Shown piece after piece: positions 1 through 64,000 of a stretch of DNA of 64,000 nt. The notes below the pieces were generated by a model. It searched no databases. It was not told the origin of the DNA and saw only the letters and a program-made list of their open reading frames with translations. The DNA lies in contig CAKKNE010000001.1 in assembly GCA_918797485.1 (NCBI GenBank), positions 4,216,001 through 4,280,000 on the forward strand, read 5' to 3'. The position numbers were made by a program, and so were the translations under genes. Positions within the stretch are counted from its first letter, which is position 1, and the number at the start of each line of letters is the position of its first letter. This DNA is from Pelagomonas calceolata (taxonomy: Eukaryota > Sar > Pelagophyceae > Pelagomonadales > Pelagomonadaceae).

Positions 1-729
1 CCCGCGACGCTCACGCCGAACCAGAGCCGCTCGCACGAGCAGGCCCTCGAGACGCTCAAGCTGGCCGCGAACCCGGACCTCGAGCCGCTGCCGCCGCGGC
101 GCCGCCCGTCCGCGTCTAAGCCCGCCGCGCCCTCTCCCGAGAAGGCCGCGCCACCGACGCCCGTCGCGCCGAAGGAGCCAGAAGCCTCTCCGAAGCCGGC
201 CGCCGCGCTGACGCCGCCGCCAGCACCAGAGCCGGAGGCCGCGCCGCAGAGCGCCGAGGAGCGCCCGCCGACGCCGCCACCGCCCGCCGAGACGGCGGTA
301 GCGTCGCCGAAGCGCGAGCGTCGCCTCGGGCCCGGCACGACCCTGACGCCGCGGCGCAAGAGTTCGATCGACGAGCCCGTCGGCCGCGGCGCGCTCGGGC
401 GGAAGGTCCAGAAATTCGAGACGGGGCCCCCGCCGGCGACGCCCGCGCCGCAGCCGACGTCACCGTCGTCGACGACTCCGGTCCTCCTGCACTACAAGAG
501 CGGCGCGGACGTCACGTCGAACGAAATGGACCTCACGGACAAGTGGCTCGGGAAACCTGTTGCTGCTTTGAAAGCGGCCTTCGCGAAGCGCATGAGCTTG
601 GATGTCGACGGCCTGTCCACAAAACGCGCCGACGGCACAGCCATCAGCGAGGCCCTGCCCATCCGGGACATCATCGACGGCGTCGAGGGCAGCGCGAACG
701 TCGTCTTCGAGCTGAAAGCGTCGGAGTAA
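1..729 (+). CDS. Proline/alanine-rich protein with C-terminal ubiquitin-like (beta-grasp) domain, 5' partial
   Basis: Frame 1 is open from the window edge to the TAA at 727-729, giving 242 residues of a protein whose start lies outside. Residues 1-155 are low-complexity Pro/Ala/Glu/Arg, like a disordered linker. The last ~85 residues (about nt 475-726) are ordered: alternating strands around the segment LLHYKSGAD, an amphipathic helix (KPVAALKAAFAKRM), then a DGxxI turn and a final strand (VVFELK). This order resembles a ubiquitin-like or RAS-binding beta-grasp domain. The fold is inferred from pattern only. I do not recognise a family and propose no function. Third codon positions are strongly G/C, as in the neighbouring genes. 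Confidence 0.6.
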   Translation, partial: PATLTPNQSRSHEQALETLKLAANPDLEPLPPRRRPSASKPAAPSPEKAAPPTPVAPKEPEASPKPAAALTPPPAPEPEAAPQSAEERPPTPPPPAETAVASPKRERRLGPGTTLTPRRKSSIDEPVGRGALGRKVQKFETGPPPATPAPQPTSPSSTTPVLLHYKSGADVTSNEMDLTDKWLGKPVAALKAAFAKRMSLDVDGLSTKRADGTAISEALPIRDIIDGVEGSANVVFELKASE

Positions 730-972
730 GTAGGTTTGCGTCGACGGCGTCTAGCCTCGTGCGGGTCGCAGAGCTGATTTTGTGAGAGCGCCGGTTTTTT
801 CAGACGTGGCGCAACGTATAAGCGTTTTGCGGCATTGATTCGCAGGATTGTGTACCGCAGTATTGTGCTGGGGCGCTGGGGCAGCGCTTCTTGCTCCAGC
901 CGCCTCCCACAGGTCCACTCCAACCTGGTGGTCAGAGTCACACTTTGAGCAAACCGCGTCCGCTGCTCAGTG

Positions 973-1820
973 ATGCGGCGCACTGGCATCATCCTCGCGA
1001 CAGCATTGGGCGCCTGCAATGCGTTGACGGCTTACCAGCGGTTGACAGGCGCGACGGTGCTCTCGGTCGCGGACCGGCGGCCGGTCGAGCTGACGTCGAC
1101 GTGGCAAGGTAACGAGCGCGTCGTCGTCGAGTTCCTGCGACACTTCGGGTGAGTGTTCTGCTGGGAGCGTGCCGTGCAGTTAAGGCGCGACGCGCTCCCA
1201 GCACTCGAGAAGAATAACATCAAGCTGGCTGTGGTAGGAATCGGTTCCCTCGACTCCGGCGAGACGTTCGCATCTCGCACGGAGTTCCCGAAGTCTATGC
1301 TCTACGTCGACGATTCTGACGAGTCCGAGGCGTATCGCGCCGCGGGGACTCGGAACACGAAGCGGAAGCCTGACGGGAAAGCTGACTTCGAGGGCATCGG
1401 CTCGATGTGGTCGCAAGCCACGAACGACGCGCTCAAGGAGCGCGGTAAGAAGGACCTCGACGCCATCACCGGCTCGCTCTTCAAGCCCGGCATGTGTCAG
1501 TGTGTTTACGCCATCGCCGCGACTCACAGACACGCAAACCGCAGGCATCTATACGCCACTCATGCCGAAAGGCTCGACGATGACTCGATCCATGGAGAAG
1601 ACGATGGTCCAGGGCGGCTCGTTCGTCTTCGAGGGCGACACCGTTTGCGCCAGTGTCCTTCCATGAATCCCCACCGGCACGCCGTCGCCGCGGTCGCGTC
1701 GCGTCGATGGCGTGGAGCGAGTCGCGTGCTACCGCGCAGGTCCTCTTCGAGCACTACGACGAGTCCTCGGGCGCGCACGCCGGGATCGACGACATTCTCA
1801 AGGCGGCCGGCGCCGCGTAG
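973..1820 (+). CDS. SelU: Selenoprotein U (PRXL2/FAM213-type thioredoxin-like protein), UGA-decoded, three exons
   Basis: The SelU/PRXL2 family are thioredoxin-fold oxidoreductases of the AhpC/TSA superfamily with a CxxC or UxxC redox site. From ATG 973 the frame reads into a hydrophobic leader, then VVVEFLRHFG, TGA (1150-1152), VFCWERA, giving U-x-x-C exactly where the family has CxxC. Downstream conserved stretches are KLAVVGIGSLDSGE, YRAAGTRN and ITGSLFKPG. Exon 1 ends at 1489 (GC donor) or 1495 (GT donor); exon 2 is 1545-1642 (YTPLMPKGST, MVQGGSFVFEGDT); exon 3 is 1740-1820 (VLFEHYDESSGAHAG, stop TAG). Both introns keep frame and end in CAG. A SECIS hairpin follows. A signal peptide is possible. 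The exact first donor is unsure; the selenoprotein call is strong because site and SECIS agree. Confidence 0.87.
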
Positions 1821-1830
1821 TCATCGCGTG

Positions 1831-1885
1831 CGAGGTACATGACGCGGCCCCACGCAATCGCCGTGTGGCCGCCGAAACCCCCTCG
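1831..1885 (+). promoter_or_regulatory. SECIS element of the selenoprotein U gene
   Basis: The SECIS directs selenocysteine insertion at UGA through SBP2/eEFSec. It begins 11 nt after the TAG. Helix I is CGAGG (1831-1835) with CCTCG (1881-1885). The 5' quartet side is ATGA (1839-1842) and the 3' side GA lies in CGAA (1873-1876). Helix II is GCGGCC/GGCCGC, a C-U mismatch, and CACG/CGTG, about 11 bp. The apical loop CAATCGC carries the expected AA. All hallmarks of a eukaryotic SECIS are present with normal spacing. Confidence 0.88.
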
Positions 1886-1910
1886 TGCGTGGACTAACAA
1901 CAACATGTGA

Positions 1911-2219
1911 TTATTTCCCGTCCTCCTCGCGCAGCTTTCGCGACGACGCGCGCATATCCACCAACTTCGCCTTCTGGTCGTCGGACATCGTCCCGAGGAT
2001 CTCCGCGTCCAAGTCCGCGCCGAGGTCGTCGGCCGGCGCCGTCTCCAGCTGCTGCAGGTACTTCTCCCATTCTCCCCTAAAACGCTCCAGGACCTCCGGT
2101 TTCGTGACGTCGCGCATCTCCGCGAACTCCTTGCGCACGTACTGGTCTCCGAGCGAACGCATGTTCGGCGGCAGCTTTGTCCGGTGCGCGCGGAGGATCT
2201 GGCGGAGGAGCTGCCGCAT
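1911..2219 (-). CDS. SDHAF3: Succinate dehydrogenase assembly factor 3 (ACN9, LYR family)
   Basis: A 102-residue protein matching the Complex1_LYR/ACN9 family, mitochondrial chaperones that help mature the iron-sulfur subunit of succinate dehydrogenase. Seen: an N-terminal helix LLRQILRAHRTKLPP in the place of the LYR motif (here LLR), then the family core MRSLGDQYVRKEF and a C-terminal helix containing EWEKYLQQLE. The length fits. The ATG at 2217-2219 is the first in frame; a stop lies a few codons upstream, so a short upstream exon is possible but not required. The gene converges on selenoprotein U, with about 90 bp between stop codons that also hold the SECIS. Confidence 0.85.
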   Translation of the reverse strand: MRQLLRQILRAHRTKLPPNMRSLGDQYVRKEFAEMRDVTKPEVLERFRGEWEKYLQQLETAPADDLGADLDAEILGTMSDDQKAKLVDMRASSRKLREEDGK

Positions 2220-2611
2220 GCTCTCCCGGCAGAGGTGATGCTCTCCCTGCTAAACGGCCGCTGGAGCGCACGTCGCCGTGGACGCTGCAACCGACAGCGA
2301 TGGTAAGAGTGTCTAGACGTCTTTTTTACTGCAAATGAACTGCAGCTCGAACGCGGCGTCCTGCACGCCGGCACAAAAAAGCTGCTGCCCATGGGTACGG
2401 GGTCGCGCTGGCGAGTAGGCAGAATCCGGCTGCTCCTGCGGCTGAGGCGTCTCGACACGGGTCGCACGCGCTGCCTTGAGGCGTGCAGGCCTCTGCTCTC
2501 ATCAACATTTCAGCCTCGGAGCCTCGTGCTTTTTGCTCAGGTCCTCTTATGTGGTTCGGTAATCGCTGACCCGATGAAGTTGGTAATGGTTTGGCAGCAG
2601 CGCTACGACTC
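2220..2611. other. Divergent intergenic region, SDHAF3 / KH protein
   Basis: About 390 bp between two divergent start codons. No ORF with coding character, RNA gene or CTAG element was seen. It presumably holds both promoters. Confidence 0.5.
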
Positions 2612-4021
2612 ATGAGTTCGTCCCTTGCCAAGCCGGCGGCCTCAGGCTCTCCCCCGCTCTCAGATTCAAAGCTGGAGAACGTGTCCAGATCCAGCCCTTC
2701 GGGCGCCGAGGAGAAAAAGTCCACGACGCCTCCGCCCGCGCAATCGGGCCCACCAGGGCTGGGCGCCCCGTCGACTCCGCTGGACGTCCAAGAAAGAAGG
2801 AGTTCCCCTCCCGCCCTGGCGCCGGCGCCGGCCACTCATTTGGACCCGCCCCCAGACCAAGCCAGCGCGAGCCGCGAGCCCTCCGAGGCCGACACCGTCG
2901 ACGGCGACGCCGAGGACCCCGTCCAGCAGCCGCCGCTGAGTCCCTACGGCTACGCGGCGCCGCCGCGGCACGTCCGGCCATACGCGCGGGAGACGCCCCC
3001 CCCGTCGCCGAGCGACGCGCGGGAGACGGTGCGGTGCCCCCAGGCCCTCGTCGGGAGGCTCATCGGCAAGGGCGGCGACACGATCAAGGACCTACAACGG
3101 AGGTCCGGCGCCCGCATCCAGATCGACCAGAACTATCCGGAGGGCCAGCCTCGATTAGTCACGGTCGAGGGCGCGGCCCAGTGCGTCCGGGCGGGCGTCG
3201 AGCTCGTGAGATCATTGATAGGGAATTCGCCGGCCGTCGGCAACGGCGCGCCGGGTCGACTGGCCACGTTCGAGTGCCCCAAGGGCCTCGTCGGCCGCGT
3301 CATCGGCAAGGGCGGCGAGACGATCAACGAATTACAACGGAGATCAGGCGCGCGTATCCAGATCGAGCAGCGCGTCGCCGAGGGCGAACCCTGCGTCGTC
3401 GAGGTCCAGGGCGACGATAGAGCGGTGGAGGAAGCAAGACGGCTCGTCCACGAGGTCATGGGCGGCAAGCGCCTCGACCCGCCCTACGTGGCGTACGCCT
3501 ACGCGGCCATGGCCCAGCAGGGCTACGGCTTCCCGCCGCAGCCGAACGTCGGCCTCGCGTCGTACGGCCAGGTGCGGCGCGCGCACGCCGGGAGCTTCTC
3601 GTCCGCATCGGACACGCCGCCGGGAAGTCCCATCCCGGGCTACGCCGTGCCGCACTACCCGTACCCCTACTACCCGCCCTACGGCTTCCCGCCGGCGCAG
3701 TACGGGCCGCCGCCGCCCGGAAGCCCGATCCCGGGCTCGCCCGTGGCCCGGGGCTGGACGCAGCACGTCGACGCGAACACGGGGCGGCCCTACTGGCACC
3801 ACCCGCAGCTGGGCGCGTCGTGGTCGCCGCCGCCGGCCGGGCCGCCCCCGTCGGCGGGGCCGCGGCCACCAATGCCAATTCCCGGCTCGCCGCCTCCACA
3901 AACAAATGGCGACGACGGCGACGACGCCGCCGCGCCGCCCGCGCCCGCGCCGAACCCCACGGCGTGGCCGCACTCGGCCTGGGCGTCCGGCGCTGGTGGC
4001 GCTGACGGCGACAACCCCTGA
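2612..4021 (+). CDS. RNA-binding protein with two KH domains and a WW-like domain
   Basis: Starts at ATG 2612 (the open frame extends upstream only to a TTG). Residues 1-135 are Pro/Ala/Ser-rich. KH1 (about residues 139-205) and KH2 (about 219-285) each carry the nucleic-acid-binding GxxG loop as GKGG, in contexts VGRLIGKGGDTI and VGRVIGKGGETI. The order resembles FUBP/KSRP or PCBP-type single-strand RNA/DNA-binding proteins. After a Tyr/Pro/Gly-rich stretch a WW-like module (about residues 377-408) reads GWTQHVDANTGRPYWHHP...W..P. The tail is proline-rich. KH plus WW would couple RNA binding to proline-rich partners. Role in mRNA metabolism is inferred from domains. Confidence 0.85.
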   Translation: MSSSLAKPAASGSPPLSDSKLENVSRSSPSGAEEKKSTTPPPAQSGPPGLGAPSTPLDVQERRSSPPALAPAPATHLDPPPDQASASREPSEADTVDGDAEDPVQQPPLSPYGYAAPPRHVRPYARETPPPSPSDARETVRCPQALVGRLIGKGGDTIKDLQRRSGARIQIDQNYPEGQPRLVTVEGAAQCVRAGVELVRSLIGNSPAVGNGAPGRLATFECPKGLVGRVIGKGGETINELQRRSGARIQIEQRVAEGEPCVVEVQGDDRAVEEARRLVHEVMGGKRLDPPYVAYAYAAMAQQGYGFPPQPNVGLASYGQVRRAHAGSFSSASDTPPGSPIPGYAVPHYPYPYYPPYGFPPAQYGPPPPGSPIPGSPVARGWTQHVDANTGRPYWHHPQLGASWSPPPAGPPPSAGPRPPMPIPGSPPPQTNGDDGDDAAAPPAPAPNPTAWPHSAWASGAGGADGDNP

Positions 4022-4145
4022 TGGTGTAAATCGGTTCCTTGTAGTAGTAGTCTCGCGTCGGTGGTGTATCGCACACGAAATTTCTTGTGGTGTACTAGAT
4101 CGGTTCTTTGTTCTATGAGCACATGGTCAACTTACACACTAGAAA

Positions 4146-5345
4146 TCACGGCGCGCACAAGCTCCACAGCTTCGCCGCCTTGTCGAAGGAGCACGTCGCC
4201 AGCGTTCCGTCGTCGGAGACGGCGAGGTCTCGGACGGCCTTGCCGTGCGCGCGCTCGACGCGCTTGAGGACCTTTCCCGAGCCGATGTCCCACTGGTACA
4301 GGCCCGGGTCCTTCTGCGAGTTCGACACGACCGACTCCCCGAGCCACGCGATGCGAGCGTTGGCGTACTCATCCGCGGTGTGGCCGACCAGTACTTTCAC
4401 GTGCTCGTTGCCGTGGAGGGGATAGATGATGTGTTTGCTCGCGTCGGTGGCGCAGGCGAGGTATTTTCCGTCCGGCGAGACGGCCATGTCCAAGACGGCG
4501 AAGGAGCAGTGGGTGTCCCAGTCCTTCTCATTCAGAGATACGCGCGTTTCGGCGAGCGTCTCCTCCTCGATTTTTACGTGGCGGCGGAAGGGCTCGCCGC
4601 GACAATAAACGATGAGCTCCTTGCCGCCAGGAGCGAAGCAGAGGCTCTCCGGGTTTGCGGGCAGGACTAGCGTGTGCAGCTTCTCAAACCCGTGATAGAT
4701 GATGACGGTCTTGTCCCGCGCGCAGGTGGCGAAGTAGCCATGAAGTGTGCCGATTCTCTCACCCCAAGCGATCGATACAATTCGCGACTCGTGGTCATGG
4801 AAGCGGTGGTACTCGTCCAGAGCAGGCACGACCGGCCCCCCAACGGGAGACGTGATGAGCTGTTCTAATGTCGACAGGATCCGCACGCTGCCGTCCATGC
4901 ATCCACATGCCAAACGTTCTCCGCCCACCGGGGAAAACGCCACGCGAAGCGGCGGCGACCCGCACGCATGCTGAATCGGCTCGGCACCGTCTTTGTGCAA
5001 TCGTAAAACACCGTCAGCGCCGCCGCACACCAAGCCGCGCTCACTGTGCAGCGCGACGCATGTGGCGTTCGCCGCGCCGGTGGCCTGCTCTATCGTGCGG
5101 TCGGATTCCGACCTGAGCGCCCTGCTCGCGCCGTGGACGCGCAGCGCGGCGAAGGACTCGATGGGCGGTCCCGCTGGCGCGGGCGCGGGTGCTGCTGGCG
5201 CCGCCATGGCCCGCAGGTCGGCGTTGGCGACGGCTAAGAGGTCCAACTCGTCCCCGAGCTCGCGATTGCGCTTCCGCAGCCGCGCGACTTCGGCCTCGGC
5301 CGCGAGCGCGCGCTGCTGCCAGTCCACGTCCGCTTGCGCAGCCAT
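4146..5345 (-). CDS. WD40-repeat protein with N-terminal coiled coil
   Basis: 399 residues from ATG at 5343-5345. Residues 1-45 form a heptad-rich coiled coil (EAEVARLRKRNRELGDELD), followed by a Pro/Ala linker and about seven WD40-like blades. Blade signatures include RVAFSPVGGERLACG, IVSIAWGERIGTL, DMAVSPDGKYLACAT and the last blade DLAVSDDGTLATCSF..AAKLWSL. A beta-propeller scaffold is clear; its partner is not. The gene converges on the KH protein (125 bp between stops) and diverges from the TPR-LRR gene, sharing with it the promoter that holds the CTAG element at 5510. Confidence 0.78.
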   Translation of the reverse strand: MAAQADVDWQQRALAAEAEVARLRKRNRELGDELDLLAVANADLRAMAAPAAPAPAPAGPPIESFAALRVHGASRALRSESDRTIEQATGAANATCVALHSERGLVCGGADGVLRLHKDGAEPIQHACGSPPLRVAFSPVGGERLACGCMDGSVRILSTLEQLITSPVGGPVVPALDEYHRFHDHESRIVSIAWGERIGTLHGYFATCARDKTVIIYHGFEKLHTLVLPANPESLCFAPGGKELIVYCRGEPFRRHVKIEEETLAETRVSLNEKDWDTHCSFAVLDMAVSPDGKYLACATDASKHIIYPLHGNEHVKVLVGHTADEYANARIAWLGESVVSNSQKDPGLYQWDIGSGKVLKRVERAHGKAVRDLAVSDDGTLATCSFDKAAKLWSLCAP

Positions 5346-5509
5346 GGCAATACAGGGCTGCAGAGAGAGCAGGTCTGGCAGAGGCTCTGTGCGCAGTTAT
5401 TGTTTCCGACTTGTGGCTGCGCAACGAAAGCTCTAAAAATCAGACAGTTTTAGATCGAACAACGTTCTCTTGATTACAAATCAAGCGCTGTTTGCAAGAG
5501 TGAGAGCTT

Positions 5510-5533
5510 GCTAGTGTCTTACAGGACTCTAGC
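5510..5533 (+). promoter_or_regulatory. CTAG-bounded promoter element, copy 1
   Basis: 24 bp starting GCTAGTGTCTTACAG and ending CTAGC, between divergent starts at 5345 (-) and 5659 (+). The same string recurs upstream of other unrelated genes here. A weaker second box (CTAG, ten bases, CTAG) lies at about 5573-5592. Confidence 0.6.
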
Positions 5534-5644
5534 TAATTCTGGGCTGCGCTAATCTGGGGCTGCCCCAAGCTCGCTAGCGCGCGGGACCTAGGCTGCCAAA
5601 GTAGTACAAAGTGCCAACAAAAGGCAGCCCCCGCGCTCGCACCG

Positions 5645-5656
5645 ATGGACCAATAA
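5645..5656 (+). promoter_or_regulatory. Minimal upstream ORF before the TPR-LRR gene
   Basis: ATG GAC CAA TAA ends two bases before the ATG at 5659. A stop so close to the main start could allow re-initiation or lower translation. It matters only if the transcript begins upstream of 5645. Confidence 0.3.
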
Positions 5657-5658
5657 CG

Positions 5659-8600
5659 ATGGGCCTCCTCGCGCAAGCAGCCAAGGCCCTCTCGGCCTTC
5701 AGCGGCAACAAAGGCCGATCAGCCGTGCGCCCCACGCCCCAATATGTACCTGCTAAAGCTAAGCCAGCACCAAAGAAGCGCCCCCCTCCGCTACTGCCGA
5801 AGCATCGCGACCCGCCCCTCGAGGAGGTCGAAGCTACGCTAAGGGAGAAGCCCCGGGACAAGCGCTCTTTGATTTTGGCGGCGAGATTTAGATTTAGAGA
5901 GGGTGACTATCGGGGGTCCATCGACGCCGCTTGCAAATCTATAGAAGAGGGCGGGCCCTCGATGGAGCTCGAACTGCTCCAGATCCGGGCCCACGCGGCC
6001 TGGTGGGCCTCGACGCGGAAGGGGCCGTCCGGTGCTGGCGATCGCAAGAACATGCAGTACTTCTTGGAGAGAGCCGTGCACTTTGCGGGCAAGACTCTCG
6101 CCTGGCCGCGCTTCGCGAGACGCGTTTCTTTGATACTGGAGACGGCGGGCGCGCACTTTCGAGCGAATAACCACCAGAAAGCGGCGGATCTCGTGGCCTT
6201 CGCCGTCACGCAGCAAGTGGAGGGGGAAGTTGGCAAGCTGGCCCAGTACGCGTTGGCTCATATTGCTCTAGCCGGTGGGCGCGCCGACGCGGCGATTCAA
6301 TTACATGAAGAGTTAGAATTAACGTACTGGTTGAAGGAGGACGCGTCCTGGCGTCATGTCAGAGACGGCTACGGGATGGCCGAAAAGGAGTCGTGCTGCC
6401 TACTCCCGTTGCCTCCGCTGGACATTCATCGGGAGGTCGAGGACCTGGCTTTTAGACTCGCGGCGGACCATGCTGATGTCCTGGTGTCCCAGGCGCGGTT
6501 GTACGCTGCCTTGCAGGAACCGAGCCGGCACAAGCAAGGCGAGCGAGACCGGTTTCTCGCCGATCGCATGGAGTTAAATGAATGGATGAGTGACCCAATG
6601 CCTCTGAAGCTTTTCGGGGATAAGTACCGGGAGGACGGCGGCGAAAAGGGCTTGTGCCGGGCGAGCCCCGCGGTCGCGTTGGCGTTGTATAAAGCCTCGT
6701 TATCAAAGATGCCGGAGGAGGACCGGTGGCAGGGTTCTGACGATGTTGATGAGGTGCGGTTAGCTATTGCCGAGTGTCTGGAAGAGCTCGGTGACTACGA
6801 GCGGGCGTTGGAAGAAGCCCGGGTGACGTTGCGGGGGCGGCCCCTGGAGGAGGTCGACACTCGACTCAGTGCCTTGCTCGCGCGCTTGTCGCAGGAAGCC
6901 TTGCCGCCCGACGCCCCGGAGGCGGTGGAGTATCGGCGCGTCGCGTCCATCAAGAGCGTCGCCGCGCGGAAGATTCAACTCAGACACAAGAGATTCGCCG
7001 TCGCCAAGGATCGGTGGGCCGCGACCATGGTCCAGGCGCGCTGGCGAGGACTGCGCGCCTTCCGCAAGCAGAAGGAGTGGCAGGAGTTTTTGCGGGGCAG
7101 TCGCTTCGCCGAGGGCCTCACGGGAGAAGTGGGCGAAGAATTTTTGAGGGGGCAGCGCCAGTTCATCGCGGAGTTGGAGACGATGACGCTGAATCAGCGG
7201 GAGCGGGCCATCGCGAAGCGGAAGAGAGAACTCGAGGCGATGAAGCCGTACCTCGAGACGGAGGAGGACCGTAGAAAAGCAGCAGAGCGCAACCGCCAGC
7301 GCGCCGCGCAACGGTGCGGCAAGGCGTGGCTGGGACGGGACGCGGGCCACTCTACGAGAATGGACTTACGGACGCAAGGTTGGGTCTGTGGACGGGCCCA
7401 GGACTGGGCGCGCGCGGACCGGGACCTCGCGTCCGTGCCGTTCGCGTCGCCGGCGCGGCACCGCGGCACCGGCGGGTGGGCCAAGGCCTCGGCGCCGGCG
7501 CGCGTCGCCGTCATCCAGGCGCGAGCGGGCGGCGCGCCCATCGCCTCGTGCTCAGATAGTGCACTGAAGGACCTGGGTCGCGCAGACGCACTCATCATAA
7601 GGAGGGCCCTCGCGACGAGCCGCGACATCATACGAATTTCAAAGGCGATTTCGCCGCCGGACCATCCGGAGACGCCGCGCGAGGGGCCCGTGTTGCACGC
7701 GCTGGAGTTGGACTGCCCGCGCGTCTGCGGCGTGGGGTTGGAGGCGCTCTGTCGCGCCGTGGAGCGGCTGCCCGCGTTGACGTCGCTGCGCGTCGATCGC
7801 GCGGACAACGCGATTTCCTATCGAGGGTTGGACGCCTTGGCTCGGGTGCTGCGCGCGTCGCCGACGCTCGCGCGACTGGCCGTGACCGGCAATAATGTGG
7901 GGACAGCGCTGGTGGGGCCGGTCCTGGCGAACGCCCTGCCGGATGCCACAAAGCTCGTGTCGCTGCGGCTGGCCGCGTGTAGGCTGGACGACGCTCAGGC
8001 CTCGCAGCTCGCCTATGGTGTGAAAGATGCTTCGTCCTTGCGGGAATTGCATCTGGAGCACAATGCGTTCGGCGCGACGGGCATCAAGCACCTGCTGTTG
8101 ACCGGCGTGCTGGGACGGAAAAGCGGACAGACCCTCTGGACGCTCACGCTGCGGGACCAGCGACCTTCTCTACGACGGTGCGACGTCCGCGACGCCGCTC
8201 AAGCGGTCTCGTTGCAACGCGACGACCCCGAGGACGTCAAGTTGTTTGATAACGGCTCGGAGCCGGTCGACGAGCGCTACTGGGCGTCGCACGGCTTCGC
8301 GGCGCCGAAACTCGAACACGAGGTGCCGGGGGCGCGCATCCTACCTCCCTTACAAGTAGAGCCCGGCGCCAAGGTGCAGGTGCGCTGGCTCCAGCAGCGG
8401 CTGCGCGACGCGGAGACGCGCTGGCGCGACGCGACGGTCACGCAAGTGGCCTCTACAACAGTCAAGGTGCGCTACGAGGGGCCGGGCGGCAACTTCGCCG
8501 AGGACGTGTCGCCGTACTTGCTACGGTGGCCGCCGGCCGACGACGAGGACGGGCCCACCGAGGACTGGTCGCGGCCGGCGTCGTCGCCGTCGCGCGCCGG

Positions 8601-8961
8601 CACCGCGCGGGCCCGGACCGCCGAGGCGCCGCCCGAGCAGGAGCTGCGGCTGCCGCGGTCACAGGCCTACGTGACCCGAGACGGTCTCGTTGGCACGATA
8701 TCGACGCGCGACCTGATCAAGACTCTGCCACGGCGCGAGGACCGGGCGATCATGGGACTCGTGCCGCGGCCGCCCACTCCCGTCCCCCCGCACGACGACG
8801 CGCTCGCCGCGCTGCCCGTGACGGCGGTCAACCTTGCGATTGAGCACGAGCCGAGCGAGCTGCCCGTCGGGAAGGGGCTCGACGCGTTCGCGACGGACCA
8901 CGACTTCGCCAAGTTCGCCGAGGACCGGCGGCGGAGCCTGCGGACGACTGTGTTTTTCTAG
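5659..8961 (+). CDS. Large TPR - IQ motif - leucine-rich repeat - Tudor/SH3-like protein
   Basis: About 1100 residues from ATG 5659 (the frame opens earlier only at a GTG). Order: basic Pro-rich N-terminus; TPR-like helical pairs (about residues 60-430; RFREGDYRGSIDAA, CLEELGDYERALEEAR); IQ-type basic helices (KIQLRHKRF, MVQARWRGLRAFRKQ), likely calmodulin sites; a charged coiled coil; ribonuclease-inhibitor-type LRRs (LRVDRADNAISYRGLDALA, LRELHLEHNAFGATGIK); and a small beta-rich module (VQVRWLQQRL...VKVRYEG) like a Tudor/SH3 fold. The C-terminus is disordered. Such combinations are common in ciliary or cytoskeletal scaffolds, but I do not recognise the family. A single uninterrupted frame of 3.3 kb. 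Confidence 0.78.
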   Translation: MGLLAQAAKALSAFSGNKGRSAVRPTPQYVPAKAKPAPKKRPPPLLPKHRDPPLEEVEATLREKPRDKRSLILAARFRFREGDYRGSIDAACKSIEEGGPSMELELLQIRAHAAWWASTRKGPSGAGDRKNMQYFLERAVHFAGKTLAWPRFARRVSLILETAGAHFRANNHQKAADLVAFAVTQQVEGEVGKLAQYALAHIALAGGRADAAIQLHEELELTYWLKEDASWRHVRDGYGMAEKESCCLLPLPPLDIHREVEDLAFRLAADHADVLVSQARLYAALQEPSRHKQGERDRFLADRMELNEWMSDPMPLKLFGDKYREDGGEKGLCRASPAVALALYKASLSKMPEEDRWQGSDDVDEVRLAIAECLEELGDYERALEEARVTLRGRPLEEVDTRLSALLARLSQEALPPDAPEAVEYRRVASIKSVAARKIQLRHKRFAVAKDRWAATMVQARWRGLRAFRKQKEWQEFLRGSRFAEGLTGEVGEEFLRGQRQFIAELETMTLNQRERAIAKRKRELEAMKPYLETEEDRRKAAERNRQRAAQRCGKAWLGRDAGHSTRMDLRTQGWVCGRAQDWARADRDLASVPFASPARHRGTGGWAKASAPARVAVIQARAGGAPIASCSDSALKDLGRADALIIRRALATSRDIIRISKAISPPDHPETPREGPVLHALELDCPRVCGVGLEALCRAVERLPALTSLRVDRADNAISYRGLDALARVLRASPTLARLAVTGNNVGTALVGPVLANALPDATKLVSLRLAACRLDDAQASQLAYGVKDASSLRELHLEHNAFGATGIKHLLLTGVLGRKSGQTLWTLTLRDQRPSLRRCDVRDAAQAVSLQRDDPEDVKLFDNGSEPVDERYWASHGFAAPKLEHEVPGARILPPLQVEPGAKVQVRWLQQRLRDAETRWRDATVTQVASTTVKVRYEGPGGNFAEDVSPYLLRWPPADDEDGPTEDWSRPASSPSRAGTARARTAEAPPEQELRLPRSQAYVTRDGLVGTISTRDLIKTLPRREDRAIMGLVPRPPTPVPPHDDALAALPVTAVNLAIEHEPSELPVGKGLDAFATDHDFAKFAEDRRRSLRTTVFF

Positions 8962-9085
8962 TACTTCTAGTAAGGAGAGTATATGTTATCATAGGATTCT
9001 GTTCCAGGCGATCTGGGCCTACGTGTTCGCGCAAGCCGGCCTGGACCTAGTCGCATGGCCGACGCCCGGCATGGGGCTCAACGCG

Positions 9086-9943
9086 TTACACGTTCAAGTC
9101 CTCCTTGGAATCTTCGTGTGCTAGTCGTGGAGCGCTTGTCCGCCAGGTGTTCTCGCGGCTTAACGTAGGTCTCTGCTGCGCCCGCGGCGGATTCGCCCAA
9201 AAAGAGGAAGAAGAGGCAAGATTCCGAGGTCTCCCGTTGGCGCTCGCCAGCGAACTATGCGTTTGGAACGGCTTTTGTCGTGGAGAGCTCGGGTTGCTCC
9301 TCACGACCGTCGAGAGCGAGCGCCGGAGGCGCATCGTCCTGCTGCTGCCGCTGTCGACGGCGCTCAGCGAGGACTTGAGGGCGGCGACCTGGAGGTGATG
9401 CGCGTGGGTGGAATTGTTGGTCGCCGGCGCCATGTCGGGCAGCGCCTTCTTCCACAAGGGATCGGATTCGCTTACCTCACTCATCTCAACTGCGACTTCC
9501 ACGGCTTTGATCGTGTCGCCGAAAAGCACCGTCTCCTCACTCCGGGCGACGCCTTCGGCGTCCTTGAATTTATAGCGAAACGTCCGGGGGAACATCTTAT
9601 CTTTTTCTGGCGCGATGAATGAATACGCGTCTCCGCATGGTTGACAGCGATTTTTGTAGATCTCACCGTACAATCCTAACATGGGTAGTACTAGCGCCTC
9701 GCGGTCGCACGGCCGTCCATCCTCATGTCCCAGGCGACAACATGTCAAATCACCGCCGAAGACGTCGAGCGCTTCTAGCAATACCTTGTCGTCCGTCGCG
9801 AGCGGGCGGAGCCCTTCGTTGGTATTTACGAACATAGACGCCGTGCCGTTCCTCGCCCAGCAGCTCATGATCTCGGCGCGGCACCAGGCCCGCTTGCGAT
9901 ACGTGCGCGAGTCGCAGGTGTAGTGTAGTATATCCGCATGCAT
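9086..9943 (-). CDS. Conserved protist domain protein, downstream part of a locus with a frame break
   Basis: Open frame beginning MHADILHYTC, 285 residues. The ordered part (residues 8-150) has the pattern SRTYRKRAWCRAEIMSCW, a GDLTCC stretch and PMLGLYGEIYKNR, rich in Cys, Trp and Arg. I associate it with uncharacterised protein families of microalgae but cannot name it. The last ~120 residues are Ser/Arg/Pro-rich and disordered. The conserved part starts almost at the first Met, and the frame overlaps by about 190 bp, in another register, the frame of the secreted domain upstream. The two may be exons of one gene, one gene with a frameshift, or two overlapping genes. Confidence 0.5.
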   Translation of the reverse strand: MHADILHYTCDSRTYRKRAWCRAEIMSCWARNGTASMFVNTNEGLRPLATDDKVLLEALDVFGGDLTCCRLGHEDGRPCDREALVLPMLGLYGEIYKNRCQPCGDAYSFIAPEKDKMFPRTFRYKFKDAEGVARSEETVLFGDTIKAVEVAVEMSEVSESDPLWKKALPDMAPATNNSTHAHHLQVAALKSSLSAVDSGSSRTMRLRRSLSTVVRSNPSSPRQKPFQTHSSLASANGRPRNLASSSSFWANPPRAQQRPTLSRENTWRTSAPRLAHEDSKEDLNV

Positions 9944-10505
9944 TCCCGTTCGCGTACAAGCCGTCCGTGTTAAAAAAAGGTGTCCGCGTGGTACCCGACC
10001 TTCCGCACAGACCGAGGCGCAGCTCGCGCCATTCGGCCGACGCGTCGTCGAGCGCCACCGCCTCGAAGCTCATCCACAGCTCCAGCGCCTGGCCCTTGTC
10101 CTGCGCGCATACGGGTCCGGAGCAGTCGCTCCCGTCCAGTAAACAAAACATCAGGGTGCCGAGGTGAGGGCGCGATTGCGGTTCTTTTACTTTATACTTG
10201 AGACTCACGTGCGTCGCATTTGCACACTGGTCATACGTCGTGCCGTTTAAGGTTCGTCCGAGGGTGACCGGGCCCCAGAGCGCCGTGAAGGCCACGTCGT
10301 AATCGACGCGCAGCGTCTCGTCTTCGGTCGTCGTGAGCTGTATCGTTCCGACCGACGGCTGAATCGATTCGGGTAGCCCGAGGACCTCTCCGGTATCGGT
10401 CCAGAGCCCTGTGGTCGTCGCGAAGTCCTCGATGACGACGCGCGTCTCGGCGCGGCCGCCCGTGACTCGTGCCGTGAGGAGGAGGAGGGCCCAGGCCCAC
10501 CTCAT
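9750..10505 (-). CDS. Secreted protein domain with signal peptide, upstream part of a locus with a frame break
   Basis: Starts at ATG 10503-10505 with a clear signal peptide (MRWAWALLLLTARVTGG). Then a beta-rich domain containing LWTDTGEV, LRVDYDVAF, YDQCANATHV (an N-glycosylation site), FCLLDGSDCS and EWRELRLGLCG. Paired cysteines suggest an extracellular disulfide-bonded domain, perhaps jelly-roll or lectin-like (inference). Coding character fades near plus-strand 9960-9940, where the overlapping 9086-9943 frame takes over; the listed end at 9750 is just the first stop. A T7 run (minus strand) lies near the switch. A CTAG element lies 177 bp upstream of the start. Confidence 0.5.
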   Translation of the reverse strand: MRWAWALLLLTARVTGGRAETRVVIEDFATTTGLWTDTGEVLGLPESIQPSVGTIQLTTTEDETLRVDYDVAFTALWGPVTLGRTLNGTTYDQCANATHVSLKYKVKEPQSRPHLGTLMFCLLDGSDCSGPVCAQDKGQALELWMSFEAVALDDASAEWRELRLGLCGRSGTTRTPFFNTDGLYANGNACGYTTLHLRLAHVSQAGLVPRRDHELLGEERHGVYVRKYQRRAPPARDGRQGIARSARRLRR

Positions 10506-10680
10506 CTTTAGCTGGCTGTGAGGAAGAGCTCTGAGGTAAGTTGTCCAAGGACCTCGAGAAGCGCGAGAAGCGAGACTCCTGAGGCTTCGTGGCGCAGGTC
10601 CGAAGCCCGACAAAGGTCCCAGGTTCCCTCAAACGCCGCGCCGCCTGGGACAGCGCGATGGCCCCAGATTTTTCACAATT

Positions 10681-10704
10681 GCTAGTGTCTTACAGGCCGC
10701 TAGC
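10681..10704 (+). promoter_or_regulatory. CTAG-bounded promoter element, copy 2
   Basis: 24 bp starting GCTAGTGTCTTACAG and ending CCGCTAGC, 177 bp upstream of the minus-strand start at 10505. The first 15 bases are identical to copy 1. The ends GCTAG/CTAGC are a perfect inverted repeat. Confidence 0.6.
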
Positions 10705-10765
10705 ACTCCCACTCGATCCAGTACCAACCAACCTAAGTAAGGGAGAAGCCGGCCTACTACAGCCA

Positions 10766-13700
10766 CTACTTCCGGAGCCGCGACGACCTCCTCAGCGGCG
10801 CCGCGGCGGCGGGCTTGGCGGAGCGGCGCGCGGGCTTCGGCGAAGGTGCAGGGTTCGTGTCCTCGTTCTCGTCGACGTCGCCGCGGCGCCCGCGCGTAGA
10901 TCTCCGGGCCGGCGCGGAGGCCGCGGGCGCGGGCGCCGCGGCCGTGCGGCGCGGCCGGCCCCTCCGAGCGGGAGCGGGCGCAGGCGCGGAAGCAGCCGGC
11001 GAGGCGCTGCGTCCACCAGAACGACCTCTGGACGAGCGGCGCGGCGCCGGTGCCGGCGCCGGCGATGGAGACGATTCCGCCTCGGGAGCGGGCGCTGGCG
11101 CGCGTCCGCGTGGCGAGCGCCGGCGCGGCGGCGATGCGGACGACGCCGCAGCGGGAGTGGCCGGTGTGCGGCCCCGCGAGGATCGGCGGGTCGACGGTGC
11201 CGCGGGCGCGGGCGCCGGCGAGGCGGAGCCACCCGAGCGCCCGCGCGACGAGCGGCGCGGCGAGCGGCGCGTCGGGGCGGCGGCCGCGGGAGCCGGCGCC
11301 GCCGTCGAGCGGCCGCGGGACGAGCGTCGCGGCGCCGGGGCGGGCGCCGGGGCTGGCGCCGGGGCCGCGGCGGCAGCGCGTCCGCGTGGCGAGCGCCGCG
11401 GCGCAGGGCTGCCCCGCGACCGGCTGCGCGACGAGCGCCGCGAGGGCGACCCCGTCGACGAGTTGGGCGCGGGCCGCGGCCCTCGGTAGGAGCGCGGCGA
11501 CGCCGCGGGCGACGCGGCCGGGCTGCCGCCGCTGCGGCCCCGCCGGCGGGGCGCCGGGGCCGGCGCCGGCGCCGGGGCCTCGTCCTCGTCGTCCTCGTCG
11601 AGCATGGCCTGGAGCACCTCGGCCTCCGGCGGCGCTTCTTCCGCTTCCTCAGCTTCATCCTCGGCCCGGGGCGTGAGCTGCTTCGCGCGCCGCGAGTGCG
11701 TCGCGTCCTCTCCCAGGAACTGGACCGTCCACCAGCCCTTCTTCTTGGCCACGATGCGGCACACGTTGCCCGTCGCCGCGTCGAGCGCGAGGCCGCCGAC
11801 GTGGAGCTCCAGCACCGTCTCCTGGCTGTCCTCCTGTGGCGCGGGCGCCGGCGGGCTCTCACCCTGGCTCTGCGTCTGGCTGTCGGCCGCGTTGTTCGGC
11901 CACGCGTGGAGGTCCTCCGCGGGCGCCTCGGCCGCGGGCGCGGGCGCCGGCGCCGGCGCCGCGGCGGCGACGGGCGCCGGCGCGTCGTTGCCGTCGTCGT
12001 GGTCCGAATCGTCATCATCGTCGTCGTCGTCGGCGGGCGGCGGCGGCGCGACCTGTTCATCGTCGTCGCCGAGGCTCGTGTTGTCCTCCGCGGGCGCCGC
12101 CACCACGTCCTCCTCCGAGTCCTCGATGGGGTCGTCGGAGAGCTCCGTCTCCATGGGCTCCGGGGCCGCCGCGGCCTCCTCCTCCTCCTCCTCCATGGGC
12201 TCGGGCGCCGGCGGCGCCGGCTCGGGTGCCGGCGCCGCCGGCGCCGGCGCCGCTGGTGCCGCCGCGGCCTCCTCCTCCTCCATGGGCTCCGGGGCGGGAG
12301 CGGGGGCGGCCTCCTCCATGGCGACGTCCTCCTGCTGGCGCAGCGCGTCCACCCGATCGCGGATGCGCGCCTCGAGCGCCGCGCGCGCGTCGGCACGCCC
12401 CTCGTCGACGGGCGAGGTGACGTTGACCTCCCCTGAACTCTTCTCCTCGCCGCCCGTGATGCCGTCGAAGATCGAATGTGACGACGGCGGCGCCGGCGGC
12501 AGCGAGAAGGAGAAGCGCGGCTGGGTTGGTGGAGCGGGCAGCGTGAAAGGCGCGGCGACGACGTGCGCCGGACCCTCGTGTGATGCCTCGTCGTCCTCTC
12601 CGCCACCCTGGTCTTCTCGGCGCTGTTGTGGACGCTCGCGCATGACCTGATCTTCAGCCCCATCGTTATCGGGCGCCGCGGGCCAGACGTCCACCCTCGC
12701 AGGTTCTTCGTCGGCCATCACCGTAGAAGCCCCCTGCTCTAACGCAGCGAGGTAGGGGCAGTACCGCCCTTCCAAAGGCTCCGCGGACACATGCGACGCC
12801 TTCGCCACGTCCAAAGCTTTCAATGCTCGGGGCGACGCGAAGGGCCGGAGCCGCTGCGCGTCGGCGACGCGGCGCCTTCTTAACAGCGCCGCGACCAGAC
12901 AATCGCCCGCCGCGCGGTCGCCGCCTCTAGCTTTCGGCGCCAGGGCCTCGGCCAGGGCCTTCTCATCTCTAAAAGTCACGGGCAGCTGCGCGCACGCCTT
13001 CCGGTCGCCCTGCGCCCAGAGCGCCTCGAAGACACGCATGCGCGCCGTATGCAGTGAAGCGTCGTCCGCGCGGTCGTCGGCGGCCCGCAAAACTTGTAAA
13101 GCTCTATCTGGTCGGCGCGCGTTCGAGTGCGCGACGGAACGCGCTACGGCGAAGCGGCTGTCGTCGCCGTCCGCGAGCGCCGCCAGCGCGAAGAGGGCCG
13201 CGGCCACATCCAAGTCCGCCAGGCGGCCGATGCGCCTTGCTAGTAATAAGCGCAGGCCAGGACTCGAGTCGCCGTAGCGCGAACCTAAATCCGCAGCTAA
13301 GGGAGCGGCGCGCGCGAACGCGGCCCTTGCTGCGGATAAACCTTCCTCGTCGCTCGCTTCGCTCGCGAGGCCGTCCGCCACGTCCAACCCCCAGCACACC
13401 GCCGCCACGTCCACAATACCGGGCGGCAGGAAGACCGCCGCGGCCGTCTCTTGGAGCGCCAGAGCCCCTTTTCTGACGGCTTCCACGCCGTCCGAACCAT
13501 CAAGAACGGCGCGCCGCAGGGCCACGTCGCCGCTCACGACGCACGCCGCGGCCAGGCGGTGGTCCAGCGTCGCATCATCTGACGCCGTCGGGATCGACGC
13601 GTCCTCGACTTCCTTTGAGGGAGTGCTGTCGCCGTCCTGCGCCAGCGTCGCCCACCAGGCGGCGTCGGCCACGGGGTGGGCATCATCAGAAGCGAGGCCG

Positions 13701-14203
13701 CCCCGCTGCAGGAGGAAGGCCAGGAGGGGTTCTCCCTTGTCGACAGAGGCGGCCCGCTTCCGCGCCTTGTAGCGCGCGTTGAGCCACGGCACGGCGTCGC
13801 TATCTACTTCTCGTCGGACGTCGCGCGCCGCCCGGCTCAACCCGCGCAGCGACGACAAGACGCGCCAGGCCCGCGTCGCGCGTTTGTGTGCCTTGTCGAG
13901 CGCGGAGGAAGTGGCCGCGTCGACCATGTCGTCGTCTCCCAATAATTTGGCGCGCTCCTCGAGGACGGACCAGAGCGCCGCTGAGAGGCATTCCGCGGCC
14001 TCGGCGCGCTGGGCCGCGTGCTCGGCGCGCTGCGCCGCGTCGCCGACGACGCCGCCGGCCGCCCACGCGCGCTGGACGTGGCGCGCCTGTCGTAATTCCG
14101 TCGCGCAGGCGTCGAGCTCGGCGTCGGCGCAGGCGGCGTGTTGTGTCCATTGGCTCAGCAGCTCGTTGCGCGGGAGGGCGGCGCGGTCTAGAGCTGTCGC
14201 CAT
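10766..14203 (-). CDS. Large nuclear-type protein: helical N-terminus, acidic middle, Tudor/SH3-like module, SRGR-repeat basic tail
   Basis: 1145 residues from ATG 14201-14203. Residues 1-480 are Ala/Leu/Arg-rich helices, probably a solenoid. Residues ~500-800 are acidic and proline-rich with long Asp/Glu runs. Near 815-860 a small beta-rich module (GNVCRIVAKKKGWWTVQFLG) looks Tudor/SH3-like. The last ~270 residues repeat a unit of the type APAPRRSSRGRSGG about a dozen times and include an AT-hook-like RRGRPRR. The basic tail, AT-hook and acidic segment suggest a chromatin or nucleic-acid-associated protein (inference). The repeat DNA is almost pure G/C, so the true repeat number could be affected by assembly. 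Confidence 0.65.
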   Translation of the reverse strand: MATALDRAALPRNELLSQWTQHAACADAELDACATELRQARHVQRAWAAGGVVGDAAQRAEHAAQRAEAAECLSAALWSVLEERAKLLGDDDMVDAATSSALDKAHKRATRAWRVLSSLRGLSRAARDVRREVDSDAVPWLNARYKARKRAASVDKGEPLLAFLLQRGGLASDDAHPVADAAWWATLAQDGDSTPSKEVEDASIPTASDDATLDHRLAAACVVSGDVALRRAVLDGSDGVEAVRKGALALQETAAAVFLPPGIVDVAAVCWGLDVADGLASEASDEEGLSAARAAFARAAPLAADLGSRYGDSSPGLRLLLARRIGRLADLDVAAALFALAALADGDDSRFAVARSVAHSNARRPDRALQVLRAADDRADDASLHTARMRVFEALWAQGDRKACAQLPVTFRDEKALAEALAPKARGGDRAAGDCLVAALLRRRRVADAQRLRPFASPRALKALDVAKASHVSAEPLEGRYCPYLAALEQGASTVMADEEPARVDVWPAAPDNDGAEDQVMRERPQQRREDQGGGEDDEASHEGPAHVVAAPFTLPAPPTQPRFSFSLPPAPPSSHSIFDGITGGEEKSSGEVNVTSPVDEGRADARAALEARIRDRVDALRQQEDVAMEEAAPAPAPEPMEEEEAAAAPAAPAPAAPAPEPAPPAPEPMEEEEEEAAAAPEPMETELSDDPIEDSEEDVVAAPAEDNTSLGDDDEQVAPPPPADDDDDDDDSDHDDGNDAPAPVAAAAPAPAPAPAAEAPAEDLHAWPNNAADSQTQSQGESPPAPAPQEDSQETVLELHVGGLALDAATGNVCRIVAKKKGWWTVQFLGEDATHSRRAKQLTPRAEDEAEEAEEAPPEAEVLQAMLDEDDEDEAPAPAPAPAPRRRGRSGGSPAASPAASPRSYRGPRPAPNSSTGSPSRRSSRSRSRGSPAPRRSPRGRAAAAAPAPAPAPAPAPRRSSRGRSTAAPAPAAAAPTRRSPRRSSRGRSGGSASPAPAPAAPSTRRSSRGRTPATPAAASSASPPRRRSPRGRAPAPAPEAESSPSPAPAPAPRRSSRGRSGGRSASPAASAPAPAPARRGRPRRTAAAPAPAASAPARRSTRGRRGDVDENEDTNPAPSPKPARRSAKPAAAAPLRRSSRLRK
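10850..11590. repeat. GC-rich tandem coding repeats (SSRGR/APAPAP units)
   Basis: Imperfect repeats of about 40-70 bp encode the alternating Ala-Pro and Arg-Ser-Ser-Arg-Gly-Arg blocks of the gene at 10766-14203. GGCGCCGGCGCC-like strings dominate. Units vary in length, so this is a degenerate minisatellite inside a coding exon. Confidence 0.65.
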
Positions 14204-14749
14204 CCTCCTTCTTTTTGCGGGCTTTTACGGGGCGTTTTCGCGCTGCGTGCTGGAGAGCGATGCGTGAGAGTGTTTTCCACGTATAACTACCAAGCTCTAG
14301 CGAAGCGCGGCCTCGTTTTGCGCCGGCAAAAGCGCCAAGTAAAACCCGATTTGCAAGGGCAAACCCGCACGAAAGGGGAAGCATCGAAAGACGACTGAAG
14401 GCACTATATGGCCTGGCTCCAGACAAGTTAAAATCGCTTCCAAGCTCCCCTCACCGAGAGGCTGGGCTTGCTGCAGTCTGTCACTGCTGCACGCGCGCAT
14501 CGAGCAGCGATTACCTTTTGAGCATCGCGCTGTGGTCAGCAGTAGTAATCGCTGCTGCAAGTTGAACTGCGCAAGCTGCACGTGCCGTTTGTCAACCGCC
14601 TGAGCAGTGTGAGCAGCAGTGGTGCACTGCAGCAAACAACAGTGCGACGCACGCCATCGACGCGCACCGCCCCGCGTCCTAAAACGGGCAAGCTGCATCG
14701 AGCAGCGGCCCTCGCGCTCTGGACCGGCCTCGGCCTCGGCAGCAGCAGA
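14204..14749. other. Divergent intergenic region with an inverted repeat
   Basis: About 545 bp between divergent genes. It is rich in GCAGCAGT/CTGCTGC words. A perfect 12-bp inverted repeat lies at 14503-14514 and 14545-14556 (arm AGCAGCGATTAC, 30-nt loop). No convincing ORF. A clean match to the CTAG element is absent. Confidence 0.5.
14503..14556. repeat. 12-bp perfect inverted repeat
   Basis: Arms 14503-14514 and 14545-14556, reading AGCAGCGATTAC and its reverse complement, separated by 30 nt. Could be a hairpin in a transcript or a dimeric protein site; nothing decides between them. Confidence 0.5.
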
Positions 14750-15610
14750 ATGGACGACGCGGCGTACCGCGAGGTCGCCGAGCGAGCTTTGGGCTACGCG
14801 CGCGTCGAGTTCCGGGACGAGATCGCCTCTCTGAAGCGGGAGAACGCCGCCCTGAAGCGGAAAGTTGGGAGGAAGCCCCGTGGCGGGGGTTCGGCGGCCG
14901 GCCACGGCCCGGTGGTCGAGGACGACCCGGACTCGTCCTCACTACTGTTGGCCGTGAAGCGCGCGCGCACGCTGGCCCTCTTCCTGCTGCTGCTGAGCTG
15001 CACGACGGCGATTTTGGAAGGCTACGAGGAGACGCTCGCGGCGCACGTGTCGCTGTCGTTCTTCGTGCCTTTTTTGATCGGCCACGGCGGCAACTGCGGC
15101 GGCATGAGCGTGGGCGCCGTCATCTCGGCGATCGCGCGCGGCGACGCGCGCACGCCGACTTCTAAGTATCGGCTGGCGCTGCGCGAGATCCTCGCGGGCT
15201 GCGCCGTCGCCGTCCAGCTCGCGGCCCTCGCGGCGCTCGCCATGTACTTGACGGGCTTCGACCGCGACCTGAGCACGGTGGTGGTGGCGGCGCTCGCGGC
15301 GATCACGGCGTTGGGGGCGGTCTGCGGTTCCGTCATCCCGCTCGCGCTGGACTGGCTTGGCCTCGATGCGGCGACGGTCGCGCCGCCCGCCGTTACTACA
15401 TTGATAGACGCGCTCGGCATCGTGATTTATCTCACGGTCGCGCGCGCCGTGCTCGACGTGGCGCCGGCGGCGCACGCGCACGCCGACCACGCCGCCGAGG
15501 CCGCCGTGGCGGCGGCCGCGGCGGCGGCGTCTAACGTCGTCGAGGACGTTGTCAAGGCGGCTGCTTCAGCGGCGGAGGGCGTGGTGGAAGGAGTCGCTTC
15601 TGAGCTTTGA
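14750..15610 (+). CDS. MgtE/SLC41-type magnesium transporter, single-domain
   Basis: About 286 residues from ATG 14750; the upstream in-frame ATG at 14582 would add a non-conserved stretch. Residues 1-60 are a short coiled coil and linker. Then come five membrane segments of an MgtE integral-membrane domain: LALFLLLLSCTTAILEGYEETL, SLSFFVPFLIGHGGNCGGMS (pore-loop region; bacterial MgtE has GGNxGxQ here), LREILAGCAVAVQLAALAAL, an AALAAITALGAVCGSVIPLAL helix and VAPPAVTTLIDALGIVIYLTV. The cytoplasmic N and CBS domains of bacterial MgtE are absent. One membrane domain implies dimerisation. Substrate is inferred as Mg2+ from family. The C-terminus is an Ala/Val helix. Confidence 0.8.
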   Translation: MDDAAYREVAERALGYARVEFRDEIASLKRENAALKRKVGRKPRGGGSAAGHGPVVEDDPDSSSLLLAVKRARTLALFLLLLSCTTAILEGYEETLAAHVSLSFFVPFLIGHGGNCGGMSVGAVISAIARGDARTPTSKYRLALREILAGCAVAVQLAALAALAMYLTGFDRDLSTVVVAALAAITALGAVCGSVIPLALDWLGLDAATVAPPAVTTLIDALGIVIYLTVARAVLDVAPAAHAHADHAAEAAVAAAAAAASNVVEDVVKAAASAAEGVVEGVASEL

Positions 15611-15936
15611 TTCGACGCGGCTTTCGTGAGTTCTAAGGAAGAGTAGTTATCCTATCCTACTTACCTACGCAAACGCAGGAGCTTAGTCCGGCGGGTACTC
15701 CTCGAGCCCAGCGCCGGTAAAGCCCGGCGCCGGCACTCCCTTCGCGAGTTTCTCCACCGCGGGTGGCGACGAGCTCGCACGACGGGGGGGGAGCGACAGG
15801 GTAGGGGGCTCGGAAGTCGCTGGGGGGCGTCGTTCTCGACTCCGACTAGTAGAAGTTAGTTAACTTACACAGCTTGTCCGCGCGCGTTAACGTTTAGGGG
15901 AGGATTGGGGAGGGGAAACTTGTTGAGCGATGCTTC
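15611..15936. other. Intergenic region with a possible minus-strand terminal exon
   Basis: About 325 bp after the transporter. On the minus strand 15683-15845 is open and protein-like, ending VEKLAKGVPAPGFTGAGLEEY followed by PPD and TAA. It is immediately preceded by an intron-like 23-nt string (15846-15868) with GTAAGT, TAACTAAC and TAG. No start codon or upstream exon was found. Confidence 0.3.
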
Positions 15937-16452
15937 ATGGTCGTCGCGGCGCGCAAGGGCTGGTTCGAGGGCTACGCGTGGATTATCCGCGCGAACGCGG
16001 ACGTGCGCTTCGAGGACACTTCATTTTTGACGGCGGCGATGCGCACGTCGACGGCCGTGCTCGAGCGGTGCTGCCCGCGCGACAACGAGAGATTACAAGC
16101 GCACGACGCGATCTGTACGGACTTCTTCGCGGCGCGGCCGCGTGCGATGAACCACACCACGTGGCTCGCCGGGCCGCGCCTGCACGGGCGCGTGCACAAC
16201 GAGTGGGCCGCGGCCCTCGTGTTTCGGGACGCGATCGACCGCGGGCGGGCGACGGTCTGGGACGTCGAGGAGGCGTACCGGAGCCCCGCGTGCCGCGTGG
16301 GCGGGCGGGGCGTCTTCCACGACCACGCGTACTGCGGTGAAATCGCGGCGCCGGCGGTCACTCGTCGGCGACGCCGCGACGCCGTCGCCGTCGCCGTCCG
16401 TGGGCGCGCCAAGTGGCGCGCCACGCTCGCCGCCCGCGAAACCCCCCCGTAA
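15937..16452 (+). CDS. Truncated member of a glycosyltransferase-like secreted protein family
   Basis: 171 residues beginning at the first ATG of an open frame. Seen: YAWIIRANADVRF (Trp, Arg and the Asp-x-Asp-like NADV typical of nucleotide-sugar-binding loops), ICTDFFAARPRAM, and SPACRVGGRGVFHDHAYCG. The last block matches the end of the protein at 27507-28148 (CRIGG...VVHQHNYVGQC), so the two belong to one family. There is no signal peptide or N-terminal half, and 300 bp upstream hold no obvious exon. It is either a 5'-truncated copy or the last exon of a gene whose first exons I cannot place. Function as a glycosyltransferase is a weak inference. Confidence 0.5.
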   Translation: MVVAARKGWFEGYAWIIRANADVRFEDTSFLTAAMRTSTAVLERCCPRDNERLQAHDAICTDFFAARPRAMNHTTWLAGPRLHGRVHNEWAAALVFRDAIDRGRATVWDVEEAYRSPACRVGGRGVFHDHAYCGEIAAPAVTRRRRRDAVAVAVRGRAKWRATLAARETPP

Positions 16453-16530
16453 AGCCTAGTTCTCTTTCAGACCCCCGGCGCCGTCGACGCGACATCTACA
16501 AGTATTCCGCAGTTACGCCCTCAAAAAAAA

Positions 16531-16992
16531 CTAGAGCCCCTGCTTCCAGAGCGAGAAGCGGTAGTCCATCTCGTCGGGCGTCGACTTCGTCCACCGCGCG
16601 CGGTACTCCTCGAGCTGCGGGTGGCCCGGCGCCTCGCCGAGGACGCACTTGGACTTGTACTCGGACGCGTCCTGCATGATCGTCTTCCACTTGCCGGGGG
16701 ACTCGTGCTTGTCCGGGCAGACGATGTTGTCATAATCAAAACGGTCGTTCGACGGGTCCCGCGAAATGCCGCAGCCGAACTCCTGGGCGACGACGGGCTG
16801 GCCCGAGTAGCCGACCCTCATGGCCTCGTCCAGGACCGTGACAAACCGCCGCGTCGTGAAGCGGCCCCGGCCGGCCTTCGGGTCGCACCGGTCTTCCGTC
16901 CAGTTTCCTTCCAACGCTCCTCTGGTATAGGACTTCTTGCCGCCTCGTAACGAGTTGTTGCCGGAGTCGGCGCCGTTGGATAGGTCCGGCAT
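16531..16992 (-). CDS. Orphan protein of 153 residues, divergent from a CFAP74-like gene
   Basis: ATG at 16990-16992. No signal peptide or membrane segment. Motifs include SYTRGALEGNWTEDRC, RFTTRRFVTVLDEAM, VVAQEFGCG and YRARWTK; five cysteines. The style (short, Arg/Tyr/Gly-rich, no compact domain) is like small axonemal or microtubule-inner proteins. It shares a ~460 bp divergent promoter with a probable axonemal protein, which makes a ciliary role plausible but unproven. Confidence 0.6.
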   Translation of the reverse strand: MPDLSNGADSGNNSLRGGKKSYTRGALEGNWTEDRCDPKAGRGRFTTRRFVTVLDEAMRVGYSGQPVVAQEFGCGISRDPSNDRFDYDNIVCPDKHESPGKWKTIMQDASEYKSKCVLGEAPGHPQLEEYRARWTKSTPDEMDYRFSLWKQGL

Positions 16993-17454
16993 ATTTACGG
17001 GGCGCGAAGGTGTGCTGAGGCTTTCTCTCCCTCAGGAACCGCGGGAGATGACGCGTCGCTCGCGGCGGCGGCGCGGGGGGCCGACGGGGCAGCCTCGGCG
17101 CTGTTATGCGCGTTGGGCAGCCTGTGGACGCCGAAGCGACGAGGAGACCGCCGGAGCGACGCGGTGGCGTCTCTTATAAGGCCGTGCGTCCGTCCGGACG
17201 TCCACGGAGCGCGGGAGAGGGCGCAAAGTGCAGCGCTTGGCAACGACGAACCCGCACGAGCGTCAACTTTGACCAGCGAAAACCCGTGCTGCTTTGGTTT
17301 GCGCGCAGCGCCCGCAGTTGCCGGGCCCGTGGCAGGCCTGTGCTTGGCGTCACGGCTTGGTGAGCGACGACGTGGCCGCATACGACGCCAGCAGGCCGCC
17401 CACGACGCATCGGACGCATAAAAGCTCCTCAGAGTGAATTGGGGCAGCCCCCAC
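16993..17454. other. Divergent promoter region with a TATA-like box
   Basis: About 460 bp. CGCATAAAAGC at about 17415-17425 lies some 30 bp before the ATG at 17455, a plausible TATA box with a very short leader. CTCTTATAAGG at about 17172 could serve the minus-strand gene. No ORF of its own. Confidence 0.45.
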
Positions 17455-20400
17455 ATGATGGAGCCCGCGCCCGCCCCGGCGCCGGCCCCGACGCCGGCCC
17501 CCGCACCGGCGCCCGCACCGAGCTCGCAACTCGTGGAAGCGCAGCCCCTGCGCGAGGACGGCTTGGAGTTCCTGTCTGATACGCTCGAGCGCGAGTACGG
17601 CGACTTGTTTATTGAGACCGAAGAGCAGGATGATAATGAGAGCGTCACGACGCTAGATACGGCGGCCACGGTGAACCTGAGGAAGGTGTCGAACAATGAA
17701 CTGCTACATATATCTAGACGATTGGACGAGCTCGTAAGTAACAGAAATGAGTTAAGGAAAAGCGCGGACGCCAAATCACTAGTCGCGGAACAAGAGCTCT
17801 ACAAAGCGCAGACCCAGGAAGAGCTCGCCGAGCAGGCGTGGCAGAAGCATGTTGACCTCGAGTATGAGGCGGACAACATGAGAGATGCGAATGGGAACAA
17901 ACTAGGCCGAGGGGCCCTGTCTGTCGACCAGTTGAAGGCTTTTAAACAAGCTAAAGATGATGCTCATCGGCAGCGAACGCTAGCGACGCGCCAGAGGGAA
18001 CACGCTAGTGAAGAACACCAACTAGCTCTACGAGAGGAGCACCTCCGACAAAATGCGGAACGCGCCTGCGCTGCGGTCGCCGAGAAGGCCCTGGGTGCGC
18101 AGAAGGTGCGCGACGAGCGCTGGGAGGAGACCGTCGAAAAGTCGAAACGCACCGTAGCGCTGGAAATCCAAGGGGCCAAAAATGTGATAAAAAGGCACAA
18201 CAAACGTAGGGAAGCAGCTTTGCTAGCCGCCGAGAAGGAACGGGTCCAGCAGGAGATTCGCGACAAGGCTGCTCAACTAGGTTTGGCCAAGGCGCAGGCT
18301 CGCGTCGCGGAGAAAGAAAAACTCAACAGAGAAACTCAAAAATTAGCCGACAAGGCCCAGCGCGAAGCGCTGGAGAAGAGAGCTGCCGCTATAATAGAAC
18401 TGAAGCACAACATCGACAAGAACACTTTGGAATTGAAGGCGCTGAACGAAAAGCGCGCGATGCGCGAAAAGAAGAAAAAAGAGGCCTTCGAGAGGGAGAA
18501 GGCGGAGATCGAGGCTCGCGGCGAGAACCCCTATCAAGTGTTCTTGCAGCGGGATATTGATAGGAAGTATGAAAGAGATGTCAGGGAAGCGAAGGAGAAA
18601 ATAGAAAGGAAAAGGCAGGAGGTCATCGACCGCATCGCGAAGGATGATGAAAGGCAGCGGAAGATCGACGCGAAGAAGCATCATGATGAAGTGATGGCTA
18701 AAAAACATCGAGCTACGCTTGGTCGTCATTTCGCGCAAGCGCGGAATGACAAGTATCTGATCGAGAAGACTGGAAGGCAGTTGATCGATCCTACTGGTAG
18801 ATCCGTAGAACCGATCTTCCCGTCCCAGGAAACGAAGATGCTGGACAACACGTTTGGCACGGGTTTACTCGGTCGGAAGACCGCTGAAGAGCGCGAAGAA
18901 CTGATTCGTAATCTAGCTGCGTCGGCGGAACACTCACAACAGATCAAGAAGGACCCGTATGGCGAGTTCTCTCGCTTCGTGCCCAAGCTCAAAGGTGCAG
19001 AAACGAGGGAGTCGCGTAACGAAGACCCTCGTCAATCCCTCGAGCAGTTCGGCGCCGAGAGCCAGGCCGTTGCTGTGGTCGATGAGGATGCTCTGGTGGT
19101 GAAGGAACTGTCGAAGTTCGAGTTGCAATGTCGAGAGAAGGCCCAACAGCGGCAGAAGGACCGACTCGCAACGGGGACTCCTCAATCAGTCGCGGGCAAA
19201 ACTCTCAAAAGTAGCGCATTCGTCTCGGAACCGTCTACGATAGAGTACATCGACTTCACGCCCGGTGTGCGGCATGTGCTGAACATCAAGCTGACCAATG
19301 GCTCGTTAACGTTCAACAACTTTAAGTTATTACCGATGGCCGATGAAGTGACTGATTTTTTTGAGATTACTTATACTAAACCTGGAAGGATGTCCGCGGG
19401 CACGTCTTGTATGTTGGAGATCGCCTTCACGCCCCAGGTCAACGAGGACATTTTTGCGGAGTTACCCATGTTAGCGGCGACGGGACCTTTCTCCATCCCA
19501 ATCAGATGTACGACGAAGAAGGTCGTACCTTCTATTTCTCATGAACACGTCACTTTTGACGACGTGGTCATGGGTGAAGAAAGTACGGTAGTGTTAACTA
19601 TCAAGAACGACGGCGCGCTACCTACGACGTATACTTTTTACGACCCAGAAACCATGGAGCCTTTGGGACTGAAGAAGCCAGAGGTGCTGAAGATCGAGTC
19701 TAGCCCTGTGAAGGCGCCTCCCACTACCGGTCTGTTGTCTCCCGCCCTCTCGCCGACGCCGACCGCGCTCCTGTCGCCGGACGGCGACACGGATGATGAA
19801 GGCCTAGCGCCGGCGCCCGCACCGTTGATCGAGGGCGAGGAGGAGCTGGACGCCGAAGAAGAGGAGCAGCGGCAGGCCTTGGCCGAAGAGTCTTTAGTAG
19901 AGAAGTCGTACGTAAAGCACAGAGAGTGCCTCCAGTACAAGGATGGCCTGACGGCGCTACAGTACGAAGGCGGCGGCGTCGTCGAGGGCTACTCGTCCAC
20001 GACGCATGCCATCAAGTTCGCGCCGCTCCGAGCTGGATATGAAAGACAAGCTGTATTGGTAAAATTCGAGGGCTACGATCAAGACTTAGAATTTACGATC
20101 CTAGGGTCGTCGATAGAAGTACCTATTTACCTGGAGGAAGCGTTGCATGATTTCCGATGTGTTGTGCATGGGAAGTTGTATCGGAAGAAGCTGCTGATAC
20201 ATAACAGGGGTAAGATAGCCATGAAGTGCATAGCGCAAGTACCGCCCAAGTATAAAGATTATATCGAGTACCAGCCGGACATGGGCTTCGTCCAACCTGG
20301 TGCGTCGTTTGAGATGGGCATTAAGTTTAGGCCGCAGCATGAGTTAGTGAAGGCATCAAAACCATACTGCCTCGAGGACAGCGATGTAGTAGCTATTCCT

Positions 20401-22656
20401 CTCAAGCTCAAGTGCCCGGACCAAAAGTTACCGGTCTGGTACACGCTGAAGGCAAGACTTACGAGTGGTGACATAAATTTCAGTACTAAGACCTTTGAAT
20501 TTGGCAACTGCTACGTGGGCGAAGGGCTGTCGATGCCTCTGACGCTCACGAACACCTCGTTACTGCCGCAGAAGTTTGGTTTTGTCCAGTTGAAAGATGA
20601 GGTCGACGTGCAACCCGAAGAAGAAAGAATAGGGATATTGTTACCTAAAGAATCGAAGCAAGTGCAAGTAATCTTCAAGCCGCGCATCGCGCAAGTGCTC
20701 GAGTTACCGTTGGTGTGCAAGACGACGATGAACATGACCTACAATTTTGTGTTGAAGGGTGTTGGTATTGATCCTCCCTTACGGTTCGAACAAACGGTCA
20801 TGCAGTTGGCCCCTTGCCAGCCCGGTGATCAACAAGTGGCCTCGTTCTTCTGCTCGCACCCCCTGCCCAAGGGGCATAAAAGGGGCGTACCGCGGACCTT
20901 CGAGATCAAGGTCCCGAAGCCTCATAGGTCGCACATTACCGTGCAGCCGTCTGTTGCTGTGGTTGGTCCGGGCGAGACTAGGAGGATTGAAGTGACGTTC
21001 GCGCCGCCGCGCTGGAAGGGACCGAAGCAGCCTCCTCTAAGGGACCAGCCCGACATCGAAGAACCTGATTGGAAGAAGGTTTTAGGTTTGCCGGACGCGC
21101 CGCCGCCGCCCCCGGTTGAAGAAGAGGAGGAGCCCGAGGACTCTGGCGACGACGACGATAGAACAGATGAGGAATTGAGGGAGCTGGCTGATAGTGGAGA
21201 TGCAACGGCCTTGGAATTACTGGAGCAGCGCGAAGCGCGCGCGGCCCGGAAAGCGCAAGAGGAAGAGGAACGGCTAGCCAGAGAGAGAGCTCCCCCGGAG
21301 CCGTGGGAGGGCACCTTTGAAACGTCCAAACACCGGGTCAAGGGCCAGGAGGGCTACGCGCCCCATACGAATGACGATGATATTGAGCCGTGGAGCGAGC
21401 ATGGGGCCTGGAAGCTCCCGTGCTATGTGCAAGATCAAGGGCCGCCCCTCATGTTGGAGGTGCACACGACGGCCGTCGAGCGAACGTTATGGTGCGACTG
21501 CGAACGACTAGATTTCGGGCAATTGGCCGTGGGGCAGACGAAAACTTTGCCGTTACGCTTGCGGAACTTGTCGGAGGACGATACGACTTTATTTGTCAAG
21601 AATATAGCCGGTCTCAATGCCGTGGGGCCCTTCTCCGTAAGGAACGCCCTGCGACCCTTACCTCCCAAGTCGCCTCCACATGTCTGCTTAGTGCAGTTCG
21701 CGCCCTTTAACAAAGGCGTGCGGTCGGAGGTGCTCGAATTATTCTGCGAGCAGCTGGGGCGGACCCTGAGGGTGCAATTGCGGGGCGAGGGGGTCTCTCC
21801 CACTCTTGAGTTGGACCCGGAGGATGGCAAATTGGATCTAGGACATGTGGCTGCCGGAAGGTCATCGATGAAGGAGTTGAGAATAACAAACACGAGTGTG
21901 TTCCCGCTGACTTACTCTCTAAAACCGCAGAAAGAACCGGAACCGCGCGAGAACCGGGACGGCTCCACACCCTTCCTCTGCATCCCGTCGGAGCATACGA
22001 TCCCGCCGGGCGAAACGCAAGTCGTCGAATGTAAGTTCCGACCGGACCACGGCCGGGCCTGGCCCTTCACGTCGGAATTGCACGTCGAGGTGCCGAACGA
22101 GTCGAAAAGGCACGTATTGTATCTGAAGGGTTACGGCCACGACGAGCAGATGTACCTGGCGTGTCCTGGTAAGGAAGTAGCACAGCCAGATTCCCTGGAG
22201 GACTTCAATTGTTTACCAGCGTCGGAGTTCGACGCGGGCATGGAAGCGGCGGAAGCCATGGGTCTGGCCAAACGCTTGGTTCCTAGAATAGCCGTCAAAT
22301 TTGATAGAGAAACGAACGAACCACAAACAATATTCGTGGGCTGCTGCGCCAACGACGCTCCATCTAAATCCGTGGCGAACCCTTCTACATTATCCGGCAA
22401 CGGGGCGTTCGAGATCGCGTGGGAATACGACGACGCGAGGTTCGAGGGCTTATTTGCGGCGTCTCCCGACAAGGGATCGGCGTCGGCGGGCGCCGAGACC
22501 CCGGTGACGTTCACGTTCAACCCGCCGGAGGCCCAGGGCGTCTCGGGACTCGACGTCGGGTGCTGGGTGCGCGCGGTCGCGACTTTTATGCTGAAGGGCG
22601 CGCCGCGCGATTCTACCTTCGAGGTCGAGCTGACGGGGTACTTGCCTAATCTGTGA
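17455..22656 (+). CDS. CFAP74: CFAP74-like axonemal central-pair protein (coiled coil plus ASH/MSP domains)
   Basis: About 1733 residues from ATG 17455. An (AP)n N-terminus is followed by a very long charged coiled coil (about residues 75-480: EKLNRETQKLADKAQREALEK). Then a conserved linker with NPYQVFLQRDIDRKYERD and TGRQL, and a chain of immunoglobulin-like ASH/MSP modules to the C-terminus (SCMLEIAFTPQ, FEMGIKFRPQHELVK, QVQVIFKPRIAQVLELPLV, VVECKFRPDHGR). An N-terminal coiled coil plus ASH repeats and this length fit CFAP74, a C1d projection protein of the motile-cilium central pair. HYDIN and CFAP47 are longer and CFAP65 has another order. One uninterrupted 5.2-kb exon. It implies the organism can build a motile flagellum. 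Confidence 0.62.
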   Translation: MMEPAPAPAPAPTPAPAPAPAPSSQLVEAQPLREDGLEFLSDTLEREYGDLFIETEEQDDNESVTTLDTAATVNLRKVSNNELLHISRRLDELVSNRNELRKSADAKSLVAEQELYKAQTQEELAEQAWQKHVDLEYEADNMRDANGNKLGRGALSVDQLKAFKQAKDDAHRQRTLATRQREHASEEHQLALREEHLRQNAERACAAVAEKALGAQKVRDERWEETVEKSKRTVALEIQGAKNVIKRHNKRREAALLAAEKERVQQEIRDKAAQLGLAKAQARVAEKEKLNRETQKLADKAQREALEKRAAAIIELKHNIDKNTLELKALNEKRAMREKKKKEAFEREKAEIEARGENPYQVFLQRDIDRKYERDVREAKEKIERKRQEVIDRIAKDDERQRKIDAKKHHDEVMAKKHRATLGRHFAQARNDKYLIEKTGRQLIDPTGRSVEPIFPSQETKMLDNTFGTGLLGRKTAEEREELIRNLAASAEHSQQIKKDPYGEFSRFVPKLKGAETRESRNEDPRQSLEQFGAESQAVAVVDEDALVVKELSKFELQCREKAQQRQKDRLATGTPQSVAGKTLKSSAFVSEPSTIEYIDFTPGVRHVLNIKLTNGSLTFNNFKLLPMADEVTDFFEITYTKPGRMSAGTSCMLEIAFTPQVNEDIFAELPMLAATGPFSIPIRCTTKKVVPSISHEHVTFDDVVMGEESTVVLTIKNDGALPTTYTFYDPETMEPLGLKKPEVLKIESSPVKAPPTTGLLSPALSPTPTALLSPDGDTDDEGLAPAPAPLIEGEEELDAEEEEQRQALAEESLVEKSYVKHRECLQYKDGLTALQYEGGGVVEGYSSTTHAIKFAPLRAGYERQAVLVKFEGYDQDLEFTILGSSIEVPIYLEEALHDFRCVVHGKLYRKKLLIHNRGKIAMKCIAQVPPKYKDYIEYQPDMGFVQPGASFEMGIKFRPQHELVKASKPYCLEDSDVVAIPLKLKCPDQKLPVWYTLKARLTSGDINFSTKTFEFGNCYVGEGLSMPLTLTNTSLLPQKFGFVQLKDEVDVQPEEERIGILLPKESKQVQVIFKPRIAQVLELPLVCKTTMNMTYNFVLKGVGIDPPLRFEQTVMQLAPCQPGDQQVASFFCSHPLPKGHKRGVPRTFEIKVPKPHRSHITVQPSVAVVGPGETRRIEVTFAPPRWKGPKQPPLRDQPDIEEPDWKKVLGLPDAPPPPPVEEEEEPEDSGDDDDRTDEELRELADSGDATALELLEQREARAARKAQEEEERLARERAPPEPWEGTFETSKHRVKGQEGYAPHTNDDDIEPWSEHGAWKLPCYVQDQGPPLMLEVHTTAVERTLWCDCERLDFGQLAVGQTKTLPLRLRNLSEDDTTLFVKNIAGLNAVGPFSVRNALRPLPPKSPPHVCLVQFAPFNKGVRSEVLELFCEQLGRTLRVQLRGEGVSPTLELDPEDGKLDLGHVAAGRSSMKELRITNTSVFPLTYSLKPQKEPEPRENRDGSTPFLCIPSEHTIPPGETQVVECKFRPDHGRAWPFTSELHVEVPNESKRHVLYLKGYGHDEQMYLACPGKEVAQPDSLEDFNCLPASEFDAGMEAAEAMGLAKRLVPRIAVKFDRETNEPQTIFVGCCANDAPSKSVANPSTLSGNGAFEIAWEYDDARFEGLFAASPDKGSASAGAETPVTFTFNPPEAQGVSGLDVGCWVRAVATFMLKGAPRDSTFEVELTGYLPNL

Positions 22657-22676
22657 AGAAACTTACTCTCTAGTAC

Positions 22677-24557
22677 TTACGCCGGCCGCCACTCCTCCCG
22701 CTGGAGGACGTGGTCCTCGTCATAGAACCGGAGCTCGCCGCCATACGGCTGCTTCTCGACGATTGCGTCGATCGCGCCGTTCACGTCCAGGACTACGCGC
22801 CACGCGCCCTCCCTACATGAAGGCGGCCGCAGTTCGACGACGGCGTCGAACGTCGCCTCGCCGATCCGCTGATTGCGGACCTTGCTGAAGTTGCCCCACC
22901 TTTGTGCCCCAGACCGCCGCATGGCCTCGCGATCGGACAACGTGCACTCCTCGAAATCCCCTAACACCGGCGCCATGGCCTTGTTGTTCACGAGTTCCGC
23001 CAGCGTCTCGGCGTGCGCCGTCGCGATGAGCTGGACGCCGTGGTTCCCGACCGCCGCGGCGGCTTTCGCGGCCTCGTTGTCCCTTAATTCATCACATATC
23101 ATGGCTGCCGGTGTGACGTTGCACAGGACCTCGACCATGGCCGTATGTAACGACTTGCCCGCCGCGGGGTAGCGCTCCGCCGGGTGGAGCGACGGGTGCG
23201 CCTCCGCGCCGTCGCCCCCCAATTCCATGGACGCGTCAACGACCCAGCACTCGCCCGTCGGTTGTCGCGTCTCGCGGCAGACGCCGCAGAAGCTCGCGGC
23301 GTCGCGCAGGGCGGTGGACTTGCCGGCGCCCGGCGCGCCCAAGAATAAGATACTTTTCCCGGCCGCGATCAGGTCGGCGACGCGGTGCGAGGCCCCTCTT
23401 ACCGTACGGCCCACCCGCAAGACCAGGGCCGTCACGGTGCCGTCGGCCATGGCGACACGGCTAATCCTATGCAATTCGTTGGGCAGCGCGGCCCGCTGCA
23501 TCCCGTCGAAGCTCAACGGCGCACAAGCAGCTCTTATATCCTCCTGAGAAGTAAGTGGCGCATTCGTACACTCGACGACACGCTCCCGTAGCTTGAGCCG
23601 CGGCCGTCGCCCGAGCGAGAGCTTGATATCGACAAGCGAGGCGAACGGGTCGTCCGCGTTGACGTCCTCGAGCTTGGCCTGGACGGCGTCGCGCGTCGCC
23701 CCGGCCATGAGCGCGAGGAGGGCCCAGGGCTGGCCCTGGATTTCCGGTTCGCACTGCAGCGGCACGTCGTCGGGCCACGAATCCGACGCCGAAGGGGCCG
23801 CGACGACGAGCGCGCCCTCTTCGCCCTCCGACGCGTCTTCAGTCGGAGTTTCGACGAGCACCGCCTCGGAAGGCGGCTCGGGCACGTCCCCTAAAATCGA
23901 AGCGTAGCGCCGCTTGAGCCACCTTAATAGTTTCCGGTGCGCGCGATGCGCCTGTTCGCTCCCGTCGGCCTTGGACTGGGCGTGCGCGGCCAGCTTCCGC
24001 AGCCGCTCCGTGAAGGTCCCGCCCACAAAGGGCTTCGCGCTGCACGACACGCAGCGCGGCACGCGCAGCGTCGCGTAGGCGTGGCAGCGGAGCGGGCACG
24101 GCAGGCGGTGCGTCGCCCCGCGCGCGACGTCCAGCAGGTGCTTGTAGCCGCGGTCGCCGCCGTCCCTCAGGAACTCGTCGAGGTCGGCCTCGAACTCGTC
24201 GTCGTCGTCGCTGCTCGTCGACGCCGCGCGGCGGACGGTCGGGTACGGGTCGTCGTCGTCGTCCTGAGCTTGCGGCGTCGCCGGCGGGGTCTCCGCTCCC
24301 CAGCCGTTGCCGGTTGGTGGTGGGCCCCAGCCCGACTCCGCTTTTGGTGGTGGCGCGGCCCAGCCGTTGGTCGGCCGCTGCGGCGTCGCGGCGTTGGCCC
24401 AGCCCTGCTGCGGTGGTGGTGCCCCCCAGCCGTTTGCAGTGGGGGGCGACGCCCAGCCGCGCGCGTCCTCCTCCGGCGTGCGCGCCGGCGGGGGCGATCG
24501 TGGGTAGGGCGTCGCGTACGTGTCGGCGTCGTCGTAGTCGGCTGGTTGCTCTTCCAT
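22677..24557 (-). CDS. Ycf45/SpoIIIAA-like P-loop ATPase with Zn ribbon
   Basis: 626 residues from ATG 24555-24557. Residues 1-120 are Pro/Trp/Gly-rich repeats (NGWGAPPPQQGWA). Near 150-180 a CxxxC...CxxC pair (CPLRC, CVSC) looks like a zinc ribbon. The C-terminal half is a P-loop ATPase of the Ycf45 type: LFLGAPGAGKSTALRDAA (Walker A), VDASMELGGDG, MICDELRDNEAAKAA (Walker B), GVQLIATAHAETLAELV, ending with strands around FYDEDHVL. Ycf45 proteins are encoded in red-lineage plastids and, in plants, by nuclear genes; the biochemical role is unclear. No plastid leader is evident, so location is open. Only 20 bp separate its stop from that of CFAP74. Confidence 0.72.
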   Translation of the reverse strand: MEEQPADYDDADTYATPYPRSPPPARTPEEDARGWASPPTANGWGAPPPQQGWANAATPQRPTNGWAAPPPKAESGWGPPPTGNGWGAETPPATPQAQDDDDDPYPTVRRAASTSSDDDDEFEADLDEFLRDGGDRGYKHLLDVARGATHRLPCPLRCHAYATLRVPRCVSCSAKPFVGGTFTERLRKLAAHAQSKADGSEQAHRAHRKLLRWLKRRYASILGDVPEPPSEAVLVETPTEDASEGEEGALVVAAPSASDSWPDDVPLQCEPEIQGQPWALLALMAGATRDAVQAKLEDVNADDPFASLVDIKLSLGRRPRLKLRERVVECTNAPLTSQEDIRAACAPLSFDGMQRAALPNELHRISRVAMADGTVTALVLRVGRTVRGASHRVADLIAAGKSILFLGAPGAGKSTALRDAASFCGVCRETRQPTGECWVVDASMELGGDGAEAHPSLHPAERYPAAGKSLHTAMVEVLCNVTPAAMICDELRDNEAAKAAAAVGNHGVQLIATAHAETLAELVNNKAMAPVLGDFEECTLSDREAMRRSGAQRWGNFSKVRNQRIGEATFDAVVELRPPSCREGAWRVVLDVNGAIDAIVEKQPYGGELRFYDEDHVLQREEWRPA

Positions 24558-24623
24558 TTTATGTCTGCTTTTGGCTGCTATCAATGCAACAGCTCTATCG
24601 GTGCGCCTTGGTCCCAGAGCTGT

Positions 24624-24643
24624 CTAGACCTTTCGAGCGCTAG
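24624..24643 (+). promoter_or_regulatory. CTAG-bounded promoter element, degenerate copy
   Basis: 20 bp: CTAG, ACCTTTCGAGCG, CTAG, 67 bp upstream of the minus-strand start at 24557. Its TTTCG core resembles the copy at 48718. The match is weaker than in the main set. Confidence 0.35.
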
Positions 24644-24765
24644 GGAACCTCTACAAATTCACGGAGGGTTTGCGGCAGTCACTTTGCAAGGTACTGAGGG
24701 TACCAACCTGCACGAGGACTTGACAGGGCCAGCGTTTTGGCAGCTCTGGCTTTTGCTGCTTTTCT

Positions 24766-24785
24766 CTAGAGTGTAAAGCCGCTAG
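24766..24785 (+). promoter_or_regulatory. CTAG-bounded element, degenerate copy near a gene 3' end
   Basis: 20 bp: CTAGAGTGTAAAG then CCGCTAG. It keeps the GTGT and CCGCTAG parts of the consensus but lies 34 bp past the stop of the minus-strand gene ending at 24819 and about 210 bp upstream of the start at 24557. Confidence 0.35.
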
Positions 24786-24818
24786 ATAATCAACAAGCTT
24801 AGAACGAAAGGGACACTC

Positions 24819-25652
24819 TCAGAAGTACAGAAGAGCGTTGCGGAGGAAGGCATGGCTCCAGTGGTCGCGGTCGTGCGTGCCGCAGGTCCAGAGGAGTCGT
24901 GCAATGGGGTCCGTCGGCGGTTCGCCGCGGAGCTTCGCCCGGTCGCGGCGCAGGAGCTCCGCGAGCAGCACGACGGGCCCGGCGACGAGCCAGCGCGGGA
25001 GCGCCGCGCTCATGCGCACGACAATTCCGTTCTGGAACGTCGCGGCACGGAAGCCTAGAGCTTCGAAGGTGGCCTGGTACGTGTGCGCCACATCGGTCTT
25101 GGCGCGAGTCTTGCCCGCGAGTCGGAGCTCTCGGAGCCATCGCGCGACGAGCGCCTTGCGCGCCCTCACTGAGCACTCAGGCGCGAACGCCGCGCCGAAC
25201 TCGATCGACTTCGTGAGCCGCGTGGCCGCCCGCGCCGCCAGGTCAGTCGTCAGGCTGGCTCGGTAGGCGCCGTCGCCCGCGAACGCGAAGACGGCGACGC
25301 GCTTTCTGGTGGACAGAAATTCAAAGTTGATGAACATGCGCACGAAGCGGCTGCGCAGGCGCTTCTCCCACTCGTCGTCACCGACGCGGCTCGGCCGCCG
25401 GCCTTCGCGCCGCTCGACAGCCGCGCGGGCGTGCGGGTCGCGCAGCGCTGCCTTGATGAGCGCGCTGCCGTCTCTTTCTAATCGCTCGCGGATCGTGCCC
25501 TTGCCGATGAGCGTCTCGAAGGTCCAGCCGTACGGTATGCCGCCGCCGCCGAGGTCGCCCTCCGCCGTGTAGGTGCTCGGGATGATCCTCGCGGGTAGCA
25601 ACGGCTTTTCCGCGTCCAGTTCGCTGTCGCTGTCGTTGTCGAGGGCTGCCAT
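24819..25652 (-). CDS. Orphan protein of about 277 residues
   Basis: ATG at 25650-25652; the open frame begins 39 bp earlier at a GTG. An acidic N-terminus (DNDSDSELDAEKPLL) is followed by a Gly-rich segment and a mixed alpha/beta region: IRERLERDGSALIKAAL, RFVRMFINFEFLSTRKRVAVFAF, FGAAFAPECSVRARKALVARWL, and LVAGPVVLLAELLRRDR near the end. No signal peptide or clear membrane span and no known motif. Codon use is like that of the neighbours, supporting a real gene of unknown function. Confidence 0.6.
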   Translation of the reverse strand: MAALDNDSDSELDAEKPLLPARIIPSTYTAEGDLGGGGIPYGWTFETLIGKGTIRERLERDGSALIKAALRDPHARAAVERREGRRPSRVGDDEWEKRLRSRFVRMFINFEFLSTRKRVAVFAFAGDGAYRASLTTDLAARAATRLTKSIEFGAAFAPECSVRARKALVARWLRELRLAGKTRAKTDVAHTYQATFEALGFRAATFQNGIVVRMSAALPRWLVAGPVVLLAELLRRDRAKLRGEPPTDPIARLLWTCGTHDRDHWSHAFLRNALLYF

Positions 25653-25842
25653 CTGCAGCGCGCGCTTACTGCACTGCACTTTTTGGCTCACCCGAAATCG
25701 ACGCCAGGACGACGAATTCGCGCGCCGTTTGCGCCGTGCAGCACGCTGGCAGCGTTTAAGCCACGAATGTGGAGTGACGGCGGGTGCCAGCTGGTCCTAG
25801 CCGACTTTTACGGCGTGAAACCGCAGCGCTGCTCTCGCGCCT

Positions 25843-25865
25843 GCTAGTGTCTTACTGAACGCTAG
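25843..25865 (+). promoter_or_regulatory. CTAG-bounded promoter element, copy 3
   Basis: 23 bp: GCTAGTGTCTTAC, TGAAC, GCTAG, between divergent starts at 25652 (-) and 26004 (+), 138 bp from the latter. Confidence 0.6.
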
Positions 25866-26003
25866 GGTTGGCAGCAACGCGATCGAGATTCGCTGGGAGC
25901 AGGCACTCTTGCGGCACAATTCTTGGTTTGGAGTTGGCCGGCAGCAGTTTAGGACCGAGTGAGACGCCGCGAAGCAAGCGGCATCGCCCTACGGCAGCCA
26001 AAC

Positions 26004-27471
26004 ATGCACTTGTCCTCAATGCTCTCTCTAGCTCTGTTTTCCTTGTTTTCGTCGGCACGCGCCTTCCGGGCACCGCGCAGCAGCATCGTGATGCTCTCGA
26101 TGCTCTCCGCAGTGGCTGCCTTTCAGGCGCCGCGCAGCCGCGTCGTGCCCCGAACGGTTGCCAACTACGCCGCGAAGCCGCTCCCCGCCGAAGTAGTGTT
26201 CGAGAACATTAATTTCTTCGGCTTCGTCAAGCGCCTGACGGCCGCGGTCGCTCACGCGAGGCCCGAGACGCTCACGAAGATCACGAAGGCCCTGCCCGCC
26301 GACGACTTTATTGCGGTGGTCAGTTTCTACATCTTGCTGGACCCCGCACTCAGATTAATGTGGCGCATCCGCTCGAAGCGGTCGTTTGGAGATTCTTGGT
26401 TCGGGACCTTGCGACCGGCTCTGAAACTGCTCAGCAGCGTCTTCGCTTGTCTATATGGCTTAGATGTCCTCTACTGCACGTCCTGCTTAGTGGGAAACCC
26501 CCTGCCGAACGTGATCCCCGCAGTAGCAGCAGGAATAGGCTACACGGCCGTCGCGGGGACCTTGTGTACTTCTATCAAGGACCGGTTCCTCGAACGACAG
26601 GTCTTGCCGGCCTGGTCCAAGGACACGCGCGCGCGGAACTTCGCGGTCAAGAGGGGCACGGGCATCGGCATCTGGATTCTGTGTATCTTGATCTGTCTCG
26701 AGACGCTGCGGATTGAAGCGGGCGTGAGCGTCAAGTCAATTATTGGACTGACCTCAATCTTCGGCATCGCGACGGGTTTCGCGGTCAAGGATTTGGCGTC
26801 GAACTGGGTCGGCGGCTTATTGCTATTTGTGACGCGGCCCTTCGTGCCGGGCGACAAGATCGAGATGTCGCCGCCTGTGAGGAAATCAAATTTCGGGCGC
26901 CCCACGCCATCGACGCGACGTGCTTCCGTAGCTGCATCTGCTCACTGGTTGATTTCTACACAGGACTAGGCTCAAGCAGAGCGTCGTGGAAAGGATCGGC
27001 TGGTACGCGACGCGGGTGAGGAGTGATGATGATCGTGTCCAAGTCGTGCCCAATTCGAAGTTTGTGTCGAACAAGATCAGTAATTTGTCGCGGCGGCGGC
27101 ACCGCTCGATCCGCAAGAGCTTCCACCTCGCGTATGAAGATCTTCCCAAGTGCGGGGCTATCGTGACCGCGCTGCGCGAGAAGCTCAAGAGCATGCCCGA
27201 CGTCGACGAGAACCGGCGCCTCTACGTCTACATCAAGGACCTGCGCGAGACGGACGTCGAGATCGAGGCGGAAGTCCACTGGCGCGGCGTGTCGTCCTTG
27301 GTCTACCGCCAGCGGCGGACGGAGGCGCTCCTGGCCATCGGCGACGTGGTCAGGGATCACGGCGCGTCGTTCGCGGTCTGGGACGCCGTCCTGTCGAAGA
27401 GCGGGGTGTTCGAGGGACCGCGGAACAACGGCGCGGACCTTTCCACGGCGCCGGCATACACCCAGTCCTAG
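26004..27471 (+). CDS. Plastid-targeted MscS-like mechanosensitive channel, two exons
   Basis: Exon 1 is 26004-26876 and exon 2 26977-27471, with a GTGAGG donor and AAG acceptor; 455 residues in frame (a GTC donor at about 26865 with acceptor at 26963 is an alternative). The N-terminus MHLSSMLSLALFSLFSSARA then FRAP is a signal peptide with an Ala-x-Ala-Phe motif, the heterokont plastid leader; a second copy (SAVAA then FQAP) follows. Membrane helices precede the MscS core: GLTSIFGIATGFAVKDLASN (pore-helix end), RPFVPGDKIEM (beta domain start), VERIGWYATRVR and VPNSKFVSNKISN. MscS-like channels release ions under membrane tension; plant MSL2/3 act in plastid envelopes. Predicted place: a plastid membrane. 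Confidence 0.82.
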
Positions 27472-27506
27472 TTTTGGACCCTTAGCTATATAAGCACCAT
27501 CGTTTC

Positions 27507-28148
27507 CTAGTTTCCGCAGAGCCGGCACGCGCTGCCCCCGTAGCAGTTGCCCCGCGCGTTGCAGAAGCGCCCGGCCCGGCACTTGCCCCCTTCTCGGATT
27601 CTTTGGGCGAGCGCGACGCAGGCCGGGTTCGACGCAGCGGTTGTGGGTTTCGACGCCAGGCGCGGCGCATCGTACGACGCGTTTCGCGCCAAATCACGCG
27701 CGCACTGCCCGACGTAATTGTGTTGGTGGACGACGGCCGACTGCGGTCCGCCGATCCGGCAGACCCCACGCGGATTCGGGAGCAGCGCATAGCGGCCGCT
27801 TTTCAAGATGGATTGGAACGAACGGGTCGCCGCGCGCTCCGGATTGCATATCGAGCTCGTGTACCGGCGGCCGCCCACGCCACAGAAGGCCTCGGAAAAT
27901 TGCGGGTGAATGGCAAAAGAACCGCGCGGCACCATTTCCGGGCGCCACGCCGCGAAGTCCGTATGGACTCGTAGCCGCAAAGCGGGCGCCATGCGCGTAG
28001 GACAATTGGCGAAGAGCGCGTCGACGTCGGAGCGCGCGAACAGCGGAACTCCACTCGGTGTCCCAAACACACGGCAGCAAGTGGATCCCGTATTAGATAT
28101 CTGGTGGCGAATCGCGCCGCGTAAGGAGACTAATCCGTGTGACCCCAC
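27507..28148 (-). CDS. Secreted-family protein (paralog of the 15937 fragment), 5' incomplete
   Basis: Open frame of 213 codons that begins at a GTG; no ATG precedes the conserved part, so a 5' exon is missing. An acceptor-like CACCAG just above 28100 would begin the exon. Shared family features: CPTRMAPALRLRVHTDFAAWRP, GVCRIGGPQSAVVHQHNYVG. The last 40 residues are a small Cys-rich module (six or more Cys: CRAGRFCNARGNCYGGSACR), suggesting a secreted or lumenal protein. Function unknown; a glycosyltransferase-like role is only guessed from the paralog. Confidence 0.5.
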   Translation of the reverse strand: MGSHGLVSLRGAIRHQISNTGSTCCRVFGTPSGVPLFARSDVDALFANCPTRMAPALRLRVHTDFAAWRPEMVPRGSFAIHPQFSEAFCGVGGRRYTSSICNPERAATRSFQSILKSGRYALLPNPRGVCRIGGPQSAVVHQHNYVGQCARDLARNASYDAPRLASKPTTAASNPACVALAQRIREGGKCRAGRFCNARGNCYGGSACRLCGN

Positions 28149-28196
28149 TTATATCGCCCGACCCCAAAACAAGCGGGACAGGGGAAGGAAAGACGC

Positions 28197-31100
28197 TCAC
28201 CAGAGCCCGCGCCCGCCGAAGAGCCCGCCCGCGTTGTTGCTCGCGTCCGGCGGCTTTGATGGCGGCTGGCGGAGCGGCTGGCCGAGCGGCGCGCCCGGCG
28301 CGCCCAGCCCGCCGATGCCCGGCGCGCCCAGACCGCCCAACCCCGGCGCGCCGCCGCCGCCGCCGGGCGCCGCGCCGAGGCCGCCGAGGCCGCCGCCGCC
28401 CCAGGACCACAGCACCGACGCCGAGTCGCCGCTCGTCGCGCGGCGGCCGCCGAGGTCCGGCGGCTGGAAGACCGCGTCCCGCGACGAATTGAGCCCCGTC
28501 TGCGCCGACCGCGCCGGCACGGGCGCGGCCGCGCGCAGCGGCGCCGCCGGCCCGGGCCGCGGGCCCGGCGGCGCCCGCGCCGCGCCCGCGGCCTGCTGCG
28601 CGCCGGCGGCCGCCTGGCGCGCGGCCTGGCGCTCGCGGCGGCGCTCGCGCGCCGACGGCCGCGCGTCGTCCAGGACCGGCGGCCCCGGCGCCCTTCTGGG
28701 AGACGCCTGCGCCGAGCGCCGGCCGCTGCCTGGACTAGAAGCGGGCGACCGTCTAGGAGGTGTCGGCGGCAGTCTGGCTGGAGATAATGACGGTGCCAAT
28801 CGCGCGGGTGACGCCGAGCCGCCGCGCCGCGCCGGCTGGTTCCTAGATCTCCCGGAAGACGGCGGCGTGGGAGGCGACTGCGGTGTTTGGCGCCTATTTC
28901 TAGAGGGCGGCGGCGTCTGGGGCCTGGCAGCGAGTCGCGCCGCCTCGGCGGCCTTCTCGGCAGCCTTCTTCGGCGCCTCGTAGCGCTTCCTTAACAAACG
29001 TTTCGCCGCTTGGCGATCCTTCGCCGCGCCTTCGCTGCCACACGTCTTTTCTCGGAGTTGATTCAGCTCGTCGGCGTCTGCTGCACTCAAAGGTCGGTCC
29101 GGCGACTTCGCATACAACTCCACCAAAACCCTGAGCTTGGCGGCAGCGCGTTCTTCTTCCGTCTCGGGCTTCTTCACGACGGGCGCTTCCTCTTCTGAGT
29201 CAGAAGAATCTTCTGATGGACTAGGTGACGGCGTCGGGGGCTTCTCCACCACGACGGGCTCGGGCTCGGGCTCCGGCGCAGGCTGGGCCTTCTTCTTCTT
29301 CTTTTTCTTCTTCTTCTTCGTCTTTTTCGGTGCGTCCTTCTCCTCGCTACTCCAGCCGTCGAGCAGGTCCGTGTCGTCGTATTCAATAGGAGCCTCACTG
29401 ACCTTCGACGCGAGGACTTTGGACTTCTCCTGCTCTCGCTGGGCGCGCTCCTGGCGACGAGTGAAGGCTTCGAGGTAGAGTCGGACGCGTTCGCCTCCTC
29501 TAGCCTGTCGTAAGCCTAGACGTTCCTCCTTGACGAGCCGAGCTGCGAGCGCTAGCGTCGCGTCGATGGTCTCCTTGAGGTCCTTGCGCTTGCGTTGCTT
29601 GGCTGAGGGGTTCGTCTCCATGCGTAGAGCGCAGGCTACGAGCTCGTGGACGGGCGAGCGGTCCGCATCCCGGCCCACCGCGTCGGCGTGCCTTTTTCTC
29701 AGAGCGGCCAAGGTCGCTTCTCTACTATCGGGAGAGTGGGCCAGTAAGCACTCCAAGCCAGACGCTACCACCACTTCATCAGCTTTCGAGAGTAAGACGT
29801 CGACCGCGTCCGCCACCACGCCATAAGCAGCAGCATCATCGCCATCCAGGACTAAGGGTTTGCTAGACGTGCCAAATAAAGCACCTAACAGCTCCTCGGC
29901 GATTTCCTTGTTATCCGCGTACAAAGCTCTTGCGACGACATAAGTACCTCGTTCTGTGGAGACAGATGCTTCCCTCGCGGGTTCGTTGCGCGAAGCCGGG
30001 CGCCGAGGGTCAGCACCAGCCCTCAACAGAGCAGCAACAGCTAAACGGGACGACCTCCGCGTCTTCTCGCCACAACTGCCAGCAACGAACGCTAAGGGAG
30101 TGGACGTCCGGCCCCGAGAACCGCCGCCGGCCCCGTTCACTTCGACCTCGAAGGCCTCCGCGCCGCACACGCTCCGCAGCCAGGCGACGATGGCGCCGTA
30201 TCTAGGAGCGAAGGATTGTGGGGCATTCGACCGGTCGAAGTTCCCGTCGTCGCAATTACCTAACCAGTGCAAGGCCGAATAGTTCTGATTCTCGGCACCA
30301 ACACTTCCCAGTAACCCTAGGCCACCTAGAGCCGCGTCGTCCTCGCACCCGACACACCGCAGGATACCCCTAGAAGCGTCGCCACCTCTCTCCGCCTGGA
30401 TCTGCCTGGCTATAGCCTTGGTGCACTCGACGTCACCCCAGCGGATCGCTCTGCAGAGGAAGGCCCACAAATTCTGCGGTCTCAGGGTCGCGGGGGCATA
30501 CCCCGACGCGCGCTCGGCGCAGCACCGGCGTACTAACCTCCAGGTATCAGCACCTTTGGCGCGTCTCGACACGAGTACGGAAGCCACGACCACGAGCTCG
30601 GGGTCGTCAGAATCATTGTCTTCAGTTAACTCAGGTCTAAACCAGAGCCGCTCCGTGGCGCAGCGGACGTCGTCGACGACGTCTTCCTCTTCTTCGACGT
30701 CATCACCCAAGCCTAGGACTAATCTCGCGAAGCCCCTTGCTGGTAATGGAGGTACGGATTGATCTTCGTACAATTCTCTCCCTCGGAACAACCACGAAGC
30801 CGCGCGACTCCCAGCACATCCACCGCAGTTCGATCCGAGGTTCTCCACCACACAAAAGGCGAATCTCGCTTCGCAACAAGCGCCGAACGGTCTTGCTCCG
30901 CCACTCCCTGCGAAGTCGCATCGAGCATAGACACCGACATCGGACGAGTCGTCGTTCTCCCGCCTGTTGTCGTCCTCCCAGCGGTCGTTCTGCTTGTGTT
31001 CTGGGCGTCTAGCGTCTAGTGATAGAGTCCATCTACTCCCTCCAGCGTCTACGACCGTCTCGAGGACCTCTTCAGCTCTCAGAGATCGCTCGGCGACTCG

Positions 31101-31988
31101 ACGACGGTGCAACGCTAAGAATCTCGAACGCTTCACCGTCTTCCGCGACGTCCAGGCGCACCGCACGCCCGAGTCCTTCGCTAGTATTGTTGGAGGCGAC
31201 TTCGGTAAACGCGCGTCCCCAAATTCTCCCCCATCACAAGCCGGTAAGGTCCACTTCTCGGCCTTGGCGTCGAACTTGGCGGGCATGGCCGCGTCCCATA
31301 CTTTCGACAATGCGACTGGAGTAGCTGCATTATGAGCAAATAAACAAGCCCTCCTCGCTTCGCGCTGATCGACAGAAGAGGGCACTTGCGTATTCTGGAT
31401 GGCCCTTTTGAGAGCTCGCCAGCACGCACAGGCCACCGCCGCCGCTTCATCGACCGCTCGGAACTGCACTACCTCTTCTTTACCTTTGGGGTCGACCGAT
31501 GGCAACACAAAGGACCACAGGGGCCCTTCGCCCACACAGTCCTCATCATCAAAACGAGCATCGCGACTCTTCAGCGTGGTCGCGGCACTTGTAAAGGGCT
31601 CGTCAAAAATATCGTCGGAGCCTCGACCAACCAAAGCTAAGCAAGCCCCGCGCACCGTCGTCCTCGAGGTCGACGCACTCCAGGCGTTGCCTTCCGGGTC
31701 GGCCTTGCTACACGTGCCATCCAGCGTTGCCGCTCGAGCGGCAGCTGAAGCGGACGCGAACCACGCCCTGCCTCGTCGGTCGGTCGCGGCGGCCGAGAAC
31801 GCCGACTTACTATGAGTGGGTGCCAGAGCGGACTTGAGCAACATGGCGCTTTCCGAGGCGTCCAAGTGGAACTCCGGCGCTCGGAACGTGACGACGTGCA
31901 CCTCGACGCCGTCGATCGCGTGCACCTCGCCATCGCTCGCCGCGGCCGCGGCCTCCTCCTCGAGCTTGCGCTTCTTGTTGCCGGACAT
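28197..31988 (-). CDS. Very large protein with MATH-like and ankyrin-like regions and disordered tail
   Basis: 1263 residues, intronless, ATG 31986-31988. The N-terminus MSGNKKRKLEEE could be a nuclear signal. Residues ~300-440 resemble a MATH/TRAF beta-sandwich (GSRWTLSLDARRP, VGVYARCDF, WLFRGRELYED, RGFARLVLGLG). Residues ~500-850 are helical pairs with ankyrin-like bits (YSALHWLGNCDDG, AVAALLRAGADPRRPA). Residues ~880-930 contain an 11-lysine run and (EP)n; the tail is Pro/Ala/Arg/Gly-rich with 'GLGGLGAP' repeats. MATH plus ankyrin suggests an adaptor, perhaps for ubiquitin ligases (inference). Domain calls are by eye and moderate. Confidence 0.6.
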   Translation of the reverse strand: MSGNKKRKLEEEAAAAASDGEVHAIDGVEVHVVTFRAPEFHLDASESAMLLKSALAPTHSKSAFSAAATDRRGRAWFASASAAARAATLDGTCSKADPEGNAWSASTSRTTVRGACLALVGRGSDDIFDEPFTSAATTLKSRDARFDDEDCVGEGPLWSFVLPSVDPKGKEEVVQFRAVDEAAAVACACWRALKRAIQNTQVPSSVDQREARRACLFAHNAATPVALSKVWDAAMPAKFDAKAEKWTLPACDGGEFGDARLPKSPPTILAKDSGVRCAWTSRKTVKRSRFLALHRRRVAERSLRAEEVLETVVDAGGSRWTLSLDARRPEHKQNDRWEDDNRRENDDSSDVGVYARCDFAGSGGARPFGACCEARFAFCVVENLGSNCGGCAGSRAASWLFRGRELYEDQSVPPLPARGFARLVLGLGDDVEEEEDVVDDVRCATERLWFRPELTEDNDSDDPELVVVASVLVSRRAKGADTWRLVRRCCAERASGYAPATLRPQNLWAFLCRAIRWGDVECTKAIARQIQAERGGDASRGILRCVGCEDDAALGGLGLLGSVGAENQNYSALHWLGNCDDGNFDRSNAPQSFAPRYGAIVAWLRSVCGAEAFEVEVNGAGGGSRGRTSTPLAFVAGSCGEKTRRSSRLAVAALLRAGADPRRPASRNEPAREASVSTERGTYVVARALYADNKEIAEELLGALFGTSSKPLVLDGDDAAAYGVVADAVDVLLSKADEVVVASGLECLLAHSPDSREATLAALRKRHADAVGRDADRSPVHELVACALRMETNPSAKQRKRKDLKETIDATLALAARLVKEERLGLRQARGGERVRLYLEAFTRRQERAQREQEKSKVLASKVSEAPIEYDDTDLLDGWSSEEKDAPKKTKKKKKKKKKKAQPAPEPEPEPVVVEKPPTPSPSPSEDSSDSEEEAPVVKKPETEEERAAAKLRVLVELYAKSPDRPLSAADADELNQLREKTCGSEGAAKDRQAAKRLLRKRYEAPKKAAEKAAEAARLAARPQTPPPSRNRRQTPQSPPTPPSSGRSRNQPARRGGSASPARLAPSLSPARLPPTPPRRSPASSPGSGRRSAQASPRRAPGPPVLDDARPSARERRRERQAARQAAAGAQQAAGAARAPPGPRPGPAAPLRAAAPVPARSAQTGLNSSRDAVFQPPDLGGRRATSGDSASVLWSWGGGGLGGLGAAPGGGGGAPGLGGLGAPGIGGLGAPGAPLGQPLRQPPSKPPDASNNAGGLFGGRGLW

Positions 31989-32489
31989 ATTTTCAGCGTA
32001 TCTTAGTCAGCGCTGTGCCCGCTGCGCCGTCAGCGTCGGCGCGCTGCTCCCAAATGCGTGAGCACAGAGCTGGACCAGTTTCACGCGATGCCTTCGCGCT
32101 GGCCAGCGATTTCAGCGTGCTCGGCGATTGCTTAAGGGTCGACCAAAAAACGCGCAGGCCTACAGCTCGGCCCGTCGCGCGTTTCGGCCCACACCTGAGC
32201 TGCTCGCTCGGCCGTGTACGAGAGGAGCAAAATTCACGCTAAAAAGCAAAAAGCAAGCACCACGGATCGCTGTCCCGGCCGCTCGCACGCGTCCCGAGCC
32301 GTCGCAAGCTTCGCAAAACGAGGCAACCCGCACGCTAGGCAAAGCTTTAAGCATCGAGTGCCTGGGGAGACGCTGCCTCTCGCGCGTGCGTAGATGGTGC
32401 GTGCTGCCCACGACGCCATGCACATGGCTTCGCACCAATGCCGCATGCGTTTGGTCCGTGCACAGTGAGGAAGGGCTGCCCTAGTTGTC
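31989..32489. other. Divergent intergenic region
   Basis: 500 bp between divergent starts at 31988 (-) and 32490 (+). No coding frame, RNA gene or CTAG element was recognised. Confidence 0.45.
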
Positions 32490-32897
32490 ATGGCACACAA
32501 TGCCACAACCCTGCCCGTCGAGACAGCTGTGATTTGGAGCGACGACGAGGACGCGCCCGACGCCGTCGTCGCGGCGCGCGCGGCTGCCGCAGCGCAACGG
32601 GCCGAGGCGCGCCGTCGCGCCGCGGCCACGCCCGAGGCGGCGTGGCGGCTCCAGCAGGACCACGCCGACGACCTGGCGTCCGCGTTCAAGGAGCTCGAGA
32701 CGCTCGTCCACGACGCGGACCGAAAGCGGCGGGGCTCGACGCCCGCGGACGCGCCGACCGCGCGCCGCGACGACGAGGCTGAGGCCGACGCACCCGCCCC
32801 AGCCGATGCGGCGCCGCGCGGCGACGCGGACGTCCCCGCCGCCGAAGCAAAGGCCGACGCGGACGACGACGACGACAGCTGGGCCGAGTTCTACTAA
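32490..32897 (+). CDS. Small acidic helical orphan protein
   Basis: 135 residues from ATG 32490. An N-terminal VIWSDDEDAPDAVVAAR, a long Ala/Arg helix, LQQDHADDLASAFKELETLVHDAD (amphipathic, coiled-coil-like), then an acidic Ala/Asp-rich tail ending DDDDDSWAEFY. The Trp-Ala-Glu-Phe-Tyr tip after an acidic run looks like a docking tail. No family recognised. Its stop is 12 bp from the stop of the convergent RNA-binding gene. Confidence 0.6.
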   Translation: MAHNATTLPVETAVIWSDDEDAPDAVVAARAAAAAQRAEARRRAAATPEAAWRLQQDHADDLASAFKELETLVHDADRKRRGSTPADAPTARRDDEAEADAPAPADAAPRGDADVPAAEAKADADDDDDSWAEFY

Positions 32898-32909
32898 TTA
32901 TGTGTGTCC

Positions 32910-34115
32910 TTACGTCTTCCGCTTCCCCACGAACGTCTTCTTGCCCTCTTTCGACTTCTTCTTTTTCTTGGCGGGGCCCTTGCTCGCGTCGGCCGCGCGC
33001 TTGCCCTGCCACGGCTTTGCCGCTTGAGCGGGTGACGCGCCCTTCGCGCGGGCCTCGGCGCGCCGCGCCTTCTTTTCCAACCGCCGACGAGCCCCGAAGG
33101 CCGCCTTCTTCGTCACCTTCTTGGTTGCGCCGCGCGGCAAGACACTGCTCTTCGTCCGCTTGCCGCAGGGCTGCACTCTGAGAGGTCGCGGGTCCATGCT
33201 CTCTCCATACGAGGCGCCGTCCAGATCCAAAGCTGTGGAAAGCACCTCGCGGTCTCTCAACAAAACATACGCGACACCAACACATCGATGCTCCTTGTCG
33301 CGCACGACCCTTACATTCTCTACAGCGGAATGGCCACCGGACTCTTGTAAATGCGCCGCAAACAACTCCCGCAACCCTTCTTCCGAAGAATCGAAGGGGC
33401 AGTTCCCCACGAACGCCGTCCGCAAGTGATCCTGCGCGCCGCGGTCGCCGCTCGCCTTATCAACCCGTAGGTGGAACGTCTCCTCCGGCGTCTCCACGCC
33501 GTCTTCTATCGAGGCCGGTATTTTCCAGACGGCGCCGTTCGCTTTGAGCGCGTTGGTGGCGCCTTCTACGTCCTCAAAAACTACATACGCGTTCGTGGTC
33601 CGCTTCGCGTCGCTGAGCAAGCCCTTTCTAGCGCAGACGCTCTGCACTAGTTTGTCATCCCCATTAGTGTCGACCGCACAACCTGCTACGGCCACGGACC
33701 GCTTTCGCGAGGATTGTACGGCGCCGTACGGTCTAAAAAATCGCGCGAGCTGTTTCTTCGTCGCTTCGCGCGGTAGATTGCCCACAAATATAGTCCGGGC
33801 GGCGGCGTCGTCCTCAACCGATGGCTCCGCCTCGACGGGCTCCTTGCGCCGCTTCTTGGCCGGCTTCTCCGCCACGGGAGCGGGGGGCGGCGGCGCCTTG
33901 CTACGTTTCTTCGCCGGCTTGGCCAGGACGCGGTCCAGGGCGGCGTCGTAGTCGTCCCTCTCTTTAGCTTTGGGTGCGGCGGGCGGCGCCGGCGGCAGCG
34001 ACGCCTCCGACGCGCTGAAGAGTGATGAAGCTGCGGCGCCCTCGTCGGAGAAGGCACTGGTGGTGAGCGCGCCGAGCACGCCGCCGCCGCTTGCGGTCTT
34101 CTTCTTCTTGGCCAT
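32910..34115 (-). CDS. RBM34: RBM34/Nop12-like nucleolar RNA-binding protein, two RRMs
   Basis: 401 residues from ATG 34113-34115 (MAKKKK). Lys/Ala-rich N-terminus; RRM1 begins TIFVGNLPREATKKQLARFF and ends near NAYVVFEDVEGATNAL, with a long insertion holding VDTNGDDKL; RRM2 begins TAFVGNCPFDSSEEGLRELF and runs to GVAYVLLRDREVLSTALDLDG. The tail is Lys/Arg-rich with KKKKKSKEGKKTFVGKRK, as in nucleolar ribosome-biogenesis factors. The long RRM1 insertion, RRM pair and basic tail fit RBM34/yeast Nop12, which act in large-subunit rRNA maturation. Confidence 0.78.
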   Translation of the reverse strand: MAKKKKTASGGGVLGALTTSAFSDEGAAASSLFSASEASLPPAPPAAPKAKERDDYDAALDRVLAKPAKKRSKAPPPPAPVAEKPAKKRRKEPVEAEPSVEDDAAARTIFVGNLPREATKKQLARFFRPYGAVQSSRKRSVAVAGCAVDTNGDDKLVQSVCARKGLLSDAKRTTNAYVVFEDVEGATNALKANGAVWKIPASIEDGVETPEETFHLRVDKASGDRGAQDHLRTAFVGNCPFDSSEEGLRELFAAHLQESGGHSAVENVRVVRDKEHRCVGVAYVLLRDREVLSTALDLDGASYGESMDPRPLRVQPCGKRTKSSVLPRGATKKVTKKAAFGARRRLEKKARRAEARAKGASPAQAAKPWQGKRAADASKGPAKKKKKSKEGKKTFVGKRKT

Positions 34116-34615
34116 CGCTGCGGCTGCAGTAGCAGTTTCAGGCAGTGAGAGCAAGCGCGTTGATCGTGAGCTACCGCTGCTCAAATGCGCTCTCCTCTTC
34201 ACCACCGATCAATGGGGTACTGCGTGGGCTGTTGCGGTGACGCAGCGTAGGTCAGCGCACGAATGCCGCAATGCGGGCTGCGTTTTGCTGATCGTCGATA
34301 ACTCACGGGTTTTTCGGGCGCTCCGAAACCCGTCCCGGGCCCCCGCTCCCGGGCCGGGGAGCCCTGGAAACAGCAAAGACGCCGTCGCAGAGCAAAATAA
34401 GGGCGGAGCGAGCCATTAGCCGGCCACATTAACAGGGCCGTCGCCGCGAGCAATTGCCGCCGGGTTGGAGGGCCGCCGGGTTGCGGGCAGCCCCGGCAGT
34501 GGCCCAGGGACCCATATCAAGCCCCCCGCTGACGTAGGCTGCGCGGCCCGGAAGCGCGCCGCCGGATAGGGAGCGCGGGGCGCGAAAGCCAGGGGGCGGA
34601 GAAACCATCGACAGG
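34116..34615. other. Divergent intergenic region
   Basis: 500 bp between the RBM34-like and CCCH starts. The half near 34340-34600 is GC-rich (GCCCCCGCTCCCGGGCC). No ORF with coding character and no CTAG element. Confidence 0.45.
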
Positions 34616-36469
34616 ATGGTCGCCATGGACTACGAGGGCCCCACCTTCGAGCCCCAGGCCCAGCCCTACGACCCGCAGCAGGGCTATGGCTACGACCAGC
34701 CCGACGCGCGGCAACAAACCAATTTCGACGGTCCCTACACGAACGCCGCCCCGCAGAAGAACCTGAGCGACCCCTACGGCTACGAGAGCGGCCTGGCGGG
34801 CGGCTTTGGGAGTGCCGATGGCCTGCGGGAGATGGACAGCGCGGTGGGTCTCGCTGCGGACGCGCCGGAGTTCGACTTCTCGCGGGCCCGGGCCACGTCC
34901 CAACAGATGTACGACGAGCAGCAGCCGCCCGTCGCCGTCTCGCCGGAGGAGCCCCAAAGTCCGCCTTCGTCTACCGGAGTGGACCCGCGCCACTACAAGA
35001 CGCGGTTGTGTGTTTACTTAGGTGGTGGAGGCTGCCCGCACGGCGCGCGGTGCTTCTTCGCCCATTCGCAGGAGGAGCTGCGCCCGCCGGCGGCGGCGAC
35101 TTGTGCTGAATATAAAACAAGACCCTGCCGCTACTCCCTTGCGGAGTGCCCGTTCGCGGCGGCCGGCCGGTGCCAATTTGCTCATAGTTTAGATGAGTTG
35201 CGGCAAGGTCCTCCCAATTTGGCCGCGGCCTCGCCGGAGCGGTTGTTGAGCGCTCGCCGCTTCAAGACGCGGCTCTGCAAGTACTTCATGGCCGGGCACT
35301 GTCCCTACGCGGCCACGAACACGTGCCAGTTCGCGCACTCGAATGACGAGCTGCGGGCGCCGCGCGACGCCGCGACGGCGTTCGGGTTTGCGCGTTCTGT
35401 TTCCGATCCCGAGGCCGAGGCGGCGGCGCGGCGCGCGGCGCAGCAGCCGGCCGGGTTCTTTGCGGACGTGGGCGCCTCGCCCCAGGCCTGGCCGCCGCCG
35501 CGGCCGCCGCCCGGCGAGGCGCCGCCGCCCCAGATTTCTCCCGCGGACGCTGCCGCGGCTGCGGCTGCTGCCGCTTCCTCGGGCGCGGCGCTGAGAGCGG
35601 CCTTGGAGCAGAAGCGCTTCACGAAGCTCTGCAAGTACTTTATCGCCGGCCACTGCCCCTTCGAGGCGACGGGGACCTGTCAATTTGCCCACTCCACGAG
35701 GGAGCTGCGCAAGCGGTCGCCGCCGCGGCCCGGGCCCATGATCCCGCCGCGCGTGCCGCCGCCGCCCATCTCGACCTCTCCTGGAATGCTGCCGCCGAAG
35801 TCGCTGACGCAGCACCCGGCGCCCTTCAACACGCAGCAGGTGCGCGACTACCCGGCCGGCAGTCCCTTCGGCTCGGCGCCGGCGCCGTCGCCCTTCGCGT
35901 CGGCGCAGTCGACGCCGGCCTACCCCGGCTCGGGCCAGTCGGCGCCGCGCGACTTCCCGTCGCGCGGCTCGTCTCCTAGGGTCAATCAGGTGTCGTTTGG
36001 CTCTCCAGCTCCGAACAACTACTACGAGCCGTCTCCCCAAAACGCGAACCGCCCGATGCCGTCCTGGGGCGGCGACCAGCCGCCGTCGAACCAAGGGTCG
36101 CCGGACCCCTGGGCCAACTCCATCGACGCGCGCACGGGCGCGGCTTTTGATACGGTGCGCCAGCTGGCCGAGCCGCCGCGCCGCCTCGGCGAGCCGCCTC
36201 TCCAGCGCTCTGATTCTTTAAATGGCGGCCTGCAGCCGTCCCTCGACCCGCCGGGCCTCGGCAGTCGCTCGAACTCCTTGCAGGGGCCGCCGCCGCCGGG
36301 CGTCGGCCTCAACAACTTCCAGCCGCCGGTGCCGCCGCCGCGCCAGCCGACGCCCGACGCGCAGAAGGAGCCGCGCCAGATCGGGCTGGGCGGCGGCCTC
36401 GGTCTTGGTGGAGGCGCGCTCGGCGGTGGTCTCGGTGGCGGCGTCTTCGGCGCGACCTCGACCTGGTGA
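34616..36469 (+). CDS. CCCH zinc-finger protein with four fingers
   Basis: 617 residues; ATG 34616, with a second ATG at 34625 in better context. Four CCCH fingers: about residues 126-153 (YKTRLCVYLGGGGCPHGARC..AH), 164-195 (YKTRPCRYSLAECPF..CQFAH), 216-246 (FKTRLCKYFMAGHCPY..CQFAH) and 333-364 (LCKYFIAGHCPF..CQFAH). Each is C-x6/7-C-x5/7-C-x3-H and ends in a charged ELR helix. The (Y/F)KTRLC lead-in is the TIS11/tristetraprolin signature, a family that binds mRNA 3' UTRs. Fingers 3 and 4 are close copies of each other. The long tail is Pro/Gly/Ser/Asn-rich, ending GGGLGLGGG. Post-transcriptional regulation is inferred. Confidence 0.85.
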   Translation: MVAMDYEGPTFEPQAQPYDPQQGYGYDQPDARQQTNFDGPYTNAAPQKNLSDPYGYESGLAGGFGSADGLREMDSAVGLAADAPEFDFSRARATSQQMYDEQQPPVAVSPEEPQSPPSSTGVDPRHYKTRLCVYLGGGGCPHGARCFFAHSQEELRPPAAATCAEYKTRPCRYSLAECPFAAAGRCQFAHSLDELRQGPPNLAAASPERLLSARRFKTRLCKYFMAGHCPYAATNTCQFAHSNDELRAPRDAATAFGFARSVSDPEAEAAARRAAQQPAGFFADVGASPQAWPPPRPPPGEAPPPQISPADAAAAAAAAASSGAALRAALEQKRFTKLCKYFIAGHCPFEATGTCQFAHSTRELRKRSPPRPGPMIPPRVPPPPISTSPGMLPPKSLTQHPAPFNTQQVRDYPAGSPFGSAPAPSPFASAQSTPAYPGSGQSAPRDFPSRGSSPRVNQVSFGSPAPNNYYEPSPQNANRPMPSWGGDQPPSNQGSPDPWANSIDARTGAAFDTVRQLAEPPRRLGEPPLQRSDSLNGGLQPSLDPPGLGSRSNSLQGPPPPGVGLNNFQPPVPPPRQPTPDAQKEPRQIGLGGGLGLGGGALGGGLGGGVFGATSTW

Positions 36470-36928
36470 AGTTCTTTTTGAATGGCGGTCATGCTGGACC
36501 GCCTGTGTTTTGAATTGTGCATCACGCTCTCGCGGAAAAAAGTCTCCGCCTCGTGAACACGTGTCCCGAACACGCCCCTTCGTGCCCCCCTGAAACAATG
36601 TTGCTTGCTGTTGTCATGTCAAGCTAACACAACGCGCCCTCCCCCTGTGTCCCCCGGGCGTAATAACTTATGGTAAAAAACTTGAACCTCGCCTTGCGTC
36701 GTCGGCGGAGACGTCGCATCGCGCGTAGGCTTTTTTTTAGCGTGGACCCGTCGTCGGCGTCGTCGACGGCGGCTGGGTACTTCCGTACGCCATCGCCGCG
36801 ACTGTCCAAGGGCGGCTCATCTACCCCAAAAATGCAAACGTGCTGCTGACGCAAAGATTATTCATGCTCCTGGCAACTTATCCCCCAGGACTAGGAGAAG
36901 GCCCCCGCCGCGTGCGGGCACCGATGTC
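36470..36928. other. Convergent intergenic region, unusually long for this window
   Basis: About 460 bp between two convergent stops, whereas other convergent gaps here are 12-125 bp. It holds a T8 run at about 36730-36737 and an AT-richer patch at 36660-36690. No recognisable ORF or RNA gene; a short Pol III transcript is possible but not supported by any motif I know. Confidence 0.35.
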
Positions 36929-37582
36929 TCAGATGGGCGCGATGCGCACGGACGCGAGGCCGTTGTACGCCTTCTGCCGGATCCAGATCTGCGAGACCCA
37001 CTTGAGGTCGAGCGCCGGCTCCGCCGCGTGCAGGTAGTGCTGGTCCAACATGCCGTCGAGCGACGCCGGGAAGAAGACGAGGGCCGTGCCCTTCTTGGGT
37101 TGGATCGAGAGGCCCAGCTTGCTGAACGACGTGCAGCCACCCCGCGCGACATCATTGAGGTAGACCAACACGGTAGCCACTCTTTGCCCGCCGTTCTGCG
37201 CGAACCTTCTACCGTCCGGGGACGAGGTGTCGAAGGCGTCGTAGTGGGCCTTGTAGAACTCGCCGCCGCGGTAGCGGCCGACTTGTGGAAGTTCGAGGTG
37301 CTCGACCGGGCAACCAGTAAGCGCGCAGACTTTCGTGCAGATCGTCGGTAAATCTTCCCGCGCGAGGTAGCAGGTCGAGGATGTTCTTGATACACTTACC
37401 TCGCCGTTGCCGGCACCCACCACGGGCGCGGGCGTCATGTGACCTTGGGCGGAATTGATGAGGTCGTCGCATTCCGCCTCTGACAAAAAAATGGCCACCG
37501 TGAAGACGGGCGGGTCCGTGTGCACGGCCGTCAGGCCGGGGTAGGCCGGGTTCAATGGAAGGTACTGCCGCGGCGGCGCCAT
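36929..37582 (-). CDS. Prolyl 4-hydroxylase-type 2-oxoglutarate/Fe(II) dioxygenase
   Basis: 217 residues from the ATG at 37580-37582; in-frame upstream ATGs (to 37870) would add a basic, non-conserved extension. The fold of P4H catalytic domains is clear: VAIFLSEAECDDLI, SRTSSTCYLARED, LELPQVGRYRGGEFYKAHYDAFD (HxD iron ligands at about residues 116 and 118), VLVYLNDVARGGCTSF, and LHAAEPALDLKWVSQIWIR (distal His and the Lys that binds 2-oxoglutarate). It hydroxylates peptidyl proline using O2 and 2-oxoglutarate. No certain ER signal, so the substrate (collagen-like, cell-wall or cytosolic) is open. Confidence 0.85.
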   Translation of the reverse strand: MAPPRQYLPLNPAYPGLTAVHTDPPVFTVAIFLSEAECDDLINSAQGHMTPAPVVGAGNGEVSVSRTSSTCYLAREDLPTICTKVCALTGCPVEHLELPQVGRYRGGEFYKAHYDAFDTSSPDGRRFAQNGGQRVATVLVYLNDVARGGCTSFSKLGLSIQPKKGTALVFFPASLDGMLDQHYLHAAEPALDLKWVSQIWIRQKAYNGLASVRIAPI

Positions 37583-38212
37583 GGCGCCGTTCGACGGCCG
37601 ACTTCGCAGGCCCGTGCTCGCCGCCTGCTTCTGCGGCCGTTGTAGGACCTGCATGGGTCGGACCGCCGCCGACCACCGCAGGACTCTTCCGAGGAGGCGC
37701 ACGTCTGAGCGCCGCGCCGCGGGATCCGGCGCTGAGCAGTACGCCTCAGCTGGCGGACCGCTGCGCTTCAAAATTTGAGGGACGAAGCCGACCGGTTCCA
37801 GCTCACGACGAGACCCGCGCCTCGGTCCAACACACGTCCGTCGCGGCGTACTGACTGCCGGACGAGACAAGTTATCTGCCGGGGGCTGGCTAGTGTCTTA
37901 CAGACCGCTAGGTTCTTGGCGAGGTTTCTCGGAGATCCCTCTTCTCCGGACCGCTCGCAGTACCCTTCTTTCCACGGTTCCAAGTCTGCAACTCTCCAGG
38001 CAGCTTCACTGGCAGCTTCAGCAGAGGAGCCCAAGGAGCTGCTGCATCAGCGCGCACAAAAAACGCCGCGAGTGTGCTGACAGGTTGACGTTAGCCGAAC
38101 CCATCTATAAATCACTCGCCAGCTCGGTTTTCGTGTAACTCACGCCTGCGGCGCAAACCCTAACCAGACCTCCACCGGCCTCTGCCGCGGCGACGGTCGC
38201 AGCGCTGCCAAT
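37583..38212. other. Divergent intergenic region with a CTAG element
   Basis: 630 bp between the P4H start and the ABC transporter start. The CTAG element sits at 37889-37911, almost in the middle. The P4H frame is open into this region as far as 37870, so part may be coding if an upstream ATG is used. Confidence 0.45.
37889..37911 (+). promoter_or_regulatory. CTAG-bounded promoter element, copy 4
   Basis: 23 bp starting GCTAGTGTCTTACAG and ending ACCGCTAG, about 305 bp from both divergent starts (37582 minus, 38213 plus). Confidence 0.6.
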
Positions 38213-41200
38213 ATGCACCAGCCGCACCTCTCATTTGCTTTCCTCCACAGCCACGATGTGAAAGAAGCAATACCAACGTTGCGCGCCCTGCTCGCGCTGC
38301 TCCCGGCGCTCGTCGCGCTGGCCTACGGCATCGTCAGGCCAAAACCACAAACGCCGCCGCGCCGGGCCGGCGCCCTCGACAAATGGAGAAGCGCGCTCGC
38401 ATCCCTCGCCGTCGTCCTGCTCGTGGCGCGGTCGGTTGTGGGAAAAGGCCAAGTCGCGGCGCTCACCGCGGCCGGCGCCGCGGGCGTCCTGGGCCTCCTG
38501 GCCAACGAAGAGGCCGTTTTAGGATTGGGCGAGGCCTGGCCCACGCGCATGGCGTGGCTCTGCGTCGCCGGGGCGTCGGGTTGGGACCTCGCGCGGAGCC
38601 ACGACACTGTAGATAAGTGGCTCTCAGCAATCGCCTTCACGATAACAGCATCATCAGCCATCGCCTACGCCCTCTTCAACGCCGCAGCTAGAAGAAAGCC
38701 TATCAATGAAGAGGGCTACGCTCTACTCGAAGAAGAAGACGAGTCCCCGGAGGACGCCGCCGGCCCGGCGTCGACAGGAGTCTTCGCCTGGATGTCTCCT
38801 TTGTTGGCAAAGGGCTACGCGCGACCCCTAGAAGCGCGGGACCTCTTCCCTCTCATTCGCGAAGATGACCCGGACGCCGTCGCTTCTCGCCTCCGCCACT
38901 CGCTACAATCAAAGCCGAAGCTCGTGAAGGCTCTGATTGCGGCCTTCGGGCCCCACTTCTTCGTCGGCGGTTTGTACAAGCTCGTTTATGATAGCACACA
39001 GTTGTTAGTGCCGGTACTGCTGAATAGGTTCCTGAAGGTGCTCGGAAAGAACGACACCCAAGCCTACAAGATCGCGGGCCTCATGGTCGCCAACGCCATT
39101 CTCGCTACACTGTTATTACACCAGTATTTTCAGAGGACATATAGGACTGGCATGCGCCTGAAAAGTGCCGCCATCTCCCTCGTCTTCGACAAGGCGCTCG
39201 TGGCGCGGAGGCAAGCTGAGACCGATGAGGACCAGGAGAAGGGTGCTAAGAAGCAGGCGCTCGTCACGAATTTGATGAGCGTCGACGCGCAACGTTTGCA
39301 AGATAACATGACGTACATGTTTTCCATTGTTTCCGGGATTTACCAGATTGTGGTCACGATGTATTTGCTATATGGCCAGCTCGGCTATGCGGCCTTCGGT
39401 GGGTTGGGGGTTATGTTGATATTCCTACCTGTTACGCAACGTATCGTACTACTTACTCGCGATTATCAAAAGGTCGTGTTACAGTACAAAGATAAACGTA
39501 TCAAGTTGCAAACGGAAGCGTTGGGTGGCATGAAGATCGTGAAGTTGTACGGCTGGGAGGACCCTCTTGGTTCGGAACTGAAGCGGCTGCGCGAGAAGGA
39601 GCTATCAGCGTTGTGGCACTACAAACTTGCTGGAGTGTTCAGTAGATGTGTCTTCGCCGTCGTTCCCACAGTAGTAGCCGTCGGTACCTTCAGTCTGTAC
39701 GTGCTGACGGGCCACGAGTTAACCGTATCTCGCGTCTACACGACGCTAGCTTTATTTAACGTGCTGCGGTTTCCTTTAATGATGGTGCCTCGGGCCATAT
39801 CCTCAGCCGTGGAAGCTTTACTGTCCGTCGATAGAATAGCGCATTTCTTAGATGCGCCCGAGGTTTCTAAGTTACCTTCCGAAAGTAGCGACGATTGCGC
39901 TCTATACCTCGACAACGCGCATATCAGGTGGCCCGGGACATCTAACAACGTTCAAGGCGCACCATTACTGAGAAGAGTCACGGCATCGATCAAGAAAGGA
40001 TCGTTGTGTGCTATCCTCGGAGAGACCGGGGCCGGAAAAAGTGGCTTACTCTCAGCTTTATTGGGCGAGTGCGACGTCACGTCTGGCCAATTGGGCGTCT
40101 TCGGCCGCATCGCCTATTGTGCCCAATCAGCGTGGATCCAGAACGCTTCTTTGAGGGAAAACATTTTGTTCGGTGCATCGTACGATAAAAAACGGTACCA
40201 GGAGACCATAAGGAGGTGCGCCTTGAGGGATGATTTAAAAGCGTTGGCCGACGGTGATAGGACGCAAATCGGCGAGAAGGGTTTAACTTTGTCAGGTGGT
40301 CAGAAACAACGAGTCGCGTTAGCTAGAGCTTTCTACGCGGGCGCGGACGTTTACTTGTTTGATGATTGCCTATCAGCAGTAGATGCCCACGTCGCCGCGC
40401 ATTTATTTTCGGAGTTAGTCTGCCATTTGCGAGATACGGGCGCGACGGTGGTGCTAGTGACGCATAACCTCAGTACGATACGGCGGTGCGACGTCGTCCT
40501 CGAGCTGAACAAGGGCGAAGTGTCCTACGTCGGGAACCCGCAAGAGTACCTCGAAGAGGGCCAGAAGAACCCCGAGGCCCACCCGTTAGCTGCTTTGGCA
40601 CTGAAACACAAGCAGAACGGGTCGTCGTCGTCCCTGGTTTCGATGGGCAAGGACGTATCGTCCGAATCATCGGACGACGAAGTCGAGACTCAGAACGGTG
40701 TTACTATGAACACGACGGAGCACCGCACTAGAGGTGTGGTGAAGAGTGAGACGCGGGCGGCTTATCTCGCGGCGACGGGCGGGCTCGCGATGGTCATCTT
40801 AGTTGTTACGGCACAAATTATGTACCAAGCCTCGACCGTAGCCACGAGCTGGTGGCTGGGCTACTGGAGTGCGGGCGCTGGGTATGCTAAAAAAATAAAC
40901 GCGTCCGAGGGGCTATCGGTCTACGCTGGATTATCAGGCATCGCCGTTTTACTCTCAGTCGTAGCCTACGGCGTCGCGTCGAAGCTCGGCCAGAACGCGG
41001 CACGCTCATTACATAACCAGATGTTGGATGGACTGCTGAAGGCACCGATGGCTTTTTTTGATCGCACACCTCTCGGACGATTGGTCAATTTATTCTCGAA
41101 GGATTTGTATACGATTGATGAGGAGTTACCCGTGACATTGGCGATGTGGCTCTCTGTTGCTACTTCCTGTTCCGCGACAATAGCCACCGTAGCGTTCGCG

Positions 41201-42442
41201 ACGCCGTGGTTTTTAGCTGTCGTCTGTCCTCTCGGGTTCCTGTATTTTGGTACCATGAAGTACTTCATCCCCAGTGTCAGGGAGCTCAAGAGGTTGGACG
41301 CTACGAGTCGCTCTCCGGTTTTCTCCGCCTTTGGCGAAGCGCTCGACGGGGCCACGACCATCCGAGCGTTTCGGGCCGAGGAACGGTTCTCCCGGGATCA
41401 GTCTACCAAGCTCAGGACTAACCTAAAAGCCTACTTCCTGGGCACGGCGTGCAACCGGTGGCTCGCGGTGAGATTGGAGTTCCTAGGGACGCTAACTACG
41501 GGTGCCGCGGCCTTCCTCGCGGTGGCGGGCAACACCGCACCGTACAAAGCCGGCCTCTCACTGACCTACGCTCTCAGTGTGACGCAAGCGTTAAATTGGT
41601 TCGTGCGCATGAACGCGGACCTAGAAAACAATTCCGTGGCCGTCGAGCGCGTCGTCGACCAGAGTAGAGTAGTTGCTGAGAAAGATGGGAGCGAGGAGCC
41701 TCCAGCAAATTGGCCGTCGCACGGCTCCTTGGAAGTCTCGAATCTGAAACTAAGATATAGGCCGGAGCTGCCCCTCGTGCTGAAAGGCCTGACGTTTTCT
41801 GTCGAGGGCGGGACGAAATTAGCCTTGGTGGGTCGAACCGGTTCGGGGAAGTCGTCGTTCTTACTAGCTTTGTTGAGGTTGGCGCCACCTTCTTCCGGAA
41901 GTTCTATTAGTGTGGACGGCGTCGACGTCCTACGGTGCTCTTTAGCATCCTTACGACGTAGAGTCAGCATGATCCCGCAGGACCCCGTACTCTTTTCGGG
42001 GGACGTGCGGTTCAACGTCGATCCTTTCAACGCGTCGTCGGACGAGGAGGTTCGTAGAGCTCTGGTGGATGCGCAATTGGAAGCTCGCACATCCCTAGAC
42101 GCCCAGGTCGAGGAGGGCGGCCGCAACTTCTCGTTAGGTGAGCGGCAGCTGCTTTGTTTAGCAAGGGCGTGCCTACGACGGTCGAAATTGCTGCTGCTCG
42201 ACGAGGCGACGTCGGCAGTGGATGAAGCTCTCGACGCGGCCGTTCAGAGAGCTATTAGAAGGACGTTCCGGGACGCTACCGTGGTCTGCATCGCCCACCG
42301 GATCAACACTATTAGCGATTACGACCGCGTGCTGGTCTTGGACGATGGGGAGGTCGTCGAGGACGGCGTGCCGGCGGTGCTCGCGAAGGATCCCCAGTCG
42401 GTATTCGGCGGACTGGCGCGGTCGCACGACGAGGGGGTCTAA
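38213..42442 (+). CDS. ABCC (MRP)-family ABC transporter, full-length
   Basis: 1409 residues in one frame. An N-terminal hydrophobic region (TMD0-like helices up to ~residue 160) precedes TMD1 (about 235-530). NBD1: Walker A GETGAGKSGLL (~602), Q-loop region YCAQSAWIQNASLRENILFG, signature LSGGQKQRVALARA (~693), Walker B VYLFDDCLSAVD. TMD2 about 845-1130. NBD2: Walker A GRTGSGKSSFL (~1206), MIPQDPVLFSGDVRFN, signature SLGERQLLCLARA (~1307), Walker B LLLLDEATSAVD (~1326). The Asp after Walker B in NBD1 (FDDCLSAVD) in place of Glu is the hallmark of ABCC asymmetric sites. ABCC pumps export glutathione or other conjugates or load them into the vacuole; the substrate is not deducible. Confidence 0.92.
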   Translation: MHQPHLSFAFLHSHDVKEAIPTLRALLALLPALVALAYGIVRPKPQTPPRRAGALDKWRSALASLAVVLLVARSVVGKGQVAALTAAGAAGVLGLLANEEAVLGLGEAWPTRMAWLCVAGASGWDLARSHDTVDKWLSAIAFTITASSAIAYALFNAAARRKPINEEGYALLEEEDESPEDAAGPASTGVFAWMSPLLAKGYARPLEARDLFPLIREDDPDAVASRLRHSLQSKPKLVKALIAAFGPHFFVGGLYKLVYDSTQLLVPVLLNRFLKVLGKNDTQAYKIAGLMVANAILATLLLHQYFQRTYRTGMRLKSAAISLVFDKALVARRQAETDEDQEKGAKKQALVTNLMSVDAQRLQDNMTYMFSIVSGIYQIVVTMYLLYGQLGYAAFGGLGVMLIFLPVTQRIVLLTRDYQKVVLQYKDKRIKLQTEALGGMKIVKLYGWEDPLGSELKRLREKELSALWHYKLAGVFSRCVFAVVPTVVAVGTFSLYVLTGHELTVSRVYTTLALFNVLRFPLMMVPRAISSAVEALLSVDRIAHFLDAPEVSKLPSESSDDCALYLDNAHIRWPGTSNNVQGAPLLRRVTASIKKGSLCAILGETGAGKSGLLSALLGECDVTSGQLGVFGRIAYCAQSAWIQNASLRENILFGASYDKKRYQETIRRCALRDDLKALADGDRTQIGEKGLTLSGGQKQRVALARAFYAGADVYLFDDCLSAVDAHVAAHLFSELVCHLRDTGATVVLVTHNLSTIRRCDVVLELNKGEVSYVGNPQEYLEEGQKNPEAHPLAALALKHKQNGSSSSLVSMGKDVSSESSDDEVETQNGVTMNTTEHRTRGVVKSETRAAYLAATGGLAMVILVVTAQIMYQASTVATSWWLGYWSAGAGYAKKINASEGLSVYAGLSGIAVLLSVVAYGVASKLGQNAARSLHNQMLDGLLKAPMAFFDRTPLGRLVNLFSKDLYTIDEELPVTLAMWLSVATSCSATIATVAFATPWFLAVVCPLGFLYFGTMKYFIPSVRELKRLDATSRSPVFSAFGEALDGATTIRAFRAEERFSRDQSTKLRTNLKAYFLGTACNRWLAVRLEFLGTLTTGAAAFLAVAGNTAPYKAGLSLTYALSVTQALNWFVRMNADLENNSVAVERVVDQSRVVAEKDGSEEPPANWPSHGSLEVSNLKLRYRPELPLVLKGLTFSVEGGTKLALVGRTGSGKSSFLLALLRLAPPSSGSSISVDGVDVLRCSLASLRRRVSMIPQDPVLFSGDVRFNVDPFNASSDEEVRRALVDAQLEARTSLDAQVEEGGRNFSLGERQLLCLARACLRRSKLLLLDEATSAVDEALDAAVQRAIRRTFRDATVVCIAHRINTISDYDRVLVLDDGEVVEDGVPAVLAKDPQSVFGGLARSHDEGV

Positions 42443-42602
42443 CATTAACTTGTGTGATTTCTTAAGGAAGCGCGACGGCGTGGCGGCGGCGACGCGACGT
42501 TTGATTCATCCAAAACCGCAAAAACCCGTCACTCAGCATTGCGATTAATTTTGCTGCCAGCAGGCTGCCCGCATCCTCGCGCCGCCGCAGCCGCACTTAT
42601 TG

Positions 42603-42905
42603 ATGGACGCTGCGCCGTCCGTGACCTACGCGTCTGCCCGAAATCCAGTGGCTGCTATTAAGACTGCCATCCTCCGTACCATTGAGGAGCGTTCAGACAA
42701 TCCCCGCAAGGTCTGGGCCGCTCTCTGCGCGTCGGCACGCGTGCAAGTTAACGAGAGCCTCACGACGGAACAATTCACAACCGCGCTGAAATACACGGGC
42801 ACCGGCATCCAACTCACGCCCGGCGACACGGAGCTCGTGCTCGGCGCCGAACCCCTCACGTTCGCCCGGTTCCAGGCGTTCGTCGCGGAGAATCCCTCGT
42901 GGTAA
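42603..42905 (+). CDS. Small orphan protein with EF-hand-like helices, one base upstream of the next ORF
   Basis: 100 residues from ATG 42603. Two helix-loop-helix stretches: VWAALCASARVQVNESLTTE and LKYTGTGIQLTPGDTELVLG, ending with LTFARFQAFVAENPSW. The pattern recalls a degenerate EF-hand pair without the full set of Ca2+ ligands. The TAA at 42903-42905 is followed by one base and the ATG of the MYND/RING-CH gene at 42907, leaving no room for a normal promoter or leader. Confidence 0.5.
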   Translation: MDAAPSVTYASARNPVAAIKTAILRTIEERSDNPRKVWAALCASARVQVNESLTTEQFTTALKYTGTGIQLTPGDTELVLGAEPLTFARFQAFVAENPSW

Positions 42906-42906
42906 A

Positions 42907-44058
42907 ATGATCCTCACGCTGTGCACCGCCTGCGCCGCGCCACTGCCTGACGAGCCCATGCAATGTGCAGAATGCGCCACTCGATACTGTTCTGAGCGTT
43001 GTGAGCGCTACGACCGGCGCCGCGGCGGGCACGGGAGGATTTGTGGTGCCATCGCAAGTGGCGGCGGCGCGGAACAATACCACGCCGACAAAAAGTACGC
43101 GGAGGCCGTCGACGTCGCGGTCGAAGAGTGCGCCGAGGACGCCGAAGGTCAGACGTGCTACATCTGCACGGAGGCCCTCCATGCGGAAACGAAGGAGGGT
43201 CTCGTGCGCGGGTGTGCGTGCCGCGGGACGGCGGGATTTGCCCACGTGTCGTGCTTGGCGGAGCAGGCGAAGATTTTGGTCGCGGAGGGTGAGGAGAATA
43301 ACCTGGGCCTCAGTGCGTTGAATGATAGGTGGGCGCGGTGGGACACATGTAGCCTGTGCAAGCAAATGTACTACGGCGTTGTGTATTGCGCTCTCGGCTG
43401 GGCGTGCTGGAAGACGTACGTGGGGAGGCCGGAGACAGATCGATATCGGCGCACCGCAATGGGCGTCCTTGGGAACGGTTTAGAATTCGCAGAACGCAAC
43501 GATGAGGCATTGCCCATCAAAGAGGCCGAATTGTCTATGGAGCGGCGCCTTGGCGCATCAGAAGATAGCATCCTCGTCGTGCAGGGCAATCTTGCGAACA
43601 CATATGCTAAGGCTGGAAGGTCTGAAGATGCCGTGTGCACGTCGCGAGACGTTTACCTCGGGCATTTGAAGCTCTACGGCGAAGAAAATGAAAAAACCCT
43701 CAGGGCTACCAACAACTACGCGTCGATCCTTGTCGATCTGCGGCACTTCAAAGAGGCCCAGTCATTGATGCGTAAAACGATTCCCGTGGCGCGGCGCGTT
43801 CTGGAAGAGAGTAATGAAACCACGCTCAGGATGAGGTGGACTTACGCGATGGCACTCTTTTTTGAGGACTCCACCGCCACGCTCGACGATCTCAGCGAGG
43901 CCGTGACGACGCTCGAGGACATAGAACAGATTGCGCGGCGCGTGTTCGGTGGCGCGCATCCGACCACCTCGGCGATTGAGGAGAACTTGCAAGACGCGCG
44001 AGCCGTGCTCCACGCCCGCGAAGAAACGCCTTCGCCAGGGAATGCGTCGTCGTCATAA
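42907..44058 (+). CDS. MYND - RING-CH - kinesin-light-chain-like TPR protein
   Basis: 383 residues. Residues 4-48 form a MYND-type zinc finger (LCTACAAPL...CAECATRYCSERCER...HGRIC). Residues ~80-150 form a RING-CH (RINGv) finger: TCYICTEAL, GCACRGTAGFAHVSCL, WDTCSLCKQMYYG, the C4HC3 pattern of MARCH ubiquitin ligases. The rest is TPR of kinesin-light-chain type with NLANTYAKAGRSEDAV and NNYASILVDLRHFKEAQSLM. The same three-part architecture is common in pelagophyte gene families (established impression). Likely an E3 ubiquitin ligase with a TPR substrate or scaffold domain. Confidence 0.82.
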   Translation: MILTLCTACAAPLPDEPMQCAECATRYCSERCERYDRRRGGHGRICGAIASGGGAEQYHADKKYAEAVDVAVEECAEDAEGQTCYICTEALHAETKEGLVRGCACRGTAGFAHVSCLAEQAKILVAEGEENNLGLSALNDRWARWDTCSLCKQMYYGVVYCALGWACWKTYVGRPETDRYRRTAMGVLGNGLEFAERNDEALPIKEAELSMERRLGASEDSILVVQGNLANTYAKAGRSEDAVCTSRDVYLGHLKLYGEENEKTLRATNNYASILVDLRHFKEAQSLMRKTIPVARRVLEESNETTLRMRWTYAMALFFEDSTATLDDLSEAVTTLEDIEQIARRVFGGAHPTTSAIEENLQDARAVLHAREETPSPGNASSS

Positions 44059-44144
44059 GCGTTCTACTACTAGCAATGCATAGTGAACGAGTGAACGAAG
44101 TATTTCTCCTGGGATGGGGGGCGTCGGAGTACACAACAGTTATC

Positions 44145-46259
44145 CTAAAACAACACCCCCGCCGCCTCCTCGTCGTCGTCGTCGCCGTACAGACACCGGA
44201 GCGCCGGGACCAACGAAGGCGCCCAGGCTAGTTGGGGAAAGGACAGGCGCAGGAAGTCCGACGCGACGACGGCGCCCGTGTCCCCCAGACCCTCGGGCAG
44301 CGCCGGGTAGCGCTGCGAGAAGTGCGTCAGGACCGTCCGGCACGCGTTCGCGTCCCTGCCCACACCTAATGCTTCCGAGATCGTCGAGTGGCGTTTTTTA
44401 ACGGCATCGTCCTCGAGACCATCGGAAAATGTCGCCTCGTGGATCAACACGGTGCAGTCCCGGGCCGCGGCCGCGAGCTTCGTCGACGGGCGGCAGTCGC
44501 CGGAGTAGCACAGGGACCAGCCATCGACCGCCTTGACGACGACGCCGTAGGCCTGGGCGCAGTGCGGCACGGGCACGCAGAAGCATTGCGCGAGGCGCAG
44601 GTCGTCGGTCAACCGCTGCTGCTGCGGGTGCGGCGCGTCTTCCTTCATCCACTGGCACTCGACGGGCACGTACGCATCCATCAAAGGCGCATACACGGCC
44701 GCGTAGTCTCCGAGCCACCGCAATACCGGCCATGGCGCCATCAGAATTGGTGAAGGCTCGTCCGGCGCGAGGCGTCTTCTTTCAGCTAAGAGCGAGGGCA
44801 GGCCGAGGTGGTGGTCGGCGTGCGGGTGCGAGATCCAGACGGCGCCCAAATTCCGCAGACACTCGTCCGCGCGCCCCCCGAACGCCCTCCTAAGCTGCCC
44901 GAGCGTGCCCTCGCCGCAGTCCAGGAGTAGCCCGCGGCCCGGATCACTCACGTCCGTCGTCTCGGCGGCGCACCGCAGGTAGATGCCCGAGACGTTTCTG
45001 TGTTTGGACGGCATCGCTGAGCCGGTCCCCAGAAAACACAACGACGCGGCGGCGTGCTGTAATTGTGAAGGGACGTCGGTCGTTTTTGCTTTCTCAACTC
45101 CCTCCAATGCCGCGTCGAGGCCCCGCGCCTTCACTTCATTCCATTCCGCCTCGAGGTCGTCCTCCACTACCTCTGGTGCGACGTAGCCGGCTTGCGAACG
45201 CGGCACGAGGGTGAAGCGGCCCGTCGTCTCCACCTGCACGCCCGGGCCGCGCCAGGCGTCTTCTGTGGTTGCCTCAGCGACATCTGATGTGTAGCAGTCC
45301 GGCGCGACGCGCGCTAATAGTCTAGCGTCCCGCGCCGCCGTTCTGAAGGGCGACGCGCCGGCCTGCGTCCAGAGCTGTTGGATAGAAGAAGGAAAGCTTT
45401 GTGAGAAGGCGAGATACGCCTCCGAGGCGGCTATCTGCGGCCGCGCAAGGTGCACGACGCAGTCTAACGAAGCCGACCCCGTGAGGAAGGCTTGAAGCTT
45501 TGATCGTAATCGTTGGAGCGCGCCGGGCGTCGACACATACAAGGCCAGGACACACGCACCAGGTGTCGTCGCCCCGACGACCTGCGAGGCCTGGACGACG
45601 CTTCCATCGTCGAGCGTGACGGCCTCGCCCCGCTTCAGCGCGCCGTACAGGGGCCCCGGCGGCACGTTGAGCGCTTTCGCCTTATCGACGTCGAAGCGGC
45701 CCAACACGTCGGGCGTTTTTATGACGTACGACACGCTTTTTGATGAGAGCGTCTTCGGCTTCTTCGCAACCGGTCCCTCCGTCACTTCCTCATCCTCGAC
45801 GACGATCGCCCGCACCCTTAGTAGACCGTTGCCCCGCTCCTCCCCATCAGACACTTCCTCAACCTCAATCTCGAGATCCTCCCTATTGATGAAGTGGCGC
45901 GTGCTCGCCGCGTAGCCTCTTAAACCTTCGGGACCTCGTAGTGTGGTCTTCCTCAAGCCCGCGTCATAGGCCGTCAGTTGGTAGCCCGGCAGGCCGCCGA
46001 CGGCCGAAGGCCCGAGGTGCGTCAGGCACACGGCATCCACTTTCCCAATTTTTATCTTCTGTTCGACACATAAACGCTGCCAGCCCTCGGGTACATTGAT
46101 GACCAAACGCTCCGTGTCCGCCGTGAAGAGTAACGAGGGTCCGCTGTCCGCGGACCACGTCGAGAGCACGTCCATCGACGCCGGGCGCGAGTCCATGGCG
46201 CGGCTGCCGTCGGCCTGCGTGTGGCAGATCTGGCGCTTCTTTTTCGATTTCTTGCCCAT
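44145..46259 (-). CDS. ELAC2: Long-form tRNase Z (ELAC2-type ribonuclease Z)
   Basis: 704 residues, ATG 46257-46259. Two beta-lactamase-like halves. The N-terminal half keeps the fold but lacks the metal site (DAVCLTHLGPSAVGGLPG). The C-terminal half is catalytic: LDCGEGTLGQLRRAFGG, WISHPHADHHLGLPSLL (HxHxDH metal site, about residue 476), YSGDCRPS, LIHEATFSDG and VLTHFSQRYP (last His). This is the eukaryotic tRNase Z(L) arrangement that removes 3' trailers from pre-tRNAs. The N-terminal KKSKKKRQ is basic. Length fits (family 700-900). Confidence 0.9.
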   Translation of the reverse strand: MGKKSKKKRQICHTQADGSRAMDSRPASMDVLSTWSADSGPSLLFTADTERLVINVPEGWQRLCVEQKIKIGKVDAVCLTHLGPSAVGGLPGYQLTAYDAGLRKTTLRGPEGLRGYAASTRHFINREDLEIEVEEVSDGEERGNGLLRVRAIVVEDEEVTEGPVAKKPKTLSSKSVSYVIKTPDVLGRFDVDKAKALNVPPGPLYGALKRGEAVTLDDGSVVQASQVVGATTPGACVLALYVSTPGALQRLRSKLQAFLTGSASLDCVVHLARPQIAASEAYLAFSQSFPSSIQQLWTQAGASPFRTAARDARLLARVAPDCYTSDVAEATTEDAWRGPGVQVETTGRFTLVPRSQAGYVAPEVVEDDLEAEWNEVKARGLDAALEGVEKAKTTDVPSQLQHAAASLCFLGTGSAMPSKHRNVSGIYLRCAAETTDVSDPGRGLLLDCGEGTLGQLRRAFGGRADECLRNLGAVWISHPHADHHLGLPSLLAERRRLAPDEPSPILMAPWPVLRWLGDYAAVYAPLMDAYVPVECQWMKEDAPHPQQQRLTDDLRLAQCFCVPVPHCAQAYGVVVKAVDGWSLCYSGDCRPSTKLAAAARDCTVLIHEATFSDGLEDDAVKKRHSTISEALGVGRDANACRTVLTHFSQRYPALPEGLGDTGAVVASDFLRLSFPQLAWAPSLVPALRCLYGDDDDEEAAGVLF

Positions 46260-46560
46260 CGTTATCGTCGCGTGTGCTCAGTGCGCTTGCTTTGTCGCTT
46301 GTTGTAAGGGGCCAACGAGCGCGGTGCCGCGGTTTCTTGCCGCTTGCCGGATCTATGCGCACCACTGGCAACCTACCGTTCGAATGCTGGTGTCGATAGG
46401 CCGTTAGTCGGATGACTGTGGTCCTGTTGCCGCGCTGCCTCTGCCAAGCAGCAAGCTCTTGCGGGCTGCACAAATCGCTAGCGCGAGTTTTCAGACGCAA
46501 CCAAGCAGCTCAAGCACCCTCGCACATAAAACGCGTCGCCGCGACGCGAGCCTGTGACCG
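46260..46560. other. Divergent intergenic region, tRNase Z / TMEM208-like
   Basis: 300 bp between divergent starts. CGCTAGCG occurs at about 46476 but without the paired CTAG at the usual spacing. No other feature seen. Confidence 0.4.
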
Positions 46561-47025
46561 ATGGCGAAGGCGGCGGCCAAGAAGCAGGCCAAGGCCCAGG
46601 CCGCCGCAAAGAGCACCTACCAGCCCCTAATTGCAGCCGTGGTCCTCTGGTACGCGGCGATACGTTTGTACTACAAGCAAGGCGAGCGCATCCACTACTA
46701 TGCATTGGGCGGCTGCCTGCTGATCTACAAAATTACGCTGCCGATGGCGATCGAGGCGTCCGTCGCGCCCGAGGGCTCGATCACGGGCTATTTCTTCGAC
46801 GTCATGGTGCTGACGTTGTTTACGCAAACGCTCAGCACGTACACGGACAAGGCCTGGTACATCCTGTTGATCGTGCCGGCGTTCGGCGTCTTCAAGGCCG
46901 GCTCGGCCTGGTTCGGGAAACTCTCGAGTTCGGCCGCGAAAAGCGCCGAGAAGCCCGAGGACGAGGCCCCCGCGGGGCCCAAGAAGGAACGCAAGCCGAA
47001 GCGGAAAACCATGAAGTCGCGATGA
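46561..47025 (+). CDS. TMEM208: TMEM208/SND2-like ER membrane protein
   Basis: 154 residues from ATG 46561. A Lys/Ala-rich N-terminus (KKQAKAQAAAKS) and three to four membrane helices: YQPLIAAVVLWYAAIRLYY, YYALGGCLLIYKITLPMAI, YFFDVMVLTLFTQTLSTY, WYILLIVPAFGVFKAGSAW, then a short basic tail ending KKERKPKRKTMKSR. Length, helix spacing and basic ends match TMEM208/Snd2, a component of SRP-independent insertion of proteins into the ER membrane. Similarity is by architecture more than by invariant residues. Confidence 0.65.
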   Translation: MAKAAAKKQAKAQAAAKSTYQPLIAAVVLWYAAIRLYYKQGERIHYYALGGCLLIYKITLPMAIEASVAPEGSITGYFFDVMVLTLFTQTLSTYTDKAWYILLIVPAFGVFKAGSAWFGKLSSSAAKSAEKPEDEAPAGPKKERKPKRKTMKSR

Positions 47026-47266
47026 TCGCCGCCGCCGGCGCTTGCTTTGTGTGTGGAGTAAGCACTAGGAACCTAGAGTGTTCGGAGGAGTGCGTCGTCG
47101 CACCAATGCACGCGCGCGGAGAGATGCAGCGCAACCCGACACACAGCGCATCTCATCAAGCAGGGAGAGCGCCGAGCCCTTTGCCTGCTGGGGCTGCCCC
47201 GCGAGCACGACTCGCCCAAGAAATAGCTGCAGGCAGCCCTCACGCCGTCGAGCCGAGGAAACAACC

Positions 47267-48706
47267 ATGGTCGCCGTGCGCCTCGACGACGGGAATGGGC
47301 TCGGCGTCATGAGCTGGGGCCAGCGGCCCGGGAACGGCCCGCCCGCGCGGACGGCCGTCTGGGAGGATACGAGCAACCTCACGCCGGGCTCGCCCCAGCC
47401 TCGCGAGGGCTCGCTCTTTACGAATCCGGAAGACGTCAATCAATCAACGCAGATGGCGCCGAACGCGCCGCGGGCCGTCACAATCTACCCCTTCGGGGCG
47501 GCCGTGCCGCTCAACGGCCGCCAGAAGGTCGACCGGTGGCACAACTCCCTGCCGCTGCCCCTCGTGAAACGCGAGCCGCCGGCCTGGGCCGCCGCGTCGA
47601 ACTCGCTGTCGTCGTTTCGCCGGCCGGCGTCGTGGGACGAGGCCCTCGCGGTCGGGCCGGCGCGGCCTTCAATTCAAACGTTTCCGGCGCCCCTCGTGCC
47701 GCCCCAGTACAAGCTCGAGGAGGAACGATTACAAAGAGAAGCGGAGTGGGACCGGCGCCGCGTCGCCGGCGCGCGGCTCGGCAACACGCGAGCGGCCGTG
47801 GACCACGCGCCGCCCGCACTCATTGGCCTGCGCCAGGAGACGGTGCCGGCGTTTGCGTCGACCCTGCCCCGGGACCCGAGCCGCTCTGAAATGGGCGGCG
47901 AGGTCGTGCCGGCGCCGGGCCAGCTCCCGGAGTCCGGTTTGTTTATCGTGAAGAAGCCCGCGCACACGAGACCGACGACGTGCTACCTGGTCGGGGGCGG
48001 CACGGGCCGCGTCGATCGCGGCGTCCTGACGGCCACGTCGTATCCCATGGAGGACGTCGAGGCGTCGCGGCGGTGCGCCGAGCGCCGGGCTTACGAAGAG
48101 CGGCGCAAGGGCCCGAGTGGGAGGCAGCGGACTACCTACGCGCCGAATTCGGCGGTGCCGCGGACTGCCTACGCCGCGCCGGCGGCGCCGGCGCTCGGCG
48201 GCAAGGAGCACCTCCGCGCGAACGCGGCGGCGGCGCCCGCGGCGATCCCGTCGCTGCGCCAGTTCCCCGAGGGCGGGCGCGTCCACCCGCCGCCGATCGA
48301 AAAAGGCCACCTGGAATACGTGCAGCCCACGCTCGTCGAGGCGTTAAGGGGAGGCGCGTCGCCGAAGCCGCCGTGGGTCGAGATGCGCGAGGCGCGGTCG
48401 ACGACCTGCGCCGACAAGACCTTCGAGACGCACGTGGGACCCTTCCGGCAGCCGGCGTCGATCCACTCCCCGTTCCCGGTGCGCGGGCGGAGGCCCCAGC
48501 TGCGGGCGGCGGCGTGGCCCGCGACGGCGGGGGCGCTCGAATTGCGGCGGACCCTCCGCCAGTCCCACGCGCTCGCGCGCGACTGCATGTACGTCAACGC
48601 GGACAAGATGAACGGCTTCGGCGCGTCGGACACGTCCTACGGCCAGGTGTTCGAGATCGCGGCCCCGGACCTCCGGAGGGGCGGCTTCAGGGGGCCACGG
48701 AGGTAA
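47267..48706 (+). CDS. Arg/Pro-rich orphan with short recurring motifs
   Basis: About 479 residues from ATG 47267 (context ACAACCATGG). No membrane or catalytic domain. Pro/Arg/Ala/Trp-rich with scattered conserved-looking segments: VDRWHNSLPLPLVKREPP, PPQYKLEEERLQREAEWDRR, SLRQFPEGGRVHPPP, TCADKTFETHVGPFRQPAS and CMYVNADKMNGFGASDTSYG. Extended proteins with spaced Tyr/Pro/Arg motifs are often cytoskeletal or microtubule-inner proteins; this is only a suggestion. Good codon bias supports a real gene. Confidence 0.6.
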   Translation: MVAVRLDDGNGLGVMSWGQRPGNGPPARTAVWEDTSNLTPGSPQPREGSLFTNPEDVNQSTQMAPNAPRAVTIYPFGAAVPLNGRQKVDRWHNSLPLPLVKREPPAWAAASNSLSSFRRPASWDEALAVGPARPSIQTFPAPLVPPQYKLEEERLQREAEWDRRRVAGARLGNTRAAVDHAPPALIGLRQETVPAFASTLPRDPSRSEMGGEVVPAPGQLPESGLFIVKKPAHTRPTTCYLVGGGTGRVDRGVLTATSYPMEDVEASRRCAERRAYEERRKGPSGRQRTTYAPNSAVPRTAYAAPAAPALGGKEHLRANAAAAPAAIPSLRQFPEGGRVHPPPIEKGHLEYVQPTLVEALRGGASPKPPWVEMREARSTTCADKTFETHVGPFRQPASIHSPFPVRGRRPQLRAAAWPATAGALELRRTLRQSHALARDCMYVNADKMNGFGASDTSYGQVFEIAAPDLRRGGFRGPRR

Positions 48707-48717
48707 TCGCTTTTTTT

Positions 48718-48738
48718 CTAGTGTCTTTCGACCGCTAG
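48718..48738 (+). promoter_or_regulatory. CTAG-bounded promoter element, copy 5
   Basis: 21 bp: CTAGTGTCTTTCGACCGCTAG broken here as CTAGTGTCTTT, CGACCGCTAG. It starts 12 bp after the previous stop codon and ends 151 bp before the ATG at 48890. Confidence 0.55.
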
Positions 48739-48889
48739 CTCAGCTTTTAGGACTGGCCCCTTTACCTCAGGCTCGCGGGCTCTATTTATGCCGCTCAGAC
48801 GTTTGCGCAGCCTTGCCAATCATTGCCAGTGCGTGAGGCGCCGCAGCGCGCTTACCTTGCCGCCTATCTCAAACTAGTTTAAACTCAGC

Positions 48890-49501
48890 ATGGACTCGTC
48901 CTCCAACGCCGCCAACGACGTCGAATCGATGAGTATAAAGGAGATGAAGGCGCTCATAACCAAAGCTGGACTGTCGCATACGGATTGCTTCGAGAAGAGC
49001 GACCTCCGACAACGCGCGCGCGAGGCGCTCGCAAAGACCGCGTCGGCGGAGACGCAACTCTCGGAGTCCGACGAGATCGAGGACAGCGAAAACGACGACG
49101 CGCCGCCGGCGAAGCGCGCCAAGGCGGACGATGCGAAGAAGCCGCATGTCTACGCGCTGCTGATCAGCACGGGCCAGACGAGCCTCGAGGACACGTCGAT
49201 CATCGGCCTCTACAAGACCTGGGCGGACGCGATCAAGAAGGCGAAGCACGTCTTAGCGTGGGGCGAGAGCGGCAAAGGGGGCGAGTTCTGGAACCCGGTG
49301 GAGAACGACGGCATGATCCCCCTCGGAGGGGACATCGACGACGAGTACGGCGAGAATCTCGAAGACTACAACGACAAGACGGATAAGTACCGGACCGAGC
49401 CGAAGAGAAGTACGGATGGGATCGAGGTCGCGTCGGCGACGAACGGCCAGGGCGATTATGGAAACATGTCGATGTGTATCCAGAAGGTCGCGCTGCCGTA
49501 G
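48890..49501 (+). CDS. Protein with N-terminal SAP/MANF-C-like helix pair and uncharacterised C-terminal domain
   Basis: 203 residues. Residues 10-45 (SMSIKEMKALITKAGLSHTD, then CFEKSDLRQRAREAL) match the SAP-like helix-extension-helix found at the C-terminus of MANF/ARMET and in some ubiquitin-pathway proteins (EKSDL signature). A short acidic linker with a nuclear-signal-like PAKRAKADDAKK follows. The C-terminal ~110 residues (HVYALLISTGQT, IIGLYKTWADAIKKAKHVLAW, MSMCIQKVAL) look globular alpha/beta and are not recognised. Confidence 0.6.
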   Translation: MDSSSNAANDVESMSIKEMKALITKAGLSHTDCFEKSDLRQRAREALAKTASAETQLSESDEIEDSENDDAPPAKRAKADDAKKPHVYALLISTGQTSLEDTSIIGLYKTWADAIKKAKHVLAWGESGKGGEFWNPVENDGMIPLGGDIDDEYGENLEDYNDKTDKYRTEPKRSTDGIEVASATNGQGDYGNMSMCIQKVALP

Positions 49502-49582
49502 TAGACACTGCTGGAGGTGCCCTGTATTAAGTGATTCTTTGTGAACATCCTAGAGAAGACAAGTACCGGCACATTAGAGTAT

Positions 49583-50239
49583 CTAGCGGACGTTCACGGC
49601 CTCGACCTCGAGGACGAAGAAGTTCTCCGGATCCATCTTCGCGAGCTCGCGCTCGATCTGCCGCCGCGCCCCGTAATCTTCGGGTACGGGACCCGGGCTT
49701 GATTTGAGCGGCTGCGTATACGACAGGCGCGTCGGGACCACAATCCTCCGCACGCCGCCCTTTTTCATGCCGAGGACGGCCTCATCGAGGCCCGGCAGCG
49801 CCGCGTTCGAGCCAACGGTGAACAGGAACGGGTCGTTCGGGGCCGACATGCCGCTCAGCTTGAGGATGCCCGCGTCGGGGCCCGATGCCACTTGTCCAAA
49901 CGATGATGTAACGAAGTAGCCATTCGACCGCCTCAGCACCCATTGCAGCGAGACGCGCGACCCTGACGAAGCACCGGCACCGCTGCCTTCCTTGAGGTCG
50001 ATATAACGCACACCACTCTTCAATTTCTGCATCGCACCGACGGATTTGCCCGGCGCTGCAAGCTGTTCGACCTCGGCGAGCGCCGGCACGGCGATGGTAG
50101 CGGCCAACGCCGCCGCGGTGTCCATCACGGCGCGCCGAGAGAGCAGCGGTTGTGTGCGCATGGCTGAGGCCAGCGTTGCGCAAGTCAGGACCAGCGATGC
50201 GCGTGTAGCGCGTCTGTGCATTGTTGAACCGGAGAGCAT
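49583..50239 (-). CDS. FKBP-type peptidyl-prolyl isomerase, thylakoid lumen
   Basis: 218 residues (ATG 50239) or 212 (ATG 50221). A tripartite leader is visible: a signal peptide (SLVLTCATLASA), a short transit segment, then a twin-arginine lumen signal (SRRAVMDTAAALAATIAV, cleavage after ALA). The FKBP domain follows: SGVRYIDLKEGSGAGASSG, VSLQWVLRRSNGYFVTSSF, FTVGSNAALPGLDEAVLGMK and GGVRRIVVPTRLSY. Several active-site aromatics differ from FKBP12, as is usual for lumenal FKBPs, so isomerase activity may be weak. Role: folding or assembly of photosynthetic complexes (family knowledge). Confidence 0.82.
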   Translation of the reverse strand: MLSGSTMHRRATRASLVLTCATLASAMRTQPLLSRRAVMDTAAALAATIAVPALAEVEQLAAPGKSVGAMQKLKSGVRYIDLKEGSGAGASSGSRVSLQWVLRRSNGYFVTSSFGQVASGPDAGILKLSGMSAPNDPFLFTVGSNAALPGLDEAVLGMKKGGVRRIVVPTRLSYTQPLKSSPGPVPEDYGARRQIERELAKMDPENFFVLEVEAVNVR

Positions 50240-50417
50240 GCAAGCCTATACTGCCGTCACGTTGCCGCAGCGATCGCGTGCGTACTGTGGGTCCCAAGTA
50301 ATGGCCAGAACGTGTGCAAGCGCGCTAAACTAGCTACTCCTGGCACCGCTGCGCTTGAAAAACGCGATGACAAAAACCCGCGCACAACTGGAACAGCAGA
50401 ATCTGATGTACTTGTCT

Positions 50418-51569
50418 TCAAGAATTACCCCCCGGCGCCGGCGCCGGAAACGCGTATTGCCCGGAAGTGGGCGAGCCCATGGCCACCATCGGCATGACGA
50501 CCTGGCCGTTCGTCGGCGAGCCAGGGAAGCCGACGAACTGGCCGTTCGTGGGCGACCCGTTCTGGGGGGGTACCATGACGAACTGCGTGCCCGGCGGGAC
50601 CATGACCGCGCCGGGCGGCGGCCCCCGTCCGCCATACATGGACGGGTGGACGACGACACCGATCGGGACGCCGTTCGGGCCGAGTGCGATCTGCTGGCCC
50701 GGCGGCAGTAGTATCGGAGGGGCCATGGGTAAGGGTTTTGGTGGAGGCGGCGCCTTCTTGCGCGCGGCGGGCTTCTTCCTAGGTCTCGCGCTCTGCGCCG
50801 CCTCCTGCGCCTTCCGCGCCGTGTAGCCGGCGGGTCGCAGCACGGAGCGCGTCGTGTCGCCCGACGGTAATGTGGTACAAGCTAATGCTTGGAGTAAGCA
50901 CCTAGCGTGTTTTCGCTGGTGCTCGACGTCCGTCGGGATGGGCAGGACCTCGAAGTCATCATTCCTCCGTTTCAACGACGGCACTTCCCCATTTCTCGCA
51001 GCGGCTTCCAGGCGGCCCATTTGTCTTGCGCATTTCTGGATGAGGTCGGCGGACGTCCCGAGAGCGCTCACGACCGTACCCAGGCCGCTCTCAGCGTTCT
51101 CCTCCTCGGGCTCGTTGAGGTCCTTGGCCAGGCGCCGCATGTTCCGCCGCATCGTCGAGTACCAGTGGTTCTTGATGGCGTTGTCCGTGCGACCCGGCAG
51201 TAGTTTCGCGATCTCCGCCCACTTGTTGCCCAGGCGCTGCTGGGCCTCGTAGATCACGTTCTCCTCCTGCTCGGACCACGGTTCTCTTTTAATCCCCGGG
51301 TCCAAGTGGTTGAGCCACCGCGTCCGGCACTGCTTGCCAGATCTGAAACCAGGGACCTCCTTGTTGAGCTCCTGCGAGATGATGGCCCAGCGCTTCGTCC
51401 CGTGCTTGCCCACTAATCTCATAATCGCGTCGTCCTCCTTGCGGCTCCACGCTCTTCTTTGAGAGGCCTCGTGCGAGTAGCCCCTCCTCAGTTCGGCGCC
51501 CTCGGGCGCGGGGATCTGGCCGCCCCGGAACTCGTCCATCATCGTCGGCGGGGCGAGGGGCTGCGCCAT
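50418..51569 (-). CDS. Two-repeat (R2R3-like) Myb transcription factor
   Basis: 383 residues from ATG 51567-51569. R2 (about residues 37-90): [20 protein letters not shown] then [23 protein letters not shown]3 (about 91-146): [20 protein letters not shown], then [20 protein letters not shown] followed by WYSTMRR. All regular tryptophans of R2 and the usual R3 set are present, and the R3 recognition helix (DNAIKNHW) is typical of animal and plant Mybs that bind an AACNG core. After a Lys/Pro linker the C-terminus repeats GSPTNGQ(F/V)V units several times, probably an activation or interaction tail. Confidence 0.9.
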
Positions 51570-52073
51570 GGTGCTCGCGCGCGTTGACGGCGTGCGTGCT
51601 GGGCTGCTTTCGGGGGGCAGCGTGGGCCAGCGGCGCGCGCGGCCTTCGCGGCTACTGGTGCTCTGTGGCAGCGACCGTCGAACCCGACGATGCCCGCGTT
51701 GAGTGTCGTTGACCGAGGCGTACGCGCCGGACGTTTAGCAAGAGCTCCTAATTTTTGTCTTGAAACCCCTCGGCGGTGTCGGCTGGAGAGCGAAGTTCCG
51801 AGAGCCGTCTCGCAGTGCTTTGGAGGCCTCGTTGACGGCTGGACCGCTCCACGTTGACAAAACCCGTTTTGTGCGTCGAGTCGAGGCTCTCCGACCTCGC
51901 AAAGCCGAAACACCGTCCGTGGTGCAGCACAGGTCGCAAGAAAGCAGCGGCAGTACCACGGCTACCGTACCAATCACCTGCCGTCGCAGATTTTGCCGGC
52001 GCGCTCGCAGCAGCCGCGACTTTCGGCCGGCTTTACGCGTGGCACTCTCTACGCGCGCGCATTAGCAGCAGCG
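51570..52073. other. Divergent intergenic region, Myb / CNPY-like
   Basis: About 500 bp. A weakly coding-like frame runs through it on both strands but none has conserved features. No CTAG element found. Confidence 0.4.
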
Positions 52074-53021
52074 ATGGCGCGACTCCTCGTAGCGCTCGCG
52101 CTAACAACGCTCAGCAATGCCCAGATAGGCATGGAGGGCATGGGCATGGGTTCTGGCCGCCGCCAAAGAGACAAGGAGCCGCTCGCCTTCAAAGCTGATT
52201 TGCCCTGCATCAAGTGCGACGTCTGCGAGATCGTGGCGAGCGAAGTCTACCGAGAGGTCGAGAAACAGCGAGATGCCGCGCCGATGACCGTCAAAAATAC
52301 GAAGCCGGGTGCCCCCAAAGTCCAGGTCTCGTCGTTCTCGGAGGCGGACGTTTCTGCTGTTCTAGAAGGCGTTTGTAATAGGCGGAAGGAGCCCGGCGAG
52401 TGGCTCTGGTACGTCGATTTAGTTGAGACAGCGAAGAGCGTCTTCGGGACGGGCGCGCCGTGGCGCGGTCTAACTAAAAAAGAAAAAGCTTCGGGCAAGA
52501 ACTACCTCCAGGTGTATCGAACGCAAAGAGGTGGTGATATCCGGAAGTGGGACCGCGAATCGGCAACTGTCAAGAGATCTTGTGATTTACTGTTGGACGA
52601 CGACGTCGGCGATTTGGAAGACATTGTGGTACCGCTCTGGCGTGGTTTAAAAGATGAAAAAGAATTCAAAAAGCTGCTGTGCCGAGAAACGACGTCGCGG
52701 TGCGGCAAGGAACGAAAAGCGGTCAAAGAAAGGGAAGACCTCGAATTCAACAGGCAGGAGAAGACTCTGTTGGATACGGAGCGCATGATGGAGAACATGA
52801 AGGACCAGGGCATGCCCATGGTCATGCAGTCGCGCGAGGACATGATGGAGGAGCTCTACGAGCAGATGGAGGCCGAAGGTCTATCGAGGGAGGAGGCCGA
52901 CGCCTTCATGGAGTCGGTCCAGGGCGGGTCTGCTGCCGAGGAGGAGAGCGTTGATGAGGCGTTTTCTGCCGGCACGCAGGAGCCGGACTACGACGAGGAC
53001 GAGGGCGAGGGGGAGCTCTAA
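52074..53021 (+). CDS. Saposin/canopy (CNPY)-like secretory-pathway protein
   Basis: 315 residues from ATG 52074. Signal peptide MARLLVALALTTLSNA, then a Met/Gly stretch. A Cys-rich helical domain begins PCIKCDVCEIVASEVYREVE and continues to CNRRKEPGEWLW, SCDLLLDDDVGDLEDI, LLCRETTSRC, the cysteine order of saposin-like canopy/DUF3456 proteins, which act as ER chaperones for surface receptors. The C-terminal third is a charged coiled coil (LLDTERMMENMKDQGM, MMEELYEQMEAEGLSREE) with an acidic end GEGEL (no KDEL). Its stop codon lies inside the left copy of the duplicated segment at 53017-53127. Confidence 0.65.
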   Translation: MARLLVALALTTLSNAQIGMEGMGMGSGRRQRDKEPLAFKADLPCIKCDVCEIVASEVYREVEKQRDAAPMTVKNTKPGAPKVQVSSFSEADVSAVLEGVCNRRKEPGEWLWYVDLVETAKSVFGTGAPWRGLTKKEKASGKNYLQVYRTQRGGDIRKWDRESATVKRSCDLLLDDDVGDLEDIVVPLWRGLKDEKEFKKLLCRETTSRCGKERKAVKEREDLEFNRQEKTLLDTERMMENMKDQGMPMVMQSREDMMEELYEQMEAEGLSREEADAFMESVQGGSAAEEESVDEAFSAGTQEPDYDEDEGEGEL

Positions 53022-53127
53022 GTATTTAACACACATGACAGATGCCAGCGTGTGCCTTCTCAACAACGGCTCTAAGTTAGAGTTCTAAGTATTTAACAAA
53101 ACAGGTGCATGCCTTCTCAACAACCGG
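53017..53127. repeat. Imperfect tandem duplication covering two convergent stop codons
   Basis: Copy A 53017-53070 and copy B 53084-53127 share TCTAAGTATTTAACA at one end and TGCCTTCTCAACAAC at the other, with a 9-10 bp indel in the middle. Copy A carries the TAA of the CNPY-like gene; copy B encodes the last residues and stop of the minus-strand proteasome gene. Confidence 0.75.
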
Positions 53128-53879
53128 CGCCAGCCCTCGGCACCCTTCTCGGCGACGCACAAATTTAGCAGACCACCCGAGTAGGCGTCCCGGACGGCCG
53201 CCGTCGCAACGGCGCGCTCGGCGATCTCCAACGCCGCGGCGGCGTCCACCAACCCATCTAGATTCGCCTCGAGCGCCGGGTACGCGTAGACGCTACCGCT
53301 CCCGACGGCGAAGGCCGACCCCTTGAGCTCGTAGCCCTCGCCATCCACATAGTATAACGCGTCACTATCAAAGACCATCGTGCCAACGCCGTAGTCGTCG
53401 CCGCGCCGTCTTCGCAATAAAGACCCGAGCGTCCGCGCGGCTTGTGACGCTCTCAAAGGCGCACCGTTCTCGAGCTCGTGGAGCTTCGACAGGGCGCTCA
53501 GCAGCCTTAGCCAGCTCACGCAGTCCGCCGCCGAGCCGGCCATCGTGCCGAGCGTTTTCTTCGAGATGGGGATGATTTTTTCCGCTGAACTTCCGACGAA
53601 CGTGCCCAGCGACGCGCGGCTGTCGACGCAGCAGACCGTGCCGCCCTCGTACTGGAAGGCGACGGTCGTCGTGCCGTGAAAGCCTCTGGTGACGTCGTCT
53701 CCTAGCGAGGCTCTCGCCTGTGCCAGCTCGTGCGGCGGCACGTCGGCGACGTCATCCTTCATCGAGTCGAGCAAAGGGCTGTCGCGCTGGACGGCTCGTA
53801 ACTGCGCTACGAGCTCGAGGGGTGCGTCGCCGCTTGCCCGCGCGCACAGCAGCAGCAGCAGGGCGGCTGGGAGCCTCAT
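53085..53879 (-). CDS. Proteasome beta5-like subunit with an N-terminal signal peptide
   Basis: 264 residues from ATG 53877-53879. The mature domain starts at residue 70 after HG, as in PSMB5 (TTTVAF). Present: Thr1, Asp17 (CCVDSRAS), a Lys33 equivalent (K101, after a one-residue loop deletion), GTMAGSAADCVSWLRLL, YYVDGEGYELKGSAFAVGSG and RDAYSGGLLNL. These are the chymotrypsin-like beta5 hallmarks. Unusual: the N-terminus MRLPAALLLLLCARASGDAP is a good signal peptide, whereas ordinary beta subunits are cytosolic. It may be a periplastid or secretory-pathway paralog, or the leader may be part of a long propeptide. An upstream ATG is out of context. Confidence 0.8.
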   Translation of the reverse strand: MRLPAALLLLLCARASGDAPLELVAQLRAVQRDSPLLDSMKDDVADVPPHELAQARASLGDDVTRGFHGTTTVAFQYEGGTVCCVDSRASLGTFVGSSAEKIIPISKKTLGTMAGSAADCVSWLRLLSALSKLHELENGAPLRASQAARTLGSLLRRRRGDDYGVGTMVFDSDALYYVDGEGYELKGSAFAVGSGSVYAYPALEANLDGLVDAAAALEIAERAVATAAVRDAYSGGLLNLCVAEKGAEGWRRLLRRHAPVLLNT

Positions 53880-54328
53880 GGATGCGATGCCGGGCGCCCG
53901 GCGACGAAAAACAACTGCCGTCGATGGTTGTGGTCCAGAGCGGTGTTTCTTCTCTCGCACGTAGATTGATCGATGCGATGCGCGCAAGCCGGGTTGTGCT
54001 TGCTAGTGTCCTTACAGCGCTAGCTCTTTGCGCCTCCGGAAGCTTATATTTCCAGGGGGCAGTTAGACGCGTAAAATAGTAGTCCGAAGAGAGGCTTAAA
54101 AATTAAAAGATCCATCATGGCCAAAAACTGCGATGTGTTCTTCTTGTGGGTCTGGCAGTGCTAAAACCGGACACAGATCGAATTGCTGCGCGTCGGTAAT
54201 AGCTAACGAGCGCGCCAGCCTGCTGCGGTACGCTGCTGCGCGCTTGAGCTGTGAAACCGCAGCATTTGTAAGTTCTAAACACTGGCTGTGCAGAACAACT
54301 GCGCATAGTGGTGCGACGCGAGAGCAAA
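53880..54328. other. Divergent intergenic region with a CTAG element
   Basis: 450 bp between the beta5-like and GlmS-like starts. The CTAG element lies at 54002-54024. The remainder is relatively AT-rich (54060-54110) and non-coding. Confidence 0.5.
54002..54024 (+). promoter_or_regulatory. CTAG-bounded promoter element, copy 6
   Basis: 23 bp: GCTAGTGTCCTTACAG then CGCTAGC, with one extra C and a shorter middle than copies 1, 2 and 4. It lies 123 bp from the minus-strand start and about 305 bp from the plus-strand start. Confidence 0.6.
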
Positions 54329-57300
54329 ATGTGCGGGAACCTAGGCCTCTTGCTCGGCGAGGACTGCGCCTTCAGCGCGGAAGACGCCGCCGAGGCGATG
54401 ACGCGCGTGGTAGCCATGCGCGGTGCCCAGTCTTACGGCTTCTGGCGCGCGACGCCGTCTCAACTAAGCGTGCACCGCGCGGTGCTAAGGAAGAGGGCCG
54501 ACCTCGCAACAACACTAAGAAGCGCTCTGGCAAGGAAAGGCCGGTGTCAAAAGGACCAGCGGCCGTTAGTAGTGGGTGCCCACCTGCGCTTCGCCACCTC
54601 ATCAAGAAGCTTCGCCAAGGAGGCGCACCCCCACAGTTGGCTCGGACCCGTCCGGACGGAGGTCAATGGGATCAAGACGACGCGCATCGTGTTATGTACG
54701 CACAATGGCGACTTCGAAGCGTTAGACATCGGGAAGCTGTTCGGGGGCGACTCGAGACCCATGGCCCTCGACGAGCTGCGGAGGTGGCTTTCGGTACGAC
54801 TCGGGCGGCCGGCGCCCTGCGCGGCGGACTCGTGTGCGTTAGCGGGTTGTTTGGATTTGTTGTTTGCGGCGGGCGATGCGACGAGCGCCGCTCGCTTAGC
54901 GTTGGCTCGGTTAGATGATATTCGGGCCGGCGACGCGACGCTCCGAAGCACTTTGATAGATGGCCTCAAGGCTGGATTAGATGCAGACGCGCTGACGAAA
55001 TTACTGAAAGAGCGCTACCCGTCAAATATGGCGCCGCTATCAGCACCGGACGCGCAGCGTATTGCAAAGGACGCGCTCGCGGAGTTTCAGAAAGGCGACC
55101 TGCGGACGGCGGTCGTCCGCGTGCTCAAGAACGCGCACGGCGCTTTTGGGGTCGCGGCGCACGCGTCGGCGGCGCCCGGCGCCGTCGTGCTCGGGAGCGT
55201 GAAGCAGCCCATGATTGTGGGGATAGGGCGGGGCTTCGTCGCGTACGCCTCTGAACGGGCCGCGTTACACGTCGGCTGCGTCGGGAGCCACCTGGAAGCA
55301 AGGTACGTCCTCCGCGAGGGCGACGTCATCTCCGTCGTCAGTGGCACCGGGGACCACTGCGGCGCCGTCTTACAACGGGCCACGCTCGCCGACGGTTCCT
55401 TCTCGACATTAGAAGACTTTGACGGGGTCTCGGAGCTCATGGCGAGGCCTGTATCTCCTTCACAATTCGGCGGCGACGTCGTCGGCAAAGATCTAGCCGA
55501 TTTGCCGGCCGTATTACGAGCGATCACGCGTTCCTTCGAGGACGGCCCGAACAAGATGACGGCATCGGCCTTCTCCTCGAAATTGTTCGATGCGCAGCGG
55601 CGTGCGTCATCGCATTTAGATCTCGTCATCATTGGCGTCGAGTGCTCGCTCTGGGTCGCCGAGCAGTGGGCCGTGAATTTACGGGCGGCGTGCCCCTCAC
55701 TTAGAGTGGTCGTGGCCTCCTCCAATAAGGCCCTGGCGGCGCTCACCGCGTGCCACAACGCCATCACCTGCAACGGCGCGACGCCGTCGGAGACGGTCTT
55801 CCCGCCCGGCCTCAAAGCGTCCCAGGCGTGCCGGCACGCGCTGGCTTTAGCCGTGAGCCACAGCGGCCAGTCGTTCCCTACGTTACATGCGGCGCGGGCT
55901 TTGAAAGCTGCCGGCGCGGACGTCTTCTGCGTGGCCGGCCAGCTCGACGTCGTGATTGCGGACGACGTTATTGGCCAGCAGTTCGCGCCCGGTAGTCCTG
56001 TGACGGACCGCGTCTTCTCCACAAATGCCGGGATACGATTGGCCGAGGCGGCGTCGTTGACGACGGCGGCGACGCACCATTTACTGACTGAATTGTTAGT
56101 GCGCGTCGCGCGCGCGGCGCCAGCCCGGGACGTCGCGCTGTCGCGCCACGACTTGGACGAATTGGCGACGCTGGCGCGCACGTCCGTCGAGCGGGATTTG
56201 CCCAAGTTGTGCGGCGGCGCCCACGACGCGGCAGTCGTGGGGAGGGCGTGGGGCGACCACGCCGTCGAGCCCTTGATCGCCTTTACCGCGGCGTTGATAT
56301 ATATTCTGGTGACCGTGACGGCCGGTTTACCGATCGCCCACGCCATCGCCCAAGCCTGCGGCCTTTCGAAAGGATCGCCGTGGAACTACGTCATACTGTT
56401 CGCGGACGCTCTCTTATATACCTTCTTCACGGTCGTCTTCTCGTTACTCTTGAGATTAATACAAGGCAGAACATTACTCGCGCGCTTCGGCAAGCGCACT
56501 TGCTTAGTACTAGACGTGCCCATGGTGCACCAGTGCGCCGTGGCCTTCGCCCAGAAGCTGTTTGGACTGTCGTATGGCCTGAACGGCTGCGAGTTCGCGG
56601 GGGGCAATCCTGGTGATCATGCGGTCCACAAGTGCTTGCATCGCATCGTCCGAGGCACGCTCGTGGCCGTCGGCGTCCCGGACGGGCGGCTCAAAGCGTT
56701 GGTGGACGTCGAGTGCGCCACGTTCCTTACCGCTCTACAACTAAAATCCCTGTCGAACTGGGGCGTCGGCGCGGAAGTGTGTACTGTCGGTCATCACTCT
56801 TACACTCCCGACGTCGTAGATCGGGCCGTGATTTTTGATTTTGACCGGCCGAAGTTTCTCAGCGAGGTGCGGCACAACATGGGGTCGACGGTCGAGCCGG
56901 TGGCGCGGCGCATGTTGTACCTGGCCGAGCCGACGCCGAGTCCGCCGAACGTCCGCGGCAGGGTCGTCGGCGCCGTGTCGCACGGCTCCGAGCAGGACCT
57001 GGCCGGCGCGCTGGCGTCGCACGCGGTCGTCGAGGCGTTGTATGAAGGGAGAGTGGCTTCTCTCGAACGGCTGGTCGCGTTCTACGTGCTCTTCCACGCC
57101 ATGGCCGAGCGCGTCTCGCGCGTCTCGCGCTTCTTCTTCTATCTGCGCTTCGACACCTGGCGGTCGCAAGCCGGCACGCGCGTCGCCACGACGCCCTCGC
57201 CCACGTCTCCTGCCGCCGCCGTCAGCGTGGCGACGGGCCTCATGGACGACGTCCGCCGCGTCGAGTCGTCCGCCGCCTTCCGCGACTCGATGCATCGCTC

Positions 57301-57625
57301 GCGCTACGGCGGCTCCGTGCTCGACTTCAGCGGCCGCGGCAACCGCACGGCTCGCGACGTCATGGACCGGTCGTGGCGTCCCGGTCTCATGGACATGTCG
57401 CACCGGTCGCTGACGCTCAACGACGTGTCGGCCTACTCGAACCTGGGCCTGGACTTGAGCTCCTCGGGGCCCTCGGGCTACCGCTTCCGGCTCCCGCAAA
57501 GCTCCTCGGACCCGTCGCCGCCGCACCTCGCAGCGCAGCCGTCCGTCGTCCACGAGGACGGCTCACACCACACGCAGGACTCCAAGGAGTCGCCGGAAGA
57601 GCTTCGCCCGGCGCACGCGGCGTAG
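54329..57625 (+). CDS. GlmS-like glutamine amidotransferase/SIS protein fused to membrane segments
   Basis: 1098 residues from ATG 54329. The second residue is Cys (MCGNLG), the N-terminal nucleophile of class II (Ntn) glutamine amidotransferases after Met removal. Other GATase marks: VVGAHLRFATSS (like GHTRWAT), CTHNGDFEALD (like HNG), then HGAFGVAAHASAAPG. Residues ~410-680 hold sugar-isomerase (SIS) parts: VVASSNKALAALTAC, ALAVSHSGQSFPTLHAARAL (the phosphosugar-binding SxSG, here SHSG). Then hydrophobic helices (LIAFTAALIYILVTVTAGLP; VILFADALLYTFFTVVFSLL), a further globular region, one more helix near residue 920 and a Ser-rich tail. Cytosolic GlmS is ~600-680 residues and soluble, so this is an unusual membrane-bound relative. 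Ammonia donor is glutamine by family; the acceptor sugar is unknown. Confidence 0.75.
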   Translation: MCGNLGLLLGEDCAFSAEDAAEAMTRVVAMRGAQSYGFWRATPSQLSVHRAVLRKRADLATTLRSALARKGRCQKDQRPLVVGAHLRFATSSRSFAKEAHPHSWLGPVRTEVNGIKTTRIVLCTHNGDFEALDIGKLFGGDSRPMALDELRRWLSVRLGRPAPCAADSCALAGCLDLLFAAGDATSAARLALARLDDIRAGDATLRSTLIDGLKAGLDADALTKLLKERYPSNMAPLSAPDAQRIAKDALAEFQKGDLRTAVVRVLKNAHGAFGVAAHASAAPGAVVLGSVKQPMIVGIGRGFVAYASERAALHVGCVGSHLEARYVLREGDVISVVSGTGDHCGAVLQRATLADGSFSTLEDFDGVSELMARPVSPSQFGGDVVGKDLADLPAVLRAITRSFEDGPNKMTASAFSSKLFDAQRRASSHLDLVIIGVECSLWVAEQWAVNLRAACPSLRVVVASSNKALAALTACHNAITCNGATPSETVFPPGLKASQACRHALALAVSHSGQSFPTLHAARALKAAGADVFCVAGQLDVVIADDVIGQQFAPGSPVTDRVFSTNAGIRLAEAASLTTAATHHLLTELLVRVARAAPARDVALSRHDLDELATLARTSVERDLPKLCGGAHDAAVVGRAWGDHAVEPLIAFTAALIYILVTVTAGLPIAHAIAQACGLSKGSPWNYVILFADALLYTFFTVVFSLLLRLIQGRTLLARFGKRTCLVLDVPMVHQCAVAFAQKLFGLSYGLNGCEFAGGNPGDHAVHKCLHRIVRGTLVAVGVPDGRLKALVDVECATFLTALQLKSLSNWGVGAEVCTVGHHSYTPDVVDRAVIFDFDRPKFLSEVRHNMGSTVEPVARRMLYLAEPTPSPPNVRGRVVGAVSHGSEQDLAGALASHAVVEALYEGRVASLERLVAFYVLFHAMAERVSRVSRFFFYLRFDTWRSQAGTRVATTPSPTSPAAAVSVATGLMDDVRRVESSAAFRDSMHRSRYGGSVLDFSGRGNRTARDVMDRSWRPGLMDMSHRSLTLNDVSAYSNLGLDLSSSGPSGYRFRLPQSSSDPSPPHLAAQPSVVHEDGSHHTQDSKESPEELRPAHAA

Positions 57626-57712
57626 GTCTTCCCCCCTGTATGCATGTAACATATCCCGTTGACGGTGTAGAAGTGCCGTATTTGGCCTCATGGGGGACCC
57701 TTCTTAGTCTGT

Positions 57713-59287
57713 CTAGGCCCGGGCACGCTTGGACCCGAGTGGCATCATCGTGATGCCCCGGCGCTTCATCTTGGCCAACGGCTTCGCGCCGGGTCGCGCT
57801 TCTTGCAACGGCGACCACGGCGCGTCCGGCCTCGGCGTCGCCGCCCACGACGCGACGGGCGGCGGTGGCGCCCACGGCGCGGTCAGCTCCGGGCGCGCGG
57901 GCGGCGGCATCGGCACTGCCTCCTCGGCCGTCGGCCAGCGCTGCCAGAGCGCGGCCGTCGGCGCGGGCTCGGGAACCGCCGGCCAGCGCTGCCAGAGCGC
58001 AGCCGTCGCGGGCGCGGCCGTCGGCGCAGGCTCGGGCGCCGCGGGCTGCCAGAGCTCGGCCGTCGGCGCGGGCGCCGGCCGTTGCCAGAGCTCGGTCGTC
58101 GGCGCGGCGGCGGGCTCGGGCGCCGCGCGCTTCCGCGGGTCGTAGCGGAGAGGTAGGATGGATATGGGCCGGCGCTTGGCGCGCGCGAGGGGCCGCGGCT
58201 GCCGCGCCGGCGCGCGGTCGGCGAGGCGCGGGCGCGGGAGCTGCGCGGGCGACGGCGCGTGTCCGGGCGCCGCGGGCGAGAAGAGCCACTCCTCGTCCTC
58301 GGCCTCCTCGGCCGCCTCGGCCGCGCGCTGCTCCGCGACGAGGCGCTCCGCCGTCGCGCGCATCGGCGCGTCCAGGCCGGGCGTCGGCGGGACCCGGGGC
58401 GTCCCGCGGGGTTGCGGCAGGGGCGGCGGCGGCGAGGCCGGCGTCCGCGGCGTCCGGCGGCGCTGGGGCGAGTTCCGCGGCGTTCGGCGCGCAGGCGAGC
58501 GGGCCGGCGCCGGGGCGGGCGCTGGCGTCGCGCGGCGCGCCGGCGAGCGCCGGGGGATGCGCCGGGCCGGGGCCGGCGCCGGCGCGACCGCGGCGACGAG
58601 CGCCCGCAGCGGGGCCACGTCCATGCCGAGCAGACCGGCGTCCTCGGTCGCGGCGCCGCCGCCGGGCTGGTGCTCGTCGAGCGTCGCGGCGGCCGCGCGC
58701 AGCGTGGCCCGGCCCGCCGACGCGCGCAGCAGCGCCGAGACGTGGCCGTCCGCGTCGACGTCCGGCCGCTGCTCGTCGTCGGCCTCGATCGCGGCGTTGT
58801 CCACCGGCTCGAGGTCGGCGCACGTCAGCGCGAGGCCGAAGACCGCGGCGCGGCCGCGGTCCCGGCCGCGCCGCGGCGGCGCGTGCATCCGGTCGACGAC
58901 GACGCGCGCGCCGTGGAGCCGGAGGAGCGTGCCGACCGTGCTCTCGAGCGGCTGGCCCGCGTCCACGGTCGGCGGCACGAGCACGCGGCAGGTGTGGCGG
59001 CCGTCGCTGATCTGGAGCTCGCCGCCCCGGTTCTCGGCGTCGGCGTCGCGCGCGGCGACGACGCGCACGGTCTCGTAGCCCGGGCGCTCGCTCGTCGGCT
59101 GCGGCCGGCGCGCGACGTTCTCGAAGTGCGCGCAGAGCCATGCAGGCGACGCGCGCGGCGGCGCGGGCGGCTGGGCCGGCGGCTGCGTGTTGTCTTGGGT
59201 GTCCGCCTGGGTCTCCGGCTCGCGCGGCCGGCCTCTTGTTGGGGGGCGGCGGCGGCCGCCGCCCGCGCGGCCCTTTTGGCGCGGCAT
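57713..59287 (-). CDS. OB-fold protein with LWQ repeats (RPA70N/TPP1-like N-terminus)
   Basis: 524 residues from ATG 59285-59287. A basic start, a Pro/Gln linker, then an ordered domain (about residues 50-165): WLCAHFENVARRP, YETVRVVAARDAD, ELQISDGRHTCRVLVPP, GTLLRLHGARVVVDRM, LALTCADLEPVD. The SDG turn and the final dLEpV strand are typical of the RPA70 N-terminal OB fold, and also recall TPP1. The middle is Arg/Pro-rich; the C-terminal part repeats EPAPTAALWQRWP-type units four to five times between two basic boxes (KRRPISILPL, KRRGITMMPL). A DNA-metabolism or telomere role is inferred only. Convergent with the GlmS-like gene. Confidence 0.6.
   Translation of the reverse strand: MPRQKGRAGGGRRRPPTRGRPREPETQADTQDNTQPPAQPPAPPRASPAWLCAHFENVARRPQPTSERPGYETVRVVAARDADAENRGGELQISDGRHTCRVLVPPTVDAGQPLESTVGTLLRLHGARVVVDRMHAPPRRGRDRGRAAVFGLALTCADLEPVDNAAIEADDEQRPDVDADGHVSALLRASAGRATLRAAAATLDEHQPGGGAATEDAGLLGMDVAPLRALVAAVAPAPAPARRIPRRSPARRATPAPAPAPARSPARRTPRNSPQRRRTPRTPASPPPPLPQPRGTPRVPPTPGLDAPMRATAERLVAEQRAAEAAEEAEDEEWLFSPAAPGHAPSPAQLPRPRLADRAPARQPRPLARAKRRPISILPLRYDPRKRAAPEPAAAPTTELWQRPAPAPTAELWQPAAPEPAPTAAPATAALWQRWPAVPEPAPTAALWQRWPTAEEAVPMPPPARPELTAPWAPPPPVASWAATPRPDAPWSPLQEARPGAKPLAKMKRRGITMMPLGSKRARA
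57930..58130. repeat. GC-rich coding tandem repeat (LWQ units)
   Basis: Four to five imperfect units of about 35-60 bp, each with CTGCCAGAGC followed by GGCCGTCGGCGC, encode the PAPTAxLWQ units of the OB-fold protein. Units differ in length by whole codons. Confidence 0.7.
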
Positions 59288-59434
59288 ATGGCTTGTACGG
59301 CTTTGTACGCCCTCAATTTCTGCCGGGCCGGGTAGCGCGAGCAAGCAGGAGTCGGGAGAGATACTTGTACGCTGTAATTCGTGCTGGTTCGGCTCAGCGC
59401 GACCAGGCGCGCGCGGCCAACGTTTTTGCCGTTT

Positions 59435-59453
59435 CTAGTGTGTCGATACGCTA
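59435..59453 (+). promoter_or_regulatory. CTAG-bounded promoter element, variant b
   Basis: 19 bp: CTAGTGTGTCGATACGCTA, 78 bp upstream of ATG 59532 and 148 bp from the minus-strand start at 59287. Almost the same as the reverse complement of the element at 61328, so the two tandem paralogs share a sub-type. Confidence 0.5.
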
Positions 59454-59531
59454 ATGATTTGGCTGGAGACGGTTTGTGAGGAATTTGAGCGGCACAACAG
59501 CCCCAGCGGGCAGGGGCTGCCTCTCCTAACC

Positions 59532-61229
59532 ATGGACGTCGAGGCACCACCAAATGCTGCAGAGCGCATGAACCGTCCGTTGCTCCTGCGACGCATACTG
59601 TCGCGGCAGGACACCAAGGACCATGCGTTCAGGTGCAAAGCGATCTGTTTCATGTTCTGGTTCGGATTTGCGTATTTCGTCGGTCGGATTATCCTTTGGA
59701 TTATTTTCATCGTCGTGAATTTGGTGACCACGTCGGCCACTCACGTCGATATTGGCGTGTGGTGCGTTTTGTGGTTTTTGGTTTGCCAGGCGTGGGCCGT
59801 CGCGCTGGCCTGGCTCATCTATATGTGGACGGCGCGGCGACGAGCGCGAGCCGCAGCCCCCGTGGCCCCAAAGCCGGCGGCGGGGCAATCGCGGCCGACA
59901 CGTGAGCAGCTGAACAAAAGATTCGCGAGTTGGGTTGAGTACAGCTCAGAATCGGCCCATGCTGTTCTTTTTAGTTCGCTAGGAATGTGGCTGTCGCCGC
60001 ACTTTCCTACGATCCTTATATTCCTCTCTCTGTTCGTCATGGTCGGTGCGATATTCTCACTCCAACACAATTCCCTTGCCTACTGCGCAGTTCAGCTGAT
60101 GAATGGATTTGCAATTCTGGGCACGGGGCTTTTAGTGTTCGCGGGACGACGGCTTGCGGCGCGGGTGCTACTATTTGTTGCTTGCGCAGCGATGGCGGCG
60201 GCGAGCACCGGAGAAGCTGTCGTTTTGTTGGCACGGGGGCGGTCGGGGTATCATGTCGCGAATATGATCACGAATGTTCTATTCTGTGTCGCTGTTGGCA
60301 CGATCTTGTGCGTGTTTCCGCGATGGCATTCGTGGCGATTTAGCACGGCTTGTTTCCTGAGTTACTATTACGCCAGGGTCCTTGTTTGGGGCTTGTTCTT
60401 TGCGAAGCGGCAAACGGAGGTCTTGCAAACAGCCTTTTCCGCCCAATGCGACGTGGCCGCATTGGCGGCCTCCTGCATTTTGCTGGTGGAGATCAAATAC
60501 CGCGCCACCCTAAAGCGCGCGCACGAGATGGCCCGCGGCGACGCCAGCTCCTACGACGAGATCTGGAAGACGTTCGTCGCAGACGAGATTAAAATCAAGG
60601 CGCTCTCGAGCCTCGTCGACGCGTACAAAGCTGCCATGGCCGGCGCGGAGAAGCGGAGCAAGCGCCAGGCGGCGGCGAGCGTCGGTGATCTCTTCGACGG
60701 CGCCTACGCGCTCCAGCCCCTCGTTGTGGCGAAGGCAGAGGCTATCAGCGGCGACGCGGGCGTCGTCTACGGAAATACGAAGACGGTGGCGCGCGCGTTC
60801 CAGAAGGCGTGGCGGTCGTACGGAGGCGACTACCGAAGGCTCTGCGACGTCGTGCGGGTGTCCATCGCGTTCGAAACTATCGACGAACTGACGGCATGCC
60901 TCGAGCGCATCGTCGCCGACGACGAGCTCGAGCTCATCCCGCAAGGCATGGAAAAGTGTCGCTTCGATCCGGAATATGCTCCTTACGCCGGCCAATTCGT
61001 CGGCTACCGGGACTTGCAGCTAGGTGCGACATTCAAGTCAGCCGAGACGCGGGACCGGGGCCTCGACCAACACATCGTAGAGATACAGCTCCACTTGCGG
61101 GTCTTCGAGGCCATCAAGACGGGACACGTGACTGTCGGGTTGCCCGTCCACACAACAAATCTGGCGGGCTGGCGGATGGGGAGCGGCCACAGGACGTACG
61201 TGTCCTGTCGCAACCTGAGATGTAGCTAG
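59532..61229 (+). CDS. Multi-pass membrane protein with C-terminal RelA/SpoT-like domain, paralog 1
   Basis: 565 residues from ATG 59532 (context AACCATGG; the open frame starts 78 bp earlier inside the CTAG element). About eight membrane helices in residues 40-335 (e.g. IILWIIFIVVNLVTT, VLWFLVCQAWAVALAWLIYM). Cytosolic part ~335-565: a helical linker (AHEMARGDASSYDEIWKTFV), then a domain with DVVRVSIAFETIDELTACLE, QFVGYRDLQLGA, HIVEIQLHLRVFEAIK and GHRTYVSCRNLR. D-x-x-R, GYRDLQL and VEIQL align in order with the RSH synthetase motifs DxxxxR, GYRSLH and EIQIRT. A (p)ppGpp-synthetase-like nucleotidyltransferase fold is inferred; activity is not shown. Confidence 0.65.
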   Translation: MDVEAPPNAAERMNRPLLLRRILSRQDTKDHAFRCKAICFMFWFGFAYFVGRIILWIIFIVVNLVTTSATHVDIGVWCVLWFLVCQAWAVALAWLIYMWTARRRARAAAPVAPKPAAGQSRPTREQLNKRFASWVEYSSESAHAVLFSSLGMWLSPHFPTILIFLSLFVMVGAIFSLQHNSLAYCAVQLMNGFAILGTGLLVFAGRRLAARVLLFVACAAMAAASTGEAVVLLARGRSGYHVANMITNVLFCVAVGTILCVFPRWHSWRFSTACFLSYYYARVLVWGLFFAKRQTEVLQTAFSAQCDVAALAASCILLVEIKYRATLKRAHEMARGDASSYDEIWKTFVADEIKIKALSSLVDAYKAAMAGAEKRSKRQAAASVGDLFDGAYALQPLVVAKAEAISGDAGVVYGNTKTVARAFQKAWRSYGGDYRRLCDVVRVSIAFETIDELTACLERIVADDELELIPQGMEKCRFDPEYAPYAGQFVGYRDLQLGATFKSAETRDRGLDQHIVEIQLHLRVFEAIKTGHVTVGLPVHTTNLAGWRMGSGHRTYVSCRNLRCS

Positions 61230-61327
61230 CACTCGCTCCTACCTTCTGGGCTTTCTCTTCGTTCCCCGTTTTTCTTCTAACAACGTTTTAACTTTAAAAA
61301 CTCCCCCGAGCGCGCAAAAGCTGAATC

Positions 61328-61345
61328 CTAGCGTCGACACGCTAG
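61328..61345 (-). promoter_or_regulatory. CTAG-bounded promoter element, variant b, inverted
   Basis: 18 bp; on the minus strand CTAGCGTGTCGACGCTAG. 133 bp upstream of ATG 61479. Matches the element before the first paralog but in the opposite orientation. Confidence 0.5.
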
Positions 61346-61478
61346 CACGATCATCTCGTGCGCCTGTAAACGCTTCATTCAAGGGCTGCCAATCGCCGCG
61401 GCATTCACATAATAGGCAGCCCGCAACCAGCGCTAGCTGCAGCGGTGATCCGCAGCCACAGAGGATCAGGTGCTCACA

Positions 61479-63743
61479 ATGCTTGCGCTGATCGCGCTGC
61501 TGCGTTACGCGGCTGCCACAACTACGCCGGGGCCGACAGCGTCGGTCCTGCCCCAGAAAGGGACGTGCCGACGCTGGGGTCATCCCGAGGCAGGCGAGTG
61601 GAATAAGGACTCGGATTGCTGCGCGATCGACATGCAGGCCGCGTGTGATACTAACTACCGCTACGTGAAGAGCGACGAGGTCTGCGGCTTCAGCGGACGA
61701 TGCCGGGAGTACCGCTACTCGTGCGTCCGCTGCGAGCCGGGCGAGGCGTGCGACAGCAACTACGACGTCGCGTACGAGGACGGCGAGGATCTGCGAGGAT
61801 CCCACTGCGAGGGTAGTCACTGGACGGCGTGCTACTTCATCTTGCCGCTCTACATATTCTTCCTCGGCTACACGCTGTGGCAGGTGAAGCGCCTGTCTAA
61901 GGACGGCAAGATGGCGGAGGCGAGGGACCTGTGGGAGACGAGCAGCAACGCCACGTTTGCCATCGTCTTCGTCTGCCTGGTCATGCACTTCCTCGCCCTG
62001 ATGTGGATGAATTTGGACTTGATCTTAAATCTACTCTACCTGTGCGTACTCCTCTTAGCTGTCCTCCCGAAAATCATGGCCTACTACGTGGAACGGTTGG
62101 TGCCGCCCGCGCCTGGGGGCGAGTCCAATGTGCGTGTCAAGCTCGGACTTTTCCCCGCTTTTTTGGGATTAGTGTACTTAATTGGCGCGGTGATATTGTT
62201 TATCATCTTACTCATCGTTTATTTCGTGACCATGTCGGTAACTCACGTGGATGTTGGCGTTTGGCTCGTTTTGTGGTTTTTGCTCACCCAGTCGTGGGGT
62301 GTCGCGCTGGCTTGGCTCATCGATATGCGGACGGCGCATCGGCAATCGCGAGCCGCAGAGCCCGTGGCCCCAAAGCCGGTGGCGGAGCAATCGCGTCCGA
62401 CGGTTCGGCAGCTAAACAAAAGGTTTGCAAGCTGGGTTGAGACGAGCTCAGAATCGGCCCATGCCGTGTTGTTCTCGTCGCTTGGCCTTTGGCTATCGCC
62501 GCACTTTCAAGTGGGGCTTGAAATGCTGATTGGGTTAGTCATGATTATTGCGATAATTGGTCTCTTGTTTGTTGCGTTTTTTAAACTTGCTCTCTGCGCG
62601 GCTTTGCTGATGGTAGGATTTGCACTTCTGGCCACGGCGCACTTATTGTCCATGGGACGACGGTTTGCGGCGCGGATGTTACTATTTGCTGCAATCTTAG
62701 CGAACGGGGCGGTGGGCATCAGAGAAGGTGTCGTCTTGCTGGGGCGGGGGCGGTCCGGGTACATTGTTGCGGATTTGATCATAGATCGTCTCATGTCTCT
62801 CGCTTGGGCCACCATCGTGTGCTTATTTCCGCGGTGGCATTCGTTTCGAGTTACCTTGGCTTATGTCCTCGGTTATTTTTACCATAAGTGCTTAATTTGG
62901 GGCTTGTTCTACGCGAAGCGGCAAAGTGTCCACCTGCAAAATATATTTTACTCTTGGTGTTTCCTAAGCGGGGGAGCGGTCGCATGCATTGTGCTAGTGG
63001 AGCTCAAATACAGAGGGACGCTCCGACACGCGCACGAGATGGCCCGCGCCGACGCCAGCTCCTACGACGAAATCTGGAAGACCTTCGTCGCGGACGAGAC
63101 GAAACTCAGAGCGCTCTCGGGCCTGGTCGACGCGTACAAAGCTGCCATGGCCGGCGCGGAGAAGCGGAGCAAGCGCCAGGCGGCAGCGAGCGTGGGCGCG
63201 CTCTTTGAAGATGCCTACGTGCTCCAGCCGCTCGTTGTCGCGAAGGCGGAGGCTATCGGTGGCGACGCAGGCGCCGTCGTGTACGGATCAACGAAGACCG
63301 TGGCGCGCGCGTTCCAGAAGGCGTGGCGGTCGTACGGAGGCGACTACCGAAGGCTCTGCGACGTCGTGCGGGTGTCCATCGCGTTCGAAACTATCGACGA
63401 ACTGACGGCATGCCTCGAGCGCATCGTCGCGGACGACGAACTCGAGCTCGTCCCGCAGGGCCTCGAGAAGTGTCGCTTCGATCCGGAATATGATCCATAC
63501 GCCGGCCAATTCGTCGGCTACCGGGACCTGCAGCTCGGCGCGAGGTTTCGGTCGGAGGCGACGCGGAAACAGGGTCTCGACCAACATGTCGTCGAGATAC
63601 AGCTCCACTTGCGGGTGTTCGAGGCCATCAAGCGGGGACACGTGACTGTCGGGTTGCCCGTCAACACAACAAATCTGGCGGACTGGCGGATGGGGAGCGG
63701 CCACAGGACGTACGTGTCCTGTCGCAACCTGAGATGTAGCTAG
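61479..63743 (+). CDS. Multi-pass membrane protein with Cys-rich ectodomain and RelA/SpoT-like domain, paralog 2
   Basis: 754 residues from ATG 61479. It has what paralog 1 lacks: a signal peptide (MLALIALLRYAAATTTPG) and a Cys-rich ectodomain of about 100 residues (CCAIDMQAACDTNYR, CGFSGRCREYRYSCVRCEPG). Then a membrane helix (WTACYFILPLYIFFLGYTLW), further helices, and the same membrane core and C-terminus as paralog 1 (ASWVETSSESAHAVLFSSLG, QFVGYRDLQLGARF, HVVEIQLHLRVFEAIK, GHRTYVSCRNLRCS). The C-terminal halves are nearly identical, including 131 bp with no change, and homology continues past the stop. A receptor-like layout with a nucleotidyltransferase-like cytosolic domain is suggested (inference). 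Confidence 0.68.
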   Translation: MLALIALLRYAAATTTPGPTASVLPQKGTCRRWGHPEAGEWNKDSDCCAIDMQAACDTNYRYVKSDEVCGFSGRCREYRYSCVRCEPGEACDSNYDVAYEDGEDLRGSHCEGSHWTACYFILPLYIFFLGYTLWQVKRLSKDGKMAEARDLWETSSNATFAIVFVCLVMHFLALMWMNLDLILNLLYLCVLLLAVLPKIMAYYVERLVPPAPGGESNVRVKLGLFPAFLGLVYLIGAVILFIILLIVYFVTMSVTHVDVGVWLVLWFLLTQSWGVALAWLIDMRTAHRQSRAAEPVAPKPVAEQSRPTVRQLNKRFASWVETSSESAHAVLFSSLGLWLSPHFQVGLEMLIGLVMIIAIIGLLFVAFFKLALCAALLMVGFALLATAHLLSMGRRFAARMLLFAAILANGAVGIREGVVLLGRGRSGYIVADLIIDRLMSLAWATIVCLFPRWHSFRVTLAYVLGYFYHKCLIWGLFYAKRQSVHLQNIFYSWCFLSGGAVACIVLVELKYRGTLRHAHEMARADASSYDEIWKTFVADETKLRALSGLVDAYKAAMAGAEKRSKRQAAASVGALFEDAYVLQPLVVAKAEAIGGDAGAVVYGSTKTVARAFQKAWRSYGGDYRRLCDVVRVSIAFETIDELTACLERIVADDELELVPQGLEKCRFDPEYDPYAGQFVGYRDLQLGARFRSEATRKQGLDQHVVEIQLHLRVFEAIKRGHVTVGLPVNTTNLADWRMGSGHRTYVSCRNLRCS

Positions 63744-63804
63744 CACTCGCTCCTTCCTTTTGACATTTCTCCGTTCCCCGCGTTTCTTCTAACAATGTTT
63801 TAAC

Positions 63805-64000
63805 TTAGAACTCCATCCCCCCGAGGTCCATCCCCCCCAGGTCCATCCCCTCGAACGCGCCGGAAGCCATCTCAGCGAAGCCGCCGAGCCCCTCAAACAG
63901 GCCCCCCGCGCCCTCGGCGATCGTCCCGACGACGCTGCCGATATTCCCGAAGACGCTCCCGACGGCGTTCGCGGCGCCACTGATGTTGATGTTGCCGACG
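63805..64000 (-). CDS. Glycine-rich protein, C-terminal part only
   Basis: The minus-strand frame from the window edge to TAA (plus 63805-63807) gives 64 residues: small-residue-rich helices (AANAVGSVFGNIGSVVGTIA, EGAGGLFEGLGGFAEMASGA) and three tail repeats GMDLG, GMDLG, GMEF. No start in the window. The Gly/Ala zipper pattern suggests membrane-active or self-packing helices, but no family is recognised. Clean codon use supports a real gene. Confidence 0.55.
   Translation of the reverse strand, partial: VGNINISGAANAVGSVFGNIGSVVGTIAEGAGGLFEGLGGFAEMASGAFEGMDLGGMDLGGMEF

Follow-up and report, generated by a model that had tools for sequence, protein, structure and literature searches.

The question raised by this locus of Pelagomonas calceolata was how a UGA codon lying inside a conserved reading frame is used: as selenocysteine (Sec), as a stop or another residue, as part of an intron, or as a disabling mutation. 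The locus lies in a window of 64,000 nucleotides (C1:4216001-4280000), the whole stretch of DNA analysed, and the genome examined comprised 32,445,274 bases in 8 contigs. The assembly of strain RCC100 has, according to the accessible text of its report, a nuclear part of 32.4 Mb in six contigs, together with plastid and mitochondrion, and a GC content of 63.6% (PMC9481584). An earlier note on this DNA had proposed a selenoprotein U (SelU) in an alga, and this was supported by the alignment of the UGA with Cys, a SECIS element and genes of the Sec machinery in the genome. Judged from the DNA, the UGA at 1150-1152 is almost certainly read as selenocysteine, and the locus would encode a redox protein that contains selenium and belongs to a known family.

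Reading frame and exon structure

The frame opened by the ATG at 973 read GGG TGA GTG TTC TGC at 1147-1161 (G-U-V-F-C), which confirmed that an in-frame UGA lies in a UxxC motif, here within the stretch FLRHFG-U-VFCWERA of a PRXL2/SelU gene. The piece 5' of the TGA had 59 residues ending in VVVEFLRHFG, of which FLRHFG resembled the FLRSFG/ARTFG of homologs, and the UxxC motif directly followed this FLRxFG strand (FLRHFG-U-VFC). After the TGA the same frame continued with VFCWERAVQLRRDALPALE and then with the AhpC-TSA_2 domain (PF13911), which scored 35.8 bits in the unspliced frame and 53.8 bits in the spliced protein with C put for Sec (cut-off 27), so that SelU/PRXL2-conserved sequence was present on both sides of the UGA, as the earlier note had stated.

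The frame was interrupted at about 1489 and about 1642. From the sequence, these breaks are best explained as two introns, both 3' of the motif (Table 1), which were placed there because P0002, P0011 and similar relatives read across both sites (FKPG/IYTPLMPKG and GD[DA]/VLFEHYDE, with the slash at the break); relatives of this type could be either spliced transcripts or intronless genes. The end of exon 1 was set at 1489 because relatives read FKPGIYTP, while the alternative end at 1495 would give two extra residues. For the same reason a first model of intron 1 (GT at 1496, 233 aa) was dropped for GC-AG at 1490 (231 aa), although the junction is ambiguous because a direct repeat, GGCAT, occurs on both flanks. 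The spliced protein had 231 residues with Sec at position 60.

P0020 contained a related in-frame stretch of 54 nt where intron 1 lies, and other relatives were without intron 1. This intron may have been gained recently and may vary within the population. P0034 read on into intron 2. Intron 2 was also considered as a repeated introner and rejected, with one other partial match only, not in an obvious intron. This match, to a 48-base part of the intron at 85% identity, lay on another chromosome (L036, C5:3730979-3731033, minus strand).

Table 1. Features of the gene (positions in the window) and SelU- or Prx-type genes of the genome (positions in contigs).
Feature	Position	Strand	Details
Exon 1	973..1489	+	ATG 973, signal-peptide-like N-terminus (by eye), VVVEFLRHF strand, UxxC, start of Trx-like domain
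In-frame UGA, putative Sec60	1150..1152	+	frame, Cys alignment, split column of relatives
Redox motif Sec-Val-Phe-Cys (UxxC)	1150..1161	+	frame, Cys alignment
Intron 1 (predicted)	1490..1544	+	55 nt, GC-AG; GT-AG alternative 1496-1544
Exon 2	1545..1642	+	IYTPLMPKG..GGSFVFEGDT
Intron 2 (predicted)	1643..1739	+	97 nt, GT-AG
Exon 3 and true stop	1740..1820	+	TAG 1818-1820
SECIS	1825..1891	+	helix I 1825-1835/1881-1891 (11 pairs); helix II 1844-1872; apical AA 1856-1857
SECIS internal loops	1836-1843, 1873-1880	+	8 nt each; ATGA 1839-1842; GA 1874-1875
L001	C4:4030884-4031246	-	SelU-type, RRPG-U-HIC
L002	C4:5216427-5216708	-	SelU-type, RRPG-U-PLC
L003	C6:3073933-3074307	+	SelU-type, RSFG-U-PFC
L004	this gene		SelU
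L007	C5:4772094-4772300	-	Prx-type, TGG-U-T

SECIS element and selenocysteine machinery

A eukaryotic SECIS element, absent from the earlier note, started 4 bases past the true stop, in the 3' UTR, with helix I, UGA/GA core, helix II (one C-U mismatch) and apical AA. The fold of 1822-1895 had an energy of -37.1 kcal/mol (z -3.89), and 1 of 200 shuffles was equally stable. Filtering of both strands of the window for TGAC..CGA stem-loops at or below -17 kcal/mol gave three sites, the SECIS among them. A stricter first stem-loop filter, in which unpaired AA or CC was required, passed the window SECIS (-17.4 kcal/mol) together with the sites downstream of L018, L019, L021 and L024, and rejected those downstream of L003, L020 and L025; over both strands of the window it gave 22 matches, six at or below -14 and one at or below -18.

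Covariance model R1 was built from L003, L018, L019 and L025 with the window SECIS left out, and in the window it placed the SECIS first of 33 matches (25.9 bits, rough E 0.001; the next 17.6). R1 is narrow and noisy, with off-target matches elsewhere of up to 19.3 bits: it failed to recover L001, L002, L007 and the downstream site of L020, and on L024 an off-target site (19.3 bits) exceeded the true one (17.5). Two other alignments, A1 (six rows) and A2 (four rows), were discarded, since their helix register was interrupted by gaps or one of the rows was out of alignment. Rfam SECIS_1 (RF00031) gave no match at gathering score in the window, at or near the gene, and nothing at E<=10 among 132 of the 249 first-look candidates of the genome that were scored, despite the other UGA genes; this model seems to be insensitive here.

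With a looser scan, a TGA..GA stem-loop was found downstream of 11/11 UGA-bearing genes inspected, this gene included (four SelU, one Prx, four of 5 GSHPx-family matches and two of 3 Rdx-family matches), a tally that is not a blind test because the best local candidates were picked. P0100 was translated through the SECIS in another frame as CEVHDAAPRNRRVAAETP, the same 18 residues as in the window, so the SECIS DNA appears largely conserved in a comparison at the protein level, where synonymous sites are invisible and the source is possibly a close strain.

The gene of a Complex1_LYR protein (1911-2249, minus strand) had its convergent end 19 bases from the SECIS, and the protein encoded at 2570-4021 on the plus strand contained two KH domains and, below cut-off, a weak WW-like stretch.

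Genes of the Sec machinery were found in the genome, namely two tRNA-Sec genes (anticodon TCA, 62.5 bits each), SepSecS (E 1.6e-111), SelD (282.8 bits) and eEFSec. For the last, a 457-aa piece of L028 matched the selenocysteine-specific elongation factor 5izk with E 4.9e-123; TIGR00475 gave no separation from EF-Tu, while the PDB comparison separated them. Together with a SECIS in the right place, this machinery gives independent support for the Sec reading. The tRNA-Sec gene was duplicated along with tRNA-Trp, in a cluster Trp-Sec-Val-Trp-Sec (L009/L010, C5:5024950-5025614).

PF13911 had nine matches in the genome, and a UGA was present in the motif in five of the eight that were retrieved. 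In addition, four GSHPx-family and two Rdx-family genes (L018-L021, L024 and L025) carried an in-frame UGA and downstream SECIS-like stem-loops, at none of which Rfam SECIS_1 reported a match; by reading, the Rdx-family genes would be SelW- and SelT-type.

The UGA column in relatives and competing readings

Relatives were taken from a database of conceptual ORFs, where a UGA read as a stop would split a protein in two. With the 59-residue N-terminal piece as query, 27/27 homologs stopped at its last residue, in a search whose listing was confined to proteins of about 32-103 residues and therefore could not show read-through forms; their ends were FLRHFG in 25, with FLQHFG and FLRPFG in one each. 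The whole-protein query (233-aa form) gave 99 homologs, 39 of which began at codon 61 (1153-1155, GTG here), directly after the UGA, and another 39 at codon 68, the next GTG here, a start at GTG being by itself no proof of a preceding stop. The earlier expectation that gene callers would end the gene at 1152 or start a false one at 1153 was thus borne out in these pieces, and the split column (27/27 N-terminal, 39/99 others) argues for conservation of the in-frame UGA. The codon-61 starters were 54.7 to 93.6% identical to the query, and FCWER was kept in 36/39 (exceptions P0047 FCWEY, P0051 FCWEL and P0057 FYWER). Codons at the Sec column were seen in the paralogs L001-L003 only, and all were TGA.

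In an alignment with PRXL2/SelU homologs the UGA column fell on the first Cys of CxxC in P0121, P0126 and PDB 9us9. The motif read FGCPFCWEL in P0121 and also in P0126, whose source calls it seleno protein U of Monoraphidium minutum, and LRRFGCVVC of human prostamide/PGF synthase (9us9) was aligned to LRHFGUVFC. The column also aligned with the UGA of the paralog L003 in the same genome. In a predicted model of P0044 (pLDDT 84.6, 42 sequences) the Sec column was residue 97, between a strand (86-94) and a helix (98-117), and the closest solved folds to the model were human PGFS, including the C44S/C47S mutant.

The UGA column was read through in 3/99 whole-protein homologs, with Ser in P0038, Trp in P0044 and P0049, and Cys in none. 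The two Trp residues may be UGA translated under code 4 by the gene caller, or true UGG. The Trp residues would favour a UGA decoded otherwise (near-cognate insertion of Trp or Cys, or plain readthrough) or used mostly as a stop with the full-length protein as a minor product, and so would the usually incomplete decoding of UGA by Sec; however, with a SECIS in the right place, tRNA-Sec and eEFSec, this reading is very improbable.

A short alternative intron at 1149-1184 (36 nt, in frame) would remove both the UGA and the Cys and leave an ordinary protein without the motif. It is the in-frame form of the splice, from 1149 to about 1182, raised in the earlier note. A GTGAGT at 1149 and an AG at 1183-1184 could be joined in frame, and the motif region is missing from two annotated Aureococcus proteins, P0084 and P0097. 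Nevertheless an intron of 36 nt would be very short, the stretch removed is conserved at the protein level with FCWER down to 55% identity, and the product would lose its active site and leave the SECIS without purpose. The Aureococcus models read rather as an annotation forced around the UGA, probably by a false intron, and splicing of this kind is scarcely credible for the present gene. A pseudogene, in which the UGA and the two frame breaks within a 0.85-kb gene would be disabling mutations, can practically be dismissed, since 27/27 N-terminal relatives and 39/99 homologs share the split column down to 55% identity, possible GC-AG and GT-AG introns, absent from relatives such as P0002, lie at the breaks, and a SECIS follows the gene.

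Some doubt attaches to a wider reading, in which the FLRHFGUVFCWER clade would be a PRXL2 subfamily, bound to Sec and lacking a Cys form, that belongs to pelagophytes and to stramenopile algae related to them. Loss of Sec would then lead to Trp or Ser, with the second Cys or another residue taking over, and automated gene finding would split the gene, or leave it without the active site, in an alga that is abundant in the ocean. This reading is offered tentatively and is rather unlikely as it stands, the Sec column being visible in three relatives only.

Proposed function and comparison with known systems

The reading frame, the conserved split column, the Cys alignment, the SECIS and the machinery genes make it highly probable that a selenoprotein U gene (PRXL2, Trx-like fold) occupies the locus, with three exons, a SECIS after the TAG and a UGA decoded as Sec60. 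Against it stand the empty result of Rfam SECIS_1, the narrow and noisy R1, and Ser or Trp instead of Cys in the three homologs that show the column. Its three-exon mRNA would carry the SECIS just past the stop, and the SECIS would recruit eEFSec with Sec-tRNA(UCA), by which Sec would actually be inserted at 1150-1152. Sec60 and Cys63 would be paired as UxxC where the first helix of the Trx fold begins, and would most likely reduce a peroxide or disulfide substrate; the selenolate would attack, and Cys63 would resolve the selenenylsulfide. The N-terminus looked like a signal peptide by eye, giving a hint of a location reached perhaps by the plastid route.

With at least four SelU-type genes, this open-ocean picoalga is indicated to use selenium for redox proteins, and standard gene finding to split such genes or drop their active site. 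Where the Rfam model finds nothing, a new one could be started from the SECIS set found here, so that the full selenoproteome of the genome could be listed.

The SELENOU family comprises SelU1-3, including the PRXL2A and prostamide/PGF synthase types, and occurs in algae, fish, birds and invertebrates. The available part of PMC3473315 gives fish, birds and Chlamydomonas as the organisms in which SelU was described, and distinguishes three subfamilies, of which SelU3 is the prostamide/PGF synthase type. As far as the accessible text of PMC7539508 goes, the Sec form of SELENOU belongs to the algal selenoproteins with the widest distribution, being present in over half of 36 genomes, and Aureococcus carries 82 selenoprotein genes; its Sel U was overexpressed late in virus infection, according to the accessible text of PMC5917014. 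A literature search for Pelagomonas calceolata and selenoprotein together found no paper with both terms. SelU is already known in algae and the principle is established, so the present gene adds a member.

Among related proteins, Aureococcus anophagefferens P0084 and P0097 (prostaglandin-F synthase by source name) were homologous in the N-terminus and the core, with 50% and 40% identity over the matched part, in models that lack the whole motif region. The paralog L003 had AFLRSFG-UGA-PFCQELL and likewise a SECIS-like stem-loop after its stop; it could be read without an intron and was 31% identical to this gene. Human PRXL2B (PDB 9us9 and 9usa) was the sole PDB sequence match at E<=0.1 (E 0.00043) and the best fold match of the P0044 model at about 20% identity; it has Cys where the algal gene has Sec, and the likeness consists of best sequence and fold matches only, which give no support to prostanoid activity in the alga. 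With SelU the gene shares the PRXL2/AhpC-TSA_2 domain, a UxxC with Sec first and a eukaryotic SECIS, while it differs by the signature FLRHFGUVFCWER, by its two predicted introns and by Ser or Trp in the three relatives that show the column.
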